Assembly: GCF_023634025.1 (NCBI RefSeq)
Contig: NZ_JALJCW010000004.1
Location: 1 to 64,000 of the forward strand
Direction of reading: 5' to 3'
DNA length: 64,000 nt
DNA from: Hanstruepera flava
GTDB taxonomy: Bacteria; Bacteroidota; Bacteroidia; Flavobacteriales; Flavobacteriaceae
Shown: positions 1 through 64,000 of the stretch, one piece after another
How the letters are laid out: every line of letters begins with the position of its first letter
How positions within the stretch are numbered: the stretch's first letter is position 1
Notes under the pieces: generated by a model
What the model was told of the DNA's origin: nothing
The model's input: the letters and a program-made list of their open reading frames with translations, nothing else
Database searches by the model: none
Translations under genes and position numbers: made by a program

Positions 1-62
1 TCAATTCGTATTCCAAATTTATCTTCAACTGACATAAGTAATTCGACTGAATCTAATCCCAT
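1..62 (-). CDS. Acyl-carrier-like protein, 5' part only (window edge)
   Basis: Read on the minus strand, an ATG at 62-60 opens a frame running off the window edge. Its first residues include GLDSVELLMSVEDKFGI. DSVEL is the phosphopantetheine attachment motif of acyl carrier proteins, with Ser5 as the expected attachment site, and the following VEDKFGI fits helix II of the fold. An in-frame TAA lies 12 nt upstream of the ATG, so the protein really starts just before the motif. Short proteins beginning MGLDSVEL are known among acyl-carrier-like families. It is the fourth and most distal visible gene of the cassette array: its ATG lies 15 nt from the boundary motif of the palindrome at 78-220. 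Its acyl substrate and partner enzymes cannot be told. Only about 20 codons are visible. Confidence 0.6.
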   Translation of the reverse strand, partial: MGLDSVELLMSVEDKFGIRI

Positions 63-77
63 TTTCGGTTTGCGTTA

Positions 78-220
78 AATGTTTTACAACGTTCTCGGCT
101 ATGAGTAGTTGCGTGGGTTAGCACTTAACTTCGCAAGTACAAACCAAACTGAAAATCCGCGAGGATTTTCAGAAGTAGACGAGAACAAGCAATTACTTAT
201 AGCCATTGTTGTACAACGTT
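78..220. repeat. attC-like palindromic repeat A
   Basis: An imperfect palindrome between two genes. Left boundary AATGTTTTACAACG (78-91); right boundary GTTGTACAACGTT (208-220). The arms GGCTATGAGTAGTTGC and GCAATTACTTATAGCC (revcomp GGCTATAAGTAATTGC) differ at only two positions. An internal perfect hairpin, CTGAAAATCC (149-158), loop GCGA, GGATTTTCAG (163-172), sits in the centre. Size, two-tier arms and central hairpin resemble integron attC sites, but the canonical RYYYAAC/GTTRRRY cores are not matched exactly. Same design as repeats B and C. Confidence 0.75.
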
Positions 221-767
221 ATTTTATTTTCTCCAAAGCTTTTAAAATCCGCTTTTCCATTTTGTTGGTTTCGAGTGGACTATTGTTATATTGATATCTT
301 TCAATCATTTTCCATTTTTTATTTTGATTGTCGATAATATATAGAATCATTACACCTCGATTTATATCTCCAAAATAACCATTAATAGAAATAAATATTG
401 AATTCTTATTTTTATCAGAAACCAATTCATTCGGAACATTTTTTTCATTTAAAGATGCTCGTCCTTCAATTTTCGAGTTTATTGTTCTGTAATCGCCAAA
501 TAGAAATGGAATTTCAACATATTCAGCATTAGGGTATTGAGATTTCAAAAGGTCAACTGTGAATTTGGTCAATGCTTTTCGCTTGTCAGGATGATTAATA
601 AATGACAAGTTCGACTTTTCTTTAATTTCTATGTATGGAGTGATAATACTGACATCATCTTTATCAATTTTGTAATTTCCAGTATCACTTATAGATTCAA
701 CTGTCGATTTTGATGACGAACAAGAAATCAAAATTAAAAATGTAAATATTGAGAGTGCTTTTTTCAT
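219..767 (-). CDS. Cassette gene: putative lipoprotein of unknown function
   Basis: A 182-aa protein. The start chosen is the ATG at 767, because MKKALSIFTFLILISC is a textbook lipoprotein signal: two Lys, a hydrophobic run, then the LISC lipobox with Cys16. A start four codons earlier at 779 would lie inside the repeat. The rest is hydrophilic and mixed alpha/beta, with no motif I recognise. A C-terminal stretch VMILYIIDNQNKKWKMIERYQ looks like a beta hairpin. It should sit lipid-anchored in the periplasm or outer membrane. The ATG directly abuts repeat B and the stop codon lies in the right boundary of repeat A, so the gene fills its cassette completely. No promoter is visible in front of it. 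Confidence 0.7.
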   Translation of the reverse strand: MKKALSIFTFLILISCSSSKSTVESISDTGNYKIDKDDVSIITPYIEIKEKSNLSFINHPDKRKALTKFTVDLLKSQYPNAEYVEIPFLFGDYRTINSKIEGRASLNEKNVPNELVSDKNKNSIFISINGYFGDINRGVMILYIIDNQNKKWKMIERYQYNNSPLETNKMEKRILKALEKIK

Positions 768-907
768 AATGTTGTACAACGTGTTCGTGTATGGTTTGTT
801 GCGTTATCACTAAGATAGCAAAAAGAGACAGATCCACTGTTCAGAAGCGAAGAAATTCCGATTAGGAATTTCCGAGCAATGAACTATACACGTTGTTGGC
901 TAACGTT
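768..907. repeat. attC-like palindromic repeat B
   Basis: Left boundary AATGTTGTACAACG (768-781) and right boundary GTTGGCTAACGTT (895-907). The arms GTGTATGGTTTGTTGC and GCAATGAACTATACAC pair with few mismatches, and there is an extra unpaired GTGTTC-type insert on the left arm, as in A and C. The central hairpin is GAAATTCC (852-859), loop GATTA, GGAATTTC (865-872). Its sequence differs from A and C but pairing is preserved, which suggests that structure rather than sequence is under selection. The stop codon of the acetyltransferase gene overlaps the right boundary. Confidence 0.75.
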
Positions 908-1418
908 TTTTACTATATACTACATGATCCCATTTGATATTATGTGGCATTAGCAGTTTTTCGTATATATATAATTTTTTCATTCCAATTTTTTCTGCAA
1001 CCCTTTGAGAAGGAATATTTTTAACATAAGTATGGATAAAGATTTCATTTAATTTTAAATTTTTAAAACCATACTCAAGACTTGCTTTAGCAGATTCAGT
1101 TGCATAACCTCTGTTCCAAAACTTTTTACTTATGTGATATCCTATTTCTGGGATTATTTTTCCATTGATGTTTTGCAAACTAATTCCACATTGTCCAATA
1201 AATTCACAATTTTCTTTAAGTAAAACAGCCCAAAGACCAAAACTATTTTCTGTATAACTTTTTATACTTTTTTTAATCCACCTTCTAACACCTGTCATAT
1301 CATAAGTAGATGGATAATAGCTCATTGTTTCCTTGTCACTCAATATTTGAAATAATGAAGAAACATCTTCAGTATTTAATTCTCTAAGTGCTAATCGATT
1401 TGTTTCAATTATTTTCAT
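900..1418 (-). CDS. Cassette gene: RimJ/RimL-type GNAT N-acetyltransferase
   Basis: A 172-aa protein. It opens with IIETNRLALRELNTEDV, the usual start of the RimJ/RimL group of GNAT enzymes (ERLxLRxLxxxD). The acetyl-CoA pyrophosphate loop is FWNRGYATESAKA, around residues 120-132, and is followed by the typical NxxSxRVxEKxGM element (NIPSQRVAEKIGM). It should transfer acetyl from acetyl-CoA to an amine: an N-terminus, a small molecule or an antibiotic. The substrate cannot be told. GNAT acetyltransferases are among the commonest cargo of integron cassettes in general. It lies between repeats B and C, with its ATG 13 nt from the boundary motif of C and its stop inside B. Confidence 0.88.
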   Translation of the reverse strand: MKIIETNRLALRELNTEDVSSLFQILSDKETMSYYPSTYDMTGVRRWIKKSIKSYTENSFGLWAVLLKENCEFIGQCGISLQNINGKIIPEIGYHISKKFWNRGYATESAKASLEYGFKNLKLNEIFIHTYVKNIPSQRVAEKIGMKKLYIYEKLLMPHNIKWDHVVYSKKR

Positions 1419-1431
1419 TTAGTTCTGGAGA

Positions 1432-1576
1432 AATGTTTGCCAACGTGTTTGTGTATGATTAGTGGCGTGTTTTAAGCACGGAATTTAGCAAATAAAAACC
1501 GAATAGAAAATCCGTGAGGATTTTCGTAAGTAGGCGAGAACCAGCCATTAATTATACACGGTGTTGGCAAATCGTT
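1432..1576. repeat. attC-like palindromic repeat C
   Basis: Left boundary AATGTTTGCCAACG (1432-1445); right boundary GTTGGCAAATCGTT (1563-1576). The outer 8-mers TTGCCAAC (1437-1444) and GTTGGCAA (1563-1570) are perfect inverted copies. The inner arms GTGTATGATTAGTGGC and GCCATTAATTATACAC pair with two mismatches. The central hairpin is GAAAATCC (1506-1513), loop GTGA, GGATTTTC (1518-1525), nearly identical to that of repeat A. Confidence 0.78.
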
Positions 1577-1578
1577 TT

Positions 1579-2172
1579 TTATTTCCACTTGAAAGTTTTG
1601 TACAATTTTTCCGCATATTCAATTAAATTATTATCAGTTTCAAATTCATAAGACTTGTCAATATATTGAAATGAAACAGTAAACATATATGCTGTTTTAT
1701 GTGATTCAGAATATGTAATTAAGTCATATCGGCTTTGATTAAGTCCTTTTGATGTTCGGTAAAATCGGGTGTTTAATAATATTGATTCGTTATTGTCTGA
1801 TAATTCAAAAGTCTTTTCCGAATATTTATTTTCCTTTTCAAAAATTCTGTCAGGATTTTCAAAATATCCACTTATCGTACTTTCTTTAGCTTCTTTTAGG
1901 TTTTTAGCTTTATCAAGTTTAACAAGAAAAATAGATATTTTAATTGGTCCGCTATTGAAACTTATCGGAAGTCCTTTTCCGCTTGCTTCAAAAAACTGTT
2001 CGGGACCATTTTTCCCATTCATCATTTTTCCATAATTTCTCCAAGATGTAGGAACTTGAAATTCATATATTTCTGATGAAATAGTGTCTGTTTCTATCCA
2101 CATTTCACTCAAAGTTTGAGAAAATCCGTTTAGACAAATTAAAATTCCAATTATTGTAATTATTCCTTTCAT
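1579..2172 (-). CDS. Cassette gene: exported protein of unknown function
   Basis: A 197-aa protein with a Sec signal peptide (MKGIITIIGILICLNGFSQ, cleavage probably after FSQ, the usual Bacteroidota pattern). The mature part contains an IYEFQVPTSWRNYGKMM segment followed by alternating polar and hydrophobic strands. It ends with FETDNNLIEYAEKLYKTFKWK. This recalls exported proteins with a PsbP/DcrB-like sandwich, in which a short beta domain is followed by a C-terminal helix that includes a 'tF' motif, but the match is too weak to name a family. It is the recombinase-proximal cassette, with its ATG 13 nt from the boundary motif of repeat D and its stop 3 nt beyond repeat C. Confidence 0.65.
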   Translation of the reverse strand: MKGIITIIGILICLNGFSQTLSEMWIETDTISSEIYEFQVPTSWRNYGKMMNGKNGPEQFFEASGKGLPISFNSGPIKISIFLVKLDKAKNLKEAKESTISGYFENPDRIFEKENKYSEKTFELSDNNESILLNTRFYRTSKGLNQSRYDLITYSESHKTAYMFTVSFQYIDKSYEFETDNNLIEYAEKLYKTFKWK

Positions 2173-2185
2173 TTCGTTTTTTTCA

Positions 2186-2399
2186 AATGTTTGCCAACGA
2201 CAGCGTTATGCGTAGTTACGTTTTGGATTTTAAAAATAGCGAATTTATTCGCTAATTTTTATAAATACAGAGTAAACGTAAACAAATTGCGTATAATGGC
2301 AGTTGGTTCACGTTTTCCCTCGATGGGCAGCGGAAGCTGTAATTAGTACAATCCCCAAGATTCCCGCGTCGTGCGCCATTTGGCATAACGCTGTCGTTG
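2186..2399. repeat. attC-like repeat D, composite palindrome
   Basis: The left boundary AATGTTTGCCAACG (2186-2199) is identical to that of repeat C. Two alternative pairings are visible. A ~113-bp unit (2194-2306) is bounded by CCAAC and GTTGG, with central hairpin TAGCGAAT (2237-2244), loop TT, ATTCGCTA (2247-2254). A longer, perfect 17-bp inverted pair links CAACGACAGCGTTATGC (2195-2211) to 2383-2399. The stretch 2307-2382 is visibly richer in G and C than its surroundings. This could be two fused recombination sites, or one site interrupted by an insertion. Confidence 0.6.
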
Positions 2400-2488
2400 A
2401 ATCACATATCCAAAGGGACGGGAGTGCGCAGCACGTAGTAACTTTGGTCAGCTTTAGCTGAATGTGATTCAACTCGTTATATGTGGAT
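2397..2488. repeat. Inverted repeat E next to the recombinase gene (attI-like candidate)
   Basis: TTGAATCACAT (2397-2407) and ATGTGATTCAA (2462-2472) are perfect inverted copies. They enclose 54 bp that include a small CAGCTTTAGCTG dyad. Downstream, CGTTATATGTGG (2475-2486) repeats the CACATAT theme. It overlaps the right end of repeat D and ends about 20 bp from the recombinase stop codon. Its position between recombinase and first cassette is where an integration site would be expected, but its role is only inferred. Together, 2173-2509 holds no gene. Confidence 0.5.
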
Positions 2489-2509
2489 AAATATACTCTT
2501 TTTTGGGAA

Positions 2510-3691
2510 TTACTCTCCGGATAATAGGAACTTTTGTTCCGCTTTATCAGTTTTTGATAATTGGTTTACTGCCATATCCAATGGGCTCGCTATATCCATT
2601 AAATCCTTTCGTGCTACATGTGTGTAAATCATGGTGGTTTCAGGCTTGGCATGGCCTAAAAGTTCCTGTATATGGCGCAGTCCAACACCATGTTCTAATA
2701 AGTGGGTTGCATAGCTGTGCCGTAAGGTATGGGGTGTTACGGTTTTACTTATGCCGGCAGCTTTACAAGATCGCGACAAAACTTTTCTAATACTACTTGC
2801 AGAATAAGGTTTGCCTTTTGCGCCTTCTACAAAATAGTAAACAGGTTCATAGGTGGTTATGTAATTTTGAAGTAAGGGTAAAAAACTTTCGGCTAGGGTA
2901 ACATACCTGTCTTTTCGACCCTTGGCACGCTTTACATGTATTTGCTTTCTGGTTAAGTTAATGTCACTCAATTTTAAAGCTAATACTTCACCAATTCGTA
3001 ATCCTGCAGAATAGAGTAGTGTTATAATGGCTCTATGTTTTAGGTTTCTTGTACATTGAATAATGGCAATAATCTCTTCAGGAGATAAAACCGTAGGAAG
3101 CTTTTTCGATTTTTTGGGCCGAGTAAGGGCTAGGTTGCTAATATGGGTATTAGGGTAAAAAATTATAAACTGCTTTACGGCACTAATAAATTGGCGTTGC
3201 GTACTTATTGAATAGTTACGTTTAATAAAAACAGATTCAACAAATAATTCTACATCTCTATTGGTAAGTGTATTTAATGTTTTATTGGTGTTAAACTCAA
3301 TAAAATCGGCCATAAAAAAACTATAGGTTTCAACGGTACTTTTACTGTATCTTTTTCCTAGTAAATATTTGTAAAACCCATTAAGCAATTGTCGTTGCTC
3401 TGTATTTAAATGGCGCTCGCGTTTGGTAGGGAATACATGAACCTTGGTTGCAGGTTTATGGTTTAGTTGGCTACTATCTACAATAGCATGACCTTTAAAA
3501 ACAGAAAATATGAGTTTTAGGTTTTCTGGACAATTTAAAATATACCAGCTTTTTAAAGTCTTGCTCCATTTGGCCTTGGGTAAATGTTTAACAACATCAA
3601 TCAACACCCAGTCGTGTTTAAACCCAATTAATATTTGGTTAGCCTGTCTATGGTAGGCACGCGAGAGCGTTATTATAGGTAACGAGCTCAT
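2510..3691 (-). CDS. Tyrosine recombinase beside the cassette array
   Basis: A 393-aa site-specific recombinase. All catalytic residues are present: Arg232 in SAGLRIGEV, Lys257 in the beta hairpin, His321 and Arg324 in HTLRHSYATH, His347 in ELLGH and Tyr356 in TTMIYTHV. A SAM-like core-binding domain lies at about 95-185. The C-terminus carries IASPLD (368-372), as IntI and many Bacteroidota Xer-like enzymes do. Residues 1-85 form an extra N-terminal domain with a WSKTLKSWYIL motif, absent from XerC/D and IntI1. The extra IntI insertion between boxes I and II is not present: that interval holds only EPVYYFVEGAKGKPYSASS. The gene reads toward the cassettes and in their direction, unlike a canonical integron where intI is divergent. 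Most likely it moves or captures the cassettes; plain prophage or ICE integrase is the alternative. Confidence 0.88.
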   Translation of the reverse strand: MSSLPIITLSRAYHRQANQILIGFKHDWVLIDVVKHLPKAKWSKTLKSWYILNCPENLKLIFSVFKGHAIVDSSQLNHKPATKVHVFPTKRERHLNTEQRQLLNGFYKYLLGKRYSKSTVETYSFFMADFIEFNTNKTLNTLTNRDVELFVESVFIKRNYSISTQRQFISAVKQFIIFYPNTHISNLALTRPKKSKKLPTVLSPEEIIAIIQCTRNLKHRAIITLLYSAGLRIGEVLALKLSDINLTRKQIHVKRAKGRKDRYVTLAESFLPLLQNYITTYEPVYYFVEGAKGKPYSASSIRKVLSRSCKAAGISKTVTPHTLRHSYATHLLEHGVGLRHIQELLGHAKPETTMIYTHVARKDLMDIASPLDMAVNQLSKTDKAEQKFLLSGE

Positions 3692-4163
3692 TTTTTTAAT
3701 GAAATATAAGGAAAATACTAACCATAGGCAATAGCTAAACCGTTATTAAAATCTAAAACTAATTAAGATTGTCTTGCAATGCTTCGAGAATGGTTTTAAA
3801 AAATCCAAATTTTAAAACCTGGGAAGAACGATCCTCGATCAATACACAAACAAAACCCTTTTAAATCGCAAATTGGTGTCATTTTAGGATTAAGAAAAAG
3901 AGTTGTATAATGATATCAAGATTTATTTATTAACCTGTATAGCTATTTTAGGACGGGTCATGTGCAAATCTTAAGTATAGCTTAAGTATGGCTTAAGTAT
4001 GGCTTAAGTATGGATAGTGTATGGATGACATCGATTTTTCCTACAAATTATAGAATCATAAAAAGCAGGTTTCTTCAACTCTTAAAAGACGTTAATTAAC
4101 AATATTTTATTACGACTCAAAATGGCTTCTTTGTAACTTAATAACCAACTAAATTTCAAGGCT
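3692..4163. other. Intergenic region between divergent recombinase and dioxygenase-like gene
   Basis: A 472-bp gene-free stretch. It holds the 11-bp tandem repeats at 3971-4025 (separate entry) and a long AT-rich segment. A GATCCTCGATC dyad lies near 3830-3840. No tRNA, no open frame with coding character and no clear TAnnTTTG promoter was found by eye. It must contain promoters for both divergent genes. Confidence 0.5.
3971..4025. repeat. Five 11-bp tandem repeats (TTAAGTATGGC)
   Basis: Units: TTAAGTATAGC (3971-3981), TTAAGTATGGC (3982-3992), TTAAGTATGGC (3993-4003), TTAAGTATGGA (4004-4014) and a degenerate TAGTGTATGGA (4015-4025). The spacing is close to one helical turn, so a protein bound to each unit would contact the same DNA face. 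They lie about 280 bp upstream of the recombinase start and 140 bp upstream of the dioxygenase-like gene. They may be an operator array or simply a slippage microsatellite. Confidence 0.8.
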
Positions 4164-4838
4164 ATGCGTTTTTCAACCATCCATTCAACTATCATGCTTG
4201 GCTTAAGCCTGTTGGTACTATCCTGCCAAGGGCAAACCAAACAACCAACAAATACCAAAACCTCATCACAAACAACCAAGGCCCTTGTCGGCGGCCCGTT
4301 TGAAAACCGTGACTTTATGTTTATCGGTATGCCCAAAAACCTAAAGCCAACAGACACCTGCCCGGCATGGCAACAAAAAGGACAGATGCTCCTTATTTCG
4401 GGAACCATCTACAAAAACGATGGCAAAACACCAGCTCCCAATGTTATTCTCTATTATTACCATACCGATATTTATGGTAACTATCCCAATGACGAAACTC
4501 TAGATAGCCGCGTGGCAAGGCATGGCTATATGCGTGGTTGGGTAAAAACCGATGCACAAGGGCAGTATGCTATTTATACTGTAAGGCCTGCCAGTTATCC
4601 CAATACACAAATAATGGCACATATTCATCCTGCGGTTAAAGAACCGCATATAGACGTACCCTATTATCTAGACGAATGGGTGTTTGATGATGACCCCTTT
4701 CTAACCGACAGACAACGAAACAATATGCGTAATAGAGGCGGAAGTGGCATTCTAAAAACGACTCAAGAAGGAGATTTACAGGTTGCCAAGCACGATATTA
4801 TTCTGGGGTTGAACATTCCCAATTACCCTAATAAGTAA
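4164..4838 (+). CDS. Intradiol-dioxygenase-like lipoprotein
   Basis: A 224-aa protein with a lipoprotein signal (MLGLSLLVLSC, lipobox LVLSC, Cys near residue 20). The body has the intradiol ring-cleavage dioxygenase beta-sandwich signature: ISGTIYKNDGKTPAPNVILYYYHTDIYGNY, where the family has the first Tyr/His region, then RGWVKTDAQGQYAIYTVRPASYP, then an HIHPAV motif. These supply the Tyr/Tyr/His/His iron ligands of protocatechuate 3,4-dioxygenase-type enzymes. As a lipoprotein it would act outside the cytoplasm, so a role on extracellular aromatic compounds is possible; the substrate is unknown. It is a single gene, divergent from the recombinase. A structural, non-catalytic use of the fold cannot be excluded. 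Confidence 0.8.
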   Translation: MRFSTIHSTIMLGLSLLVLSCQGQTKQPTNTKTSSQTTKALVGGPFENRDFMFIGMPKNLKPTDTCPAWQQKGQMLLISGTIYKNDGKTPAPNVILYYYHTDIYGNYPNDETLDSRVARHGYMRGWVKTDAQGQYAIYTVRPASYPNTQIMAHIHPAVKEPHIDVPYYLDEWVFDDDPFLTDRQRNNMRNRGGSGILKTTQEGDLQVAKHDIILGLNIPNYPNK

Positions 4839-4943
4839 AAAAAGAAGAAAATTCCTTAAAATATTTTTATATTTTAGTGAGGTAGTTAATCCTGCCTCCA
4901 AGCTCTGCCGTTTGCTTTATTACGTCAATATTTTCTTGAAAGT

Positions 4944-5837
4944 ATGAGTTCAAACACGTCCAGCAATGCCTTTCGTCCTAAAACAATAATTTCCCTCAAA
5001 TCACTTTTTTTAACTGTAATTGGTGTCGTTTGTGCCGTTGTGGCTATTAAGGGTTTTATGATTCCCAATCATTTCCTCGATGGTGGTTTGCTAGGTATTT
5101 CAATCCTCATTCATGAGTTTTATAATATAGATGTCAGTATTCCACTGGTAGTGCTTAATATGCCCTTTGTATACATTGGCTATAAAAAAATTGGTAAAAA
5201 CTTTGCCACGCATGCCTTTTTAGCTGTAATTCTTTTGGGCATTGTTATGAATCTGTTGCCAGTTCCAGCAATAACAAAAGACCATTTTCTTACGGCTGTT
5301 TTCGGTGGCGTCTTTGTAGGTTTGGGTATTGGTTTCGTAATTCGTGGTGGTGGTGTAATAGATGGTTTAGAGGTTATTGCCGAGTATTCCAATAAAAAAT
5401 TTGGCCTCTCTACCAACGAAATCATTATGGCCATAAACACGACTATTTTTTTAATTATTGCCTTTTATTTAGGGCTCGAAAAAGCTATGTATTCCATTGT
5501 AACCTATTACACGGCTTTAAAAGTTTCAGATTATGTGGTCGATGGCTTTGAGAAATTGATATCGCTTACCATAATATCTCCCAATGCCGATTTAGTTAAG
5601 CAGCTCATAGTAAACAATTTCAATAAAGCCATAACCGTTTATAAAGGTGAACGTGGTAACTTGCCAGGTTCATTTCATGTAAAACACGATTGCGATATCA
5701 TAGTAACCGTGGTATCCAGATTGGAAGTCCATAAAATTAAAAAAGCCATTCAGGAAGCAGACCCAGAAGCCTTTACCTATGTACAGAATATAGGTGAAAT
5801 TACTGGCGGAATTGTAAGTAAACGAAAATCACATTAG
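4944..5837 (+). CDS. YitT family membrane protein (DUF161 + DUF2179)
   Basis: A 297-aa protein. Five to six hydrophobic segments cover residues 15-205 and include the family's GFMIPNHFLDGGLLGIS and GLGIGFVIRGGGVIDGLEV glycine-rich motifs. The C-terminal ~80 residues are a soluble DUF2179 domain (YKGERGNLPGS, IVTVVSRLEVHKIKKAIQEADPEAF). This is the usual YitT architecture. The function of the family is not established; the cytoplasmic domain suggests ligand sensing. It ends 2 nt before the HD-hydrolase gene, so the two are very probably cotranscribed. Length is normal for the family. Confidence 0.9.
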   Translation: MSSNTSSNAFRPKTIISLKSLFLTVIGVVCAVVAIKGFMIPNHFLDGGLLGISILIHEFYNIDVSIPLVVLNMPFVYIGYKKIGKNFATHAFLAVILLGIVMNLLPVPAITKDHFLTAVFGGVFVGLGIGFVIRGGGVIDGLEVIAEYSNKKFGLSTNEIIMAINTTIFLIIAFYLGLEKAMYSIVTYYTALKVSDYVVDGFEKLISLTIISPNADLVKQLIVNNFNKAITVYKGERGNLPGSFHVKHDCDIIVTVVSRLEVHKIKKAIQEADPEAFTYVQNIGEITGGIVSKRKSH

Positions 5838-5839
5838 TA

Positions 5840-6415
5840 ATGACCCCATCCCAATTTCAGGAAATTTATAACGAAGCAATAGACCTATTGGCAGAAAACC
5901 TGCCCGAGCATTTGTATTACCATAGTCTTGAGCACACGCTTTACGTATTTGATAGAACCATACATATTGCCAAAAAAGAAGGGGTTTCTAAAGATAATCT
6001 CTTACTCTTAAAAATTGCAGCTTTGTATCATGACATGGGTTTTATTAACACCCAAGCTGAACATGAACGGGAGAGTTGTAAAATAGCCAAGGCAAATCTT
6101 AAAAAACACAAACTATCTAGTGCTGAAATAGACACCATTTGCGGTATGATTATGGCCACAAAAATACCCCAAAATCCGCAAAATCATTTAGAAGCTATTC
6201 TAGCCGATGCCGATTTGGAATATTTGGGCACAACACGTTTTAAAGAGGCAAGCAATAGACTTTATAAAGAATTGAAGCATACTAACCCAGCATTGTCCAA
6301 AAAAGAATGGAATGCTATACAGAAGACATTTTTAACCAACCACCATTACCATACAGATTTTTGTAAGCGCTATAAAACACACCGCAAACTTAAAAATATG
6401 GAAATGTTACAGTAA
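5840..6415 (+). CDS. HD-domain metal-dependent phosphohydrolase
   Basis: A 191-aa protein with HD superfamily motifs: H in YYHSLEHTLYVFD, the HD pair in LYHDMGF, a further His in AEHERES and the distal Asp in ADADLEYLG. It should be a cytosolic metal-dependent phosphohydrolase on a nucleotide or cyclic nucleotide. It starts 2 nt after the YitT stop and ends 11 nt before an adenylate-cyclase-type gene. That raises the possibility that it degrades the signal the cyclase makes, but HD proteins vary widely in substrate and nothing in the sequence fixes it. Confidence 0.85.
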   Translation: MTPSQFQEIYNEAIDLLAENLPEHLYYHSLEHTLYVFDRTIHIAKKEGVSKDNLLLLKIAALYHDMGFINTQAEHERESCKIAKANLKKHKLSSAEIDTICGMIMATKIPQNPQNHLEAILADADLEYLGTTRFKEASNRLYKELKHTNPALSKKEWNAIQKTFLTNHHYHTDFCKRYKTHRKLKNMEMLQ

Positions 6416-6426
6416 ACCATAGCATC

Positions 6427-7578
6427 ATGGAAAACCTTGAGCAAGACATCCTCAATACCTTTAACGAGTTTTGGCATATGTGGGCCAAACGTGCCAAAGG
6501 AGAGGCTACCATTCATGACTTAAAACAGTATTTTGATCCCGAAGTGAGTAGTATTGGAACTGGTGAGCATGAAATAGGAAAGGATTTAGAAACGGTCATT
6601 GAAAACTTTTCTTATGATTTAAAGGAATTACAAAAGCCTTTTAAATTGGATGTGTTTTATGAAAAAGCCAAAGTATTGTCACCAACTTCAGGTGTTGTAG
6701 AGGCTGAAGCAAATGTTGAAATAGATTTGGATGCAGACGAACCCCTAAAGCTACATATTAGGTTTTCAACGGTTTTTATATTGAAGGATGGTAACTGGCT
6801 AATAAAGCATAACCACGTGTCATTTCCATCTAAAGACCAAGGCGTAGGAGAGTCTTATCCGCTAGACGCCCTAACGGCCCAAAACAACAGACTTCAAGCA
6901 TTGGTGGAACAACGCACGTACGAGTTGGAAGAAAAAACGACATTGTTGGAAAAAGAAAAGGATAAAACCGAAAAATTATTGTTTAATATTTTACCCAGGA
7001 AAATAGCCAGGGAATTGTTGGATAATGGCTATAGTGTTCCAGTACGTCATGAAAACGTAAGCGTTATTTTTACCGATTTTGTAGAATTTACCAAAATAGC
7101 CTCACAAATTACAGCACGCGAATTGGTTGAAGAATTGAATGATATCTTCTTCCATTTCGATAGCTTAATAAAAGAACAGGAACTAGAAAAAATAAAAACC
7201 ATAGGAGATTCCTATATGGCAGTTTGTGGCTTACCCGAACCGCATAACGAGCACGCATTCCGTTGTATAGTAGTAGCTAGAAAAATGTTGAGCTTTATTG
7301 AAGACCGTAACAATAAGAGACCTATTAAATGGCAAATGCGTATTGGTATCCATTCGGGGCCAGTAGTTGCTGGTATTGTGGGTAATGATAAGTTTGCCTA
7401 CGACCTGTGGGGCCGAACCGTTAATCTGGCAAGTAGGTTGGAAAGTGCAGGTATAGAAGGAAAAATTAATATTTCTGAAGACACCTATCATCTCATCAAA
7501 GAGTCAATTCCTTGTGAATATCGAGGTAAGCAACTAATTAAAGGAAACAAGGAAGTCGATATGTACTTTGTAAATTAA
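6427..7578 (+). CDS. Class III adenylate/guanylate cyclase with N-terminal SnoaL-like domain
   Basis: A 383-aa soluble protein. Residues 1-140 look like a SnoaL/NTF2-type domain (alpha helices, then WLIKHNHVSF at the end of the sheet). A coiled coil lies at about 150-185 and the cyclase domain at about 205-383. Catalytic residues seem complete: metal Asp217 (FTDFVEF) and Asp261 (KTIGDSY), base-selecting Lys257 and Asp326 (YDLWGR), transition-state Asn333 and Arg337 (VNLASR). Lys plus Asp is the adenylate-cyclase pairing, so cAMP is the likely product. The SnoaL domain resembles those fused to cyclases as calcium- or ligand-sensing inputs, but its ligand is unknown. It is last in an operon with the HD hydrolase and YitT. 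Confidence 0.88.
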   Translation: MENLEQDILNTFNEFWHMWAKRAKGEATIHDLKQYFDPEVSSIGTGEHEIGKDLETVIENFSYDLKELQKPFKLDVFYEKAKVLSPTSGVVEAEANVEIDLDADEPLKLHIRFSTVFILKDGNWLIKHNHVSFPSKDQGVGESYPLDALTAQNNRLQALVEQRTYELEEKTTLLEKEKDKTEKLLFNILPRKIARELLDNGYSVPVRHENVSVIFTDFVEFTKIASQITARELVEELNDIFFHFDSLIKEQELEKIKTIGDSYMAVCGLPEPHNEHAFRCIVVARKMLSFIEDRNNKRPIKWQMRIGIHSGPVVAGIVGNDKFAYDLWGRTVNLASRLESAGIEGKINISEDTYHLIKESIPCEYRGKQLIKGNKEVDMYFVN

Positions 7579-7613
7579 ACGCCCAAATTACCAATTGATA
7601 ATTTGAGCGTTTT
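7578..7613. terminator. Stem-loop terminator between convergent genes
   Basis: AACGC and CAAATTA pair with TAATTTG and GCGTT around a short loop just after the cyclase stop codon, followed by TTTT. It also lies just beyond the stop of the minus-strand gene at 7638, so it can serve both directions. Confidence 0.7.
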
Positions 7614-7637
7614 AAGAAATAACTAAATAGGGTTAAG

Positions 7638-8339
7638 TTACTTTATCTTCTTTTGCTTTTTTACGGTACCGTTTTGTTTGTAATAGTAAAAGTCTTCATC
7701 GGTATTCCAATCGTGGTCCCAATCATCATCATAAGTATCATGATGGCCATTATGATTGGTTGTACAATTAAATACACCACAAACGCCACACATAGTACTA
7801 AACGGATTTACAAAACCAAATGTGCTAATTATTTCTCCAAAACGATTATACCTAACCGTCAAGCCACCAACACGTTTTAATAAACCGGTTCTATGGTTGT
7901 ACTGCATGTACACAGATCCAGCACGTTTTATTTTACCAAATCGGTCATAATTAATAAATACGTTTCCAATACGTCTTACTTTACCATCACGGTCATGTTG
8001 AATAAGTACACCTCGATCTCTTGGTGTTGAAAAATGAACACGGCTTACGGTTCCTGGTGCACCAAAAGTTACATTTACCGATCCACGTCTTGTTACACTT
8101 GTGGAGCTTCTATAATAATTGTCATGGTACGGTACAGTATTAACCACATTGGTGTTAAAATCAAAACTACCATCTGGGAAAATCATAAATTCCACACCAC
8201 GCTCTACAAACATTATAGGTTGTGCATAACGATAGCGTGTAATTAAATCTTCACCTTGAACTGTAGCATGTTTTGCTGTTGCTGTTACGGTTGTTAATCC
8301 TATTAACAACACTGTAATAAAAAGTACTTGTTTTTTCAT
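7638..8339 (-). CDS. Exported protein with RHS-like short repeats
   Basis: A 233-aa protein with a Sec signal peptide (MKKQVLFITVLLIGLTTVTATA). Residues ~105-180 hold four related units of about 18-20 residues of the form (H/Y)(D/N)R.GK(V/I)(K/R)R.G.(V/L): DRDGKVRRIGNVFINY, DRFGKIKRAGSVYMQY, NHRTGLLKRVGGLTVRY, NRFGEIISTFG. This pattern recalls YD/RHS-type beta strands. A CGVCGVFNC cluster and an acidic, His-rich tail (NHNGHHDTYDDDWDHDW) follow and could bind metal. Periplasmic or surface location is expected. I do not recognise a named family. Single gene, convergent with the cyclase operon. Confidence 0.75.
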   Translation of the reverse strand: MKKQVLFITVLLIGLTTVTATAKHATVQGEDLITRYRYAQPIMFVERGVEFMIFPDGSFDFNTNVVNTVPYHDNYYRSSTSVTRRGSVNVTFGAPGTVSRVHFSTPRDRGVLIQHDRDGKVRRIGNVFINYDRFGKIKRAGSVYMQYNHRTGLLKRVGGLTVRYNRFGEIISTFGFVNPFSTMCGVCGVFNCTTNHNGHHDTYDDDWDHDWNTDEDFYYYKQNGTVKKQKKIK

Positions 8340-8590
8340 AATACTAGGATTTTAGATTTTGCCTACTCATGAGCTTTTCGGCTTACGCTATTTGTTTAGC
8401 TAGTTTCAATTGTCATGCCAAAATTTCAAATCACTGATTTACAGAAATATATATAGTTTTGTGATATACTGAAATTAATGGTTGTAACATGTTTAGTAAG
8501 AAATCTTCTTATAAATAGAACTTATATAAGCTATTTAAAATACTATTGAATTAAAATTTTAGTAAATTTAAATCCTACTAACCATCAATT

Positions 8591-9655
8591 ATGGAAACTA
8601 AACAGACCACGTGTAAAAATTGTGAAAAAGAGTTTCAGCAAGGTTTTGAGTTTTGTCCGCATTGTGGTCAAAAAGCAAAAGATGAATTAACGCTGGGTGT
8701 ATTGTTCTATAACACCATAAGCAATTACTTTTCGTTTGACGCGCGCTTTTTTAAGAGTTTTATTCCGTTGATGGTCAGACCAGGTTATTTGGCAAAAAAA
8801 TTTCTGGAAGGTAAACGACTGCTATATCTACATCCAGCGCAGATGTACTTATTTATTTCAGTTATTTTTTTCTTTTTGTTTTCGTTTGTTGCCAGGGAAC
8901 AGGAAGAAAGTATTGATAGAGCATTAAAGCGTGATTTTGAAAAGGCCAAAAAAGTTGTGGATACGCTTTCTGAAAAGGGTTTAGATTCTGCACAAGTAGC
9001 CAAGCTAATGAAACCTTATGAAGACAACAAGGGTAAGTTAGGCTTAAATGAAGATGAACTCAAAGAATTAGATTCAGTTATTAAGGTGGGTGGAAACACT
9101 AAGCCTAACATGAATTTTGGGTTTGATGAAAACAAAATAGACTCCCTTATTGATAGTGGTGCTTCAGATAAGGTTATCTATAAGGAAATGGGAATGGATG
9201 ATGATGCGGGCTATTTTACAAAACGATTTTATGCACAGATGCTTAAGTTTTATAAAACCAAAAGTGGTGGCTCGGTACTTAAGGCGTTTTATGATACCAT
9301 ACCAATTGCCATGTTCTTTTTGTTACCAATTTTTGCATTGATTCTCAAACTATTTTACTTTAGAAAAGGTCCTTACGCTTACCATCTGGTGTTCAGTTTT
9401 TACTTCTTTTCCTTTTTGTTTACGGTATTCAGTATCCTATTATTATTGAATTTTGCTTGGAAAGCTTTTCCAGGTTGGTTAATCACGCTGATAATTCTAT
9501 CAACGTTCATTTATTTGTTTTTAGCCTTGAAACGGTTTTATGACCAAGGTTGGGTTTTAAGCTTTTTAAAAGGTGGTATGGTTACCTTTACCTTTTTTGT
9601 GTTTTTATTTCCAGCTTCTTTGGCAGTACTTTTTGTGGCGTTTTTGTCGTATTAG
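8591..9655 (+). CDS. DUF3667-type membrane protein with N-terminal zinc ribbon
   Basis: A 354-aa protein. It starts with a zinc ribbon (CKNCEKEF...FCPHCGQK, Cys8, Cys11, Cys22, Cys25). It continues with SNYFSFDARFFKSFIPLMVRPGYLAKKFLEGKRLLYLHPAQMYLF, the hallmark of DUF3667, and a TM segment at about 97-113. A charged helical stretch follows to about residue 235, then four TM helices to the end. Function is unknown; members are common in Bacteroidota. It overlaps the 3' end of uvrA by 4 bp in convergent orientation, which leaves no space for a terminator. Confidence 0.85.
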   Translation: METKQTTCKNCEKEFQQGFEFCPHCGQKAKDELTLGVLFYNTISNYFSFDARFFKSFIPLMVRPGYLAKKFLEGKRLLYLHPAQMYLFISVIFFFLFSFVAREQEESIDRALKRDFEKAKKVVDTLSEKGLDSAQVAKLMKPYEDNKGKLGLNEDELKELDSVIKVGGNTKPNMNFGFDENKIDSLIDSGASDKVIYKEMGMDDDAGYFTKRFYAQMLKFYKTKSGGSVLKAFYDTIPIAMFFLLPIFALILKLFYFRKGPYAYHLVFSFYFFSFLFTVFSILLLLNFAWKAFPGWLITLIILSTFIYLFLALKRFYDQGWVLSFLKGGMVTFTFFVFLFPASLAVLFVAFLSY

Positions 9656-12438
9656 AGCTTGTCCTTTAAATACTTGCCAGTAATGGATTGTTTGTTTACT
9701 ACTAATTCTTCAGGTGTGCCTTGGGCTACAAGATTTCCACCGTGTTTTCCACCTTCAGGACCTAAATCAACAATATAATCGGCACATTTAATCAATTCTA
9801 AATTGTGCTCAATAACAATAATAGAATGCCCTTTTCCAATTAAAGCCTGAAACGAAGTTAGTAGTTTTTGTATATCGTGAAAGTGTAGTCCGGTAGTGGG
9901 TTCATCAAAAATGAAAAGTGTATTTGTTCCTTTTGATCCTTTACCTAAAAACGAAGCTAGTTTAATACGTTGCGCCTCACCACCAGAAAGGGTAGAGGAG
10001 CTCTGCCCTAAAGTTACATAACCTAAACCAACATCTTGAAGAGGTTGTAGTTTACTCTGAATTTTAGTCTGATTATGGGCTGTAAAAAATGCAATGGCAT
10101 CATCTATAGTAAGATTTAAAATGTCGTCAATTGTTTTATCTTCAAAAGTAACTTCCAAAACTTCTTTTTTAAAGCGTTTACCATTGCATGTCTCGCAAGT
10201 TAAATGCACATCGGCCATAAATTGCATTTCAATAGTCACTTCGCCTTCACCTTTACAGGTTTCACAGCGTCCACCATCTACATTAAACGAAAAATGCTTG
10301 GCTTGGTAATTACGAATCTTACTTAATTTTTGGTTGGCAAACAGCGCTCTAATATCATCATAAGCCTTAATGTAGGTCACAGGGTTGGAACGCGATGAGC
10401 GACCAATAGGGTTTTGATCAACAAATTCAATATGGCCAATATTGCTAAAATTGCCTTTTAACTCCGAAAACTGTCCAGCCTTATCACTAAAATCAGTTAG
10501 TTTCTTTTGAATAGCTGGATATACAATCTTCTTGATTAGAGTACTTTTACCACTTCCTGAAACACCGGTTATAACTGTTAGCATACCCAATGGCAAGGTA
10601 ACATCAATATTTTTAAGGTTATTTTCTTTAGCACCAATAATTTCTATGGCATATTTAGACGTACGACGTTTTTTAGGAACTTCAATTTTAAGGGTTTCGT
10701 TCAAATATTGTGCAGTGAGCGAATCAGAACTTAAAATGGCATTGTAAGTACCGGTAGCCACAACCTGACCACCAAAAGTACCGGCTTCAGGACCTATATC
10801 TATAATTTCGTCTGCAGCTTGCATAATGTCTTCATCATGCTCCACAACTATAACGGTATTGCCTAAATCACGTAGGGCTTTTAAAACACCAATTAAGCGT
10901 TCGGTATCTTTAGGATGTAAACCAATACTTGGTTCATCTAAAATATACATGGAACCCACCAAACTACTGCCTAATGATGTTGCCAAATTTATACGCTGAC
11001 TCTCACCGCCAGATAAGGTATTGGATTTTCGGTTTAAGGTTAAATAGTTTAAACCTACATTAGTAAGGTAGGAGAGGCGGTTATTAATTTCCTTTAGTAA
11101 TCTGTTGGCTATATTTAAATCAGTATCAGACAGTTCCAATTGGTTAAAAAATAGACTCAATTCGTCTATGGGCATATCAACCAAATCGGTAATGGTTTTT
11201 CCTCCTACTTTCACGTAGTTGGCTTCTGGACGCAAACGCTTACCGTTACAAGTCTTACATTTGGTTTTACCACGATAACGCGATAACATCACACGATTCT
11301 GAATCTTATAAGCTTTAGATTCCAGTTCGGCAAAAAAGCCATTCAAGCCCTCAAAATAGGCATTACCTTCCCAAATAAGTTGTTTATGTTCCTCACTTAA
11401 TTCAAAATAGGGTTTGTGAATAGGGAAATCAAATTTATGGGAGTTGTTTACCAATTGATCACGGTACCAACTCATACTTTCACCTCGCCAAGGAAAGATA
11501 GCATTTTCATAAATTGATAAGCCTGTGTTGGGTATTACCAAATCGTCATCTATACCTATAACATCGCCATAGCCTTCACATGTTGGACAAGCACCATATG
11601 GGTTGTTAAAACTGAATAGATGCACATTGGGCTCTAAAAATGTCATGCCATCCAGTTCAAAGGAATTACTAAATGCCTTTTGTGATGTGTTGGAAAGCTG
11701 TTCAATAATGCAATTGCCTTTGCCTTCAAAAAAAGCGGTTTGAATGGCGTCGGCCAAACGATTGTAAAAATCGTCGTCGTCTTTCTTAATAATGCGATCA
11801 ACAACCAGGAACAAATTAGTTTCATCAATGGTATCTATTTCGACTTCATCAATGCGTATAACGCTTTCATTTACCTTTATTCTAGCATAACCTTGTTGGT
11901 TTAAAACCTTTAGTTTGTCTGAAAGATCGCGCCCTTCTTCCAAATGTATAGGCGAGAGCAAAAGAAGTTTTTCATTCTCTTCAAGTGTTTTAATAAAATT
12001 TAAGACATCGGTTACGGTATCTTTTTTTACTTCATCTCCAGACTTTGGTGAATAGGTTTTGCCAATTCGTGCATATAACAGCTTTAAATAATCATAAATT
12101 TCTGTTGTGGTTCCTACTGTTGAACGAGGATTAGTAGAATTTACTTTTTGCTCAATCGCTATGGCAGGTGCAATACCTTTTATAAAATCGACTTTGGGTT
12201 TGTTTAATCGTCCCAAAAACTGACGTGCATAACTCGAAAGGCTTTCTACATATCGCCTTTGGCCCTCTGCATATAAAGTGTCAAAAGCTAAACTAGACTT
12301 ACCAGAACCTGATAAACCTGTGATGACCACTAATTTATTACGCGGAATAACAACATCAATATTTTTAAGGTTATGCAATTTTGCACCTTTAATAATAATA
12401 TTGTGTTTGGGGTTTGCTTCCGAAATATGAGTAATCAT
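9652..12438 (-). CDS. uvrA: UvrABC excinuclease subunit A
   Basis: A 928-aa protein. UvrA is the damage-recognition ATPase dimer of nucleotide excision repair. It has two ABC modules: Walker [10 protein letters not shown] and GVSGSGKST, signatures LSGGESQR and LSGGEAQR, Walker B ILDEPS and IFDEPT. Zinc-binding CxxC pairs are at [15 protein letters not shown] and [15 protein letters not shown]. Length is normal. The start chosen is the ATG at 12438 (MITHISEAN); a longer frame would begin with TTG at 12465 and adds nothing conserved. It stands alone on the minus strand, with uvrB and uvrC not in this window. Confidence 0.96.
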
Positions 12439-12535
12439 AGGCTGTTTAATGGAATAATTTAGCAAAGATACTACAAGAAAATTGGCTTAAAAAATGGATT
12501 TTAATTCAATTTTTTATAAAAAAATTAAAAATATT

Positions 12536-12568
12536 TTTGCTTTTTAGGAATGATTGTTGTTATATTTG
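12536..12568 (+). promoter_or_regulatory. Bacteroidota-type promoter for the ECF sigma gene
   Basis: TTTG (12536-12539), 21 nt, TATATTTG (12561-12568). This matches the Bacteroidota housekeeping consensus TTTG-N19-21-TAnnTTTG. The transcript would start near 12575 and have a leader of ~90 nt before the sigma-factor ATG. Confidence 0.65.
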
Positions 12569-12665
12569 AGTTCTATTAACCTAAAAATCACATAAGTAGC
12601 CTATAAGCAGAACATTACTTTTTTAAAATTTAACCCCAACCCAGAATTATTTCTGGCAAAAAGTA

Positions 12666-13256
12666 ATGACTATGCAACACGAACTTATCACAGATGCTAC
12701 TTTAGTTTCAAATTATATAAAAGGAGACGAACGGGCTATCGAAATTCTAATTACTAGGCATAAACAACGCGTTTATAGCTTTATCTATTCAAAGGTATTT
12801 GATAGAGATGTAGCAGAAGACATTTTTCAAGACACCTTTATTAAGGTTATTCGAACACTTAAACATGGCAAATACAACGAAGAGGGTAAATTTTTACCTT
12901 GGGTTATGCGTATATCACATAACTTGGTAATTGATTACTTTAGAAAGAATAACCGTATGCCTAAATTTAGCAATACGGGCGATTTTAATATTTTTTCTGT
13001 TTTAAGCGATTCCTCGCTGGATGCAGAAAAAAGTATTATAAAAAGCCAAGTGGAAAAAGACGTACGTCGTGTAATTGAAGAACTACCAGAAGACCAAAAA
13101 GAAGTATTGGTTATGCGTGTTTACAATGAAATGAGTTTTAAGGAAATATCAGAAAAAACAGGTGTTAGCATCAATACGGCCTTGGGTCGAATGCGTTATG
13201 CTTTAATTAATATGCGAAAGATAATAGATAAACATAATATAGTTTTAACAAATTAA
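12666..13256 (+). CDS. ECF-type RNA polymerase sigma factor
   Basis: A 196-aa protein. Region 2 contains RHKQRVYSFIYSKVFDRDVAEDIFQDTFIKVI and FLPWVMRISHNLVIDYFRKN, the region 2.4 helix that reads the -10 element. Region 4 contains LPEDQKEVLVMRVYNEMSFKEISEKTGVSINTALGRMRYALINMR with its helix-turn-helix. This is a group IV sigma factor. No anti-sigma gene follows; instead a 48-aa gene begins 60 bp downstream and both end at a strong terminator. The start could be ATG 12666 or the ATG two codons later. Its regulon cannot be read from the sequence. Confidence 0.93.
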   Translation: MTMQHELITDATLVSNYIKGDERAIEILITRHKQRVYSFIYSKVFDRDVAEDIFQDTFIKVIRTLKHGKYNEEGKFLPWVMRISHNLVIDYFRKNNRMPKFSNTGDFNIFSVLSDSSLDAEKSIIKSQVEKDVRRVIEELPEDQKEVLVMRVYNEMSFKEISEKTGVSINTALGRMRYALINMRKIIDKHNIVLTN

Positions 13257-13315
13257 TACAATAAACAAAAAAAATAGACGTTATAGTAGAGTAGAAAACC
13301 ATAAAAACAATTTAA

Positions 13316-13462
13316 ATGGCAAAACTTTACTCTCAAAAAAATCCTCAAAAACAACTTAATCTAAACCCAAAAGAAGAAACTGTAAAATTTCTTCTTGATT
13401 ATTCGAAGGCTTTAAGTGTTATAAATTGTAATAAGATGAAGTTTGAAGCACTTCTCAACTAA
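13316..13462 (+). CDS. 48-aa protein downstream of the sigma factor
   Basis: A short gene: ATG at 13316, TAA at 13460-13462. The product starts MAKLYSQKNPQKQLNLNPKE and continues with an amphipathic helix (ETVKFLLDYSKALSVIN). It ends KFEALLN, with one Cys. No signal or TM segment. It lies 60 bp after the sigma gene and just before a rho-independent terminator, so it is the last gene of that transcript. Coding character is supported by the clean frame and typical flavobacterial codon use. The position suggests a regulator or partner of the sigma factor, but that is inference. Confidence 0.65.
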   Translation: MAKLYSQKNPQKQLNLNPKEETVKFLLDYSKALSVINCNKMKFEALLN

Positions 13463-13470
13463 ACTTTGAA

Positions 13471-13500
13471 AAAGTCCTGATTAGTCTCGGGACTTTTTTT
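13471..13500 (+). terminator. Rho-independent terminator
   Basis: AAAGTCC (13471-13477) pairs with GGACTTT (13490-13496), followed by an uninterrupted T run. It ends the sigma factor transcript and touches the stop codon of the convergent endonuclease III gene. Confidence 0.85.
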
Positions 13501-14156
13501 TATTTCTTTTTTGAATAATAATCTTTCAATACCGATTTTCTACCAATAGTTTTGGTTATCACATCTTTTTCCAAATCCCAACCTCTTGCAGGCGAATATT
13601 CACGACCATACCATATAATCTGTAAGTGTAAATTATTCCACAATTCTTTTGGGAACAAGCGTTTGGCATCTTTTTCGGTTTGAACCACATTCTTGCCATT
13701 TGTAAAACCCCAACGATACATCAATCTGTGAATATGGGTATCTACTGGAAAAGCAGGAATACCAAAAGCTTGAGATAAAACTACGGCAGCTGTTTTATGA
13801 CCAACAGCAGGTAGGGCTTCCAATTCCTCATAGGTTTTGGGGACTTGCCCATTATGCTTATCAATTAATATGTGCGATAAACCATGAATACCTTTGCTTT
13901 TCATAGGTGAAAGGCCTACAGGTTTTATGATCTCTCTGATTTCTTCAACGGAAAGCTTAACCATATCATACGGATTGTCGGCTTTAGCAAATAAAAGTGG
14001 TGTTATTTGATTAACCCTAACATCGGTACTTTGGGCAGACATAAGAACAGCAATTAATAAGGTATACGGATCTTTATGGTTTAAGGGGATAGGTATGGTG
14101 GGATATAATGTGTTTAACGTTTTTATAACGAAATCTACCTTTTCTTGCTTGGTCAT
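13500..14156 (-). CDS. nth: Endonuclease III without iron-sulfur cysteines
   Basis: A 218-aa base-excision repair glycosylase/AP lyase for oxidised pyrimidines. The helix-hairpin-helix LPAVGHKTAAVVL carries catalytic Lys121 and PVDTHIHR carries catalytic Asp139, matching Lys120/Asp138 of the E. coli enzyme. Where the E. coli protein has the C-x6-C-x2-C-x5-C [4Fe-4S] motif, this one reads YGREYSPARGWDLEKDVI, and I find no cysteine in the whole protein. The fold and catalytic residues are intact, so activity without the cluster is likely. Divergent from the peroxiredoxin gene with 36 bp between them. Confidence 0.92.
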   Translation of the reverse strand: MTKQEKVDFVIKTLNTLYPTIPIPLNHKDPYTLLIAVLMSAQSTDVRVNQITPLLFAKADNPYDMVKLSVEEIREIIKPVGLSPMKSKGIHGLSHILIDKHNGQVPKTYEELEALPAVGHKTAAVVLSQAFGIPAFPVDTHIHRLMYRWGFTNGKNVVQTEKDAKRLFPKELWNNLHLQIIWYGREYSPARGWDLEKDVITKTIGRKSVLKDYYSKKK

Positions 14157-14192
14157 AAATTGTATTTTTGAAAAAAATCAAAGTTAAGAATT

Positions 14193-14648
14193 ATGACACA
14201 ATTAAAGCCAGGAGATAAGGCTCCAGATTTTACTGCAAAAGACGAACAAGGAAACGATATTTCATTATCTGATTACAGAGGAAAGAAACTGGTATTGTTT
14301 TTTTATCCAAAGGCGAGTACACCTGGCTGTACGGTAGAGGCTTGTAATTTAAGCGATAATTATGAGCAGTTTAAAACCAAAGGATATGATATTTTAGGTG
14401 TAAGTGCTGATAGCCAAAGAAGACAAACTAACTTTAAGAAAAAATACAACTTTCCTTATCCTTTATTGGCAGATGAAGATAAGGCCGTTATCCAAGCCTA
14501 CGGTGTTTGGGGACCAAAAAAGTTTATGGGTAGAGAGTTTGATGGCATTCACCGAACAACTTTTGTAATTGATGAAAGAGGTATTATTGAAGATGTTATT
14601 TTAAAAGTAAAAACAAAAGAGCACACGAGTCAAATTCTAAAAAATTAG
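14193..14648 (+). CDS. bcp: Bcp/PrxQ-type thioredoxin-dependent peroxiredoxin
   Basis: A 151-aa cytosolic peroxidase that reduces H2O2 and organic hydroperoxides. The peroxidatic Cys46 lies in STPGCTVEACN and the resolving Cys51 five residues later, the PrxQ arrangement. LVLFFYPKASTPGC, PYPLLADEDKAV and HRTTFVIDERG are typical family blocks. Length is normal. A TATTTTTG (14163-14170) just upstream fits a -7 element, but the matching -33 is unclear. The gene is divergent from nth, so two DNA or oxidative damage functions share one control region. Confidence 0.94.
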   Translation: MTQLKPGDKAPDFTAKDEQGNDISLSDYRGKKLVLFFYPKASTPGCTVEACNLSDNYEQFKTKGYDILGVSADSQRRQTNFKKKYNFPYPLLADEDKAVIQAYGVWGPKKFMGREFDGIHRTTFVIDERGIIEDVILKVKTKEHTSQILKN

Positions 14649-14788
14649 TACCCCCAAAAGTAGGAAATTCATTAATTGTTTTTGTATTACATCGGATTAA
14701 AATGACAGTTTATCGACATTAAATTTGTTAAGTCAATGATTTTCAACTATATTGTCGATTGAAATATTCATTTAAAACCCCAATCAAA

Positions 14789-15205
14789 ATGAAAAACCTA
14801 CTTAAAACCGCTACGGTTATGGCTTTGGCACTTATTGTGTATAGCTGTGATTCTGAATCTATTACTGAAAATAGTTTTGAAGAAAATGTAAATAACGAGT
14901 TTTCAGATCAAAACTTGTTTAATTGTGATGATGTTTCTTCCGTTATTAAATTTGTTAATCAGAGTAATATTCCAACAGATTTTGCTTTGTATAATGATGA
15001 TGGAGAAATGATAACATTTGAATCGAGCATACAGCCTATGAATTCATCTGATCTAAAGTTATTTAATTCTGAATTATCTTTAGAAATTAATATTAGAAAT
15101 GAAGAATTTTATGTTACAAGAAATGCTAAATTTGAAAGTTGTAGATTAATAACTATTGTTATTGACCAACAAAATCAGGTAGAGATTATAGAAGCACAAT
15201 TTTAG
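14789..15205 (+). CDS. Small lipoprotein of unknown function
   Basis: A 138-aa protein. The ATG at 14789 is chosen because MKNLLKTATVMALALIVYSC is a lipoprotein signal with Cys20; a TTG 10 codons upstream is unlikely. The mature part is acidic and Asn-rich near the N-terminus, then has beta-strand-like segments (VIKFVNQSNIPTDFALYND and NIRNEEFYVTRNAKF). Two further Cys could form a disulfide. No family recognised. Probably outer-membrane anchored. It is followed by a strong terminator. Confidence 0.75.
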   Translation: MKNLLKTATVMALALIVYSCDSESITENSFEENVNNEFSDQNLFNCDDVSSVIKFVNQSNIPTDFALYNDDGEMITFESSIQPMNSSDLKLFNSELSLEINIRNEEFYVTRNAKFESCRLITIVIDQQNQVEIIEAQF

Positions 15206-15220
15206 AATAATCTTATAATA

Positions 15221-15252
15221 AAAAAGGTCTTTCGTTTTGAAAGACCTTTTTT
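15221..15252. terminator. Bidirectional rho-independent terminator
   Basis: AAAAAGGTCTTTC, loop GTTTT, GAAAGACCTTTTTT. Flanked by an A run and a T run, it can terminate both the lipoprotein gene and the convergent gene at 15269. Confidence 0.9.
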
Positions 15253-15268
15253 ATTAAAAATATAGGCA

Positions 15269-16717
15269 TTAATTTCTTAAGACTTCTTCGGCTTCATAGC
15301 CAAACAAACATTTATCTTTAATTATTTTCGCAACACCTTCTGGTAGCATAGGTTCCCAACCATCTTCACCTTCGCTAATCATTTTTAAAACTGTTCTAGA
15401 GAAGATAGATAATGTGGATTCATCATAATCTGTAATATCAACAACTTTTCCGTTGTACTTAAAGAATTTATATAATTCTTTCATACGTGGATGGACTTTT
15501 AAATTTTCACTAGTAGTAAGCGTACCATCATCATTTTGCATAGGATATAAGTATACACGTAAATCTTTAAAGAATAACTTACCAAATGCTTCTAAAATAC
15601 CACCACTTAAGTGTCGGTAATACTTTTCATCAAAAATGTCTACTAAATTGTTAACACCCATAGCTAATCCCATACGGCTCTTGGTGTATTGAGAAAAATA
15701 CTCAACCAGTTTATAATATTCTTGGAAATTTGAAATTAAAACGGTTTGTCCCAAGGAACAGAGTAAACGCGCACGATCCATAAAATCTTGTTCATCTATT
15801 TCACCTTCAGCTCTTAAGTTAGAAAGAGTAATTTCAAAAACAACCTGTGTTTTGTCTTCATCTACCTTATTCTCTTTTATAAACATGTCGTATGATTTTT
15901 GGAACATATCCATGTTTACTTTGGTTACAGGTCTAAAACTACCACGTAAGGCTAAAATGTTTCTTTTATATAATACACGAGCAGGTAGTACATTATTACC
16001 GTCTGGAGAAAACATTACAGCATCTGTCATACCATTTTTAACTAACTGCAAACTCATTAAACGGTTATCAACGTCTTCAAAAACAGGTCCAGAGAAATTA
16101 ATGGTATCTATTTCTAATTGATCCTTGTCTAAATGGTCATATAAATAGCGTAACAATTTTTTGGGCTCATTATACTTGTAAAATGCACCGTAAATTAGGT
16201 TTGTACCAAGAATACCTAATGTTTCTTGCTGTAAACGCGCATCGTTTTCCTTAAAACGAAGGTGCAGAATAATTTCGTTGTAGTCTTGATCAGCCTCAAC
16301 CTGATAACGGATACCTACCCAACCATGGCCTTTGAATTTTTTTGCAAAGTCAATAGTAGTAACGGTATTGGCATATGAAAAGAATAATTTGTGTGGATGT
16401 TTTTCACGAATTAAACGTCTCTCAATTAAATCAATTTCGTGATCTAGCATTTTAAGAAGGCGCGCTTCTGTTACATAACGACCATCATCTTCAATTCCAT
16501 AAATAGCATCACTAAAATCTTTGTCATAAGCAGACATCGCTTTTGCAATGGTACCCGATGCACCACCAGCACGAAAAAATTGGCGAACAGTTTCTTGACC
16601 TGCACCAATCTCGGCGAAGGTTCCATAAATGTTCTCATTAAGATTAATGCGTAATGCTTTGGTTTTCAGCGAGGGAATATCATCAAACTCTCTATCTCCT
16701 TTTAAGCTAATTTCCAT
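15269..16717 (-). CDS. Conserved 482-aa protein of unknown function
   Basis: A soluble protein without signal peptide or TM segments. It opens MEISLKGDREFDDIPSLKTK and has a FAEIGAGQETVRQFFRAGGASGTIAKAMSAYDKDFSDAIYG block whose glycines recall a nucleotide-binding turn, though no Walker motif is present. The rest alternates helices and strands without known catalytic motifs. I recall very similar full-length proteins across Bacteroidota, sometimes auto-labelled nicotinate-nucleotide adenylyltransferase, but I see no HxGH motif of that enzyme. I therefore leave the function open. It is divergent from the metallo-hydrolase gene at 16809, with 91 bp between them. Confidence 0.75.
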   Translation of the reverse strand: MEISLKGDREFDDIPSLKTKALRINLNENIYGTFAEIGAGQETVRQFFRAGGASGTIAKAMSAYDKDFSDAIYGIEDDGRYVTEARLLKMLDHEIDLIERRLIREKHPHKLFFSYANTVTTIDFAKKFKGHGWVGIRYQVEADQDYNEIILHLRFKENDARLQQETLGILGTNLIYGAFYKYNEPKKLLRYLYDHLDKDQLEIDTINFSGPVFEDVDNRLMSLQLVKNGMTDAVMFSPDGNNVLPARVLYKRNILALRGSFRPVTKVNMDMFQKSYDMFIKENKVDEDKTQVVFEITLSNLRAEGEIDEQDFMDRARLLCSLGQTVLISNFQEYYKLVEYFSQYTKSRMGLAMGVNNLVDIFDEKYYRHLSGGILEAFGKLFFKDLRVYLYPMQNDDGTLTTSENLKVHPRMKELYKFFKYNGKVVDITDYDESTLSIFSRTVLKMISEGEDGWEPMLPEGVAKIIKDKCLFGYEAEEVLRN

Positions 16718-16808
16718 TGTAAATTGGGATTGTTTCTTAAAGACAAAGGTATTAAATTACCATGTCAAACAAAAAAATAAGCTTATTTTTGTTTCAAACT
16801 TTGTAGTA

Positions 16809-17570
16809 TTGAAAGTAACATTTTTAGGCACTGGCACATCGCAAGGAATTCCTGTAATTGGAAGCATGCACCCTGTTTGTTTAAGTTCTAATCCTAAAGA
16901 TAAACGCTTACGGGTTTCTGTTTTAATTGAATGGGATAATTATGCTTATGTAATTGATTGTGGACCAGATTTCAGGCAGCAAATGTTACGTGCTGAATGC
17001 CATAAAATTGATGGTATAATTTTTACTCATGAGCATGCCGATCACACAGCTGGTATAGATGACATTAGACCCTACTTTTTTAGGCAAGGGGATATTCCCA
17101 TCTATGCACACAAACGTGTTTTGGGCGAATTAGAACGACGCTTTGACTATATTTTTGAAACCGAGAATAAATATCCAGGAGCACCAGGAGTTATTAAAAA
17201 TGAAGTAAAGAATGAATCTTTCAAGTTAGGAAACCTATCTGTGATGCCCATTAGTGGTATGCACTATAAGCTTCAGGTTTTTGGTTATAGATTTGGCGAC
17301 TTTGCCTATTTAACCGACATGAAGACAATTGAAGAGCATGAACTTAACAAATTACAGAACCTACAAGTTTTAGTTTTAAATGCGCTTCGTGAAGGAGAGC
17401 ATATTTCACATTTTAACCTTAATGAGGCTTTAGAGATAATAGACTGGCTACAGCCAAAGAGAGCATATTTAACCCATATTAGTCATTTATTGGGATTTCA
17501 TGATGAGGTGCAACAAAAGCTTCCGGATAACGTTTATTTAGCCTACGATAACTTACAAATTACATTATAA
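16809..17570 (+). CDS. MBL-fold metallo-hydrolase (PhnP-like)
   Basis: A 253-aa protein. The start is placed at TTG 16809, giving (M)KVTFLGTGTSQGIPV, the usual N-terminus of this group; upstream frame is antisense to the neighbouring gene. Metal ligands are in FTHEHADHTAGIDDIRPY (HxHxDH), with further His in ISGMHYK, Asp in YLTDM and His in LTHISHLLGFH. The family includes phosphoribosyl cyclic phosphodiesterases (PhnP) and other phosphodiesterases, so a cyclic phosphate or nucleic-acid-derived substrate is likely. A 1-nt overlap couples it to the next gene. Confidence 0.88.
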   Translation: MKVTFLGTGTSQGIPVIGSMHPVCLSSNPKDKRLRVSVLIEWDNYAYVIDCGPDFRQQMLRAECHKIDGIIFTHEHADHTAGIDDIRPYFFRQGDIPIYAHKRVLGELERRFDYIFETENKYPGAPGVIKNEVKNESFKLGNLSVMPISGMHYKLQVFGYRFGDFAYLTDMKTIEEHELNKLQNLQVLVLNALREGEHISHFNLNEALEIIDWLQPKRAYLTHISHLLGFHDEVQQKLPDNVYLAYDNLQITL

Positions 17571-18073
17571 TGAAGAGTAGAATTTTTATGTACCTATTTA
17601 TTTTTTCAGTGTTATTAGTCATATTTCAATATGTAAACTCGAAAAATATATTAGATAGTTACGAAACTAAAATTGAAAAAAAAGAAGCTAAAATGCAAAA
17701 ATATGCCGATACCATAAGTAATTTGCGCGATCAGGTATTAACGCTATCAGAATTTTCAATTAGTGAAAGCGAATCTGCTATGAGTTATTTTGAAGCTCGT
17801 GGTTATCGTGTTGCTGAATTAATTCCATTTATTACCGACGAGTTATACGAGCTCAATATGTTGAAAGGCGAGGAACACCCTTTAATTCCGTATGCATCTA
17901 TGACAGGAGGGAAGATGCTTATTAATTCGGTTCGGGTTTTAAACCACAAATGGATTATTGCTAACTTCTCTGATGGTAAATATTGGGGTGAAATATTTTT
18001 AAAGTATGAATTAACCGATGACGAACAGCTAAAGTTTAATTTAGTAGAGTCGTTTTTGTACCCAATTAATTAA
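17570..18073 (+). CDS. Membrane-anchored coiled-coil protein, unknown
   Basis: A 167-aa protein. One N-terminal TM anchor (FMYLFIFSVLLVIFQYV) is followed by a coiled coil at about 30-60 (YETKIEKKEAKMQKYADTISNL) and a globular domain. The latter has the block YFEARGYRVAELIPFITDELYELN near the middle and GGKMLINSVRVLNHKWIIANFSDGKYWGEIFLKYEL near the end. The ATG overlaps the stop of the hydrolase gene (TAATG), so translation is probably coupled. The 3' end overlaps the convergent esterase gene by 4 bp. Family not recognised. Confidence 0.75.
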   Translation: MKSRIFMYLFIFSVLLVIFQYVNSKNILDSYETKIEKKEAKMQKYADTISNLRDQVLTLSEFSISESESAMSYFEARGYRVAELIPFITDELYELNMLKGEEHPLIPYASMTGGKMLINSVRVLNHKWIIANFSDGKYWGEIFLKYELTDDEQLKFNLVESFLYPIN

Positions 18074-18711
18074 ATTTTATCAATTAACCATTCTCTAAAC
18101 TCATAAAAATTTTGAGGTGCAACACCGTGCCCAACAGGGAATTCTGAATAGACATAATTTATTTTTAAAGCCTTTAGGAATTGAGTAGCTTTCCTAGCCC
18201 AATCTACAGGTAGAACTTGATCTACACTACCATGAGAGCAATAAAAATGCAGTTTAGAATAATCGTATTCAGTAGGATTATCTGGTATAATACTTGGATT
18301 GATATAGCCGCTTAAAGCAACAACATTATTTACTTTTCCTGGATAGGTTAGTGCTACGGCATAACTTAATATGGTACCTTGGCTAAAGCCCAAAAGGTTA
18401 ACATTGTTTTTATCTACAGGATAGGTTTTACAGGCATAATCAATAAATTCAGCTATTTTATCACGAGATTCAATAGCTTGATTATCATCACTCCATTTCC
18501 CTTGATTGGCATCAAAATTTATAGCATACCATGCATTTCCAAAGGGTTGCATGGGATATGGTGCCCTTACCGAAATAATGTATAGTTCTTCTGGCAATTC
18601 TGAAGCAAACGAAAACAAGTCGTTTTCGTCACTGCCATAGCCGTGTAACATGATTAGTAGCGGTGCGTTTTCTTCTAAAGTAGAAGGTCTTGTTATATAG
18701 TGTAAATCCAA
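18070..18711 (-). CDS. Alpha/beta hydrolase, phospholipase/carboxylesterase type
   Basis: A 213-aa cytosolic serine esterase. The oxyanion-hole motif LIMLHGYGSDE, the nucleophile elbow LLGFSQGT, the Asp in HGSVDQVLPV and the His in FPVGHGVAP together give a complete Ser-Asp-His triad. The family (YpfH/AP-thioesterase-like) hydrolyses short acyl esters or lysophospholipids. It is the last gene of a minus operon whose first member is the BatA-like gene, 5 bp after the DUF4870 gene. Confidence 0.9.
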   Translation of the reverse strand: MDLHYITRPSTLEENAPLLIMLHGYGSDENDLFSFASELPEELYIISVRAPYPMQPFGNAWYAINFDANQGKWSDDNQAIESRDKIAEFIDYACKTYPVDKNNVNLLGFSQGTILSYAVALTYPGKVNNVVALSGYINPSIIPDNPTEYDYSKLHFYCSHGSVDQVLPVDWARKATQFLKALKINYVYSEFPVGHGVAPQNFYEFREWLIDKI

Positions 18712-18716
18712 TAGTG

Positions 18717-19046
18717 TTAATTAATGTTTTTAAACCATTCTTGAAATTTTTCTCCTAAAACGGGAATGGGTTTGGCTTCAGAATTTATAGCATGATATAT
18801 GCCAAATAACCAAGAAACAAAGGTTATAACCCAAAAAACGGTTCCAAGCCAAGAATTGACATACTTTTCAACTAGATTAGAAAAAATAAGCATGATTATC
18901 AATCCAAGCATTTGCCTAATGTGAAATGCAGTAAAAGGATTCTTTTTTTCAAGATTCATGATAATGGCAATTATTGCGCCTACAAATGTTATATAGGCCA
19001 CAATGGCCATGGTTTTTCCTTCTTGTATGGTTTGCTCTGTCATCAT
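18717..19046 (-). CDS. DUF4870/Tic20-like membrane protein
   Basis: A 109-aa protein with three to four TM helices: MAIVAYITFVGAIIAIIMN, FHIRQMLGLIIMLIFSN, WLGTVFWVITFVSWLFGIYHAIN. The loop KKNPFTAFHIRQ is the signature of DUF4870 proteins. Function unknown. Its ATG overlaps the stop of the dihydroorotase-like gene by 1 nt, showing translational coupling within the operon. Confidence 0.88.
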   Translation of the reverse strand: MMTEQTIQEGKTMAIVAYITFVGAIIAIIMNLEKKNPFTAFHIRQMLGLIIMLIFSNLVEKYVNSWLGTVFWVITFVSWLFGIYHAINSEAKPIPVLGEKFQEWFKNIN

Positions 19047-20299
19047 TATGCTAACACGACTTTATTATTTGCAATAATCCCATGGGCTTTTCCTTTTAAG
19101 TTAAAGCCTTTAAAAATGGAATTTTTAGATGTTGATATTATATTTTGGTTTGAAAATGCATAGCTGCTATTTGGATTGAATAGCGTTAGATTAGCTTTGT
19201 TTCCAATAGAAATAGATGATGCTTCAATTCCAAAACGTTCTTTACCTTTTGTAAGTAAATCAACAGTTTTTTTAGTAGAAAATATGGTGTTAAGGGCTCC
19301 AAAAGCCGACTCTAGACCAATGGTGCCATATTTAGCAAAATCAAATTCTATTTTTTTATGCTCAATATCAATAGGATTATGGTCAGAAGTTACCATGTCT
19401 ATAGTGCCATCTTTTAAACCAGATATTAGTGATTCTATATCTTCAGAAGTACGGAGTGGTGGATTAACTTTATAACGTGTGTCAAACCCATCTAAAACAG
19501 CATCAGAGAAAATTAAATTATGTATAGCTACACTACACGTAACATCAAGCTTTTTCTTTTTGGCCTCTCGAATTAGCGCTACAGATTTTGCTGTAGAAAT
19601 TGTTGGAATATGAAGTTTTCCTCCTGTATATTCTAATAAGTATAAATCTCTAGTTACCTGTAATTCTTCGGCTAGTGCAGGATTTCCTTTTAAACCAAGT
19701 GAAGTACTCATAACGTTTTCATTCATCACACCAGAACCTGCAATTTTTGGTTCCTGTGGAAACGAACATATTAAACCATCAAAATTGGCAGCATACTGCA
19801 GTGCAATCTTCATCAGGTTTGGGTTTTCAATTGGGTTTTTATAATCGTAGAAACCAATGGCTCCTGCAATGTGCATGTCATATAATTCAGCTAAATGTTC
19901 GCCTTTGGATTGCTCTGTTACTGCACCATAAGGATGAGCAGAAACAGCATGATTTTGAGATTTAGAATGTATGAACAAAATATCTGCCTGCGAATCGATT
20001 ACTGGGTTGGTATTGGTATTAATACAAACGTTTGTAAAACCAGAGCATGCAGCTGTTTTTAAACCGTTTTTAAGTGTTTCACGTTCTTCGTAGCCAGGCT
20101 CCCCAAAACTTACACTACTGTCAAACCAACCTTGTGAAACGTGAAGATTATCGCTTGAAATTTCTTTGTAATTATTGGTGTTACTTAAACGTTTTGAAAT
20201 CTTGGTGATAACGCCCTTTTCAATTAAAATATCTACGGTCTGATTATGAAAATCGCTTTTAGAATCAATTATTGTGGCAGATTTTATAAGTACGTTCAT
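19046..20299 (-). CDS. Dihydroorotase-like protein lacking metal ligands (probable pseudoenzyme)
   Basis: A 417-aa amidohydrolase-fold protein. Full-length similarity to type I dihydroorotase is clear: DNLHVSQGWFD, FGEPGYEERETLKNG, GFTNVCINTNTNPVID, VTSDHNPID, GTIGLESAFG, NKANLTLFNP. The metal-binding HxH plus substrate Arg (DxHVHLREPG in active enzymes) is replaced by Ser62-Val-Ser64 and Gly66. The later HAED-type His is replaced in ICSFPQEP. TSDH retains its Asp. It is therefore unlikely to catalyse dihydroorotate formation alone. It may be a structural partner, as inactive PyrC' proteins are for aspartate transcarbamoylase in other bacteria. It overlaps the BatA-like gene by 4 bp. Confidence 0.85.
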   Translation of the reverse strand: MNVLIKSATIIDSKSDFHNQTVDILIEKGVITKISKRLSNTNNYKEISSDNLHVSQGWFDSSVSFGEPGYEERETLKNGLKTAACSGFTNVCINTNTNPVIDSQADILFIHSKSQNHAVSAHPYGAVTEQSKGEHLAELYDMHIAGAIGFYDYKNPIENPNLMKIALQYAANFDGLICSFPQEPKIAGSGVMNENVMSTSLGLKGNPALAEELQVTRDLYLLEYTGGKLHIPTISTAKSVALIREAKKKKLDVTCSVAIHNLIFSDAVLDGFDTRYKVNPPLRTSEDIESLISGLKDGTIDMVTSDHNPIDIEHKKIEFDFAKYGTIGLESAFGALNTIFSTKKTVDLLTKGKERFGIEASSISIGNKANLTLFNPNSSYAFSNQNIISTSKNSIFKGFNLKGKAHGIIANNKVVLA

Positions 20300-22221
20300 T
20301 TAAAATATTTTAAGATGAGCAGTTCAATAATTAAAAAAGCTAGTGCAAAAATAATAAACCATTTCCATAGCTCATTAATTTTCGACTCACTTTTTATAGT
20401 TGTAAATGTTTCGGCAACCGAATCACTTATTGAAGCCTGATTAAAGTTTGAAATATCCTGATATACCAAATGGCTTTCCTCTCGGTTGTAATTATAGCTC
20501 ACATTTTCAATTACCACAGCTTTATCGGCAATATTATAAACCCCAGCTTCAGCAGGTACCTCTTGGGTAAAAACAGACACTTTATTGTTAAAATATTGTT
20601 GCTGCGGTATAAGGTTTAAATCACCTTTTCTCAAGGTCAACACCTCATCTTGCTGTAGGATGGTAGCTATGTCAAACCTGTTGGGATTTCCAATTGTATA
20701 ATATAGTTTAGGCATTTGTAAGCTCTGCTGAGCTATATTATAAAAAGTCGGAACTATAAGAGGTGATTGCTTAAAGTTTGAATTTTCTGAATTTAAAGCA
20801 GCAGAAAACACAAATACACGTTGTGCTTGTAATAAAAAGGCTCTGTTATCTTCAAATGAAAGTGGTTGGTTGCTTGAGGTAGCGTTAATTATATAATAAC
20901 TATTAACCTTTGGATATTGAAAATTAGAGACTTGTTTATCAAAAACATTATCAAAAATAGGATGTGAAAAGTTTATTTTGGTAACATGTTTTTCAGAATT
21001 TAATACAGGCATAAAATTAATGCCATAATGATTTAAAAATGAAGCATAAGATTCCACATCTGCATCTTGAGGAGGAATAACAATAACAATTCCGCCTTTT
21101 TCCTCAAATACTTTTAACGCGTTAGATAATGAATTGGGAATATTATCTAACTCGTTTAGTAATATAAGATTTTGCTTGTCAATATCACTATAATTCAATT
21201 GATTTAAAGTTGTTTCGGTATATTCAAATTCTTGCTTGTTATAAATTCTATTTAAAAATGAAGCATCTTCTTGAGATATAACAAGTGTATTGATTTTTGA
21301 CGGTTTGTTGATATTAAAATAAAACGCGTTGTCAAATTGCAGGCCATTGTCTTCAATACTAATCAATCCGTTAGGCAGCACAGGATTGGTTATAGTGAAT
21401 TCCGCAATTGCAGTACCATCAATAATGTCTACAGAAGTTTTTGCCAATAGGTTCTCGCCATCATAAAGCGAAACCGGAATGTTGTTGCTGTTGGAATTAT
21501 TACTGCTTATAATGGCTTTTAAAACAGTGTTTTCATTTGTATAATTCGCCATAAAAATACTGTCAATACTAATGTTGGCCGTGTTAACAGGTTTTAAAAG
21601 CGTTAGTTTCATGCTAAATAAACTATCATTATCGATAGGGAAATCATTGTTTTTTTGTTGAAAATCTGAAATAAAAACAAAGTTTTTCAGTCTACTGTCA
21701 TCTTTACTAAATAGTTTGCTGCCTTTTAATATGGCGGCTTCATAAGGCAATTGATTAGATGAATAGGATAATTGCAACAAGGTATTTTGTACAGCCTTAA
21801 GATTTGTATTTTTAAATGTTTTATCGTTGGTAAATAAAGTAAATTCTTCAGCTTCGTCGAGATTTTCTATTATTTCCTGGATGGCACGATTCAATAAAGC
21901 GCCTTGTTCACCTTTAGCTTGCATACTAAAGGAATTGTCCAAATAAATTACAGTTTCAGGTTTGGTATTCTGTACATTTTTTTTCGAAAAATACGGTTGA
22001 GCAAACGCTATAACAATACAGGTCAATAACAATAACCTGGCAAGTAGTGTTAACCATTTTTTTATTTGCGAACTTTTTCGGGTTTGTAGTGTAACCTTTT
22101 TTAAAAAAGCAACATTAGTAAAGGCTTGTTTTCTAAATCGTCTTAACTGAAATAAATGAATTATAATAGGAATAACTAGGATGAAAAGGGCATAAAGAAT
22201 TTCGGGATGTTTATATTGCAT
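20296..22221 (-). CDS. BatA-like membrane protein with vWA-type domain
   Basis: A 641-aa protein. The N-terminus (HPEILYALFILVIPIIIHLFQLRRFRKQAFTNVAFLK) is the aerotolerance-regulator/BatA N-terminal module: TM1, then the LRR-FRK basic loop. A second TM lies at about 58-76. A vWA-like domain follows with DNSFSM (MIDAS-like DxSxS), and a large soluble region extends to a last TM helix (WKWFIIFALAFLIIELLILKYF). Topology: N- and C-terminal anchors with a periplasmic body. Such proteins occur in Bacteroidota as single genes outside the bat operon. First gene of the operon with the dihydroorotase-like, DUF4870 and esterase genes. Function unknown. Confidence 0.85.
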   Translation of the reverse strand: MQYKHPEILYALFILVIPIIIHLFQLRRFRKQAFTNVAFLKKVTLQTRKSSQIKKWLTLLARLLLLTCIVIAFAQPYFSKKNVQNTKPETVIYLDNSFSMQAKGEQGALLNRAIQEIIENLDEAEEFTLFTNDKTFKNTNLKAVQNTLLQLSYSSNQLPYEAAILKGSKLFSKDDSRLKNFVFISDFQQKNNDFPIDNDSLFSMKLTLLKPVNTANISIDSIFMANYTNENTVLKAIISSNNSNSNNIPVSLYDGENLLAKTSVDIIDGTAIAEFTITNPVLPNGLISIEDNGLQFDNAFYFNINKPSKINTLVISQEDASFLNRIYNKQEFEYTETTLNQLNYSDIDKQNLILLNELDNIPNSLSNALKVFEEKGGIVIVIPPQDADVESYASFLNHYGINFMPVLNSEKHVTKINFSHPIFDNVFDKQVSNFQYPKVNSYYIINATSSNQPLSFEDNRAFLLQAQRVFVFSAALNSENSNFKQSPLIVPTFYNIAQQSLQMPKLYYTIGNPNRFDIATILQQDEVLTLRKGDLNLIPQQQYFNNKVSVFTQEVPAEAGVYNIADKAVVIENVSYNYNREESHLVYQDISNFNQASISDSVAETFTTIKSESKINELWKWFIIFALAFLIIELLILKYFK

Positions 22222-22289
22222 TCCTAGTTTATTTAATACAAAAATAGTGTTTACTCTGAAATAGAAAATCTTTTAACAACAAATTAAAA

Positions 22290-23321
22290 TTAGCAAAAGA
22301 AAAAATAATCTTGCATAGGCAACATGCTTTGAGTATCAAAGTATGCTTTTATTTCATTTTGTGCTTTAGAATTGGCTACAGTTACAATACTTTGAGGTCT
22401 CTTTAATTCATTTAAAAATTCAAAGGATTTAAGGGTTTGGTCATATATGTCTTTGCCTATTTTTTTAGGATTGTCGCAAATCCAATGAAAGGGAATGTTA
22501 CTTTCAACCAATTTTTTTGCAATGGTTTTCCCTTTAAATCCGGCTCCCCAAACTGTAAGCGGCCTACTGTCATCAAAATCTAACTTTAAAAAATAATGTA
22601 GCTTAATATCTAAAAAGTAATTCTGGGCATAGTGCTCATGTGTTCTGGACGTTCGTGAGCTGTAATCGCGCCAATGGTGCAATACTGCATCACAGGGTAT
22701 ACATTTTAAGTTATGTTGATAAAACCTAAAAGTTAAATCGTAATCTTCAGGATATCGATTAGGGTTAAAGGCATCACAGGCTATTAAGTCTGTTCTGTGA
22801 ACCATCCAACACGGTGAAGGAATAACACACTCTTTATATATTTCGGAGTAATTTTTGCCTTGGCTAGTTAATGTATTGAGCCACTTTTCATACTTAAAAT
22901 AGCCATTACTAATGCCTTGCTCGCTAAAATATTTTACTAACCCTACCGCAACATGTTTTTTACCATGACTAACTAAACTATTAATGAGTGTTTCCAATTT
23001 ATTGGGAGTCATAATATCATCACTATCCATACGTGTAATATAGTTGCCATTACTCTTGCTAAAAGCGAATTGTAATGCATCAATTATACCATGTCCAGAA
23101 TTTCTGTAGAGCTTTATTCTATTATCTAATTTCGAATACGTGTTAACAATGTCAAAACTATTGTCTGTTGAGCCATCATCAATTATAAGTAATTCCCAAT
23201 TTTTATAGGATTGGTTTTGAATAGATTCAATACATGCTGGCAAAAAATCTGCTGTGTTTTTAAAAGGGGTTAGTATGGTAATAAGATGGCTTTGCACACG
23301 GCGAATATAGCAAATACTCAT
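22290..23321 (-). CDS. Family 2 glycosyltransferase with C-terminal extension
   Basis: A 343-aa protein. The GT-A domain has ITILTPFKNTADFLPACIESIQNQSYKNWELLIIDDGSTD, then RMDSDDIM (DxD, metal and sugar-nucleotide binding) and a CWMVHRTDL / YPEDYDLTFR acceptor-side block with the ED motif. Residues ~250-343 form an extra domain, PLTVWGAGFKGKTIAKKLVE, that resembles a Rossmann GxGxxG segment. It should transfer a sugar in the cytoplasm, probably to a surface glycan; the donor is unknown. The start is uncertain: ATG 23321, or GTG eight codons in. Confidence 0.85.
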   Translation of the reverse strand: MSICYIRRVQSHLITILTPFKNTADFLPACIESIQNQSYKNWELLIIDDGSTDNSFDIVNTYSKLDNRIKLYRNSGHGIIDALQFAFSKSNGNYITRMDSDDIMTPNKLETLINSLVSHGKKHVAVGLVKYFSEQGISNGYFKYEKWLNTLTSQGKNYSEIYKECVIPSPCWMVHRTDLIACDAFNPNRYPEDYDLTFRFYQHNLKCIPCDAVLHHWRDYSSRTSRTHEHYAQNYFLDIKLHYFLKLDFDDSRPLTVWGAGFKGKTIAKKLVESNIPFHWICDNPKKIGKDIYDQTLKSFEFLNELKRPQSIVTVANSKAQNEIKAYFDTQSMLPMQDYFFFC

Positions 23322-23399
23322 TTTAACAAAAAGTTAAGGTTTTAAATTGTAACACATTGTACATTTGGGCGTCAACTTAAAAGACATAAATTAATTAAC

Positions 23400-25295
23400 A
23401 TGAAAAAAATATTTACCATTTTTGGTTTGAGCCTGCTTTTAGTGGCTTGTGGTTCTTCCAACAAATCGGCTACATCTAATGATTTAGCTACTAGTACTGC
23501 CATTGAAACATCAATAGATTTAACTAAAGTTACTGACGACAAAGCACCAGTAACAATTAATCCTGGTCGTTTTACTGTTGAAACTGTTACCTATAGGTTG
23601 CCCAAAGTTGTGCAAGGTACTTACTCGGTGAGTGACTTTGGAAAGTATGTAGATGATTTTAAGGCGTTTGATTACAGTGGAAACGAATTATCTGTTACAA
23701 AAGAAGATACGAACACTTGGACTATAAGCAATGCTAAAGAATTAGACTATATTACGTATTACGTTAATGATACTTTTGATATTGAATCTACAGGTGGCAT
23801 AGGAGGTGAGCAACCTTTCTCTCCTGCAGGAACTAATATTGAGCCAGATAATTACGTGTTGAACCTACATGGGTTTATTGGTTATTTCGATTCATTAAAG
23901 AACAGCCAATACAAATTAGATGTGACTGCCGATGCTACTTTTAAGCGTACTTCGGCTTTAGAAACGGTTAAGTCTACTACGAGTGCAGATGGTAAGTCTA
24001 TCACTACAAGTTACTTTGCGCCACGCTATTTTGACATTACCGATAATCCGATGATGTATGGAAATTTAGACGTCGAGGAATTTCAAGTTGGTGATATTAA
24101 AATTGTGTTGAGTGTATATTCTCCCAACGGAACACATTCAGCTACATCTATGCGAAATGCCATGGAAACTATGATGCAGGCGCAAAAAACATATTTAGGG
24201 GACATTAACAGTACACCTCGTTACGATATATACGTGTATTTATCTGAAGGTACTGCGGAATCACCAAAAGGATTTGGAGCTTTAGAGCACCATACCTCAA
24301 CAGTGGTTGTAATGCCAGAGGCCATACCTGCAGCAGCATTGGATAAAAGCATGGTCGATGTGGTTTCTCATGAGTTTTTCCATATTGTAACACCATTAAG
24401 TGTCCATTCTGAAGATGTTCATTATTTCGATTATAATGCGCCAACATTTTCAAAACATTTATGGATGTACGAAGGTGTAACCGAATATTTCGCTACCTTA
24501 TTCCAAGTGGACCAGGGTTTGGTAACAGAAGAAGAGTTTTATAACACCATTATGGGTAAAATAGGAACTGCAAATGGCATGAATGACTCCATGAGTTTTA
24601 CTGAAATGAGTGAAAATGTTTTAGATGAGCCATACGCTAGTCAATATTACAATGTTTACCAAAAAGGTGCATTAATTGGAATGTGCATTGATATTTTAAT
24701 TAGAGAGGGTAGTAATGGAAATCGCGGTATTCTATCATTAATGAAAGAATTATCTATGAAATATGGTAAGAATAAGCCGTTTGATGATGATAAGATAATT
24801 GACGAAATAGTAGCCATGACCTATCCGTCTTTAAGAGGTTTTTTTGATACCCATGTTATAGGTGATACACCAATTGATTATAATGAATTTTTTAATAAAG
24901 TAGGTCTTGAAATTTCAGAAGGAAGAGTTACAACAAATTATATTCAAGCTGGTGGAGGTTTAATTGTTGCTCCAGATCAAGGTAGAGGTGTTATTTATTT
25001 TAATAATGCGGTAACCGATAATAGTTTTTGGAATGAGCAAGGTGTAAAACCTAACGATGTTATCAAATCTATTGATGGCACAAAAGTAACGATGCAAACT
25101 GCAAACGAGATATTTCAAAAAGTTTTCATGTGGAAACCAGGAACCGATGTTGAAGTGGTTTTAGATAGAGATGGTGAAGAAATTGTAATTAAAACAACAC
25201 TTACACAAGCTTATACTACAGGAAAAGGCTTAATGCCAAAAGCTGATGCGACTCCAGAACAAAAAGCTTTACGTGAAGCTTGGCTAAAAGGATAA
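23400..25295 (+). CDS. M61 glycyl-aminopeptidase-like metalloprotease, lipoprotein with PDZ domain
   Basis: A 631-aa protein. Signal MKKIFTIFGLSLLLVAC with a VAC lipobox (Cys17). The N-terminal M61 beta domain is followed by the gluzincin motif SHEFFHIVTPLSVHSE (HExxH) and the downstream Glu in MYEGVTEYFA, so the zinc site is complete. A PDZ domain lies at about 515-600 (IYFNNAV...GVKPNDVIKSIDGTKV). Peptidase of the cell surface or periplasm, likely removing N-terminal Gly or Ala. A TACATTTG (23360-23367) upstream could be its -7 element. It is followed by a strong terminator. Confidence 0.93.
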   Translation: MKKIFTIFGLSLLLVACGSSNKSATSNDLATSTAIETSIDLTKVTDDKAPVTINPGRFTVETVTYRLPKVVQGTYSVSDFGKYVDDFKAFDYSGNELSVTKEDTNTWTISNAKELDYITYYVNDTFDIESTGGIGGEQPFSPAGTNIEPDNYVLNLHGFIGYFDSLKNSQYKLDVTADATFKRTSALETVKSTTSADGKSITTSYFAPRYFDITDNPMMYGNLDVEEFQVGDIKIVLSVYSPNGTHSATSMRNAMETMMQAQKTYLGDINSTPRYDIYVYLSEGTAESPKGFGALEHHTSTVVVMPEAIPAAALDKSMVDVVSHEFFHIVTPLSVHSEDVHYFDYNAPTFSKHLWMYEGVTEYFATLFQVDQGLVTEEEFYNTIMGKIGTANGMNDSMSFTEMSENVLDEPYASQYYNVYQKGALIGMCIDILIREGSNGNRGILSLMKELSMKYGKNKPFDDDKIIDEIVAMTYPSLRGFFDTHVIGDTPIDYNEFFNKVGLEISEGRVTTNYIQAGGGLIVAPDQGRGVIYFNNAVTDNSFWNEQGVKPNDVIKSIDGTKVTMQTANEIFQKVFMWKPGTDVEVVLDRDGEEIVIKTTLTQAYTTGKGLMPKADATPEQKALREAWLKG

Positions 25296-25321
25296 ATCCA
25301 TCCGTTTACTATATTAAGTTT

Positions 25322-25350
25322 AAAGCCTGACGTTTTTGTCAGGCTTTTTT
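25322..25350. terminator. Bidirectional rho-independent terminator
   Basis: AAAGCCTGAC, loop GTTTTT, GTCAGGCTTTTTT. It lies between the convergent M61 and S10 peptidase genes and is suitable for both. Confidence 0.92.
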
Positions 25351-25351
25351 A

Positions 25352-26839
25352 TTAATACTTTGCAGAATTTCCGTTAGGTAAAGACTTTTTAATAAATTCT
25401 CTTAAGTCCTCATTGGCTTGAATTAAATCTGCTTTACGCAAGTACATCATATGTCCACTTCTATAGCCTTTAAAAGACATGCGTCCTTTCATTTTGCCGC
25501 TTGGGTCTATTTGTGATAAAGAATATTTAGCCGCAAAATAGGTTGTAGCACCATCATAATATCCAGATTGGGTCATAATATGCAAATACGGGTTTTCAGC
25601 CATGGCTTGACGTAGATCCTCTCGTACCGTATTGTTTTGCCTGTTCCACGGATGAACATCTCCAAACATATTGTATTTAATATCGGTTTTAAAATTAAGA
25701 TGTTCACGTATATAATAGTTGATGGCTGGTGTAAATGAATGAAGCCAAGAACTTAATTCGGCATTATAATCCGTACTCGATCCAGCTTCAATTTTGTCAA
25801 TTCCTAGGTAGCGTGAGTCCAATCTACCAATAGTTTGACCCGTTTTGTCGCGTAATAGTTCTTTCCAAAAATATGATGTAGGGACATTTAAGTTATGTTG
25901 TAGAATAACTTTTTTTGATATACCAGAATACGTAGCCATCTGCTCGGCTACTTGTTCTCGTTCACTTTGAGTAATTGAGCTTCCTTTTGCAAGAGCTGGC
26001 ATTAACGTATTGATGGCAAAGTTTTCAGCACTTGGTAAAATATCATTTAAATCTTGGCTCTGTAAGTTGGCATCCAACATATGGTGATACCAAGCTGCCG
26101 CAGTAAAATAAGGCAGGTTTAGGGCTGAATAGATAGGTTGCCCTGTACTATAAATATTATAATCAGCAGGTGAAACCATAATAACACCATTTAAGTACAT
26201 CCATTGGTTGCCTTGTAACGCTTTTGCAAGTCCCATTACACGAGTTCCTCCATAGCTTTCACCAATAATATACTTTGGTGATTCCCAACGGTTATGCCGA
26301 CTAACAAAAGTATTCATCCAATCAGCCAAATAGCGGATGTCTTCGTTAATTCCAAAAAACTGTTTTCTATCGGGATATTCGCCATCTTTATTTTTTACCA
26401 TTCTAGAATATCCTGTATTTACTGGATTAATAAAAACAATGTCGGATACATCAATAATGGAGTGGTCATTCTGTTTAACACCATACGGTTGAACTGGGTA
26501 ACCTTCATCATCAATATTCAATACCTGTGGTCCTGTATAGGCTATATGCATCCATACCGATGCCGAACCTGGACCGCCATTAAATGAAAAAATAATGGGT
26601 CTGTTTTTTCTGTCTTTTACATTATCACGGGTGTAATAAGTATAAAATAGGGTTGCCATAGGATTGCCATCTACATCCCAAACAGGTTGTGTGCCTGTTT
26701 CAGCAGTATACGAAAAACTGACACCTTTAACTGTGGTGTTATGTTTAGTAATGACTGTGGTGTCTAACGGGATTTGTATGTTTTGCCCAAAGAAGGAAAT
26801 TGATATTAAGGAAACTGAAAGAAATAGAAATCGTTTCAT
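25352..26839 (-). CDS. S10 serine carboxypeptidase-like exported protein
   Basis: A 495-aa protein with a Sec signal peptide (MKRFLFLSVSLISISFFGQ). Alpha/beta-hydrolase fold with FNGGPGSASVWMH (oxyanion loop, the hallmark of S10), nucleophile Ser in IIGESYGGTR, Asp in SGYYDGATTY and His in YRSGHMMYL. The family removes C-terminal residues from peptides in the periplasm. No prosegment is evident. Convergent with the M61 gene, so two exported peptidases share a terminator; this may be chance or a peptide-scavenging pair. Confidence 0.92.
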   Translation of the reverse strand: MKRFLFLSVSLISISFFGQNIQIPLDTTVITKHNTTVKGVSFSYTAETGTQPVWDVDGNPMATLFYTYYTRDNVKDRKNRPIIFSFNGGPGSASVWMHIAYTGPQVLNIDDEGYPVQPYGVKQNDHSIIDVSDIVFINPVNTGYSRMVKNKDGEYPDRKQFFGINEDIRYLADWMNTFVSRHNRWESPKYIIGESYGGTRVMGLAKALQGNQWMYLNGVIMVSPADYNIYSTGQPIYSALNLPYFTAAAWYHHMLDANLQSQDLNDILPSAENFAINTLMPALAKGSSITQSEREQVAEQMATYSGISKKVILQHNLNVPTSYFWKELLRDKTGQTIGRLDSRYLGIDKIEAGSSTDYNAELSSWLHSFTPAINYYIREHLNFKTDIKYNMFGDVHPWNRQNNTVREDLRQAMAENPYLHIMTQSGYYDGATTYFAAKYSLSQIDPSGKMKGRMSFKGYRSGHMMYLRKADLIQANEDLREFIKKSLPNGNSAKY

Positions 26840-27017
26840 ATAGTAAGTTGTTTAGATTTTAAAATTACAGAACTTTTTTAGAACTTTTCGAATACGCTTA
26901 AACCAAATAATATAAAATCATACTTTTAAAATAAAATCTGTTAGATTTGCAGCAGTATATATTTAATGAAAATAGTATCACAATTGATGTTATCCATACT
27001 TTGGCAACTATTAGAAA

Positions 27018-27350
27018 ATGAAAGCAACAATAACCTCTATAGAATTAAAAGGGCCTTTAAAATTTTTTGCCTTGTCCATACAGGCACTCAAAATTTCAAG
27101 ACAGTTAAAGTCCACAAATTGCCAAAAATTTAAGAAAAGAGGAATTTGGACTAAACACTATACGATGACACTATGGAGAAATGAAACGGAACTTAAAGAT
27201 TTTGCACATAGTGGTGCACATTTAGAGGCCATGAAAATTAGTAGCAAAATTGCCAGAGAAATTAGAACAATAACCATAGATACTGATTCGCTTCCTAATT
27301 GGACAGAAGCAAAGAAACTGTTAAAAAAAGGAAACGTCTATAAATATTAA
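27018..27350 (+). CDS. Small DUF3291/antibiotic-monooxygenase-like protein
   Basis: A 110-aa cytosolic protein. The block IWTKHYTMTLWRNETELKDFAHSGAHLEAMKISSKIA matches the DUF3291/spheroidene-monooxygenase-like ferredoxin fold, with a conserved Trp-Arg and HxE dyad (AHLEAM). Function unknown; related proteins bind small hydrophobic molecules or haem. Stands alone between the S10 and TIGR02757 genes with 170-bp spacers. The spacer after it (27351-27506) has an AACGGTTAAC-type direct repeat but no gene. Confidence 0.7.
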   Translation: MKATITSIELKGPLKFFALSIQALKISRQLKSTNCQKFKKRGIWTKHYTMTLWRNETELKDFAHSGAHLEAMKISSKIAREIRTITIDTDSLPNWTEAKKLLKKGNVYKY

Positions 27351-27506
27351 AACAGTTGCCAACAAACCTATACGCAACACCCTCCAATTTACACCGACTA
27401 ACATTGGAGAGTATGAATTAAAATTTAAATCACGTCCATCTGAATTTATTACGGTTAACATAACGGTTAACTAAAAGATGAGTTACTTGTAAAAAGTATG
27501 TAGATT

Positions 27507-28271
27507 CTAAAACCTTTCAAAAACGCCTAGTCCGAAAAGCGCAAAATCATATTTTACAGGATCATTTGAATCCATAGATCTTAAACTATCGTCTAGTTCT
27601 TGTAGGGCTTTGGCATCATTTTGTTTCCGATTTAGTAAACCTAGTTTTCTGGCCACATTACCAGAATGGACATCTAAAGGGCAGGAGAGTTGAGAGGGTT
27701 TAATATTTTTCCATATACCAAAGTCAACACCTGTGGTGTTGGGTCTTGCCATCCATCGCAAAAACATATTGATGCGTTTGGCTGCAGAATTTTTTAAGGG
27801 GTCTGAAATATGTTTTTGGGTTCTGGGCAGGTGCTCTATTTCAAAGAACACCTTTTTATATTCGTGAATAGCATTCTGAAGACTGGTTTCTTCAGCATGT
27901 TTTTCAAAAACAGACTCTAATCCTCTATGGTTCTTATAAACATGTTGCAAACCTGATATAAACGTTATAAGGTCAGTGCCATTAAAGGTACGGTGTACAA
28001 AGCTTTCTATTTTTTGCAAGTCGGTTTCCTTATGGCTTATAACAAAGTCATAAGGAGCATTATCCAGCAAATCCATCATTTTTTTGGAGTTGTTGATAAT
28101 ACTCTTACGGTTTCCCCACGCAATAGTAGCTGTAAGAAAACCAGATATTTCAATATCTTCTTTTTTAGAGAATTGATGCGGAATTTGAATGGGATCTGAT
28201 TCTATAAATTTCGGGTTGTTGTACTGAATAACTTTAGAGTCGAGAAATTCTTTGAGTTCAGATTTTGTCAT
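27507..28271 (-). CDS. TIGR02757/DUF2400 family protein
   Basis: A 254-aa protein. Diagnostic blocks: DIEISGFLTATIAWGNRKSIINN, LPRTQKHISDP, KRINMFLRWMARPNTTGVDFG and CPLDVHSGNVARKLGLLNRKQND. The last two resemble the helical architecture of HhH-GPD DNA glycosylases (an Asp near where the catalytic Asp would be), but no catalytic Lys hairpin is evident. The family is widespread in Bacteroidota and functionally uncharacterised. It starts 10 bp after the next minus gene ends, so they may share a transcript. Confidence 0.9.
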   Translation of the reverse strand: MTKSELKEFLDSKVIQYNNPKFIESDPIQIPHQFSKKEDIEISGFLTATIAWGNRKSIINNSKKMMDLLDNAPYDFVISHKETDLQKIESFVHRTFNGTDLITFISGLQHVYKNHRGLESVFEKHAEETSLQNAIHEYKKVFFEIEHLPRTQKHISDPLKNSAAKRINMFLRWMARPNTTGVDFGIWKNIKPSQLSCPLDVHSGNVARKLGLLNRKQNDAKALQELDDSLRSMDSNDPVKYDFALFGLGVFERF

Positions 28272-28281
28272 TTAACGTAAA

Positions 28282-28671
28282 TTATAAATACTTTTCTTTG
28301 ATTATTGTTTTAATAATTACGGTTGTACTGTTAAAATGAAACACAGCTATACTTAAACCAAGAAATGCAATGCGTATGGCTAGCATAACGTAATCAAGAG
28401 TTTCGTCTGCTACAAACCATTTAATAAAAGATCCAATAAGTGCTATTGACGATCCTACTATGGTGATAATAGCAAAAGCATAAATAGCTAATTTAGCGTG
28501 TTTACTTTTATTGATTATGAGTAGTAACACGAAGAATTGACAAATAGCTCTAACAATAGCAGGAACTGAATCTGAGAATATAAATGTGTAAATATTCCAA
28601 AGTACAAGTAGACTTAAAAATACAATTAAACATATTTTAAATAATGGGTTTTTAAAAAACGTTTCTTTCAT
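28282..28671 (-). CDS. Small polytopic membrane protein, unknown
   Basis: A 129-aa protein with four predicted TM segments: LFKICLIVFLSLLVLWNIYTFIF, AIVRAICQFFVLLLIIN, LAIYAFAIITIVGSSIALIGS and YVMLAIRIAFLGLSIAVFHF. The segments are separated by short Lys-rich loops. No motif suggests transport or catalysis. It lies 10 bp upstream of the TIGR02757 gene on the same strand. Confidence 0.7.
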   Translation of the reverse strand: MKETFFKNPLFKICLIVFLSLLVLWNIYTFIFSDSVPAIVRAICQFFVLLLIINKSKHAKLAIYAFAIITIVGSSIALIGSFIKWFVADETLDYVMLAIRIAFLGLSIAVFHFNSTTVIIKTIIKEKYL

Positions 28672-28733
28672 TTTGTACTAGTTTTGACTGTCAATAGTAA
28701 TTAAATCTATGGTACTTTCCAAACTTCACTTCT

Positions 28734-30434
28734 TTAATCAGAATTGATATGTTTTGAATAAAAACCATCTTTCAGATTTTCAGAAAATTGTTGCGGAATA
28801 ACATTAAAATTGGTTTTAAAATATTCAAGTTGTTCTTTATTAATTGCTGGTAAAGGAATATCGCCAGTTCCCCAAAAGAAATCCATTTGCGTTGGTGAGT
28901 TGAATTTTAAGTTGCCTTCTTCTATAACATTATAACCGGAAAGGTATTTACTCAAACCAAAAGGTTGGACTAAATAGTCTGTGGAAAACTGACTGGGGGC
29001 ACCATGATATTTATTCTTTATAAACTGTTTATTAATAGAAAATAGGATTGGCACTGTAGCTAATATGGTGCAAACAACTAATATCACACGAATAGTATTT
29101 TTATGAAAAACAAGGAGGGCTGATGCTAATAAGCTAAATAGCATGATAAAAGGAAAAAAGAAACGGTACTGTGGCGAAATGGCTAACAACATTAGCATGC
29201 TAAATACTGTGAGACCATAAATAAGCCAATACGCTTTTTTATTATAAAACCGCTTTAAAACAAAAGGGGCAACAACTAAAATAACAACTATGGCTTTATT
29301 AAACAGACCATGCAAACCAGAAGCCAGTATCCAGTGTTTAAAACGACTTGCCCACGAGGCTTGTTCAAAATTTTCTGGCAACATATTATAAGCGCTAGCT
29401 TTGCCGTATAATGAAAAGTAGGATTGTATACTTTCAGGAAGACTCCAAGTCACTTGAAACACATCAAGACTTTTTATCGGGAATAACGGATTTCCAGTTA
29501 TAATTATATTTTTTATCAGTATTAAAACTATAGTCAACGTTGTTAGGCCTAAAGTTTGAAGTCTTATACCTCTGGTGAATACATAATACCGTTTAAAAAG
29601 TATTATAGGTAGCAAACAAAACGGTAACGCTGTAAGTTTAATAAAAACCATAAACAACACTAAAGACAAAATAATCATAAATGTAGAGCGATTATATTCA
29701 TTAAAACACAAAATGAATTGGTGAAACACTATAAGCGATAATACATAAATGGCTATATCTGGTGAAGGTGTACTAATAAATTGAAATAAAAATATATTGA
29801 AAGCAGGAAATAAACCTACAGCTAAATTAATTTTTGAATTATCTGTTTTCTCTGTGTATAGATTTAATTGATTAATCGCATAAAAATTTCCTAAAAGTAA
29901 GGCTAGACCACTTATATCGTTAAATCTGTCATATAAAAAACTAAAATTAAAAGCACTTTGTAGTATATGCCAGCCAGATGTTTGTCCTAAAAACAAATGT
30001 AAATTTACTAGTCCCTTTACATAGCCATATTCATTAAGCCATTTTATGGTTTGAATGTAGTACGATTCATTATCAATTATAAAAGGAGGTGAAGCACATT
30101 GTGCCAAAATTATAACAGAAATACTGGCAAAAAGTATTTTATTAAAAGTATTTAATGATTGAACTTTTTGTTTTAATAAATATACATAACTTACTATTAA
30201 TGATTTATTTATAAAAAATAAAATTAGAGTTAAAGCTGCTAGTGCAACTTGAAAAGTAGCGTCAATAGGAAACCAAATAGCATAACAACCAGTTAGAAGT
30301 GAGATACTAAAAAAACCTAGAAAAATGGTTATTGCAGGATGTTGTTTATGGATTTTAAATAGGCGATTAAAACTTACGCCAATTACACTTGAAATGGTTA
30401 GAATATATATCCATGATAGCAAAATAAATAGCAT
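28734..30434 (-). CDS. Polytopic membrane protein, GT-C-like
   Basis: A 566-aa protein with about 12 TM helices. A motif in the first large loop, DNESYYIQTIKWLNEYG (near residue 120), looks like the acidic pair after TM1 in GT-C glycosyltransferases (ArnT/mannosyltransferase class). It is followed by FLGQTSGWHIL. A soluble C-terminal part of about 70 residues follows the last TM. The best guess is transfer of a sugar from a polyprenyl-phosphate donor on the periplasmic side. I recall similar proteins labelled LIC_10190-type membrane proteins. It starts 17 bp after the LolD-type gene. Confidence 0.7.
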   Translation of the reverse strand: MLFILLSWIYILTISSVIGVSFNRLFKIHKQHPAITIFLGFFSISLLTGCYAIWFPIDATFQVALAALTLILFFINKSLIVSYVYLLKQKVQSLNTFNKILFASISVIILAQCASPPFIIDNESYYIQTIKWLNEYGYVKGLVNLHLFLGQTSGWHILQSAFNFSFLYDRFNDISGLALLLGNFYAINQLNLYTEKTDNSKINLAVGLFPAFNIFLFQFISTPSPDIAIYVLSLIVFHQFILCFNEYNRSTFMIILSLVLFMVFIKLTALPFCLLPIILFKRYYVFTRGIRLQTLGLTTLTIVLILIKNIIITGNPLFPIKSLDVFQVTWSLPESIQSYFSLYGKASAYNMLPENFEQASWASRFKHWILASGLHGLFNKAIVVILVVAPFVLKRFYNKKAYWLIYGLTVFSMLMLLAISPQYRFFFPFIMLFSLLASALLVFHKNTIRVILVVCTILATVPILFSINKQFIKNKYHGAPSQFSTDYLVQPFGLSKYLSGYNVIEEGNLKFNSPTQMDFFWGTGDIPLPAINKEQLEYFKTNFNVIPQQFSENLKDGFYSKHINSD

Positions 30435-30450
30435 GTACTAAAAGTACTAT

Positions 30451-31113
30451 TTAATTTATAATCTTGCCATCAACCATAGTTAATTTTCTGTCAGCCATAT
30501 TAGCTAGTTCCTCATTGTGGGTAACAATAACAAATGTTTGTCCAAATTCATCACGTAGCTGAAAGAATAGTTTATGAAGATTTTCAGCAGATTCTGCATC
30601 TAGATTACCAGATGGCTCATCGGCAAAAATAATTTTCGGATTGTTTATTAGGGCTCTTGCAACCGCAACACGTTGTTGTTCGCCTCCAGATAATTCATTT
30701 GGTTTATGGTCGTAGCGATGCGATAATCCAAGAAAGTCTAATAATTCTTTAGCACGTTTTTCAGCCTCCTGTTTATTGGTCTTTTTTATAAAAGCAGGTA
30801 TGCAAACGTTTTCAAGTGCTGTAAACTCTGGTAATAGCTGATGAAACTGAAAGATAAAACCTATTTGCTCATTACGGAACTTCGCTAGTGCTTTTTCGTT
30901 AAGCACATTAATGTTGGTATTGTTTAATTGGAATTCTGTATCTGAAGTAATTTCAGGCTTGTCCAGTGTACCTAATATTTGAAGTAAAGTTGTTTTGCCA
31001 GCACCAGAGGCGCCTACAATTGAAACTATTTCACCATGTTTAATATCTAAATCTACACCTTTTAAAACATGTAAATTACCGTAGTACTTATGTATATCTT
31101 TAGCTGTTATCAT
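30451..31113 (-). CDS. lolD: LolD-type ABC transporter ATPase
   Basis: A 220-aa protein with Walker [11 protein letters not shown]-loop [10 protein letters not shown], signature [15 protein letters not shown], Walker [13 protein letters not shown] and H-loop VIVTHN. The MacB/LolD/FtsE-like subtype is indicated by DEPSGNLD and the [16 protein letters not shown] block. It energises release of lipoproteins from the inner membrane with LolC/E permeases, which are not in this window; Flavobacteria often carry the ATPase gene apart. Other MacB-type roles cannot be excluded. Confidence 0.85.
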
Positions 31114-31161
31114 CTTGAGTTATTGCTGTAGCAAGGTAATACAATAAAAGCTGCTGTACAA

Positions 31162-33600
31162 TTAGGCATCTGTTTTCTTACGGAAGATTTTTTTAACATT
31201 GTTATAATCAATAAAATATTGAATACGCAACGAAAACGTATTTTGAATGGGTTGCTTAAACAATGTATTTAAGCTTTCTGAATACCCAACATCAGATTCG
31301 CTATCGTAATTGAACAATTGATTTCTATACAAAGCTGTTAAGAAACTCCCTGGGGCAAATTGCCAAGAGTAACTTAAATCTAAATTCCAAGTACTAAAGT
31401 TAATATTCGGATTTGGTAAGCCTACATCTTCAAACGAACTGTCAACTTTGTTCAAACTGCCATCATCTTGTAGGACATATATATTATCTTCATAATCAAC
31501 GGTACTCCAGTAATTTCTGAATGTCAACCCAATGGTGTGAAAAGGATTAAAACTATAACTTCCAGACAAACTGTTAACAATGGTGCGTCTATCGCGTTGT
31601 CCAAAAATAACAGAATCTCCCAGAGTGTTGGCATAACCACGATCTTTATATGTTGTATCTGAACTTAAATTATAAACAATCAGTAATTTGTCATTGAAAC
31701 GGACTCTAGGGCTAAACCCAAACCAAATGGATGTGGTTTCACGACCACTTTCAAAAAATGTTGCACCACCAATATTGGCATCTAAAGCAAATTTCCTATT
31801 GTAATTAGAGGATAACCAAATATTACCGTTCAATCTATTTTCATAAACAAAATAGCTGCCCTCTTGTCGTGGTTCAAAATAGTCATATTGTTTACCAGGC
31901 TGAAAATTAATGTTGCCCCCAAATCCATCAAGACTTTTTAATTGACCAAAAAAACCAACACCAAAATTACTACCCGTATATGTGCTTGGGTTTGCTAATC
32001 GATTGTAATTATACCATGCATTAACTCTATAGCTGTTAAATTTTCCTTTTGGCTCAAAAATTCTATAGCTGGCATCAGCTCCAAATCTGTTAAAGTTGTT
32101 CCTAAACTGTAGGCCTAAATCGTTAATGTCGTAAACATCATCTGCGTAAGTATGGTCAATACTATACTGCCAGTTGCCAAATACTTTACCCAAACCAAGT
32201 CCATAGCTATAGCCCGTTTGCATGTCACCATTTTCCCTTACATTACTCATTTTAACTTCAGCCTCTAAATTATAAGTGTTAGCTTTCGTTGTTAAATCAG
32301 CAAGAAGTCCTGTAACATTGGCATCCCTAAAGCTACCCTCTCGCATTACATTTGTATTTATAATGCTTACAGAAGAGTTTTGATTAAATTGTTGGTCAAC
32401 CACCAAAATGTTATAGTTTGCAAAGGGTTCAACTAATTCTTTTCGTCGTTCCCCTGTTTGGGTGTTTTCTATAGTTGCATAAGTTTTTTCAGTAATAGAA
32501 TTAAAAATACCTGCTCCTAGGCCTTTTTTGGTTCGCCCAGAAACTTTGATGGCATTTAAAACTTTTACGGCGTCTGGATAGTCAACCAATTCTTCATTTG
32601 TATTTAAGTTAACATCACCCGTCGGACTATTTCCAACACGTCTAGAGAAAAATAAATTACCTTTGGTAAACAAATCGACACCTTCGGTAAAAAATTGGCG
32701 TTGTTCCGAAAAAGTCTGTTCAAAAGGACCTAAATTCAATACTACATTATCAAAACCAGCTTGGCTAAAATCTGGGATTAAGGTAGCATCCAATGTAAAG
32801 TTTTCAGTTATTCCATATTTAACATCCATACCAGCATTGAACTGGGTTTCAGTTTCACCATCATACGAATCTACAATTCCTGAAACAAAAGGGTAAAATG
32901 TTAGCCGAGTAGGAGGGTCTATATTCGCAATACCTTTTATTTCACCATTATAAATACCAATATTACCTTTGGTGACATCTACAGGGTTCCAAGTGTACTG
33001 TGAGCGGTCACGCCTAAAATGTCTATGGATTTGCATGCCCCATGTTTGTACTTCCTGATTAGAAAAACGCAATGTTCTATAGGGTAACTTCATTTCTACA
33101 ATCCAACCGTCATCAACAATTTTTACCGCACTATCCCAAACCGCATTCCAGCCAAAATCCTCACCAATACTTGGGGATTCTAAAGCATCGGCTTGAGTGC
33201 CAGAGCTAAAAACAAAAAATTCAGTGTTGTTTTGTCCATCATTGTTTGGGTTTAGTATAAAGCCAAAAAAATCAGACTGACCAAAATTATCACGGCTAGT
33301 AAACTGTCGCATTATTTTCGATGGGTCATCGTATAAGTAAGCGCCAACATAAATAGCGTCATCATCATAAGTTATTTTAACTACTGTTCGCGTTTCTGGA
33401 GTTTCTTTTATGCCCATTTCTGGCCTAAACTGAACAAAATCTGTAGCGGCTTCTTCAGTATTAATCCAAACGGCATCATCTAAAATACCATCTATTTTTG
33501 GTGGAGTAGAAGTCTTGGAGATATTTAAGACTTTTTTTTCTTGAGCTAATGTTGATAAGATAGACAGCAAGAATAATACAATAAATAAGTAACGGTTCAT
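31162..33600 (-). CDS. DUF5916 outer-membrane protein with CBM9-like domain
   Basis: An 812-aa protein. Signal peptide (MNRYLFIVLFLLSILSTLAQ). Residues 25-220 resemble a family 9 carbohydrate-binding-like domain: PPKIDGILDDAVWINTE, DDDAIYVGAYLYDDP, DDGWIVEMKLPYRTLRF. The rest is a large beta-barrel-like region with alternating aromatic strands (NLGPFEQTFSEQRQFFTEG is a family hallmark), ending in an aromatic strand. This is the DUF5916 architecture. Probably an outer-membrane barrel for uptake or binding of a surface ligand; the substrate is unknown. Single gene. Confidence 0.9.
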   Translation of the reverse strand: MNRYLFIVLFLLSILSTLAQEKKVLNISKTSTPPKIDGILDDAVWINTEEAATDFVQFRPEMGIKETPETRTVVKITYDDDAIYVGAYLYDDPSKIMRQFTSRDNFGQSDFFGFILNPNNDGQNNTEFFVFSSGTQADALESPSIGEDFGWNAVWDSAVKIVDDGWIVEMKLPYRTLRFSNQEVQTWGMQIHRHFRRDRSQYTWNPVDVTKGNIGIYNGEIKGIANIDPPTRLTFYPFVSGIVDSYDGETETQFNAGMDVKYGITENFTLDATLIPDFSQAGFDNVVLNLGPFEQTFSEQRQFFTEGVDLFTKGNLFFSRRVGNSPTGDVNLNTNEELVDYPDAVKVLNAIKVSGRTKKGLGAGIFNSITEKTYATIENTQTGERRKELVEPFANYNILVVDQQFNQNSSVSIINTNVMREGSFRDANVTGLLADLTTKANTYNLEAEVKMSNVRENGDMQTGYSYGLGLGKVFGNWQYSIDHTYADDVYDINDLGLQFRNNFNRFGADASYRIFEPKGKFNSYRVNAWYNYNRLANPSTYTGSNFGVGFFGQLKSLDGFGGNINFQPGKQYDYFEPRQEGSYFVYENRLNGNIWLSSNYNRKFALDANIGGATFFESGRETTSIWFGFSPRVRFNDKLLIVYNLSSDTTYKDRGYANTLGDSVIFGQRDRRTIVNSLSGSYSFNPFHTIGLTFRNYWSTVDYEDNIYVLQDDGSLNKVDSSFEDVGLPNPNINFSTWNLDLSYSWQFAPGSFLTALYRNQLFNYDSESDVGYSESLNTLFKQPIQNTFSLRIQYFIDYNNVKKIFRKKTDA

Positions 33601-33820
33601 TTAAGTTAGGTTGATTCCTATATTTTTGATTGATGTTATATAAGGACAATTAAAAAAATAGAATGTTACAGTATAGGCAACAAATCTAATAGGCTACAAG
33701 TTTTGAAATTCATAACTAAAAGTTAAATACATGTGGATTATGTTAATCTTTTGGTAAGGTTTTATTAAAATTTAAGACCTAATAGTTTTTCACTACATTT
33801 ATAATTAATTATTTACAACT

Positions 33821-34417
33821 ATGCCCTACAAGAATTTTGAAGAATACAATATTCAGGTTACAGATGATGTGAAAGCCCGTTATAAAAAAATCATTGAAGA
33901 TTTAGGTGAAGACACAAACAGAGATGGTTTGCAAAAAACACCCGAACGCGCTTCAAAGGCTATGCAATTTTTGACTCAAGGTTATAATCAAGATGCTGCA
34001 GCAATCCTTAAAAGTGCCATGTTCAAGGAATCGTATAACGAAATGGTAATTGTAAAGGATATTGAATTGTATTCTTTGTGTGAGCATCATATTTTGCCCT
34101 TTTTCGGAAAGGCTCACATAGCTTACATTCCAAATGGTCATATTGTTGGTTTAAGTAAAATACCTAGAATTGTTGATGTTTTCGCAAGACGCTTGCAAGT
34201 TCAAGAACGGTTAACCGAACAGATATTGGATTGCATAAATGATACCTTAAAACCTCAAGGTGTTGCTGTAGTTATTGAAGCTTCCCATATGTGTATGATG
34301 ATGCGCGGCGTGCAAAAGCAAAACTCGGTGACCACCACATCTGGTTTTCGTGGGCAGTTTGAAAAAATTGAGACCCGAAATGAGTTTTTAAAATTAATTA
34401 GTGAGAAATTGTCATAA
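33821..34417 (+). CDS. folE: GTP cyclohydrolase I
   Basis: A 198-aa protein, first enzyme of tetrahydrofolate (and pterin) synthesis: GTP to 7,8-dihydroneopterin triphosphate. Zinc ligands Cys87 and His90 in LCEHHILPF and Cys158 in SHMCMMMRG are all present. The substrate-binding block [15 protein letters not shown] and the C-terminal [13 protein letters not shown] are typical. Type IA form with zinc Cys. Length is normal. The gene is followed 54 bp later by a small membrane-protein gene on the same strand. Confidence 0.96.
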
Positions 34418-34471
34418 TCAACATTTTGGAACGTTATTTGTTTGTTAATGAATAGTTTATAATAGTTTTAT

Positions 34472-34780
34472 ATGTCATTACAAAATAGTTCAAAATCAAA
34501 AAAACTCGTTCTGGGGATTATTTTTGATTTGTTAGGTTATGTTTCCATTATATTTCCACCTTTTGATATTGTTTGGGCACCGCTATCGGCTTATCTTATG
34601 ATAAAGATGTACGAGGGCACACCTGGTAAAGTGGCTGGTGTTATTTCCTTTGTGGAGGAGGCTTTGCCGTTTGTTGATTTTATCCCGTCATTTTCGCTCA
34701 TGTGGTTATACACATTTGTTTTTACACGAAAAGAAACCAATTCTGAAAATTTAATTGAAAAAAAAGACGACCCGCAATAG
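34472..34780 (+). CDS. Small membrane protein, unknown
   Basis: A 102-aa protein with hydrophobic segments at about 14-31 (LGIIFDLLGYVSIIFPPF), 33-46 and 65-86 (FVDFIPSFSLMWLYTFVF). Its tail is charged (KKDDPQ). The DLLGYVS and PFVDFIPSFSLMW blocks are ones I recall from short Bacteroidota membrane proteins. The last codons are encoded by the left arm of the terminator hairpin and the stop codon lies in its loop. Possibly cotranscribed with folE. Confidence 0.75.
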   Translation: MSLQNSSKSKKLVLGIIFDLLGYVSIIFPPFDIVWAPLSAYLMIKMYEGTPGKVAGVISFVEEALPFVDFIPSFSLMWLYTFVFTRKETNSENLIEKKDDPQ

Positions 34781-34794
34781 GTCGTCTTTTTTTA
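34759..34794 (+). terminator. Rho-independent terminator overlapping a stop codon
   Basis: GACGACC (34766-34772) pairs with GGTCGTC (34780-34786), with A and T runs outside. The TAG of the upstream gene (34778-34780) falls in the loop and first pair. The T run continues to 34793. Confidence 0.88.
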
Positions 34795-34813
34795 TTGACT
34801 TACTTTTATTTAA

Positions 34814-35398
34814 TTACTCTACTGTAACAGGTGTAAACGTTTCTTCTATATCTGTTTCACCACCTGCGTTGGTAATATCACCATCACTAACACCTGCTGC
34901 ATCTTTGTTAGGCTCATGTCTCAAGGTTACTGTTATGTCACCATCAACCGCAGTTCCAGTGTCTATGGTTTGAAATGTAATGTCTAAACCAATTGGGTTG
35001 CCATCAGTATCCATATCATTATAAGTTACAGTACCCAAGCTATTTGTTACAGTAAAAAATACTTGGTGTTCTAAACCTTCTGCCTGTACCTCTTCAGTAA
35101 TGTCTTCAGCAGGATCTTCCAATTCATTTAAAAACTCAACTGCACCTGTGTATGTTGTATTACTTGCAAAAGGTCCAGAAATGGTTACTACTGGTGGATT
35201 TGGCCCATCACCATCTAAATCTTGTGTTTTTAATTCTACCGCTGTACCTCCTCCTGCAGGAGTAAAAGTAATTGTCATAGTTGTAATAACTTCTTCTTCA
35301 TTTACAGGAGGAGGTGGCGTATTATCATCATCGTTTGAACACGATACAATAAGATTTGTGATTAATAATAATGTCAATAATTTTAAAAATGATTTCAT
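34814..35398 (-). CDS. Acidic lipoprotein downstream of TonB receptor
   Basis: A 194-aa protein. Signal MKSFLKLLTLLLITNLIVSC with Cys20, then an acidic SNDDD and proline-rich linker. The mature part is a beta-rich domain: TFTPAGGGTAVELKTQDLDGDGPN, SGPFASNTTYTGAVEFLNE, EDITEEVQAEGLEHQVFFTVT. DLDGDGPN has the spacing of a calcium-loop-like motif. I recall homologues labelled 'type 1 periplasmic binding fold superfamily', always next to a TonB receptor. It lies 20 bp after the receptor gene, so it is probably the substrate-binding surface partner of the same transporter. Confidence 0.85.
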   Translation of the reverse strand: MKSFLKLLTLLLITNLIVSCSNDDDNTPPPPVNEEEVITTMTITFTPAGGGTAVELKTQDLDGDGPNPPVVTISGPFASNTTYTGAVEFLNELEDPAEDITEEVQAEGLEHQVFFTVTNSLGTVTYNDMDTDGNPIGLDITFQTIDTGTAVDGDITVTLRHEPNKDAAGVSDGDITNAGGETDIEETFTPVTVE

Positions 35399-35418
35399 AA
35401 TTTCTTTTTGTTTTTTAT

Positions 35419-37821
35419 TTAATAATTAAGTTGTAATTGTATAGTTATATTCCTTCCGGTATCATCAGCAAAATACCTTAACCTGTTTAAATACTCTCTA
35501 TACGATGTATTAAAAATATTATCTACTCGCGCTAAAACATTAAGTTTACTTTTCTTAAATACATTAAACGTCATGTCTGCCTGAAAATTAAATAGGTTGT
35601 AAGCAGGAGGAGGTGTGCTTATATCGACTAATTCATACGAATCTGTAGTGGGAATATAGGTTTCGAAATTATAATCGGGATACCTATTTTGTTCCGCAAC
35701 AAAAACATAATTTAAGCTTGCATTAAATGCGTTCCACTCCTTTTTACTGTAAGACACTGCAGTATCTAACCTAAATGAAGGCATATCTATTAGCGGTAAA
35801 TCTTCATCAAGATTTTGCCCATAGATGTAAGATGTTTTAACGTTAAATGAAATAGCTTTGTTGAGATAATAATCTATGTTAGCATCCAACCCAATGAGAT
35901 TGGCGTCTGTTTTCGTGTATTCCCATACTGGGAAGGCACCTCTGTTGGTTTCTTCTGTTCCAATAGGCTTTAAAAAAATAAAATCATTAACCCTATTGAA
36001 ATATGAATCTAAAGTTATGTTGAATTTGTTGTTGTTAAAAAGATAACTCAACCCAAATCTGTTAGACGTTTCCTTACCTAATCTTAAATCACCAAGTTCT
36101 ATTCTTGCAGCAGAGTGGTGTAAGCCGTCACTGAATAATTCAGATGGGTTTGGAGGTCTTGAAGACAGACTGTAATTAAATTTAATGTCGTGGTTTTCAT
36201 TAATGTCAAAAAGCAAACCTGTTGAAACGGCAAAATTATTATATGTGAAAACGGGATTGGTTAAATACTGAATTCCAACTTCATCTATAATTATATCTGA
36301 AAAATCGTCATCATAACCACGTTCTTCCCATCTGCTTATATAATAGTATTTGTAGGCATCAATATGGTTTAAGTCGTAACGTACTCCAAAATCACCAATA
36401 AACTGTTCTGAAATATTGGCCTTTAAAATAAAATAGGCACCCAAATCATATTTGGTATAATCGGGAATAAGGCGTCTAACACCAGTATCTGGGTTGGCAA
36501 AATTATCTTGAAAACGTCCTGATAATCCAAAGTTTATTAGGTATCTACCTAGTTTGTCAACTTTTACATCGCCTTTAACGCTATGGGTTTGTAACCTTAA
36601 GTCAACTGCAGCTTTATCTCTGTCATTACCCACACGCTTGTCAAACTCATACCTATGGTTGTTTTGGTAATCATATTGAAAAGTTACCTTACCAAACGAT
36701 TTAAAACGCATGTAACCTCTAGCTTTAGCTAATAAATGACTAACATCTTGTTTTGGTGCATTTATGTCATAACTGAACGGTTCGTTAATTAAAGGTTCAT
36801 CACTGTTTATGGCATTTACCAAGTCGGCTGTGTTGCCTATATGAGAACTACTTAAAATACCTAACTCGCTATCAATATAACTAAAATAGACTTCAAAGCC
36901 TTTCTCAAAACTTTTATAGCCACTTTGAAAACTACCTGATAGATTTTGGGCACCTGTATTATTCAAGTAATAATCAGGAGCCTTTAAATCACCATTTTGC
37001 TTGTATCCTAAATTTCCGTTTAAATACCAGCCCGAATCAAAGTTTTTAGCCAACGAACTATTAACATTAAACCCTCTACCGTTACTTTGATATCCCATAA
37101 TTGTTTTGCCAAAAAGGGTGTCAATAATGGCTATATTCTTGGGTTCTAATATAATTGTGCCACCTATGGCATCACTACTATAGGCCAGCGCGCTAGATCC
37201 TTTGATTACTGAAATAGAATTTGCCGAATTGATGTCAATATTGGGTGCATGCTCTATTCCCCATTCTTGGTTTTCCAACCTTACACCATTGTTTAGAATG
37301 ACAATTCTACTGCTGTGTAACCCATTAATCACAGGTTTAACAATCTCGTTACCAGTGTTTATAGAGCTAACACCAGATACCTGCTTAATAACATCACCAA
37401 GACTAGCCGAACTGTTATTATCAATGTAGTCCTTTCTAATAATAGTTTCTTGGCCAGTATCTGTTTCTTTAGATACTGAAGCGCCTTCTACATTTACGGT
37501 TTCCAGCTCTTCAACATGATGTTCCAGATACACAACTTTATACAAGTCATCCTGCAAGTCTATTTCAACAACCTTTGTTTCACAGGAAATATGCGAAATT
37601 GAAAGTTGATAAATACCTTTACATAGATCATTGATATTAAAATTACCTTCTAAATCAGATGTTGTATACGAATCTGTTGTCTTATTGTATATGGTAGCAT
37701 TAACTATTGGTTCACCATTATGAAAATCTTGTATTTTACCAGATAAATTCAGTTTACAGGTTTGACCAATTGCACTAAAACCAAAAATAAACACAGCTAT
37801 TGTAGCAATGCAGTGCTTCAT
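35419..37821 (-). CDS. TonB-dependent outer-membrane receptor
   Basis: An 800-aa protein. Signal peptide (MKHCIATIAVFIFGFSAIGQ). A carboxypeptidase-like N-terminal domain (LSGKIQDFHNGEPIVNATIYN, residues 24-100) leads to the plug domain at about 115-225 (ASLGDVIKQVSGVSSINTGNEIVKPVINGLHSSRIVILNNGVR). The 22-strand barrel ends YRYFADDTGRNITIQLQLNY with the C-terminal aromatic. It imports a large or scarce solute with TonB/ExbBD energy. His-rich upstream protein and acidic lipoprotein downstream suggest a metal, perhaps zinc or copper; this is inferred from neighbours. It is too short and lacks a SusD partner for a SusC role. Confidence 0.92.
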   Translation of the reverse strand: MKHCIATIAVFIFGFSAIGQTCKLNLSGKIQDFHNGEPIVNATIYNKTTDSYTTSDLEGNFNINDLCKGIYQLSISHISCETKVVEIDLQDDLYKVVYLEHHVEELETVNVEGASVSKETDTGQETIIRKDYIDNNSSASLGDVIKQVSGVSSINTGNEIVKPVINGLHSSRIVILNNGVRLENQEWGIEHAPNIDINSANSISVIKGSSALAYSSDAIGGTIILEPKNIAIIDTLFGKTIMGYQSNGRGFNVNSSLAKNFDSGWYLNGNLGYKQNGDLKAPDYYLNNTGAQNLSGSFQSGYKSFEKGFEVYFSYIDSELGILSSSHIGNTADLVNAINSDEPLINEPFSYDINAPKQDVSHLLAKARGYMRFKSFGKVTFQYDYQNNHRYEFDKRVGNDRDKAAVDLRLQTHSVKGDVKVDKLGRYLINFGLSGRFQDNFANPDTGVRRLIPDYTKYDLGAYFILKANISEQFIGDFGVRYDLNHIDAYKYYYISRWEERGYDDDFSDIIIDEVGIQYLTNPVFTYNNFAVSTGLLFDINENHDIKFNYSLSSRPPNPSELFSDGLHHSAARIELGDLRLGKETSNRFGLSYLFNNNKFNITLDSYFNRVNDFIFLKPIGTEETNRGAFPVWEYTKTDANLIGLDANIDYYLNKAISFNVKTSYIYGQNLDEDLPLIDMPSFRLDTAVSYSKKEWNAFNASLNYVFVAEQNRYPDYNFETYIPTTDSYELVDISTPPPAYNLFNFQADMTFNVFKKSKLNVLARVDNIFNTSYREYLNRLRYFADDTGRNITIQLQLNY

Positions 37822-37903
37822 GTTTTAATTTATTAGTTTTTAAATTTAATTTTAGTGTACGTTTTTCGGAGATATGTCATTCATAAAACGTCACATAACT
37901 TTA

Positions 37904-38242
37904 TTAAACTAATATTTGAGGAGGAGCTCTTAAGGAAAAGTATAAATGCTGATGATTATATTTGAAGTTATATAACCCAAAATTTTCTATAGAAGAGTAA
38001 AAATCTATGATAGGGATTTTATACTGAAAGTCAGGAATTAGTAAAGAATTACTAATATTAAACTTATAAAACTCACACTCTAAATCTAGCGTATGTAGGT
38101 GAGTGGTAGAGCTATCAACACATACTTCATGCTTATGGTCTTCAAAGGCATGGCCTAACTTAACAACAGAAGGTGCTAATAAAGTTAGCACAATACTTAT
38201 TGTAAGGCATTTAAAAATTATATGTTGTAATAGGTTCTGCAT
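37904..38242 (-). CDS. His-rich small exported protein upstream of TonB receptor
   Basis: A 112-aa protein. An N-terminal hydrophobic segment (CLTISIVLTLLAPSVVKLGHA) acts as signal or anchor. It is followed by a His/Cys/acidic cluster, FEDHKHEVCVDSSTTHLHTLDLECEFYKF, with five His and two Cys that could bind a metal. The ending is NFKYNHQHLYFSLRAPP. This layout recurs in front of TonB receptors in Flavobacteria as I remember them. It is 82 bp upstream of the receptor start and overlaps the next gene by 1 nt. Probably a periplasmic metal-binding accessory. Confidence 0.75.
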   Translation of the reverse strand: MQNLLQHIIFKCLTISIVLTLLAPSVVKLGHAFEDHKHEVCVDSSTTHLHTLDLECEFYKFNISNSLLIPDFQYKIPIIDFYSSIENFGLYNFKYNHQHLYFSLRAPPQILV

Positions 38243-38736
38243 TAATCTATAAACCGCTTAAAACCAAATCTACGAAGCATCTTTTTTTCAAACGTCCAGA
38301 AAAACTGAAATTGTCCAAATAGCCATCCAAAAAACACCAATAGAATTTGGTAGAAAATGAGCCCAATAATAATGAATAATATCCAATAAACAATGGGGTT
38401 TAAGTTTTCTTTAGTTATACCAAGTAGTTTAATTATCGGCCTTCCAACAAAAAGGGAAGACGTTCCTGTAATGGCAAAGACAATAAAAATACGTATCATT
38501 TCCCATTTGTAATCTACAACCCATTTGTTTTCAAGCTTTTTAAACAGGAACAATGTTATTTTCAGAAAAACAAAATAGAGTACCAGTGTAGCTAAAATAG
38601 TAAAGGCAATATGGTAATCTGAAGTGAATTTATAGGCCAATTTAAACGAACTATAAAGAAGGCCCACTATGCCTAGAAAAGGAAACAATAATTGCCAATT
38701 CTCTTGTATTTCCCAACGCTCTTTAAATTGTTTCAT
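38242..38736 (-). CDS. Polytopic membrane protein (DUF6787-like)
   Basis: A 164-aa protein with four TM segments: LLFPFLGIVGLLYSSFKLAY, IAFTILATLVLYFVFLKITLFLF, MIRIFIVFAITGTSSLFVGRP and YWILFIIIGLIFYQILLVFFGWLFG. The ending is EKKMLRRFGFKRFI. I recall this ending and the RWEIQENWQL start in proteins labelled DUF6787, sometimes mis-called prolipoprotein diacylglyceryl transferase. Function unknown. The His-rich gene follows with 1-nt overlap, so it may belong to the metal-uptake transcript. Confidence 0.75.
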   Translation of the reverse strand: MKQFKERWEIQENWQLLFPFLGIVGLLYSSFKLAYKFTSDYHIAFTILATLVLYFVFLKITLFLFKKLENKWVVDYKWEMIRIFIVFAITGTSSLFVGRPIIKLLGITKENLNPIVYWILFIIIGLIFYQILLVFFGWLFGQFQFFWTFEKKMLRRFGFKRFID

Positions 38737-38783
38737 GCTTTAAATTTGGGTGCAAAGATAATTCAAAATCTAGGAATGGCGAA

Positions 38784-39215
38784 CTAAAATCGTGGATTGT
38801 GTGTGGTTAATTTTTGATTGTATTTTTCTTCAAAAAACACAAAGTAGTGGTATAGTGTATAATTAACGTCAAAACCATAATCAACCCCTTGCGTGTAATT
38901 TATTTGCATGTCATACAAACTCGTATTATACCCAGATGTTACAACGCGTCTATTCCATTCGGTGACATATTGAATATTTCTGGCTTCTAAAAACGATTGC
39001 GTATAATACGATTTTGGTCTAGCACGACGTAGCATCCAAGAATCAAATCCAGAGTCAATAATGATAACTTCGTATTCAAGCTCATCATTTGCAATACGAA
39101 TGGTATCTTGGGTTTCTTCTCGGTCAACCTCATTACTCGATGACACACCTGCATTATTTGTTTTGCAGCTGGCAAATAACAAAGCAATAATCAATATGGA
39201 GAGCAACGCTTTCAT
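38784..39215 (-). CDS. DUF6146-like lipoprotein
   Basis: A 143-aa protein. The ATG at 39215 gives MKALLSILIIALLFASC, a lipoprotein signal with lipobox FASC (Cys17); a longer frame to 39302 would ruin it. The body EYEVIIIDSGFDSWMLRRARPKSYYTQSFLEARNIQYVTEWNRRV is very characteristic of a conserved Flavobacteriaceae family (DUF6146). Function unknown, likely outer-membrane. It is downstream of the DUF937 gene, with a terminator between them at 39281-39313. Confidence 0.82.
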   Translation of the reverse strand: MKALLSILIIALLFASCKTNNAGVSSSNEVDREETQDTIRIANDELEYEVIIIDSGFDSWMLRRARPKSYYTQSFLEARNIQYVTEWNRRVVTSGYNTSLYDMQINYTQGVDYGFDVNYTLYHYFVFFEEKYNQKLTTHNPRF

Positions 39216-39280
39216 TTGGCAATTTTTATTAAAAATACAAATAATTACTGGTTTTATAAAAATGCATAAGCTCTTAAACA

Positions 39281-39313
39281 AAAAAAAGCCAGGCTTGTAC
39301 AAGTCTGGCTTTT
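39281..39313 (-). terminator. Rho-independent terminator
   Basis: AGCCAGGCTTGTACAAGTCTGGCT is a near-perfect dyad. On the minus strand it is followed by a T run (A run 39280-39287 on plus). It ends the DUF937/serA-serC direction transcript. Confidence 0.85.
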
Positions 39314-39336
39314 AATTATAAATTTTAAAAAAAGAA

Positions 39337-39972
39337 TTACTTTCCGAACAGTCCACCTAGTAAGCCTCCAAGGCCACCTTTCTTTTTGTTTCCACCCAGT
39401 ACCATTCCAGCTACATCATCAACAACACTACCATCACCATCAGCATCTAAAATAGATTCCAAAAAGCTTTGTTCTTGTTGAGGCGAGTTTCCTGTAAGTA
39501 ATCCACCTAAAAGACTTTCTAATCCAGAAGGGCTGTTAACTTGTTTTTCGCGAGTTTGTTTTCCAAGCATGCCTAATAACAATGGAGCTGCTATTTTTAA
39601 TATTTGAGCAACCGAGTTTGAATCCACGCCTGCTTTTGCTCCAATAGCATTTTGTACGTTGGTTTGTTTTTGGCCTAAAACATGGCCTAAAATTTTACTG
39701 CCATCATCCAAAACATTTTGGTCAACACCACCTCCAAACAAACCATCTAGATTATCTAGAATGCTGCCATCATGCTTACTATTTAATGCTCCCATAAGAC
39801 CTTCAGCACCTTGAGGAGTTGAAGCATTGCGTTTCATGGCAGCCATTAAAACAGGCAAAGCCATAGTTAAAACATCATTGGTTTTATTCTCTGATTCGTT
39901 GGTTTGGCCAGCAACACCGCTAACTATGCTTTTGCCAATATCACTGTTTAATAAATCTAAAATTCCAGACAT
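39337..39972 (-). CDS. DUF937 (YidB-like) protein
   Basis: A 211-aa protein. The helical repeats of DUF937 are seen as TMALPVLMAAMKRNASTPQGAEGLMGAL and VAQILKIAAPLLLGMLGKQ. A calcium-loop-like DADGDGSVVDDVAGM and a glycine-rich tail (KKGGLGGLLGGLFGK) follow, ending after a Leu/Gly run. No signal peptide. The function of the family is unknown; it is common in bacteria. It sits 52 bp downstream of serA. Confidence 0.88.
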   Translation of the reverse strand: MSGILDLLNSDIGKSIVSGVAGQTNESENKTNDVLTMALPVLMAAMKRNASTPQGAEGLMGALNSKHDGSILDNLDGLFGGGVDQNVLDDGSKILGHVLGQKQTNVQNAIGAKAGVDSNSVAQILKIAAPLLLGMLGKQTREKQVNSPSGLESLLGGLLTGNSPQQEQSFLESILDADGDGSVVDDVAGMVLGGNKKKGGLGGLLGGLFGK

Positions 39973-40024
39973 GCGTATTTAATTTGATTAATAGAGCCTC
40001 AAGATACTAAATATCAATTAATTG

Positions 40025-40987
40025 TTAGTTGTCTTTTACTTTTAATAAACTAATAATTTGAGATGCCAATTCTGTTCCAATTCTGTCTTGGGCTTCATTG
40101 GTTGCAGCACCAATGTGTGGGGTTAATGAAATACGACGGTCCATTAAAACTTTAATAGCTGGTTTTGGTTCCTCTTCAAAGGTATCCAAGCCTGCAAAGG
40201 CCACTTTTCCAGATTCTAAAGCTTCAATTAACGCTACTTCATCAATTACACCACCTCGTGCAGCATTAATAATACCAACACCATCTTTCATGATTTCAAA
40301 ATGACTCTTCCCAATTACATAATCGTCTTGGGCTGGTACATGCAAGGTCACAAAATCAGAATGCTTTAAAACCTCTTTCATCGGTTCAGTTTCTATTTCA
40401 ACATTTATATACTGTCCGTTATAGAATTCAACCTTAATATCTGCTTTGCCAACAAACTTATCACTGGCAATAACTTTCATGCCAATACCCAGGGCTATTT
40501 TGGCAACTTCACGGCCAATACGCCCAAAACCAATAATTCCTAATGTCTTTCCACGTAATTCAGTTCCGTTGGCGTAATTTTTCTTTAACGACTTAAATTG
40601 GGTATCACCATCCAATGGCATATTTCTATTGGAATCGTGTAAAAAACGTGCACCGCCAAACAAGTGGGCAAATACCAATTCGGCTACAGATTGAGAAGAT
40701 GCTGCTGGTGTATTAATAACATGAATACCCTTATTACGTGCATATTCAACATCAATATTATCCATACCAACACCACCACGGCCAATGATTTTTAAAGAGG
40801 GGCAGCTATCTATTAAATCTTTTCTAACTTTAGTAGCACTACGTACTAAAAGTACAGCAATTTGGTTGTCGTTAATATAATTAGCTAATTGCTCTTGGGC
40901 TACTGTAGTTGTTAACACTTCAAACCCACCAGCTTCTAATGCTTCAATACCGCTTTTTGAAATGCCATCGTTTGCTAATACTTTCAT
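40025..40987 (-). CDS. serA: D-3-phosphoglycerate dehydrogenase (short form)
   Basis: A 320-aa protein, first step of serine synthesis. The start MKVLANDGISKSG at 40987 is chosen; a longer frame to 41017 has no conserved residues. NAD-binding GIIGFGRIGREVAK, catalytic Arg in LLVRSATKVRKD/NAARGGVIDE, Glu in DTFEEEPKP and His in LTPHIGAAT are all present. There is no C-terminal ACT or intervening domain, so serine feedback inhibition of the E. coli type is not expected. It lies just downstream of serC, so serine synthesis genes are paired. Confidence 0.94.
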   Translation of the reverse strand: MKVLANDGISKSGIEALEAGGFEVLTTTVAQEQLANYINDNQIAVLLVRSATKVRKDLIDSCPSLKIIGRGGVGMDNIDVEYARNKGIHVINTPAASSQSVAELVFAHLFGGARFLHDSNRNMPLDGDTQFKSLKKNYANGTELRGKTLGIIGFGRIGREVAKIALGIGMKVIASDKFVGKADIKVEFYNGQYINVEIETEPMKEVLKHSDFVTLHVPAQDDYVIGKSHFEIMKDGVGIINAARGGVIDEVALIEALESGKVAFAGLDTFEEEPKPAIKVLMDRRISLTPHIGAATNEAQDRIGTELASQIISLLKVKDN

Positions 40988-41083
40988 AATTATTTCCTGT
41001 CTTTCGACACTGCTCAAGATAAACTCCAGCAGGATTTTTTTTAATTAAACTTATATTTAAAAGTTCCCATGGTTATGGAAACA

Positions 41084-42145
41084 CTATGCTTTACGCTCTA
41101 ATTCACTCATTACATCAACCAAAATACCAACGCTGTCTAAAGGCAAGGCGTTGTACATAGAGGCACGATAACCACCAACACTTCGGTGTCCGTTTAGTCC
41201 ATTTATACCTTCTTCTTTTAGCATGGTTTCAAAGGTTTCCTTTAAATCCTCGTTGGTAAGGTTAAAGGTGGCGTTCATGATTGAGCGATCTTCTTTTGTA
41301 GAAAACCCTTTAAATAGTGGGTTTAAATCAATTTCTGAATAAATTAATTGCGCTTTCTTTTCGTTTTCTTTTTCAATGGCTTCAATACCACCTAAATTCT
41401 TCAACCATTCCAATGTCAACATAGACACATAAACTGCAAATACAGGAGGTGTGTTAAACATGCTGCTTTTGCTAATATGCACCTTGTAATCCATCATTGA
41501 TGGTATTTTACGTGATACTTTCCCTAGAATATCTTCACGAACTACTACCAGTGTGGTTCCTGCTGGACCCATGTTTTTTTGTGCGCCTGCATATATTAAA
41601 TCAAATTGTGTAAAATCTAACTGACGTGAAAAAATATCACTACTCATATCGCATACCATAGGTATATCGCAATCTGGAAACGCTTTCATTTGTGTTCCAA
41701 AAATAGTGTTGTTTGAGGTGCAGTGAAAATAATCGTAATCTGTTGGAATATCGTAACCCTTTGGAATGTAGTTGTAGTTCGCATCTTTAGATGAAGCCAC
41801 TTCGTAAATATCATCAAAAATACGGGCTTCTTTTATGGCTTTGTCACTCCAGGTTCCTGTATTTAAGTAGCCTGCTCGTTTTTCCAATAAGTTAAGGGCA
41901 ACCATTAAAAATTGTGTGCTGGCACCACCTTGTAGGAAAAGTGCTTTATAGCCCTTGCCTTCAAGACCTAACAATTCTAAAACCAAAGCACGCGCTTTTT
42001 CCATAACATCTACAAAAGGTTTACTCCTGTGCGATATTTCTAGTAATGATAAGCCGTTATCGAAATCTAAAATAGCTTCAGATGCTTTAAGCATAACTGC
42101 CTTTGGTAAAATGCATGGACCTGCACTAAAATTGTGTCGTTTCAT
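41084..42145 (-). CDS. serC: Phosphoserine aminotransferase
   Basis: A 353-aa PLP enzyme, second step of serine synthesis (also pyridoxal synthesis). The start is ATG 42145 (MKRHNFSAGPCILP), the conserved N-terminus. PLP-Lys is in YAGAQKNMGPAG. LFLQGGASTQFLM binds the phosphate, and GLNGHRSVGGYRASMYNA is the C-terminal phosphate-binding block. Length is normal. First gene of the serC-serA pair, 96 bp apart. Confidence 0.96.
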   Translation of the reverse strand: MKRHNFSAGPCILPKAVMLKASEAILDFDNGLSLLEISHRSKPFVDVMEKARALVLELLGLEGKGYKALFLQGGASTQFLMVALNLLEKRAGYLNTGTWSDKAIKEARIFDDIYEVASSKDANYNYIPKGYDIPTDYDYFHCTSNNTIFGTQMKAFPDCDIPMVCDMSSDIFSRQLDFTQFDLIYAGAQKNMGPAGTTLVVVREDILGKVSRKIPSMMDYKVHISKSSMFNTPPVFAVYVSMLTLEWLKNLGGIEAIEKENEKKAQLIYSEIDLNPLFKGFSTKEDRSIMNATFNLTNEDLKETFETMLKEEGINGLNGHRSVGGYRASMYNALPLDSVGILVDVMSELERKA

Positions 42146-42218
42146 GGTGAGTTTTTTAATAAGCACAAAGGTGCTAAATTCTTATAAGAATGCCGTTAAT
42201 AAATTGATAATTTATCAA

Positions 42219-43277
42219 CTATATTTTTAACAAAAATGCAATGGTATCCACATTATCAGCATAGTCCCAAAGCTGCGGATTTTGTGTTTGCCCAAAATCA
42301 ACAGATTGCGCTACAACGTCTTTTGATACCACACATTGTATCTTGTCAGATTCTGTTATCAGTCTGTCCTGTAACTGCTCTAAACTGTCATAATGCTCGT
42401 AAAAAACCGTAGCAATAGGTGAGGCGTAGCTTTCGTCTTCCTTTATCATTAAAAAGCCATTTTCCAGCATATCAAATTCGCTCATTAAATATACAGCCTT
42501 GTTGTAATCGTAGTTATTGGCGTATTTGGTTTGCTCAATTATAGGATGCCATTTATACATGCCTTGAAAAAAACCATCAAAATTATAATCTTTAGGCACA
42601 AATAGTTTCGATACGTTTCGGCAACCCAACCCGTAATATCTAAAAATATCTTCCGATAGGTTTTCAAAATCTTCATCCGTTTCATCGCCCGTTAAAACAG
42701 CAACCGAGTTTCGGTTCTTTCTAATTATAGATGGTTTCCCTCTAAAGTAATATTCAAAATAGCGTGCGGTGTTATCGCTACCCGTGGCAATAACCGCATC
42801 AAAGTCGTTTAGTTTGTCTTCGGTAAAGCTAATATTGCCTTTAAATTCAGGTTCCACATATTCCAGATACTTGCTTAAATAGGGTAGCAGATGCTTATCG
42901 TTAGACGACTGCTTAACCAAAACCTGATGGCCCGAAATCAACACTGCCAAAAAATCGTGAAACCCAACCAAGGGAATATTCCCAGCCATAATAATGGCCA
43001 CTTGTTTGGGTATAAGATTATTAAAGTTATACTTCGAAAACCAAGTTGTAAAGTTGCTTTTAGTCAGTGCATTAGACCAATTGTTAAAAGCATAAGCTAT
43101 ATTCTCAATAGTAAACCAGCCGTTGTGCTCTTCGGCGAGTTTTATTTGGTGTTTAAAGCCCTCAAAAAAGAGATCGTTATGTAGCACAGCTTCATTTTTG
43201 GTAAAATTAGGCGTACTAAATTGCTCTAGAAATTTACCCAATTCTACAAACGCATTAATTCTTTTTTCTAAATCCAT
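42219..43277 (-). CDS. LuxC-type acyl-CoA reductase
   Basis: A 352-aa protein of the LuxC/acyl-CoA reductase family. Blocks: VAIIMAGNIPLVGFHDFLAVLISGHQVLVKQSSND (NADPH-binding region), FDAVIATGSDNTARYFEYYF, RKNRNSVAVLTG and GLGCRNVSKLFVP with the catalytic Cys. It reduces fatty acyl-CoA to aldehyde. It stands upstream of serC and is divergent from the ferredoxin gene. No aldehyde-using partner is adjacent. Assignment to the family is clear; the physiological substrate is not. Confidence 0.88.
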   Translation of the reverse strand: MDLEKRINAFVELGKFLEQFSTPNFTKNEAVLHNDLFFEGFKHQIKLAEEHNGWFTIENIAYAFNNWSNALTKSNFTTWFSKYNFNNLIPKQVAIIMAGNIPLVGFHDFLAVLISGHQVLVKQSSNDKHLLPYLSKYLEYVEPEFKGNISFTEDKLNDFDAVIATGSDNTARYFEYYFRGKPSIIRKNRNSVAVLTGDETDEDFENLSEDIFRYYGLGCRNVSKLFVPKDYNFDGFFQGMYKWHPIIEQTKYANNYDYNKAVYLMSEFDMLENGFLMIKEDESYASPIATVFYEHYDSLEQLQDRLITESDKIQCVVSKDVVAQSVDFGQTQNPQLWDYADNVDTIAFLLKI

Positions 43278-43283
43278 AGTTCA

Positions 43284-43315
43284 TTTGGTTATGAATGGTT
43301 TTGGCTTTATTTTTG
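43284..43315 (+). promoter_or_regulatory. Bacteroidota-type promoter for the ferredoxin gene
   Basis: TTTG (43284-43287), 20 nt, TATTTTTG (43308-43315), a close match to TTTG-N19-21-TAnnTTTG. It leaves a leader of ~160 nt before the ferredoxin ATG and overlaps the start region of the divergent acyl-CoA reductase gene. Confidence 0.6.
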
Positions 43316-43482
43316 CACTCGCAAAAGTACATGATTTTTTTAAGTTGTAAATTTCATGAGTAAACTAAAATAAAATCATGTACTAACGAAGTGATTCCTT
43401 CAACAAAAAGTATTTTTATAATTTTTAAATAAAAATATTTTTCTCTTGAAGAAAAGTACGCAAACTTAAACGAAAAATTACT

Positions 43483-43836
43483 ATGGCAATTATAATAACA
43501 GACGAGTGTATTAACTGTGGCGCATGTGAGCCAGAATGCCCAAACACGGCTATTTATGAAGGAGCGGATGATTGGCGTTATAACGATGGTACCAGTCTGT
43601 CTGGCGATATTGTGCTGCCTGACGGAAAAGCTGTAAATGCCGACGAAGCCCAAGAGCCTATTAGTGACGAGATTTACTACATTGTCCCAGATAAGTGCAC
43701 GGAGTGTAAAGGTTTCCACGAGGAGCCACAATGTGCGGCCGTATGCCCTGTGGACTGCTGTATACCAGACGACGACCATGTAGAAAGCGAAGAAACCTTA
43801 TTAGGTAAACAACGTTTTATGCATCCTGATTCTTAA
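43483..43836 (+). CDS. 2[4Fe-4S] ferredoxin
   Basis: A 117-aa protein with two [4Fe-4S] sets: [12 protein letters not shown] and [22 protein letters not shown]. The second set has the long insertion typical of the Allochromatium-type (Alvin) ferredoxins, and the sequence ends in a C-terminal helix. It is a soluble low-potential electron carrier. A minus-strand frame at 43354-43779 is its antisense shadow. The gene ends before a clear terminator. Confidence 0.95.
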
Positions 43837-43866
43837 TGAACAAGTAATAATGAATAATTAACAATG

Positions 43867-43893
43867 ACCCAAGCAAATAGCTTGGGTTTTTTT
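43867..43893 (+). terminator. Rho-independent terminator
   Basis: ACCCAAGC, loop AAATA, GCTTGGGT followed by T6. It lies 30 bp downstream of the ferredoxin stop codon. Confidence 0.9.
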
Positions 43894-43984
43894 GTTTACA
43901 GGCTCTAATAAAATCTTTTTCCTAAATTAGACAACAAACTCATTATAAACAAATCCACATCATCAACAGATAATCAACCAACCC

Positions 43985-44710
43985 ATGATTAAATTCTTCC
44001 GTAAAATCCGTCAAAACTTACTTATGGAAAACAAAACCAGTAAATATTTTAAATATGCCATTGGCGAAATTTTTCTTGTTGTTATAGGGATTTTGATAGC
44101 CTTACAAGTTAGTAACTGGAACAAACAGAGAATAGATACCCATTCTGAACAAGAGGTTTTAATTGATTTAAATACGGAGATAAAATCTAACATTAAGGAA
44201 TTGGAAATTATAATAGAGGAGCATAAAAAATCTTTGGATGCAGGAAATGAGATTATGTCTATGATAATGGATTCCAGCAAACTAAAAAGTATATCAAACG
44301 ATAGTTTAAATTCCATTTTAATAATCATGAACTATAATTATACCTATGACCCGAAATTAGGTATTTTGAATTCTGTAATAAATTCAGGAAGAATCAATCT
44401 CATTCAGAATAAGGAAATAAGATATAAGTTGTCATCAATCAATGAATCCATCATTGATGCTAATGAATCTACACAGGTAATAGAAAAAATTAGAGCTGAA
44501 TATTATTGGCCAATGATAGCTTCAAAAAGAGCCATTATTTATAACAAAAAAATCTCTTCAGATACTAAAGAATCATTTCAAAATCCTGAATTTATTTGGT
44601 GGGTAAACTTCATTACAGCTGTAAGGCAAGAAGGTTTAGATGAAGAGAATGAATTGTTGAAATTTCTTAACAACATTAATGATCTAATAGAATCGGAAAT
44701 AAAAAACTAA
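43985..44710 (+). CDS. DUF6090 family protein, copy 1
   Basis: A 241-aa protein. The N-terminal ~50 residues (MIKFFRKIRQNLLMENKTSKYFKYAIGEIFLVVIGILIALQVSNWN) are the DUF6090 signature: a basic amphipathic start, then one TM helix at about 28-46. The rest is a coiled, charged helical domain of unknown role, facing the periplasm by the positive-inside rule. It is the first of three paralogues in a row, 7 bp before copy 2. Its C-terminal part differs strongly from the other two. Function unknown. Confidence 0.88.
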   Translation: MIKFFRKIRQNLLMENKTSKYFKYAIGEIFLVVIGILIALQVSNWNKQRIDTHSEQEVLIDLNTEIKSNIKELEIIIEEHKKSLDAGNEIMSMIMDSSKLKSISNDSLNSILIIMNYNYTYDPKLGILNSVINSGRINLIQNKEIRYKLSSINESIIDANESTQVIEKIRAEYYWPMIASKRAIIYNKKISSDTKESFQNPEFIWWVNFITAVRQEGLDEENELLKFLNNINDLIESEIKN

Positions 44711-44717
44711 CCACACC

Positions 44718-45812
44718 ATGATAAAATTCTTTAGGCGAATACGCCAAAATTTGATTTCAGAAAACAAAACAGGCAAATACCTAAAATATGCCATTGGCGA
44801 AATTATACTTGTAGTTATCGGTATTCTAATTGCCTTACAAATTAACAACTGGAATGAAAAACGTAAAGAGTCCAGACTTGGTTACCAGTATTTAACTGAA
44901 ATGCGCTATGAATTACAAGCCGATGTCTCAATGATTAATGGTTATATATCCCGATTGGAAAAAAATATAGAAAATAACGAAGCAGCTTTAAAAACTAAAG
45001 ACATTAACTCCTTATCATTAGACAGCCTTACTATGCTTATATCACCTCAAAATTTAGATTTTAAGGTAAGCGAATTGACATATAATAAAATGAATAATTT
45101 GGGTATTACTAAATTGTCTAACAACCACCAGCTGAATACAATGATTACCAATTACTATAACAAACGAGTAGTTGGCCAAAAATTATCACTGGCTTATTTG
45201 TTTGAATCTTTTAAAAAGTATAATGACTATTTTACATACCAACAGGACTATTTTGACGTATATTCTTTTGATAAATATCCATCACTTATAAATGAAACCC
45301 AAGAAGAACATGATAGCTTAAACAGGTTAGGACTTATAAAATTTATTACTTCAATTAGAGGAAGAAACCTTATAATAGAAGATTTAGGAAATAAAAAGTA
45401 CGCATTAAGTGGTTTACAAGGCTTTCAAGCCGCTACAGTTGGCTTATTAAGTTCTGTTTACAATGAGCTAAAACAGCAAAATTCTACTATTGACCCATTA
45501 CCAGAATTACCAGAAGGGTATAACTTTAAAGTTATAGAGTTACCCGAGGATGTCCTAAAACAATACCTTGGAAGGTACGAGTTAACTCAAGATGCTTATA
45601 TTTTGATAGAATTTGAAAACAAAAAACTCTTATTAACTTATCATAATGAAGATGGTGATAACTTTCGCAAACTTGATATCTCACCTTTTGAAGAAGACAA
45701 ATTTTTCATTCATGAGTTTTTGCAGCAAGTATATTTCAAGAGAGACAATGGCGAAGTAAAAAGTGCTGCCTTTAATCAAAACGGAGAAAGGGAGTATAAA
45801 AAAATCAACTAA
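44718..45812 (+). CDS. DUF6090 family protein with extra C-terminal domain, copy 2
   Basis: A 364-aa protein with the same N-terminal module (MIKFFRRIRQNLISENKTGKYLKYAIGEIILVVIGILIALQINNWN). The helical middle is unrelated by eye to copy 1. It continues beyond the usual end with about 100 residues, IELPEDVLKQYLGRYELTQDAYILIEFENKKLLLTYHNEDG, which resemble the DUF3471-type domain found behind beta-lactamase-like proteins. That suggests a fusion of a ligand-binding or lipocalin-like module. It lies 7 bp after copy 1 and 26 bp before copy 3. Confidence 0.85.
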   Translation: MIKFFRRIRQNLISENKTGKYLKYAIGEIILVVIGILIALQINNWNEKRKESRLGYQYLTEMRYELQADVSMINGYISRLEKNIENNEAALKTKDINSLSLDSLTMLISPQNLDFKVSELTYNKMNNLGITKLSNNHQLNTMITNYYNKRVVGQKLSLAYLFESFKKYNDYFTYQQDYFDVYSFDKYPSLINETQEEHDSLNRLGLIKFITSIRGRNLIIEDLGNKKYALSGLQGFQAATVGLLSSVYNELKQQNSTIDPLPELPEGYNFKVIELPEDVLKQYLGRYELTQDAYILIEFENKKLLLTYHNEDGDNFRKLDISPFEEDKFFIHEFLQQVYFKRDNGEVKSAAFNQNGEREYKKIN

Positions 45813-45838
45813 AGCTCGACCTGACAAACACTGTTAAT

Positions 45839-46558
45839 ATGATAAAATTCTTCCGTAAAATTCGCCAACAGTTACTATCAGAAGGCAAAACAGGCAAGTA
45901 TCTAAAATACGCCATCGGCGAAATTATACTTGTAGTTATAGGGATTTTAATTGCGCTACAAATTAATAATTGGAATGATGTACGAAAAGACCGTCAGCGA
46001 GAGCGTATCATTTTAAAGCAATTGCATAGCGGCTTTTTAGAAAACAAACGCCTTTTTGATTATGGAATAGACCTTTATAAAAATAAGCTTGAAGGATGCG
46101 ATAAAGCCATAAGCTTTTTTAACCTCCCTGAAAATGAACAGGCCGATTCTTTATCAAAGAGAGAAAATCTTCAAAAAATATTTGAGAGCTATTCCTATAA
46201 TCCATCAAGTGGGTTAATAGAATCATTATTAAACTCCTCCTCAATTGAAGTCATTCAAAGTGACTCATTAAAACAGCTCTTGGTCTCCTGGAAAGATGTG
46301 TTATCGGATTACCGAGAAGAAGAAGAGCAACTAAATAAAGATATAAGTGATCTAGGGACTTTTATTAATAAGAACCTAGATTTTTTAGCAATAAACAACC
46401 CAGAAAACGAATTAAATATTGCTACATTTAACTCCGTTGAATTTCAGAACTATGTAATAAAAATTAGATTTTCCACAAATCAACTTTTAAATGCCGTTGA
46501 TGAAGAAGAAATTTATAATCATCTCGAAGAAATTATTAGATTGTCCGATGTAAAATAA
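45839..46558 (+). CDS. DUF6090 family protein, copy 3
   Basis: A 239-aa protein, same N-terminal module (MIKFFRKIRQQLLSEGKTGKYLKYAIGEIILVVIGILIALQINNWN), then a different coiled-coil-rich domain. The DNA encoding the first ~45 codons is strikingly similar among the three copies, while the rest is not alignable by eye. The three genes are closely spaced and likely one transcript. Function unknown. Confidence 0.87.
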   Translation: MIKFFRKIRQQLLSEGKTGKYLKYAIGEIILVVIGILIALQINNWNDVRKDRQRERIILKQLHSGFLENKRLFDYGIDLYKNKLEGCDKAISFFNLPENEQADSLSKRENLQKIFESYSYNPSSGLIESLLNSSSIEVIQSDSLKQLLVSWKDVLSDYREEEEQLNKDISDLGTFINKNLDFLAINNPENELNIATFNSVEFQNYVIKIRFSTNQLLNAVDEEEIYNHLEEIIRLSDVK

Positions 46559-46708
46559 CAATGCTTTTTTCCTTAAAATTAAATAGTAAAAACCCAATAG
46601 CAATAACCAAATCACCTGTCTCGCTCAATCCCCACAGACATCGTCGGGTTCGTTAGTGTCTGGAAATGGGAATTTAAAAACCTTGTGCTAAAAAAAGACG
46701 AAAACTAT

Positions 46709-47197
46709 TTAGTTCTCGTCTTCAGGTTTAATGAATTCCGATTGATATTTTTCCAAAAACCGCATTTGTCTTTCAAGCAGTTGCTGTCTCATTTTATCAA
46801 TATCCATAAAATCTTTTCCAAAACGACTTCCAAAAAAATCGTCATTAAAAAAACGACTACTAAATAGCGAATCTTGAGAAAAAATAGTATCAAACCCGTC
46901 GTTTTCAAAATCTGAAAAGCCTGAAAAGAAGCGTGATTTATAAGATTGTATCAAACTGTCTCTAGCAATTGATGAAAAATTGTCAAAGTGGTCATAGGAA
47001 GACCAAGAATAAATACTGTCATAACGTATTAAATTGCCATTTTCATCATACTCCTTATCAACTTTCCAGCTTCCTTTGGGTTCTGTAGCAACAGCTTCTT
47101 CATCATTGTCCAACGTGTCTTTTTTGGCCTTATCCGCTTGGGCATTGCAACCAAAACTCAACAAGGCCATTGTAAATAATAAAATATACTTTTTCAT
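46709..47197 (-). CDS. Lipoprotein of unknown function, Hsp20 cluster
   Basis: A 162-aa protein. Signal MKKYILLFTMALLSFGC with Cys17. The middle has EYDENGNLIRYDSIYSWSSYD, and the end is rich in Phe, Asp and Arg (SRFFNDDFFGSRFGKDF), then MRFLEKYQSEFI. Composition looks like an intrinsically unfolded, sticky region; no family is recognised. Last gene of a minus-strand group behind a DUF2158-like gene and Hsp20, so perhaps stress-related, by position only. Confidence 0.72.
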   Translation of the reverse strand: MKKYILLFTMALLSFGCNAQADKAKKDTLDNDEEAVATEPKGSWKVDKEYDENGNLIRYDSIYSWSSYDHFDNFSSIARDSLIQSYKSRFFSGFSDFENDGFDTIFSQDSLFSSRFFNDDFFGSRFGKDFMDIDKMRQQLLERQMRFLEKYQSEFIKPEDEN

Positions 47198-47213
47198 CGC
47201 TCTAAATTTTTAA

Positions 47214-47444
47214 TTAAGCTTTGTATATACCACCTGTTTCAATCAATTTAATTAATCTATTTTGGTGAAGTAGTACTGAATTTCTTTCTCCGTTCTTATA
47301 CCAAATACATTCCAAATAATTATCACTATTTACCAAACCAGTAATTGAATCTTTCTTTGGAACGTACTTTAAAACTTCCATTTTAGGAGCAAAACTTTTT
47401 CCTTTAAGTTTTACCCAATCTCCAGATTTAAACTTTCTTGCCAT
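47214..47444 (-). CDS. Small YodC/DUF2158-like protein
   Basis: A 76-aa protein. FKSGDWVKLKGKSFAPKMEV and YLECIWYKNGERNSVLLHQNRLIKL fit the small KOW/SH3-like YodC (DUF2158) fold: 'GDvVqLkSGgP.MtV...vxCxW...' with the W and Cys conserved. No signal. A soluble protein of unknown function. It lies between the Hsp20 gene and the lipoprotein gene, 16 bp from the latter. Confidence 0.7.
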   Translation of the reverse strand: MARKFKSGDWVKLKGKSFAPKMEVLKYVPKKDSITGLVNSDNYLECIWYKNGERNSVLLHQNRLIKLIETGGIYKA

Positions 47445-47539
47445 GACTCAATTGAATTAAAAATTAAACAGTATAGTAGAGAAGAGGCTGAAAAACCAGC
47501 CTCATTCCCAACAGCTTTCAATAAAATTCAACAATACAG

Positions 47540-48016
47540 TTAAGAAATCTCTATGGTTTTTGGAGGTTTACGTCTAGCCTCCTCTTTTTTAGGCAATAGA
47601 ATGCTTAAAATCCCATCGTTGTAATGAGCATCAATCTTTTCTTCATCTACACTTTCGGGCAAATTAAAGGTTCTTTTAAATGAAGAATAACCAAACTCCC
47701 TACGCGTATAGTTCGCTGTTTCATGCTCATTTTCTTCTTTTACTTCAGAAGAAATAGACAGCACTTGATTGTCCAAGTCAATATGAAAATCAGATTTTTT
47801 CAATCCTGGCACAGCCATGTGCACCATAAATGCATCTGCCGTCTCTTTAATGTTTACTTTGGGTAAAGTAATACCGTTGTTAAAATTTGAAGTAAAAACA
47901 AACGGTAGGTCTCTGTTAAAAATGTCATCTAACCAGTTAGACCAATTTGGGAAGTTTAAGTTTGAATTAGTGTTTGTTAAACTTCCGTTTTTAGGAACAT
48001 TAATTAAATTGCTCAT
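47540..48016 (-). CDS. Hsp20 small heat-shock protein
   Basis: A 158-aa protein. The alpha-crystallin domain is at about 50-145: VNIKETADAFMVHMAVPGLKKSDFHIDLDNQVLSISSEV and FGYSSFKRTFNLPESVDEEKIDAHYNDGILSILLPKKE, ending in a short tail (KTIEIS) with the I-x-I motif. ATP-independent holdase that binds unfolding proteins. A short leader precedes it; no CIRCE dyad is visible upstream. Probable first gene of a stress group with the next two minus-strand genes. A GAGGCTG/CAGCCTC hairpin (47484-47503) separates it from the next. Confidence 0.93.
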   Translation of the reverse strand: MSNLINVPKNGSLTNTNSNLNFPNWSNWLDDIFNRDLPFVFTSNFNNGITLPKVNIKETADAFMVHMAVPGLKKSDFHIDLDNQVLSISSEVKEENEHETANYTRREFGYSSFKRTFNLPESVDEEKIDAHYNDGILSILLPKKEEARRKPPKTIEIS

Positions 48017-48417
48017 AATTTAAAAGTTTTAATTAAACATTATTTCAAATTGAAATCTTTAAGACTTCAGTTATCATATTACAAAAAAAATGCCATTCAT
48101 AAACAAGCATATATTTCCTTTAAATTCAGCATATTGTTCAATGAAATTTTGTCATATTTATGAAAATTTGACATTTCTAAAATCCATTTTTTTCAAATGA
48201 ATTTTTAGGGTCATATAAAAATTCCACAACCTTGTCATCCTGAACTTGATTCAGGATCTATAAATCCTATAGCTTATATACTTTCTTAACCTTATTTCCC
48301 AATTAATCACCAAACCAGACTGGTTTCCAATATTTTAACTATTTTTAGAGGAATAAGCACCATGATGTTTATTCAATTGTTGGCAGTACTTATAAACAAC
48401 CATTAATACCACAAACA
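48017..48417. other. Intergenic region upstream of Hsp20 and SnoaL-like genes
   Basis: A 401-bp region without a gene. It holds the divergent promoters of both neighbours, an AT-rich stretch, and at about 48235-48258 a dyad of the TCATCCTGAACTTGATTCAGGAT type, a short dispersed palindrome I recall as common in Flavobacteria. No tRNA or long frame. Confidence 0.5.
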
Positions 48418-48909
48418 ATGAAAAATGTATTATTTCTTTTACTAACAGTATTCCTCATTTCTTGCAACCAGAAAAACAATCAACCAGAGGCCAAACCTAT
48501 AGATGAGAATAAAATAGACATTCAGGCAGAATTAGCCTCAATTGAGGAAACTCGTGCAGGATTTCAATTGGCAATAAAAGAAAAACGCTACGCCGATCTA
48601 AAACAATATGGCACCCAAGACATTATCTCACTAACACCCATTTGCGGAACTTGGGAAGAATACAAGCGTTTACGCAATGAACCTATTGGTTCCTTTAGTT
48701 ACGACAGCTTGGTAATGAAACCCCAAGAAACCATAATAGTAAGTGACAGTGTCGCTTATGACTTTGGAACAAGCTCTGTATATTATACCAACGAACAAGG
48801 AGAGCCCGTAGAAATTGAAGATACATTCTTGGCTATACTTAAAAAGGACAAAAATGATGGGAAATGGAAATTGCATAGGGAAGTAGCCACAACAAATATG
48901 TTGAAATAA
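48418..48909 (+). CDS. SnoaL/DUF4440-like lipoprotein
   Basis: A 163-aa protein. Signal MKNVLFLLLTVFLISC (lipobox LISC, Cys16). A helical part (IQAELASIEETRAGFQLAIKEKRYADLKQYGTQDI) precedes a sheet ending FLAILKKDKNDGKWKLHREVAT, the pattern of NTF2/SnoaL (DUF4440) domains. It would be anchored outside the cytoplasm and may bind or convert a small ligand. Divergent from Hsp20. The gene is followed by the stem-loop-rich spacer. Confidence 0.8.
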   Translation: MKNVLFLLLTVFLISCNQKNNQPEAKPIDENKIDIQAELASIEETRAGFQLAIKEKRYADLKQYGTQDIISLTPICGTWEEYKRLRNEPIGSFSYDSLVMKPQETIIVSDSVAYDFGTSSVYYTNEQGEPVEIEDTFLAILKKDKNDGKWKLHREVATTNMLK

Positions 48910-49076
48910 AAACTTGTTGCAAACTACCAACAAACCCCCATTCACCCACCAAAAACGCACTTAATCGTAAAAAAATAACACTTTATCGATAAAAAGTCTT
49001 GCATATATCAAAAACCTTTTCTATATTCGGTTCGTTTTAAGGCAGTTATAAGCCAAAAAACGCGTCAGTTCGAGTG

Positions 49077-49326
49077 TTCCGACCCAAGTGTCGGAATGTA
49101 TCGAGAACCGAGTGTTCCACCTAATAGCAATGGAATACATCGAGAACCAATAATAAACCCGTTCCGTTTAATAGCACCGGAACAATTAAAATCCCGACCG
49201 ATAGCGTCGGGAAAAAATTCTCTCCCTATAAAATCCCGACCGATAGCGTCGGGGAGAACAATAGTTAATAGTAATCCAGACATAATAATGTCCTGACCAC
49301 TAGCGTCAGGGCCGTAAGCGTCTGGA
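49077..49326. repeat. Cluster of seven related stem-loops
   Basis: Units: TTCCGAC/GTCGGAA (49077-49096), TTCCA/TGGAA (49115-49135), GTTCCG/CGGAAC (49161-49183), CCCGAC/GTCGGG (49193-49211), a second identical CCCGAC/GTCGGG (49235-49253), and CCTGAC/GTCAGG (49292-49310) nested inside TCCAGAC/GTCTGGA (49275-49326). Five share a TAGC in the loop (ATAGC, CTAGC or AATAGC). The first two units also share a following ATCGAGAACC. The stems vary but keep pairing, so it is a family of compensated hairpins rather than one duplicated sequence. Confidence 0.8.
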
Positions 49327-49356
49327 CTAAAAAACTAATACCTAAAAACTAAACTT

Positions 49357-49391
49357 TTTGTTTCCACTAACGTTAACTATAATTATATTTG
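49357..49391 (+). promoter_or_regulatory. Bacteroidota-type promoter for ychF
   Basis: TTTG (49357-49360), 23 nt, TATATTTG (49384-49391). Spacing is slightly longer than the usual 19-21. The leader of ~130 nt would carry two TTCCCG/CGGGAA hairpins. Confidence 0.5.
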
Positions 49392-49525
49392 CACCCTGTT
49401 AAACGCATGATGTAGTCGTTTACTTGTCACCTTGAGCGGTAGTCGAAAGGTCTCTAAAAATTCCCGTTATTTATCGGGAAATGATGTTTAATTAAAAAAG
49501 ATTCCCGTTTTCACGGGAAATAGAT

Positions 49526-50620
49526 ATGAAAGCAGGTATTGTCGGGTTACCAAACGTGGGAAAGTCCACATTGTTCAATTGTTTAAGCAATGCCAAAGCG
49601 CAAAGTGCCAACTTTCCGTTTTGTACCATTGAGCCCAATATTGGTGTGGTAAACGTACCAGACCCCAGACTTCAAAAGCTGGAAGGACTGGTAAAACCAG
49701 AGCGTGTAATCCCTGCAACCGTAGAGATTGTTGATATTGCCGGTTTGGTAAAAGGTGCCAGTAAAGGCGAGGGGCTGGGCAACCAGTTCTTGGCAAACAT
49801 CCGCGAAACCGATGCCATTCTACACGTGTTGCGCTGCTTTGATAACGACAATATTGTGCATGTAGATGGTAGCGTAAACCCCATACGCGACAAGGAAACC
49901 ATTGATATGGAATTGCAGTTAAAGGATTTGGAAACTGTAGACAAGAAACTCGATAAAGTAAAACGTGCTGCCAAAACAGGCAATAAAGATGCCCAAAAGG
50001 AAGAAGCTGTGTTGTTACAGATAAAAGCTGGTTTAGAAGAAGGGAAGTCAGTAAGAGCATTGGAGTTTTCTGAAGATGATGATAGAGATTTTGTAAAACC
50101 AGCACAGTTCATTACTGATAAACCTGTTATGTACGTGTGTAACGTAGACGAAGGTTCGGCTGTATCTGGCAACAGCTATGTAGAAACCGTTCGCGAAGCC
50201 GTTAAGGACGAGCAAGCCGAAGTATTGGTGTTGGCCGTTGGTACCGAAGCCGATATTAATGAATTGGACGACTACGAAGAGCGCCAGATGTTTTTATCAG
50301 ATATAGGACTAGATGAACCCGGATCAGCCAAACTAATTCGTTCAGCTTACAAATTGCTCAACCAACAAACCTATTTTACAGCAGGCGTAAAAGAAGTCCG
50401 TGCCTGGACCGTAGATATTGGAGCTACTGCACCACAGGCAGCAGGTGTAATCCACACCGATTTTGAAAAAGGCTTTATTCGTGCAGAAGTAATTGCCTAT
50501 AATGATTATGTGCAATATGGTAGTGAGAGTAAAGTAAAAGAAGCTGGTAAAATGCGCGTAGAAGGAAAAAATTACATTGTAAAAGATGGCGATGTGATGC
50601 ATTTTCTCTTTAACGTGTAG
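49526..50620 (+). CDS. ychF: YchF/OLA1 GTPase family ATPase
   Basis: A 364-aa protein. P-loop [12 protein letters not shown] at the start, then switch-region motif [21 protein letters not shown], a coiled-coil insertion at about 130-195 and a C-terminal TGS domain ending [17 protein letters not shown]. The NxxE-type G4 motif of this subfamily, VCNVDE, favours ATP over GTP. Ribosome-associated regulator of oxidative stress in other bacteria. Starts right after two hairpins; followed by a terminator. Confidence 0.96.
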
Positions 50621-50642
50621 TAATCAAAAAAATACGACACAA

Positions 50643-50677
50643 AAAGCCAATGTTCTCAACAATATTGGCTTTTTTTT
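50643..50677 (+). terminator. Rho-independent terminator
   Basis: AGCCAATGTT, loop CTCA, ACAATATTGGCT followed by T8, just after the ychF stop codon. Confidence 0.88.
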
Positions 50678-50759
50678 GTTAATTACTTTACGATTTTGCG
50701 GTTTCATTTTTTAAAGTGAAAATGTATATTAGCAAGGTCTCAAAAAATGCACCCACATA

Positions 50760-52616
50760 ATGGCTAAAGAAACCAATTATACCGAAGATAATATACGCTC
50801 ACTCGATTGGAAAGAACACATCCGCATGCGTCCCGGTATGTATATCGGGAAACTGGGTGATGGCTCTTCTGCAGACGATGGTATTTATATCTTGATTAAG
50901 GAGGTTTTAGACAACTCTATTGACGAGTACGTCATGGGAGCTGGTAAAACCATTGAAATATCTGTTCATGGCAACAAGGTAACCGTTCGCGATTACGGTC
51001 GTGGAATTCCATTGGGAAAAGTGGTTGATGTGGTGTCTAAAATGAACACGGGAGGAAAGTACGACAGTAAAGCGTTTAAGAAGTCTGTTGGCCTTAACGG
51101 TGTAGGTACCAAAGCGGTAAATGCCTTGTCAACCTATTTTAGAGTGGAATCAACGCGTGATAACAAATCGGCTTCAGCAGAGTTCGAACTCGGTAATTTA
51201 ACCAATGAAGAACTTTTAGAGGAAACCACACGTAGAAAAGGTACTAAAGTATCTTTTGTGCCTGATGAAAGCATTTTTAAAAACTACAAGTTCCGTAGTG
51301 AGTATATCGTAAAAATGCTCAAAAACTATGTCTATCTCAATCCAGGATTGACTATAGTTTTTAATGGTGAAAAATACTACAGCGAAAATGGCCTTAAGGA
51401 TTTATTAAGTGAAAATATTAAGGAAACCGATTTGCTGTATCCTATCATTCACTTAAAAGGTGATGATATTGAAGTAGCCCTAACACACAGTAAAACCCAA
51501 TATTCCGAAGAGTATCATTCCTTTGTAAACGGTCAGAACACCACACAAGGGGGAACGCATTTAGCAGCCTTCCGTGAAGCCTTGGTAAAAACCCTTCGAG
51601 AATTTTACGGAAAGAATTACGATGCATCTGACGTTCGTAAATCGGTTGTAGCAGCTGTCTCCATTAAGGTAATGGAACCTGTATTTGAGAGTCAGACCAA
51701 AACAAAATTGGGTTCAACAGACATGGGTGGCGATTTGCCAACGGTGAGAACCTATATCAACGATTTTGTAAAAACACATCTCGATAATTACTTGCATAAA
51801 AATCCGGATGCTGCTGAAAAGATTCAGCGTAAAATCATGCAGGCCGAGCGTGAGCGTAAAGAATTATCAGGCATTAGAAAACTCGCAAAGGAACGTGCTA
51901 AAAAAGCCAGTTTGCACAATAAAAAATTACGGGACTGTCGGGTTCATTTTGGGGATACCAAAAACGAACGTAATCTAGAAACGACACTCTTTATTACAGA
52001 GGGTGATTCGGCTTCTGGAAGTATAACCAAGTCACGTGATGTGAATACGCAAGCCGTTTTTAGTTTAAAAGGAAAGCCTTTAAACTGTTACGGGTTGAGC
52101 AAGAAAATTGTGTATGAAAATGAAGAATTCAATTTATTACAGGCCGCATTAAATATTGAAGAATCTTTGGAAGACTTACGTTACAACAACGTAGTTATTG
52201 CTACCGACGCCGATGTAGATGGTATGCATATTCGTTTATTGCTAATTACGTTTTTTCTTCAATTTTTCCCAGAATTAATTAAAGAAGGGCATTTGTACAT
52301 ATTGCAAACACCTTTGTTTAGGGTTCGCAACAAAAAGAAAACTATTTACTGCTATTCCGAAGAAGAGCGCTTAAATGCCATAGAAGAATTAAAACCCAAG
52401 CCAGAGATTACCCGATTTAAAGGTTTAGGTGAAATTTCACCTGATGAATTCAAACATTTTATAGGTGAAGATATTCGCCTAGACCCTGTAATGCTCGACG
52501 ACAATATGTCAATTGATGAATTGCTACAGTTTTACATGGGGAAAAACACACCGGACCGTCAAGAGTTTATAATTAACAACTTAAAAGTGGAGTTAGATTT
52601 AGTTGAGGATAATTAA
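50760..52616 (+). CDS. parE: DNA topoisomerase IV subunit B
   Basis: A 618-aa protein. GHKL ATPase: [37 protein letters not shown]. The transducer Lys is followed by the TOPRIM domain: [11 protein letters not shown] and [13 protein letters not shown]. It pairs with ParC to decatenate chromosomes using ATP. The length and lack of the GyrB-specific insertion favour ParE, as does the partner downstream. Its stop overlaps the start of the next gene by 1 nt. Confidence 0.95.
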
Positions 52617-53104
52617 TGAGGACGAACAACGCTAAAGTTAAAAATGTAATTATATCGGTATATTTTATACTGATTGTCTTGGCCATACTTTTAGTTACGG
52701 TTTTTAGTGCATTTAAGGATTTAACCGATAATCCGCTAATGGCATTTTTAATAATATTGCTAATATTGGCGGCCTTATTTTTTATTATCCATTGGATAGC
52801 CAAGTATTTCGAATATGATAGCGATGGTTTAAAAGTTGTGATAACTAATAAAGGTTTATTGTTGTCAGATTATTTTAACTACCGCGAACATACCGTTGAA
52901 TTTGAAAAAGATAGGTTGTCTGGATTTAAAATCTACAATTATTTAATCTACAAAGAATTAGTTTTATACATTAAGAACAAAAATCACGACCATGTTAAAA
53001 AAGAGCGCTTTAACGTGACTTTGGTTGCCAGAAAAAAGCGCAAATACATGAAACAGTCTCTGAGTAAAATGGTAAAACACAATAGAAAAGCCCGAAATTC
53101 ATGA
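52616..53104 (+). CDS. Membrane protein encoded between parE and parC
   Basis: A 162-aa protein. Two TM helices at the N-terminus (VIISVYFILIVLAILLVTVF and PLMAFLIILLILAALFFIIHWIA) are followed by a ~100-residue basic cytoplasmic domain with a strand-rich middle, FEYDSDGLKVVITNKGLLLSDYF, recalling bacterial PH-like membrane-associated domains. The Lys/Arg-rich tail is VARKKRKYMKQSLSKMVKHNRKARN. Both ends overlap the topoisomerase genes (TAATG at 52614 and ATGA at 53101), so all three are translationally coupled. No family name recognised. Confidence 0.8.
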   Translation: MRTNNAKVKNVIISVYFILIVLAILLVTVFSAFKDLTDNPLMAFLIILLILAALFFIIHWIAKYFEYDSDGLKVVITNKGLLLSDYFNYREHTVEFEKDRLSGFKIYNYLIYKELVLYIKNKNHDHVKKERFNVTLVARKKRKYMKQSLSKMVKHNRKARNS

Positions 53105-55776
53105 GTGAAGAGAACGACGATTTGATGAATGAACAAGAAGAATCTAACGAAACCATTACCAGGGTTACTGGTATGTACAAAGACTGGTTTTTAGATTATG
53201 CCTCTTATGTTATTCTAGAACGTGCTGTACCAGCTATAGAAGATGGCTTTAAACCGGTTCAACGACGTATTATGCATTCCATGAAAGACTTGGATGATGG
53301 TCGTTATAACAAAGTTGCCAATATTGTTGGTCATACCATGCAATATCATCCGCATGGCGATGCCAGTATTGCCGATGCCATGGTACAGATTGGTCAGAAA
53401 GATTTACTTATTGATACCCAAGGAAACTGGGGGAATATATTAACTGGTGATAGTGCGGCAGCGTCGCGTTATATTGAAGCGCGCTTATCAAAATTTGCGC
53501 TAGACGTTGTTTACAACCCTAAAATTACCGAGTGGTCTGCAAGTTATGATGGCAGACGAAAAGAACCAGTGAACTTACCAGTTAAGTTTCCATTATTATT
53601 GGCACAAGGTGGAGAAGGTATTGCAGTAGGTTTATCAACTAAAATTCTACCTCACAATTTTATAGAGTTAATAGAAGCTTCCATAAAACATTTACAAGGT
53701 AAGCGGTTTAAGTTGGTTCCCGATTTCCCTACAGCTGGAATTGCTGATTTTACGGATTATAAAGATGGACTTCGAGGTGGTAAGGTACGTATACGTGCTA
53801 AAATTTCACAGGTTGACAAAAACACGCTCGTTATTACAGAAATACCTTTTGGAACCAATACATCGTCTTTAATTGATTCTATATTAAAGGCCAATGATAA
53901 AGGCAAAATCAAGATAAAAAAGATTGAAGACAACACAGCGGCAGATGTCGAAATTCTAGTGCATTTACCTTCTGGAATATCACCTGATAAAACCATAGAT
54001 GCACTTTATGCATTTACAAACTGCGAAACATCTATTTCGCCTTTAGGCTGTGTAATTGAAGATAACAAGCCTTTGTTTATTGGGGTTTCTGAAATGCTTC
54101 GTCGTTCAACAGATCATACAGTTCAATTGCTTAAAAATGAATTGGAGATAAAGTTGGGCGAGTTTGAAGAGCAATGGCACTTTGCGTCTTTAGAGCGTAT
54201 TTTTATTGAAAATAGAATTTACCGTGATATAGAAGAAGAAGAAACTTGGGAAGGTGTTATTTCGGCTATCGACAAAGGTTTGCAGCCACATATTAAGCAT
54301 TTAAAGCGAAAAGTTACAGAAGAAGATATTGTGCGCTTAACCGAAATTAGAATTAAACGTATTTCGAAATTTGATATTGACAAGGCACAGCAAAAAATTG
54401 AAGCCCTTGAAGAACAAATAGCCGAAGTAAAGCATCATTTGGCAAACTTAATTGATTATGCTATTTCTTATTTTGAGCGTCTTAAAAAAGATTATGGTGA
54501 AGGTAAGGAGCGCAAAACTGAAATTCGCACCTTTGCTGATGTAGATGCAACAAAGGTTGTCATAAGAAACACAAAGCTGTATGTTAATAGGGCAGAAGGT
54601 TTTATTGGCACATCATTGCGTAGAGACGAGTATGTGTGTGATTGCAGTGATATTGATGATATTATTGTCTTTACCAAAGAGGGTAATATGATGGTAACTA
54701 AAGTAGACTCTAAAACTTTTATTGGTAAGGACATTATTCATGTTGCCGTCTTTAAGAAAAAAGACAAGCGTACCATTTATAATATGATGTATCGCGATGG
54801 GAAAGGTGGTCCAACCTATGTCAAGCGTTTTGCGGTAACATCAGTAACAAGAGATCGAGAATACGATTTAACCAACGGTAATAAAAGTTCTGTAGTTTGG
54901 TATTTCTCTGCTAATCCAAATGGCGAAGCTGAAGTAGTTACCGTTAATTTGCGTCAAGTAGGAAGCATCAAAAAGTTAAAATGGGATCTTGATTTTGCGG
55001 ATATTCTCATAAAAGGTCGCGCATCCAAGGGGAATCTTGTAACCAAATATGCGGTTAAGAAAATTGAGCTTAAAGAAAAAGGGGTTTCTACCTTAAAGCC
55101 ACGTAAAATTTGGTTTGATGACACCGTTCAGCGTTTAAATGTTGATGGTCGCGGTGATTTGGTAGGTGAGTTTAGAGGTGAAGACCGTATTTTAATTATC
55201 CGTCAATCAGGCTTAATTAAAACTATTATTCCTGAAGTAACCACACATTTTGATGACGATATGATTGTCATGGAAAAATGGGTTCCTAAAAAACCTATTT
55301 CCGCAATATATTTTGATGGTGAAAAAGAACGCTATTACGTAAAGCGATTTTTAGTAGAAAACGAAGCTAAAGAGGAAAGCTTTATTTCCGAACATCCAAA
55401 ATCGCAATTGGAAATCGTTTCGACAGATTGGCGTCCAATGGCCGAGATTGAGTTTACTAAAGAACGTGGTAAAGATCGCAAGGACAATGTGCAAGTGAAT
55501 TTGGAAGAGTTTATAGCTATTAAGGGAATTGGAGCACTTGGAAATCAATTAACCAAAGAGAAAATCAATCAGGTAAGTTTATTGGAACCATTACCCTACG
55601 AAGCACCAGAAGAAATCCATGCTGAAGATATTGAAGTTGTAGATGAAACCGAAGTTTCCGAAGACGCAACTGTAGATAGCGAATCCACTACAACAAGTGA
55701 AAAGTCTAGTGAAGTGTCAAATAACGAAGATACTTCAGACAAACATGACGACCAAGGACAAATTACATTGTTTTAA
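53101..55776 (+). CDS. parC: DNA topoisomerase IV subunit A
   Basis: An 891-aa protein. Breakage-reunion domain with FKPVQRRIMHSM and catalytic Tyr in AAASRYIEARLS. Coiled-coil region at about 430-470, then a six-bladed C-terminal beta-pinwheel (DYFERLKKDYGEGKERKTEI onwards) and a highly acidic tail (EDIEVVDETEVSEDATVDSE). It forms the ParC2ParE2 decatenase. The stop codon TAA is directly followed by the stop of the convergent transporter gene. It is translated by reinitiation from the membrane protein gene (ATGA). Confidence 0.95.
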   Translation: MSEENDDLMNEQEESNETITRVTGMYKDWFLDYASYVILERAVPAIEDGFKPVQRRIMHSMKDLDDGRYNKVANIVGHTMQYHPHGDASIADAMVQIGQKDLLIDTQGNWGNILTGDSAAASRYIEARLSKFALDVVYNPKITEWSASYDGRRKEPVNLPVKFPLLLAQGGEGIAVGLSTKILPHNFIELIEASIKHLQGKRFKLVPDFPTAGIADFTDYKDGLRGGKVRIRAKISQVDKNTLVITEIPFGTNTSSLIDSILKANDKGKIKIKKIEDNTAADVEILVHLPSGISPDKTIDALYAFTNCETSISPLGCVIEDNKPLFIGVSEMLRRSTDHTVQLLKNELEIKLGEFEEQWHFASLERIFIENRIYRDIEEEETWEGVISAIDKGLQPHIKHLKRKVTEEDIVRLTEIRIKRISKFDIDKAQQKIEALEEQIAEVKHHLANLIDYAISYFERLKKDYGEGKERKTEIRTFADVDATKVVIRNTKLYVNRAEGFIGTSLRRDEYVCDCSDIDDIIVFTKEGNMMVTKVDSKTFIGKDIIHVAVFKKKDKRTIYNMMYRDGKGGPTYVKRFAVTSVTRDREYDLTNGNKSSVVWYFSANPNGEAEVVTVNLRQVGSIKKLKWDLDFADILIKGRASKGNLVTKYAVKKIELKEKGVSTLKPRKIWFDDTVQRLNVDGRGDLVGEFRGEDRILIIRQSGLIKTIIPEVTTHFDDDMIVMEKWVPKKPISAIYFDGEKERYYVKRFLVENEAKEESFISEHPKSQLEIVSTDWRPMAEIEFTKERGKDRKDNVQVNLEEFIAIKGIGALGNQLTKEKINQVSLLEPLPYEAPEEIHAEDIEVVDETEVSEDATVDSESTTTSEKSSEVSNNEDTSDKHDDQGQITLF

Positions 55777-57273
55777 CTACATTAGATAAGCAGATGTAGT
55801 CATTACAATTAGAGTAAAAATCACTAGGATAATAAAAAGTGGCATGATAAATTTCAACCATTTGTCATAGCCTACTTTTGCAATAGCCAACGATGGTAAA
55901 ATAAGTCCTGTAGGACTAATTAAATACAATAATCCCATTCCGTATTGATAAGCATTGACAACAAGCTCTCGACCAACTCCAACGGTATCGGCTAAAGGCG
56001 CCATAATTGGCATAGTTAAAACGGCCATGCCTGAAGAACTAGGAATAAAAAATGATAGTCCCGAATAAGTTAACGTCATGACGCTTGCAAATAAACCTTT
56101 GTTCATTCCTGAAGTAACATCGCTAGCGTAATATAACATGGTGTCACTAATTAAACCGTCAGACATAATAACGGTAACACCACGTGCAATACCTATGATT
56201 AATGCAACACCCAATAGATCACCAGCGCCTTTAACAAACACTTCAATAAAAACACCTTCCTTTATTTTGGTAATAATGCCTATTACTATAGCACCAACTA
56301 AAAATGTAGTGGTCATTTCTAAAAACCACCAATCTAGTCGTGATACACCAATAATCATAACAATGAAACAAGCTGTAAAAACAAAAAGAGCGATACGCAA
56401 TCGCCAATTAAAAGAAGATACTTTAACATCACCTTGGTGAAAAAGAGCTTCAATTTGAGCTTTTTGATTATAAATAATAGATTTAGATGGGTCCTTTTTT
56501 ACACGGTTAGCATAACGCATTATAAAGATTATTGTAATAAGTAATGTCATGCCCAACATAAATACACGACCTTGCCAACCGGTTGTCCAGTTAATACCCG
56601 CAGCATCGGATGCTATTATAGTACTGAACGGATTTATGGTAGAGCACATTGTGCCAATGGATGAACCCAAAAATATACAGGCGATGGCCACTAGCGCATC
56701 ATATTTTGCAGCCAAAAACACAGGAATAAGTATGGGAAAAAAAGCGATGGTTTCTTCTGCAAAACCAAAAGTTGTTCCACCGGCAGCAACCAAAGTAGTA
56801 ACCAAAACAATAAGGATATACTCATGTCCATGTAAAGTTTTTGCCAGCCAAGCTATACCGGCATCAAAAGCACCTGTATGATTCATAATACCAATTAAGC
56901 CACCAATGATTAAAACCAAGAAGATAATATCTGCCGCATCAATAATTCCTTTAATAGGCGACTTTAAAAAGGCAACTAGCCCTTGAGGTTGAGCATCTAG
57001 TTTTTTATAAGTATGTGGAATATTAATAGCCTTATAAATATCACCATTGGTAAATTTTTCCAAAGGAATTATAATATTCAAGGATTCTAATGTGGCTTGA
57101 GTTGCAGGAAGTGCTTCAGTGTTTTCTTCACTCGTTCTTATAAACGCATTAGAACCACTATCATAGGCAAGTGTATCATACTTTCCTGCAGGTACAAAAA
57201 AAGTTAAAAGGGCAACTAATCCAGCAATAATTAATAAGATGGTTTGGGCCGAAGGGAATTTAAGTTTTTTCAA
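55777..57273 (-). CDS. YfcC-family membrane transporter
   Basis: A 498-aa polytopic protein with about 12 TM segments. Key blocks: LLIIAGLVALLTFFVPAGKYD, ADIIFLVLIIGGLIGIMNHTGAFDAGI, AGGTTFGFAEETIAFFPILIPVF, GSSIGTMCSTINPFSTIIASDAAGI and SGLSFFIPSSSGMAVLTMPIMAPLAD. These identify the YfcC/DcuC-like C4-dicarboxylate or basic amino-acid antiporter family (ArsB/NhaD superfamily). The solute is uncertain. It is convergent with parC, with the stop codons touching. Confidence 0.9.
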   Translation of the reverse strand: MKKLKFPSAQTILLIIAGLVALLTFFVPAGKYDTLAYDSGSNAFIRTSEENTEALPATQATLESLNIIIPLEKFTNGDIYKAINIPHTYKKLDAQPQGLVAFLKSPIKGIIDAADIIFLVLIIGGLIGIMNHTGAFDAGIAWLAKTLHGHEYILIVLVTTLVAAGGTTFGFAEETIAFFPILIPVFLAAKYDALVAIACIFLGSSIGTMCSTINPFSTIIASDAAGINWTTGWQGRVFMLGMTLLITIIFIMRYANRVKKDPSKSIIYNQKAQIEALFHQGDVKVSSFNWRLRIALFVFTACFIVMIIGVSRLDWWFLEMTTTFLVGAIVIGIITKIKEGVFIEVFVKGAGDLLGVALIIGIARGVTVIMSDGLISDTMLYYASDVTSGMNKGLFASVMTLTYSGLSFFIPSSSGMAVLTMPIMAPLADTVGVGRELVVNAYQYGMGLLYLISPTGLILPSLAIAKVGYDKWLKFIMPLFIILVIFTLIVMTTSAYLM

Positions 57274-57338
57274 GGTTATTGGTTTTAATAAACTAAAGAT
57301 AATATTAATTTAGAAGTCTCTTAAAAAAGTTTAATAAA

Positions 57339-58004
57339 ATGACCGTAAACATTCATGATAGCTGGAAGCCCTATTTAAAGACAGAGTTTGAAAGCCCTTA
57401 TTTTAATGATTTAGTAAATTTTGTAAAAAACGAATATCGTAATTATACTTGTTATCCACCTGGAAAACAAATCTTCAATGCTTTTGAACATTGCCATTTT
57501 AACAATTTAAAAGTCGTCATAATAGGTCAAGACCCTTATCATGGACCCAAACAAGCAAACGGATTATGCTTTAGTGTTCACGATGGTATTCAACATCCAC
57601 CTTCTTTAATCAATATTTTTAAGGAAATAGAGCAAGATTTAGGAGTTCCTTATCCCGAGAGTGGAAATTTAGAGCGATGGGCAGATCAAGGAGTTTTATT
57701 ATTGAATGCAACTTTAACTGTAAGAGCTCATCAAGCCGGAAGTCATCAAAATAAAGGTTGGGAGCAATTTACCGATGCAGTAATAAAAGTAATAAATGAC
57801 AATAAAGAAAATGTTGTTTTTTTACTTTGGGGTGGATTCGCTAAAAAGAAATCTAAATTGATAAACACTAATAGCCATTTCATTTTACAAAGCGGCCATC
57901 CCTCTCCATTAAGTGCTAATAGAGGGTATTGGTTTGGTAATAAACACTTTAGTAAAACTAACTCCCTGTTGGAGCAAGTTGGGTTGAAGTCTGTGGTTTG
58001 GTAG
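57339..58004 (+). CDS. ung: Uracil-DNA glycosylase
   Basis: A 221-aa protein. Water-activating motif GQDPYHGPKQANGLCFSV with catalytic Asp65, uracil-binding NGLCFSV, and the HPSPLSANRGYWFGNKHFSKTN loop with the second catalytic His and Leu intercalation region. Family 1 UDG. It excises uracil from DNA in base excision repair. Length is normal. Single gene. Its last 47 bp overlap a convergent small membrane-protein frame. Confidence 0.97.
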   Translation: MTVNIHDSWKPYLKTEFESPYFNDLVNFVKNEYRNYTCYPPGKQIFNAFEHCHFNNLKVVIIGQDPYHGPKQANGLCFSVHDGIQHPPSLINIFKEIEQDLGVPYPESGNLERWADQGVLLLNATLTVRAHQAGSHQNKGWEQFTDAVIKVINDNKENVVFLLWGGFAKKKSKLINTNSHFILQSGHPSPLSANRGYWFGNKHFSKTNSLLEQVGLKSVVW

Positions 58005-58140
58005 TGTTTTTGGTTACGGTAAATGTTGGGTTTTTCTCAATTATAGCTTTACGTTTTGTTGTTTTATTACAACTAAAAAATAGTAATAAAAAATTAATTG
58101 CTACAAGTATTGAAAGTGTTAGAGTAATTGTTAATAGCAT
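57958..58140 (-). CDS. Small single-pass membrane protein, overlaps ung
   Basis: A 60-aa frame from ATG 58140. It starts with one TM helix (MLLTITLTLSILVAINFLLLFF), then a basic CNKTTKRK step and a Thr/Pro-rich tail (TVTKNTTKPQTSTQLAPTGS). The frame overlaps the 3' end of ung by 47 bp in antisense. Composition and topology are those of a real small membrane protein, and I have a faint recollection of flavobacterial proteins ending LAPTGS, but homology is not proven. Confidence 0.5.
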   Translation of the reverse strand: MLLTITLTLSILVAINFLLLFFSCNKTTKRKAIIEKNPTFTVTKNTTKPQTSTQLAPTGS

Positions 58141-58303
58141 AAGCAATCATGATTTGGTTATAGGACAAATATAAAGGTTTTGTGTTAAAAACATAGAAAA
58201 AATTAACATTTATCCATTATTTTATTGGAGATAACTCTATGATTGTAAGTGCTTTTTGAAAAAATATATTTAAAAATTGTTAAAGAAAGTAGCTTGAAAT
58301 GAT

Positions 58304-59158
58304 TTAGATTTTTACTACTAAATTCTCGTATTTTTCAATTTTGGGTATAATATTTAAGGCGTATAGTTGTTTTTGAACTTCAGTAATAGTGTCAGTAGAT
58401 ATATTACTTTGGGACCATTCGGTTAGAGATAACCATTCTTGAACATCTTCTAATTTTTGATTATAGCGTTTAGATATCATTTTATCAATATCTTCAAGGT
58501 TTTTGAATCCTACTGTAGCATCATTAATAATGCGTAAAATGGTTTTTAAATCATTGCTATAGCTTTCTAGAAAATTATCACTAGCAGCAATTACAAAACA
58601 AGGCCATGGAGTAGGACAAGTGCCTATTCGTTTAAAAATACCATCATCAACAATAGGTTTGGTTGTAAACTTTTCCCATAAAAAATAATCTGCAACACCA
58701 TTTGTTAGCCCTATAACGGCACCTTCTAAATTTTCAATGACTTCAAACTTTAAATCTTTATCTAAATCCCAATTGTTGTTTTCTGCATTGATGTAGGCCA
58801 TTAAATGTGAGCCAGAACCGTAACGACTTATAGCAGCTTTTTTTTCTTTTAATTGATTAATGGTTTTAAAATTTGAATCTGCTGCTACATGTATTCCCCA
58901 AATTAGAGGGGACTTAACAAAGGTCTGAACAATTTTACTTGGGTTACCAGCAATGATATCTTTGATAATGCCTTCGGTAAGAATTACTGCAATATCAATA
59001 TCACCTTTACGAAGCGCTTTACACATAGCACCGGTTCCACCATGGTAATCATGCCATCGCAAATTAATGTCTTCTTTTTTATAGGAGCCTGCTTTTAACG
59101 TAAGATACCAAGCTAGGTTAAAATGCTCCGGAACACCACCAATTTTAACTGTCCTCAT
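58304..59158 (-). CDS. Cytoplasmic solute-binding-like protein (Ca3427-type PBP2)
   Basis: A 284-aa protein. VKIGGVPEHFNLAWYLTLKAGSYKKEDINLRWHDYHGGTGAMCKALRKGDIDIAVILTEG is the NMT1/THI5-like periplasmic binding fold of the Ca3427 branch: EHFN, GTGAM and the ALRKGDID segment. CPTPWPCF and AVIGLTNGVADYFLWEKF follow the same pattern. There is no signal peptide, so it stays in the cytoplasm, and no ABC permease or ATPase is adjacent. It may bind a pyrimidine-like or thiamine-precursor-like ligand, by fold analogy only. It begins directly after the stop of the nucleoside phosphorylase gene (no spacer). Confidence 0.85.
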   Translation of the reverse strand: MRTVKIGGVPEHFNLAWYLTLKAGSYKKEDINLRWHDYHGGTGAMCKALRKGDIDIAVILTEGIIKDIIAGNPSKIVQTFVKSPLIWGIHVAADSNFKTINQLKEKKAAISRYGSGSHLMAYINAENNNWDLDKDLKFEVIENLEGAVIGLTNGVADYFLWEKFTTKPIVDDGIFKRIGTCPTPWPCFVIAASDNFLESYSNDLKTILRIINDATVGFKNLEDIDKMISKRYNQKLEDVQEWLSLTEWSQSNISTDTITEVQKQLYALNIIPKIEKYENLVVKI

Positions 59159-60028
59159 TTAACTTATAAATTTATTTAAGGTGTAGTTTATTAACGATTC
59201 AACCACTTGTTTGGGATCTTTACTAAATTCGCCAGTTGCTCTGTTGGCTATAATGGCGTTTAAGGATAATGCCTTATGACCTAAAAGTTTTGACAAGCCA
59301 TATATAACAGATGTTTCCATTTCTAAATTTGATATTCTATGACCGTCAAAATTAAAAGAGTCAATTTTAGAATTTAAATTAGCATCTTGTAAAGGTAGTC
59401 GTAATACTCTGCCTTGAGGGCCATAAAATCCACCAGCTGTTGCTGTAATACCCTTAAATGTTTGATTACTGAAAAACTTGTTCTCTAAAACTTCACTGTT
59501 ATTAATGATAATAGGTCTTGACTTATCAACACTCCATTGCGTATGATTAATAAAAGCATTCTCTATTTCTGGATTAGAAATCGATTTTACCTGATAAAAA
59601 TGTAACATACCATTAATGTCAAGTCCATGTGAGCTTAATACAAACGAATCAACTGGTATATCCTTTTGTAAGGAACCCGAAGTACCCACACGTACAATGT
59701 TTAGCGATGTCAAATTAGGTTTTGGCTTTCTAGTTTGTAAATCGATATTTGCCAAAGCATCAAGTTCGTTTAAAACAATATCAATATTGTCTGGGCCAAT
59801 TCCAGTTGAGATAACCGACAAAGGCTTCCCTTTGTAAATACCGGTTTGGGTTTTAAACTCCCGTTTTTGGGTAGTAAATGTTACCGTGTCAAAATGCTTT
59901 GTGATTTTTTCTACACGATCTTGATCACCAACAAAAATGATGTCATTCGCAATATTTTCGGGTTTTAAGTTTAAATGGTAAACACTACCGTCTGGATTTA
60001 ATATAAGTTCAGATTCTTTAATTGGCAT
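59159..60028 (-). CDS. Nucleoside phosphorylase (uridine phosphorylase-like)
   Basis: A 289-aa protein of the NP-I family. FVGDQDRVEKITKHF, VISTGIGPDNIDIVLNEL, IVRVGTSGSLQKDIPV (phosphate and ribose), GGFYGPQGRVLRL and ISNLEMETSVIYGLSKLLGHKALS (Met-Glu ribose site, GHK). The pattern is of uridine phosphorylase or a near relative. It cleaves a nucleoside with phosphate to base and ribose 1-phosphate. It overlaps the DUF1835 gene by 31 bp. Substrate specificity cannot be assigned by eye. Confidence 0.88.
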   Translation of the reverse strand: MPIKESELILNPDGSVYHLNLKPENIANDIIFVGDQDRVEKITKHFDTVTFTTQKREFKTQTGIYKGKPLSVISTGIGPDNIDIVLNELDALANIDLQTRKPKPNLTSLNIVRVGTSGSLQKDIPVDSFVLSSHGLDINGMLHFYQVKSISNPEIENAFINHTQWSVDKSRPIIINNSEVLENKFFSNQTFKGITATAGGFYGPQGRVLRLPLQDANLNSKIDSFNFDGHRISNLEMETSVIYGLSKLLGHKALSLNAIIANRATGEFSKDPKQVVESLINYTLNKFIS

Positions 60029-60960
60029 GGAATGGGGTTTTTAATAAGCTTGTTCTCGTCATCGCTAAAATAAAAATCTAATCGGTTTATTCCACCAAAT
60101 GGAATGTTGTTATTGATTTCTAGTGCAAAATTGGTTTTGTTATGAAGCGCTTCGTGTCCTTTTCTGTTGAGGATTATATCATCTTCTGATTCATCAAAAA
60201 ACAAGGCAAGGTTGTTAATTATGCGGTTAATTTGAGTATCACCAAAACCATAATAACCTTGATAATTTAAAGCGTATCCAAGTAAATGGTGTCTTGATTT
60301 TATATCGTTATCCTTTACGATTCGCAAAATGTTTTCCTCTAAATCTGAAAGGCCATTTTTTAGGTTGGGAAACCGTTTTAAATGGGCTTTTAAACAACTA
60401 CTTAAATAAATAAAGGATGATTTTTTTACTATGTAAGGCTTAAGTAAATTGTGGTCTTTGCCGCAATATATTCGCCAAACATCTTGAGCTAATTCAATAT
60501 CATTTTCAGTAAGCAAAATTTTGTTTTCATAATGCTCAATCAATACATGTGGTGGTAATTCGCTTAGGCCTTTTAAACTGCTTTCACCCTCAATTCTACC
60601 ACTGCAAACTAGGTAAATGGGCAAATCAATATGTTTCTCTTTTAAAAGGCTTATAACGGCAATGAGGTTTATGTGGCAGAATAAATCATATTCAAACCAA
60701 AGTACAATTTCGTCAAATTGTTCGGTATGGTTTAATATATCTAGCTCTTGATGAAAGGCATATTCATCAATTTCAATATCATAGTAGGTACTTAAAAATG
60801 CTTTTCGTTGATTCAAGAATTCTTGGCTACCAACTTTAGAAAAGGTATTGCCTTCGCACAGCATTTCATGCCAAGTAAGGATTTCACCTTTTATATCCAA
60901 TTCTTTTAGATACTCGGTTAAGCTACCGCCATTTGTTATATGTAAGGTTTTGTTAGCCAT
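59998..60960 (-). CDS. DUF1835 domain protein
   Basis: A 320-aa protein. LHITNGGSLTEYLKELDIKGEILTWHEMLCEG and the central EIVLWFEYDLFCHINLIAVISLL are DUF1835 hallmarks. The C-terminal ~100 residues include HHLLGYALNYQGYYGFGDTQINRIINNL, as in DUF3658-like companions. Function unknown. It overlaps the SUI1 gene by 1 nt and the phosphorylase gene by 31 bp, so it is firmly inside the operon. Confidence 0.85.
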   Translation of the reverse strand: MANKTLHITNGGSLTEYLKELDIKGEILTWHEMLCEGNTFSKVGSQEFLNQRKAFLSTYYDIEIDEYAFHQELDILNHTEQFDEIVLWFEYDLFCHINLIAVISLLKEKHIDLPIYLVCSGRIEGESSLKGLSELPPHVLIEHYENKILLTENDIELAQDVWRIYCGKDHNLLKPYIVKKSSFIYLSSCLKAHLKRFPNLKNGLSDLEENILRIVKDNDIKSRHHLLGYALNYQGYYGFGDTQINRIINNLALFFDESEDDIILNRKGHEALHNKTNFALEINNNIPFGGINRLDFYFSDDENKLIKNPIPCQLKNLNLY

Positions 60961-61289
60961 TAACCACCAACACGCTTAACGTTAAAGCCTTTTTCTTTTA
61001 AGATGGTCATTATTTTGTCGCGATAATCACCTTGAATTATAATTTTGTCATCCTTAAAACTACCACCAACACTTAAGGCGGTTTTTAATTCTTTAGCTAA
61101 TAATTTAAAATCTTCGGTAGCACCAGTATAACCTTCTAAAATAGTAATGGGTTTGCCTTTACGTTTTTCATATTTACATAGTATAGGATCCTCTTGAAGC
61201 CAGATTCCAGAATCGTTTTCTTGGGTATCTGGTGTCTCTTCTTGAACATGATCTGGAAAAAGATTTTTAAGCTGATCTTGTAAATCCAT
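60960..61289 (-). CDS. SUI1/YciH-like translation factor
   Basis: A 109-aa protein. The SUI1 fold lies at residues ~42-109: EKRKGKPITILEGYTGATEDFKLLAKELKTALSVGGSFKDDKIIIQGDYRDKIMTILKEKGF. It is related to eIF1 and E. coli YciH. It should influence start-codon selection fidelity on the ribosome. The N-terminal ~40 residues are acidic and less conserved. It overlaps the DUF1835 gene by 1 nt and lies 2 bp after the 2OG-oxygenase gene. Confidence 0.92.
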   Translation of the reverse strand: MDLQDQLKNLFPDHVQEETPDTQENDSGIWLQEDPILCKYEKRKGKPITILEGYTGATEDFKLLAKELKTALSVGGSFKDDKIIIQGDYRDKIMTILKEKGFNVKRVGG

Positions 61290-61291
61290 AT

Positions 61292-62242
61292 CTATTTTTT
61301 AATTAAGCCTAATTCAATTAAGCGCTCATTTAAAAACTCACCAGCCGTAATATCATCAAATTGTTTTGGGTTATTTTCATCAATACAACTGTCTAAAACA
61401 TCTAATTTCATATCGCTAATTGGGTGCATAAAAAATGGAATGGAATAACGCGAAGTTCCCCAAAGTTCTCGAGGTGGATTAACAACACGGTGAATGGTAG
61501 ACTTTAATTTGTTGTTAGTATGACGCGAAAGCATGTCACCAACATTTATCATTAATTCATCAGGTTCTGCAATAGCATCCAACCATTCTCCTTTATGATT
61601 TTGAACTTGTAAGCCACGACCTTGAGCTCCCATTAATAAGGTAATTAAGTTAATATCGCCATGGGCAGCAGCACGAACAGCGTTTTTTGGCTCTTCAATA
61701 ATAGGTGGATAGTGTATTGGTCTTAATATACTGTTGCCATTATGTATGTATTCATCAAAATATGTCTCTTCTAAATTTAAATGAAGCGCTAAAGCTCGTA
61801 ACACATACTTGGCTGTTTTTTCAAGCATTCTGTACGCTTCTTTTCCAATTTTGTTGAAATTAGGTAATTCTTCAACTTCAACATTTTTAGGGTATTCGGC
61901 TTCTAGTTTAGGGTTGTTTTCAACATACTGTCCAAAATGCCAAAACTCTTTTAAATCCCCTTCTTTTTTCCCTTTAGCACTTTCTTTCCCAAATGAAATA
62001 TAGCCGCGTTGTCCACCAATACCTTCAATTTCATATTTCTGTTTGGTCTCTAATGGTAAAGCGAAAAAATTTTTCACTTCTTCGTAAAGATTGTCTACTA
62101 ATTTATCATCTAAAAAATGGCCTTTTAATGCCACGAACCCAATTTCTTCATAAGCTTTTCCTATTTCATCTACAAACTTCTGTTTGCGCTGAGGGTCGCC
62201 TGAAGTAAAATCGTTTAGGTTAACACTAGGTATATTATTCAT
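61292..62242 (-). CDS. Isopenicillin-N-synthase-like 2OG-Fe(II) oxygenase
   Basis: A 316-aa protein. Iron ligands His and Asp in AAAHGDINLIT, distal His in STIHRVV, and the 2-oxoglutarate-binding RYSIPFF motif follow the IPNS/2OG dioxygenase order. The N-terminal DIOX_N block is VNLNDFTSGDPQRKQKFVDEIGKAYEEIGFVALKGH. Substrate unknown. It is the first gene of a five-gene minus operon (SUI1, DUF1835, nucleoside phosphorylase, solute-binding-like) with spacers of 2 bp or overlaps, and divergent from the E1 dehydrogenase gene. Confidence 0.9.
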   Translation of the reverse strand: MNNIPSVNLNDFTSGDPQRKQKFVDEIGKAYEEIGFVALKGHFLDDKLVDNLYEEVKNFFALPLETKQKYEIEGIGGQRGYISFGKESAKGKKEGDLKEFWHFGQYVENNPKLEAEYPKNVEVEELPNFNKIGKEAYRMLEKTAKYVLRALALHLNLEETYFDEYIHNGNSILRPIHYPPIIEEPKNAVRAAAHGDINLITLLMGAQGRGLQVQNHKGEWLDAIAEPDELMINVGDMLSRHTNNKLKSTIHRVVNPPRELWGTSRYSIPFFMHPISDMKLDVLDSCIDENNPKQFDDITAGEFLNERLIELGLIKK

Positions 62243-62324
62243 TTCTATAAGTTTCTTGTGAATCCTTACAAATGTACAAAAACATTATAAAGTTTTGTGC
62301 AGATATTCTTTGTGGATTTTCGTT

Positions 62325-62353
62325 TTTGTAATTATCAATTTATACTATATTTG
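62325..62353 (+). promoter_or_regulatory. Probable promoter for the E1 gene
   Basis: TTTG (62325-62328) and TATATTTG (62346-62353) with a 17-nt spacer, shorter than the usual 19-21. The -7 match is good. Distance to the GTG start is 24 nt. Confidence 0.4.
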
Positions 62354-62377
62354 ACAAACAATTTTTAAAGTTCCCAA

Positions 62378-64000
62378 GTGACTTCAACAAGCGAATTACA
62401 GTACGATATTTCAGGATTAGAAAATAAAGAGCTTATTACATTATATACAAATATGCTCAAACCGAGATTGATAGAAGAGAAGATGCTAATTCTATTACGT
62501 CAAGGTAAAATTTCAAAGTGGTTTTCGGGTATTGGTCAAGAAGCCATATCTGTAGGTGTAACTATGGCTATGCAAAAAGATGAATATATTTTGCCAATGC
62601 ACCGTAATTTGGGTGTGTTTACTACCCGTGAGATTCCGTTGTATCGTCTATTTAGTCAATGGCAAGGGAAAGCCAATGGGTTTACCAAAGGACGAGACAG
62701 ATCGTTTCATTTTGGCACTCAAGATTATAAGATTGTGGGTATGATTTCGCATTTAGGACCGCAATTAGGTGTAGCAGATGGTATTGCTTTAGCCAGTAAA
62801 TTAAAAAGCCTAAATCAGGTAACAGCAGTTTTTACAGGTGAAGGTGGAACTAGCGAAGGCGATTTTCATGAGGCGTTAAACGTAGCTTCTGTATGGCAAT
62901 TACCTGTAATGTTTTGTGTTGAAAATAACGGTTACGGATTGTCAACTCCAACTAGAGAACAGTATAACTGCGAACATATTGCTGATCGTGGATTGGGCTA
63001 TGGTATGGAATCGCATATTATTGATGGTAATAATGCAATAGACGTTTATACAAAAGTTAGTCAAATAGCAGACAGCGTTCGTGAAAATCCACGTCCTGTG
63101 CTGTTGGAGTTTAAAACCTTTAGAATGCGTGGTCATGAAGAAGCCAGTGGGACAAAATATGTGCCACAGGATTTAATGGACGCTTGGGCAAAAAAAGATC
63201 CCATTGAAAATTTTCAAGCTTTTTTAAGAGATACTAATGTATTATCAGAGCGTGAAGAGGTGGCAATTAAAGAAGCTATTGTTCATGAAATTAATGAACA
63301 TTTACAAATGGCTTTTGATGAAGAAACTATTCTACCCATTGAAAGTGTTGAATTAAATGATGTATATAAACCATTTGACTATCAAGATTTTGAAATAAAC
63401 TCAAAAGTAGAAGAAGTACGATTGATAGATGCCATTTCACAAAGCTTAAGGCAATCTATGGAGCAACATGAGGATTTGGTTATCATGGGTCAAGATATAG
63501 CCGAATATGGTGGTGTTTTTAAAATTACTGATGGATTTGTTGAGCAATTTGGTAATGAACGTGTACGCAATACACCTATATGTGAGTCGGCCATAGTAGA
63601 AGCAGGAATGGGATTATCTATTGCAGGTATGAAAGCTGTAGTTGAAATGCAATTTGCAGATTTTGTTTCGTCAGGTTTTAATCCAATAGTTAATTATTTG
63701 GCTAAATCACACTACAGATGGAATCAACATGCCGATGTGGTAGTTAGAATGCCTTGTGGTGCTGGAGTAGCTGCTGGACCTTTTCATTCACAGACCAATG
63801 AAGCATGGTTTACCAAAACACCAGGATTAAAAGTTATATACCCAGCATTTCCTTATGACGCTAAAGGGTTATTGGCAACGGCTATTAACGATCCAAACCC
63901 AATATTGTTCTTTGAGCATAAAGCACTCTACAGAAGTATTCGCCAAGAGGTTCCTGTTGATTATTATACTTTACCATTTGGTAAAGCTTCTGTGTTACGA
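62378..64000 (+). CDS. Fused E1 alpha-beta 2-oxo acid dehydrogenase, 3' end outside window
   Basis: 541 codons without a stop up to the window edge; GTG start at 62378 (TSTSELQYDISGLENKEL). The alpha part has the TPP motif: GEGGTSEGDFHEALN with FCVENN. The beta part begins near codon 345: RLIDAISQSLRQSMEQHEDLVIMGQDIAEYGGVFKIT, then RVRNTPICESAIVEAGMGLSIAGMKAVVEMQFADF. The Bacteroidota fused E1 (usually ~660-690 aa) feeds branched-chain or pyruvate dehydrogenase complexes with E2 and E3; those genes are not visible. GTG is preferred because no ATG lies near the conserved N-terminus. Confidence 0.9.
   Translation, partial: MTSTSELQYDISGLENKELITLYTNMLKPRLIEEKMLILLRQGKISKWFSGIGQEAISVGVTMAMQKDEYILPMHRNLGVFTTREIPLYRLFSQWQGKANGFTKGRDRSFHFGTQDYKIVGMISHLGPQLGVADGIALASKLKSLNQVTAVFTGEGGTSEGDFHEALNVASVWQLPVMFCVENNGYGLSTPTREQYNCEHIADRGLGYGMESHIIDGNNAIDVYTKVSQIADSVRENPRPVLLEFKTFRMRGHEEASGTKYVPQDLMDAWAKKDPIENFQAFLRDTNVLSEREEVAIKEAIVHEINEHLQMAFDEETILPIESVELNDVYKPFDYQDFEINSKVEEVRLIDAISQSLRQSMEQHEDLVIMGQDIAEYGGVFKITDGFVEQFGNERVRNTPICESAIVEAGMGLSIAGMKAVVEMQFADFVSSGFNPIVNYLAKSHYRWNQHADVVVRMPCGAGVAAGPFHSQTNEAWFTKTPGLKVIYPAFPYDAKGLLATAINDPNPILFFEHKALYRSIRQEVPVDYYTLPFGKASVLR

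Follow-up and report, generated by a model that had tools for sequence, protein, structure and literature searches.

We set out to identify the function of three repeats that alternate with genes near one end of the window (the whole 64,000-nucleotide stretch analysed, from a contig of Hanstruepera flava). An earlier note on this DNA had described central hairpins whose stem sequences differ between the repeats while pairing is preserved, flanking arms that pair with few mismatches, and an unpaired insert on the left arm that might, as in integrons, set strand choice. The core sequences it quoted match the window exactly. Each site is about 145 nt long and follows one layout. The left box ends in CAAC and is followed by 6 unpaired nucleotides, the first of them G, and by one arm of the 16-bp stem; after a variable middle that contains a perfect hairpin come the second stem arm, three unpaired nucleotides, and GTTG with the right box (Table 1). 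On the + strand the flanking arms of A, B and C pair over 16 bp with no true mismatches, only G.T wobbles (two each in A and C, three in B). The inserts (GTTCTC, GTGTTC and GTGTTT) do lie on the left arm, from CAAC to the stem, but with 3 nt facing them on the right they form a 6:3 internal loop and not a pure bulge. Searches of Rfam with this region of the window, and with two arrays, returned no match at any credible score.

Table 1. Features of the putative cassette locus, in window coordinates
Feature	Position	Strand	Remarks
Start of next cassette gene, acyl carrier protein-like	1..60	-	TIGR00517, 3.2e-4 on 20 aa
Putative attC-like site A	78..229	+	+ strand, antisense to the genes of the cassettes, folds better
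6-nt insert GTTCTC, site A	91..96	+	between CAAC and the 16-bp stem
Site A central hairpin	151..170	+	GAAAATCC-GCGA-GGATTTTC; loop GCGA, C-G closing pair
Cassette gene, small lipoprotein-like protein	219..779	-	no family
Putative attC-like site B	768..905	+	
Equivalent 6-nt inserts, sites B and C	781-786 (site B), 1445-1450 (site C)	+	
Site B central hairpin	852..872	+	GAAATTCC-GATTA-GGAATTTC; loop GATTA
Cassette gene, GNAT acetyltransferase	900..1418	-	Acetyltransf_3, 6.9e-36
Putative attC-like site C	1432..1582	+	
Site C central hairpin	1506..1525	+	GAAAATCC-GTGA-GGATTTTC; loop GTGA
Cassette gene	1579..2172	-	protein family not assigned
Divergent, expanded attC-like hairpin closing the first, ORF-less cassette	2194..2399	+	arms 2195-2211 and 2383-2399
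Short ORF-less first cassette	2396..2473	-	matching perfect 12-nt ends GTTGAATCACAT / ATGTGATTCAAC; adjoins the attI-like site
attI-like site	2470..2496	-	immediately after the integrase stop codon; GTATATTTATCCACATATAACGAGTTG; conserved in relatives
Integrase, 393-aa tyrosine recombinase	2510..3691	-	from NCBIfam/Pfam, PDB search, motif spacing, tree and models

A profile search of loci retrieved from Flavobacteriaceae and other Bacteroidota yielded 368 copies. Set against a phylogeny-preserving null, with tree and substitutions retained, the outer stem covaries strongly over 259 copies, with nine correctly paired column pairs above every null value; RNAalifold on the full alignment recovered the outer stem only. 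Column-wise covariation was not obtained for the central hairpin, a region too variable to align by column, so we judged compensation there copy by copy. In a non-redundant set of 281 copies, 69% have a perfect stem of 7 bp or longer (5% of dinucleotide shuffles) and 59% one of 8 bp or longer (1.6% of shuffles), and these copies contain 56 different central stem sequences. A covarying outer stem and central hairpins that are perfect and varied therefore indicate that pairing, not sequence, is conserved. The compensation read by the earlier note from three repeats thus recurs in the larger alignment, as does its one-sided insert: over 345 copies the insert is confined to one arm when sites are oriented by their cassette genes, with no random spread between arms, and measures 6 nt on the left in 281 copies and 5 nt in 57, with 3 nt on the right in 343. 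The arms are 16/16 in 177 of 282 copies; 59 have one extra base in the left (R'-L') arm, almost always T or C, and a check of the same 282 for extrahelical bases found no regular base bulges on the R''-L'' arm.

The two strands of the sites carry different marks. Two near-invariant G.T wobbles lie on the + (antisense) strand, in 275 of 281 and 240 of 282 copies. At the remaining stem pairs G.T outnumbers A.C by 110 to 28, and independent gains over 14 pairs run the same way (55 vs 23, p=4e-4). A third wobble, T on the + strand opposite G, falls in the cassette-end arms; box position 7 agrees in only 1% of cassettes, since it is G at one end and A at the opposite end. The hairpin loops are of the form G..A in 128 of 174 cases and T..C in four, and 152 of the 174 are closed by a C-G pair; DNA loops of the types GNA and GNNA are exceptionally stable when a C-G pair closes them. 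Computed DNA folding makes the antisense strand more stable than the sense strand at 89% of 264 sites. Compared across copies, the sites prove to be selected for hairpin folding, with a preference for the antisense strand. As a candidate for strand choice, the insert keeps its integron analogy and its constant arm, but it is not the sole strand mark, since the wobbles and G..A loops also differ by strand. Its counterpart in integrons is the unpaired central spacer of attC, and in V. cholerae strand choice has been attributed to an extrahelical base, not to the spacer (PMC2727003).

Could the sites instead recombine as double-stranded DNA read by sequence, the hairpin being a by-product of two inverted binding sites and a transcription terminator or RNA stem? 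Parts of the outer stem are conserved in sequence (e.g. columns 24, 25 and 33), and the integrase described below does not have the known structure-reading insertion, both of which suit this explanation. We regard it as unlikely, however, given that stem positions covary and are not fixed, that pairing is maintained although boxes and stems are free to vary, that the wobbles are oriented to one strand, and that central stems are so diverse.

All complete cassette genes around the repeats lie on the minus strand (for the lipoprotein-like gene, ATG at 767 is a likelier start than TTG at 779), and the array runs past the window edge at position 1. When cassettes are found duplicated, almost every pair shows 97-100% identity in the site 3' of the gene, whereas the 5' site usually differs, with mostly 45-85% identity. 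A cassette of Algibacter onchidii compared with its counterpart in the window's genome is 89% identical in the gene region, 77% in the 3' site and 59% in the 5' site. The boxes follow the same unit. Between site n and site n+1, which bound one cassette, the first five box positions match in 95, 94, 92, 92 and 89% of cases, vs 28-41% after shuffling; cassette-end boxes are identical over five bases in 226 of 271 cassettes, with 93 different 5-mers, and the match between two ends of one cassette far exceeds that between two ends of one site. GTT is present in 262 of the 271 boxes and GTTRRRY in only 23. The longest ORF is antisense to the site in 230 intervals and not in 21. These comparisons show that the mobile unit is one gene plus its 3' site, and that both cassette ends carry a matching, cassette-specific box, GTTR and about 6 nt. 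The 86 cassette proteins sampled belong to varied families, including ParE and YoeB toxins, immunity-like proteins, HamA and PtuA defence proteins, hydrolases and transporters.

Many palindromic, intergenic copies, some of them scattered singly, might also be expected of dispersed REP/RAYT-like or MITE-like repeats that lie between genes by chance. Yet the ends match across the gene between neighbouring repeats and not within a repeat, more than 100 copies in one complete genome (G018) share a single orientation, an integrase and attI-like site are adjacent, and the movement of genes together with their 3' repeat already contradicts this explanation, which we consider extremely improbable. We infer recombination from these patterns, and put at about 0.86 the probability that the repeats are attC-like recombination sites of an integron-like gene-cassette platform.

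Comparison of loci further shows that cassettes start beside a conserved attI-like site just past the integrase gene. This stretch is common to relatives of the window integrase, with the core ATATAACNNGTT. The window and its closest relative are 97% identical over the 38 nt after the integrase stop, and the alignment stops at GTTG, where unrelated cassettes begin. The expanded hairpin that closes the first cassette was not detected by the site profile. Several attI copies contain TATATTTG, which is like the Bacteroidetes -7 promoter element TAnnTTTG and is possibly a cassette promoter.

The integrase gene is on the same strand as the cassettes and is transcribed toward them. Its best-scoring models are XerA and integron integrase, both under cut-off. 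A canonical integron with a merely diverged IntI-type integrase would account for the common plan of attI, cassettes, cassette-end boxes, asymmetric spacer and variable terminal hairpin, and the integrase reaches 214 bits against TIGR02249, near the best family. That score is nevertheless under the TIGR02249 cut-off of 265, and the IntI-specific I2 insertion is absent from all integrases of this type that we checked: KGxxKDR and HxLRH are 58 aa apart in the window integrase and in relatives, vs about 100 aa in the IntI proteins L168, L174, L179 and L182, and in a PDB search IntI4 residues 186-245 have no counterpart in the window integrase. In a tree built by a quick method, with weak deep branches, IntI enzymes with the insertion form their own clade (99%) and the window lineage falls outside it. 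With the scarcity of GTTRRRY boxes and an R''-L'' arm without regular base bulges, we hold a diverged IntI to be quite unlikely. On present sequence evidence, the system functions in the manner of an integron but falls outside the canonical IntI type.

The integrase has an extra N-terminal domain of about 95 aa, the first 75 residues of which were modelled as a mixed alpha/beta domain. Pfam and PDB sequence searches with this domain returned nothing reliable. Structural matches of the model are XPB (Z 7.0, 2.0 A over 56 residues) and SMARCAL1 HARP (Z 4.2), where Z under 8 may reflect a common fold arrangement only, and HARP is among the top Foldseek matches, the best of which has a weak E of 0.024. 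The predicted resemblance to the XPB/HARP fork-DNA domain is suggestive only. In-frame stops reported for some integrase relatives were, in those followed through the frame, ordinary terminal stops. A second integrase in the window's genome (G000:C3:84527-85645, L031) is 41% identical, belongs to a related lineage and has sites nearby. Tandem 11-bp repeats (CTTAAGTATGG) occupy 3970-4024, upstream of the integrase gene.

We propose that the integrase would bind the folded antisense strand and cut the box at its GTT (C-G^TTR on the strand of the genes); the asymmetry of the 6:3 internal loop, the G.T wobbles and the stable loop of G..A form would tell it strand and polarity. With less confidence, we suggest that recognition of a branched or folded substrate, the part of I2 in IntI, may fall here to the N-terminal XPB/HARP-like domain. 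Whether this amounts to a second solution to integron recombination seems to us an even bet: a separate tyrosine recombinase lineage would then act on folded single-stranded sites without I2 and the usual extrahelical bases, and with G.T wobbles, a 6:3 loop and an N-terminal domain of fork-DNA type. If so, it would be either the proposed intermediate in the origin of integrons or an independent invention.

How widespread is the system? The 3.09-Mb genome of the window has further copies on other contigs, and because several sit at contig ends, the assembly is broken by arrays. Copies are present in 33 of 60 sampled relatives, the best being 90-96% identical across genera, and a phylum-wide draw of Bacteroidota gave a close copy of the site in 41 of 395 genomes; none was found in phages. 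In G018 the copies cluster into a block of about 40 kb and another of about 75 kb, and an integrase gene lies close to where the latter ends. A 32-kb stretch of plasmid pPP2 from Persicobacter psychrovividus carries 21 copies. They all share a strand, the opposite strand encodes mostly 'hypothetical protein' genes, and an integrase relative is located where the plasmid record begins. Of the 15 named loci with both sites and integrase, 14 have the sites on the 3' side of the integrase and in a single orientation. Locus L141 (79-1700 and 2946-3983) has its sites 5' of an integrase-like gene, opposite to all other loci and the same as in canonical integrons. At E 1e-60 no integrase was detected in several of the genomes that have arrays, so their arrays may be orphaned or use a more distant enzyme.

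An ORF-less cassette of ~430 nt has at least a dozen near-identical copies in G018, in differing neighbourhoods (L065:585-998 and some twelve further places within L064-L069); a promoter, an RNA and a parasite are candidates for what it is, and a Bacteroidetes promoter search within it found nothing. At L077:4571-14141, near-identical 1.7-kb inserts on the opposite strand (about 525 aa) lie between sites and are probably an insertion sequence in the array.

The spread across relatives and the phylum, the more than 100 sites in one genome and the plasmid array suggest that annotation may be overlooking a large pool of exchanged genes, belonging to a gene-collecting system that is widespread in Bacteroidota and apparently goes unannotated. 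Integrons have been described as rare in this phylum: a RefSeq survey recorded one complete integron in Bacteroidetes, and the Salinibacter ruber integron, known to IntegronFinder, shares the phylum-level group (PMC9024848). If such a survey requires the IntI-specific region, the present type would be missed. A literature search, with preprints and most subscription journals outside its scope, found no description of this site type.

Compared with IntI integrons (class 1 and Vibrio superintegrons), the system likewise has a tyrosine recombinase with an attI-like site beside it, one-gene cassettes with a 3' folded site, complementary cassette-specific R''/R' boxes, conserved folding with an unpaired central spacer and a variable terminal hairpin, and a favoured, better-folding antisense strand; AAC then G beside the box is also common to both (PMC2727003). 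It differs in lacking I2 and having the extra N-terminal domain, in its box (GTTR+NNN rather than GTTRRRY), in bearing G.T wobbles where IntI sites have extrahelical bases on the R''-L'' arm, and in its array 3' of the integrase, with integrase and cassettes in the same direction and not divergent. Because tests for I2, arm-specific extrahelical bases and GTTRRRY came out negative, we do not class it as a canonical integron. Treponema integrons, in which the integrase is transcribed toward attI in the cassette direction, share the orientation and the array 3' of the integrase but belong to another phylum and have another site type (PMC3607928). The XPB damage-recognition domain and the SMARCAL1 HARP domain may share the predicted fold of the integrase N-terminal domain; there is no sequence-level match, and binding of DNA structure by the integrase domain is putative. 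XerA-like and simple tyrosine recombinases (4a8e, 5hxy) provide the closest solved catalytic domains and likewise lack I2, though XerA acts on a dif-like site and has neither a cassette array nor such an N-terminal domain. Work on integron origins reported that I2 was not identified elsewhere, and asked how folded sites and I2 could arise separately (PMC4792948). Because the integrase lacks the part held to be needed for reading folded DNA sites, the system offers a test of integron evolution, and its combination of folded sites with no I2 allows that question to be tested directly.
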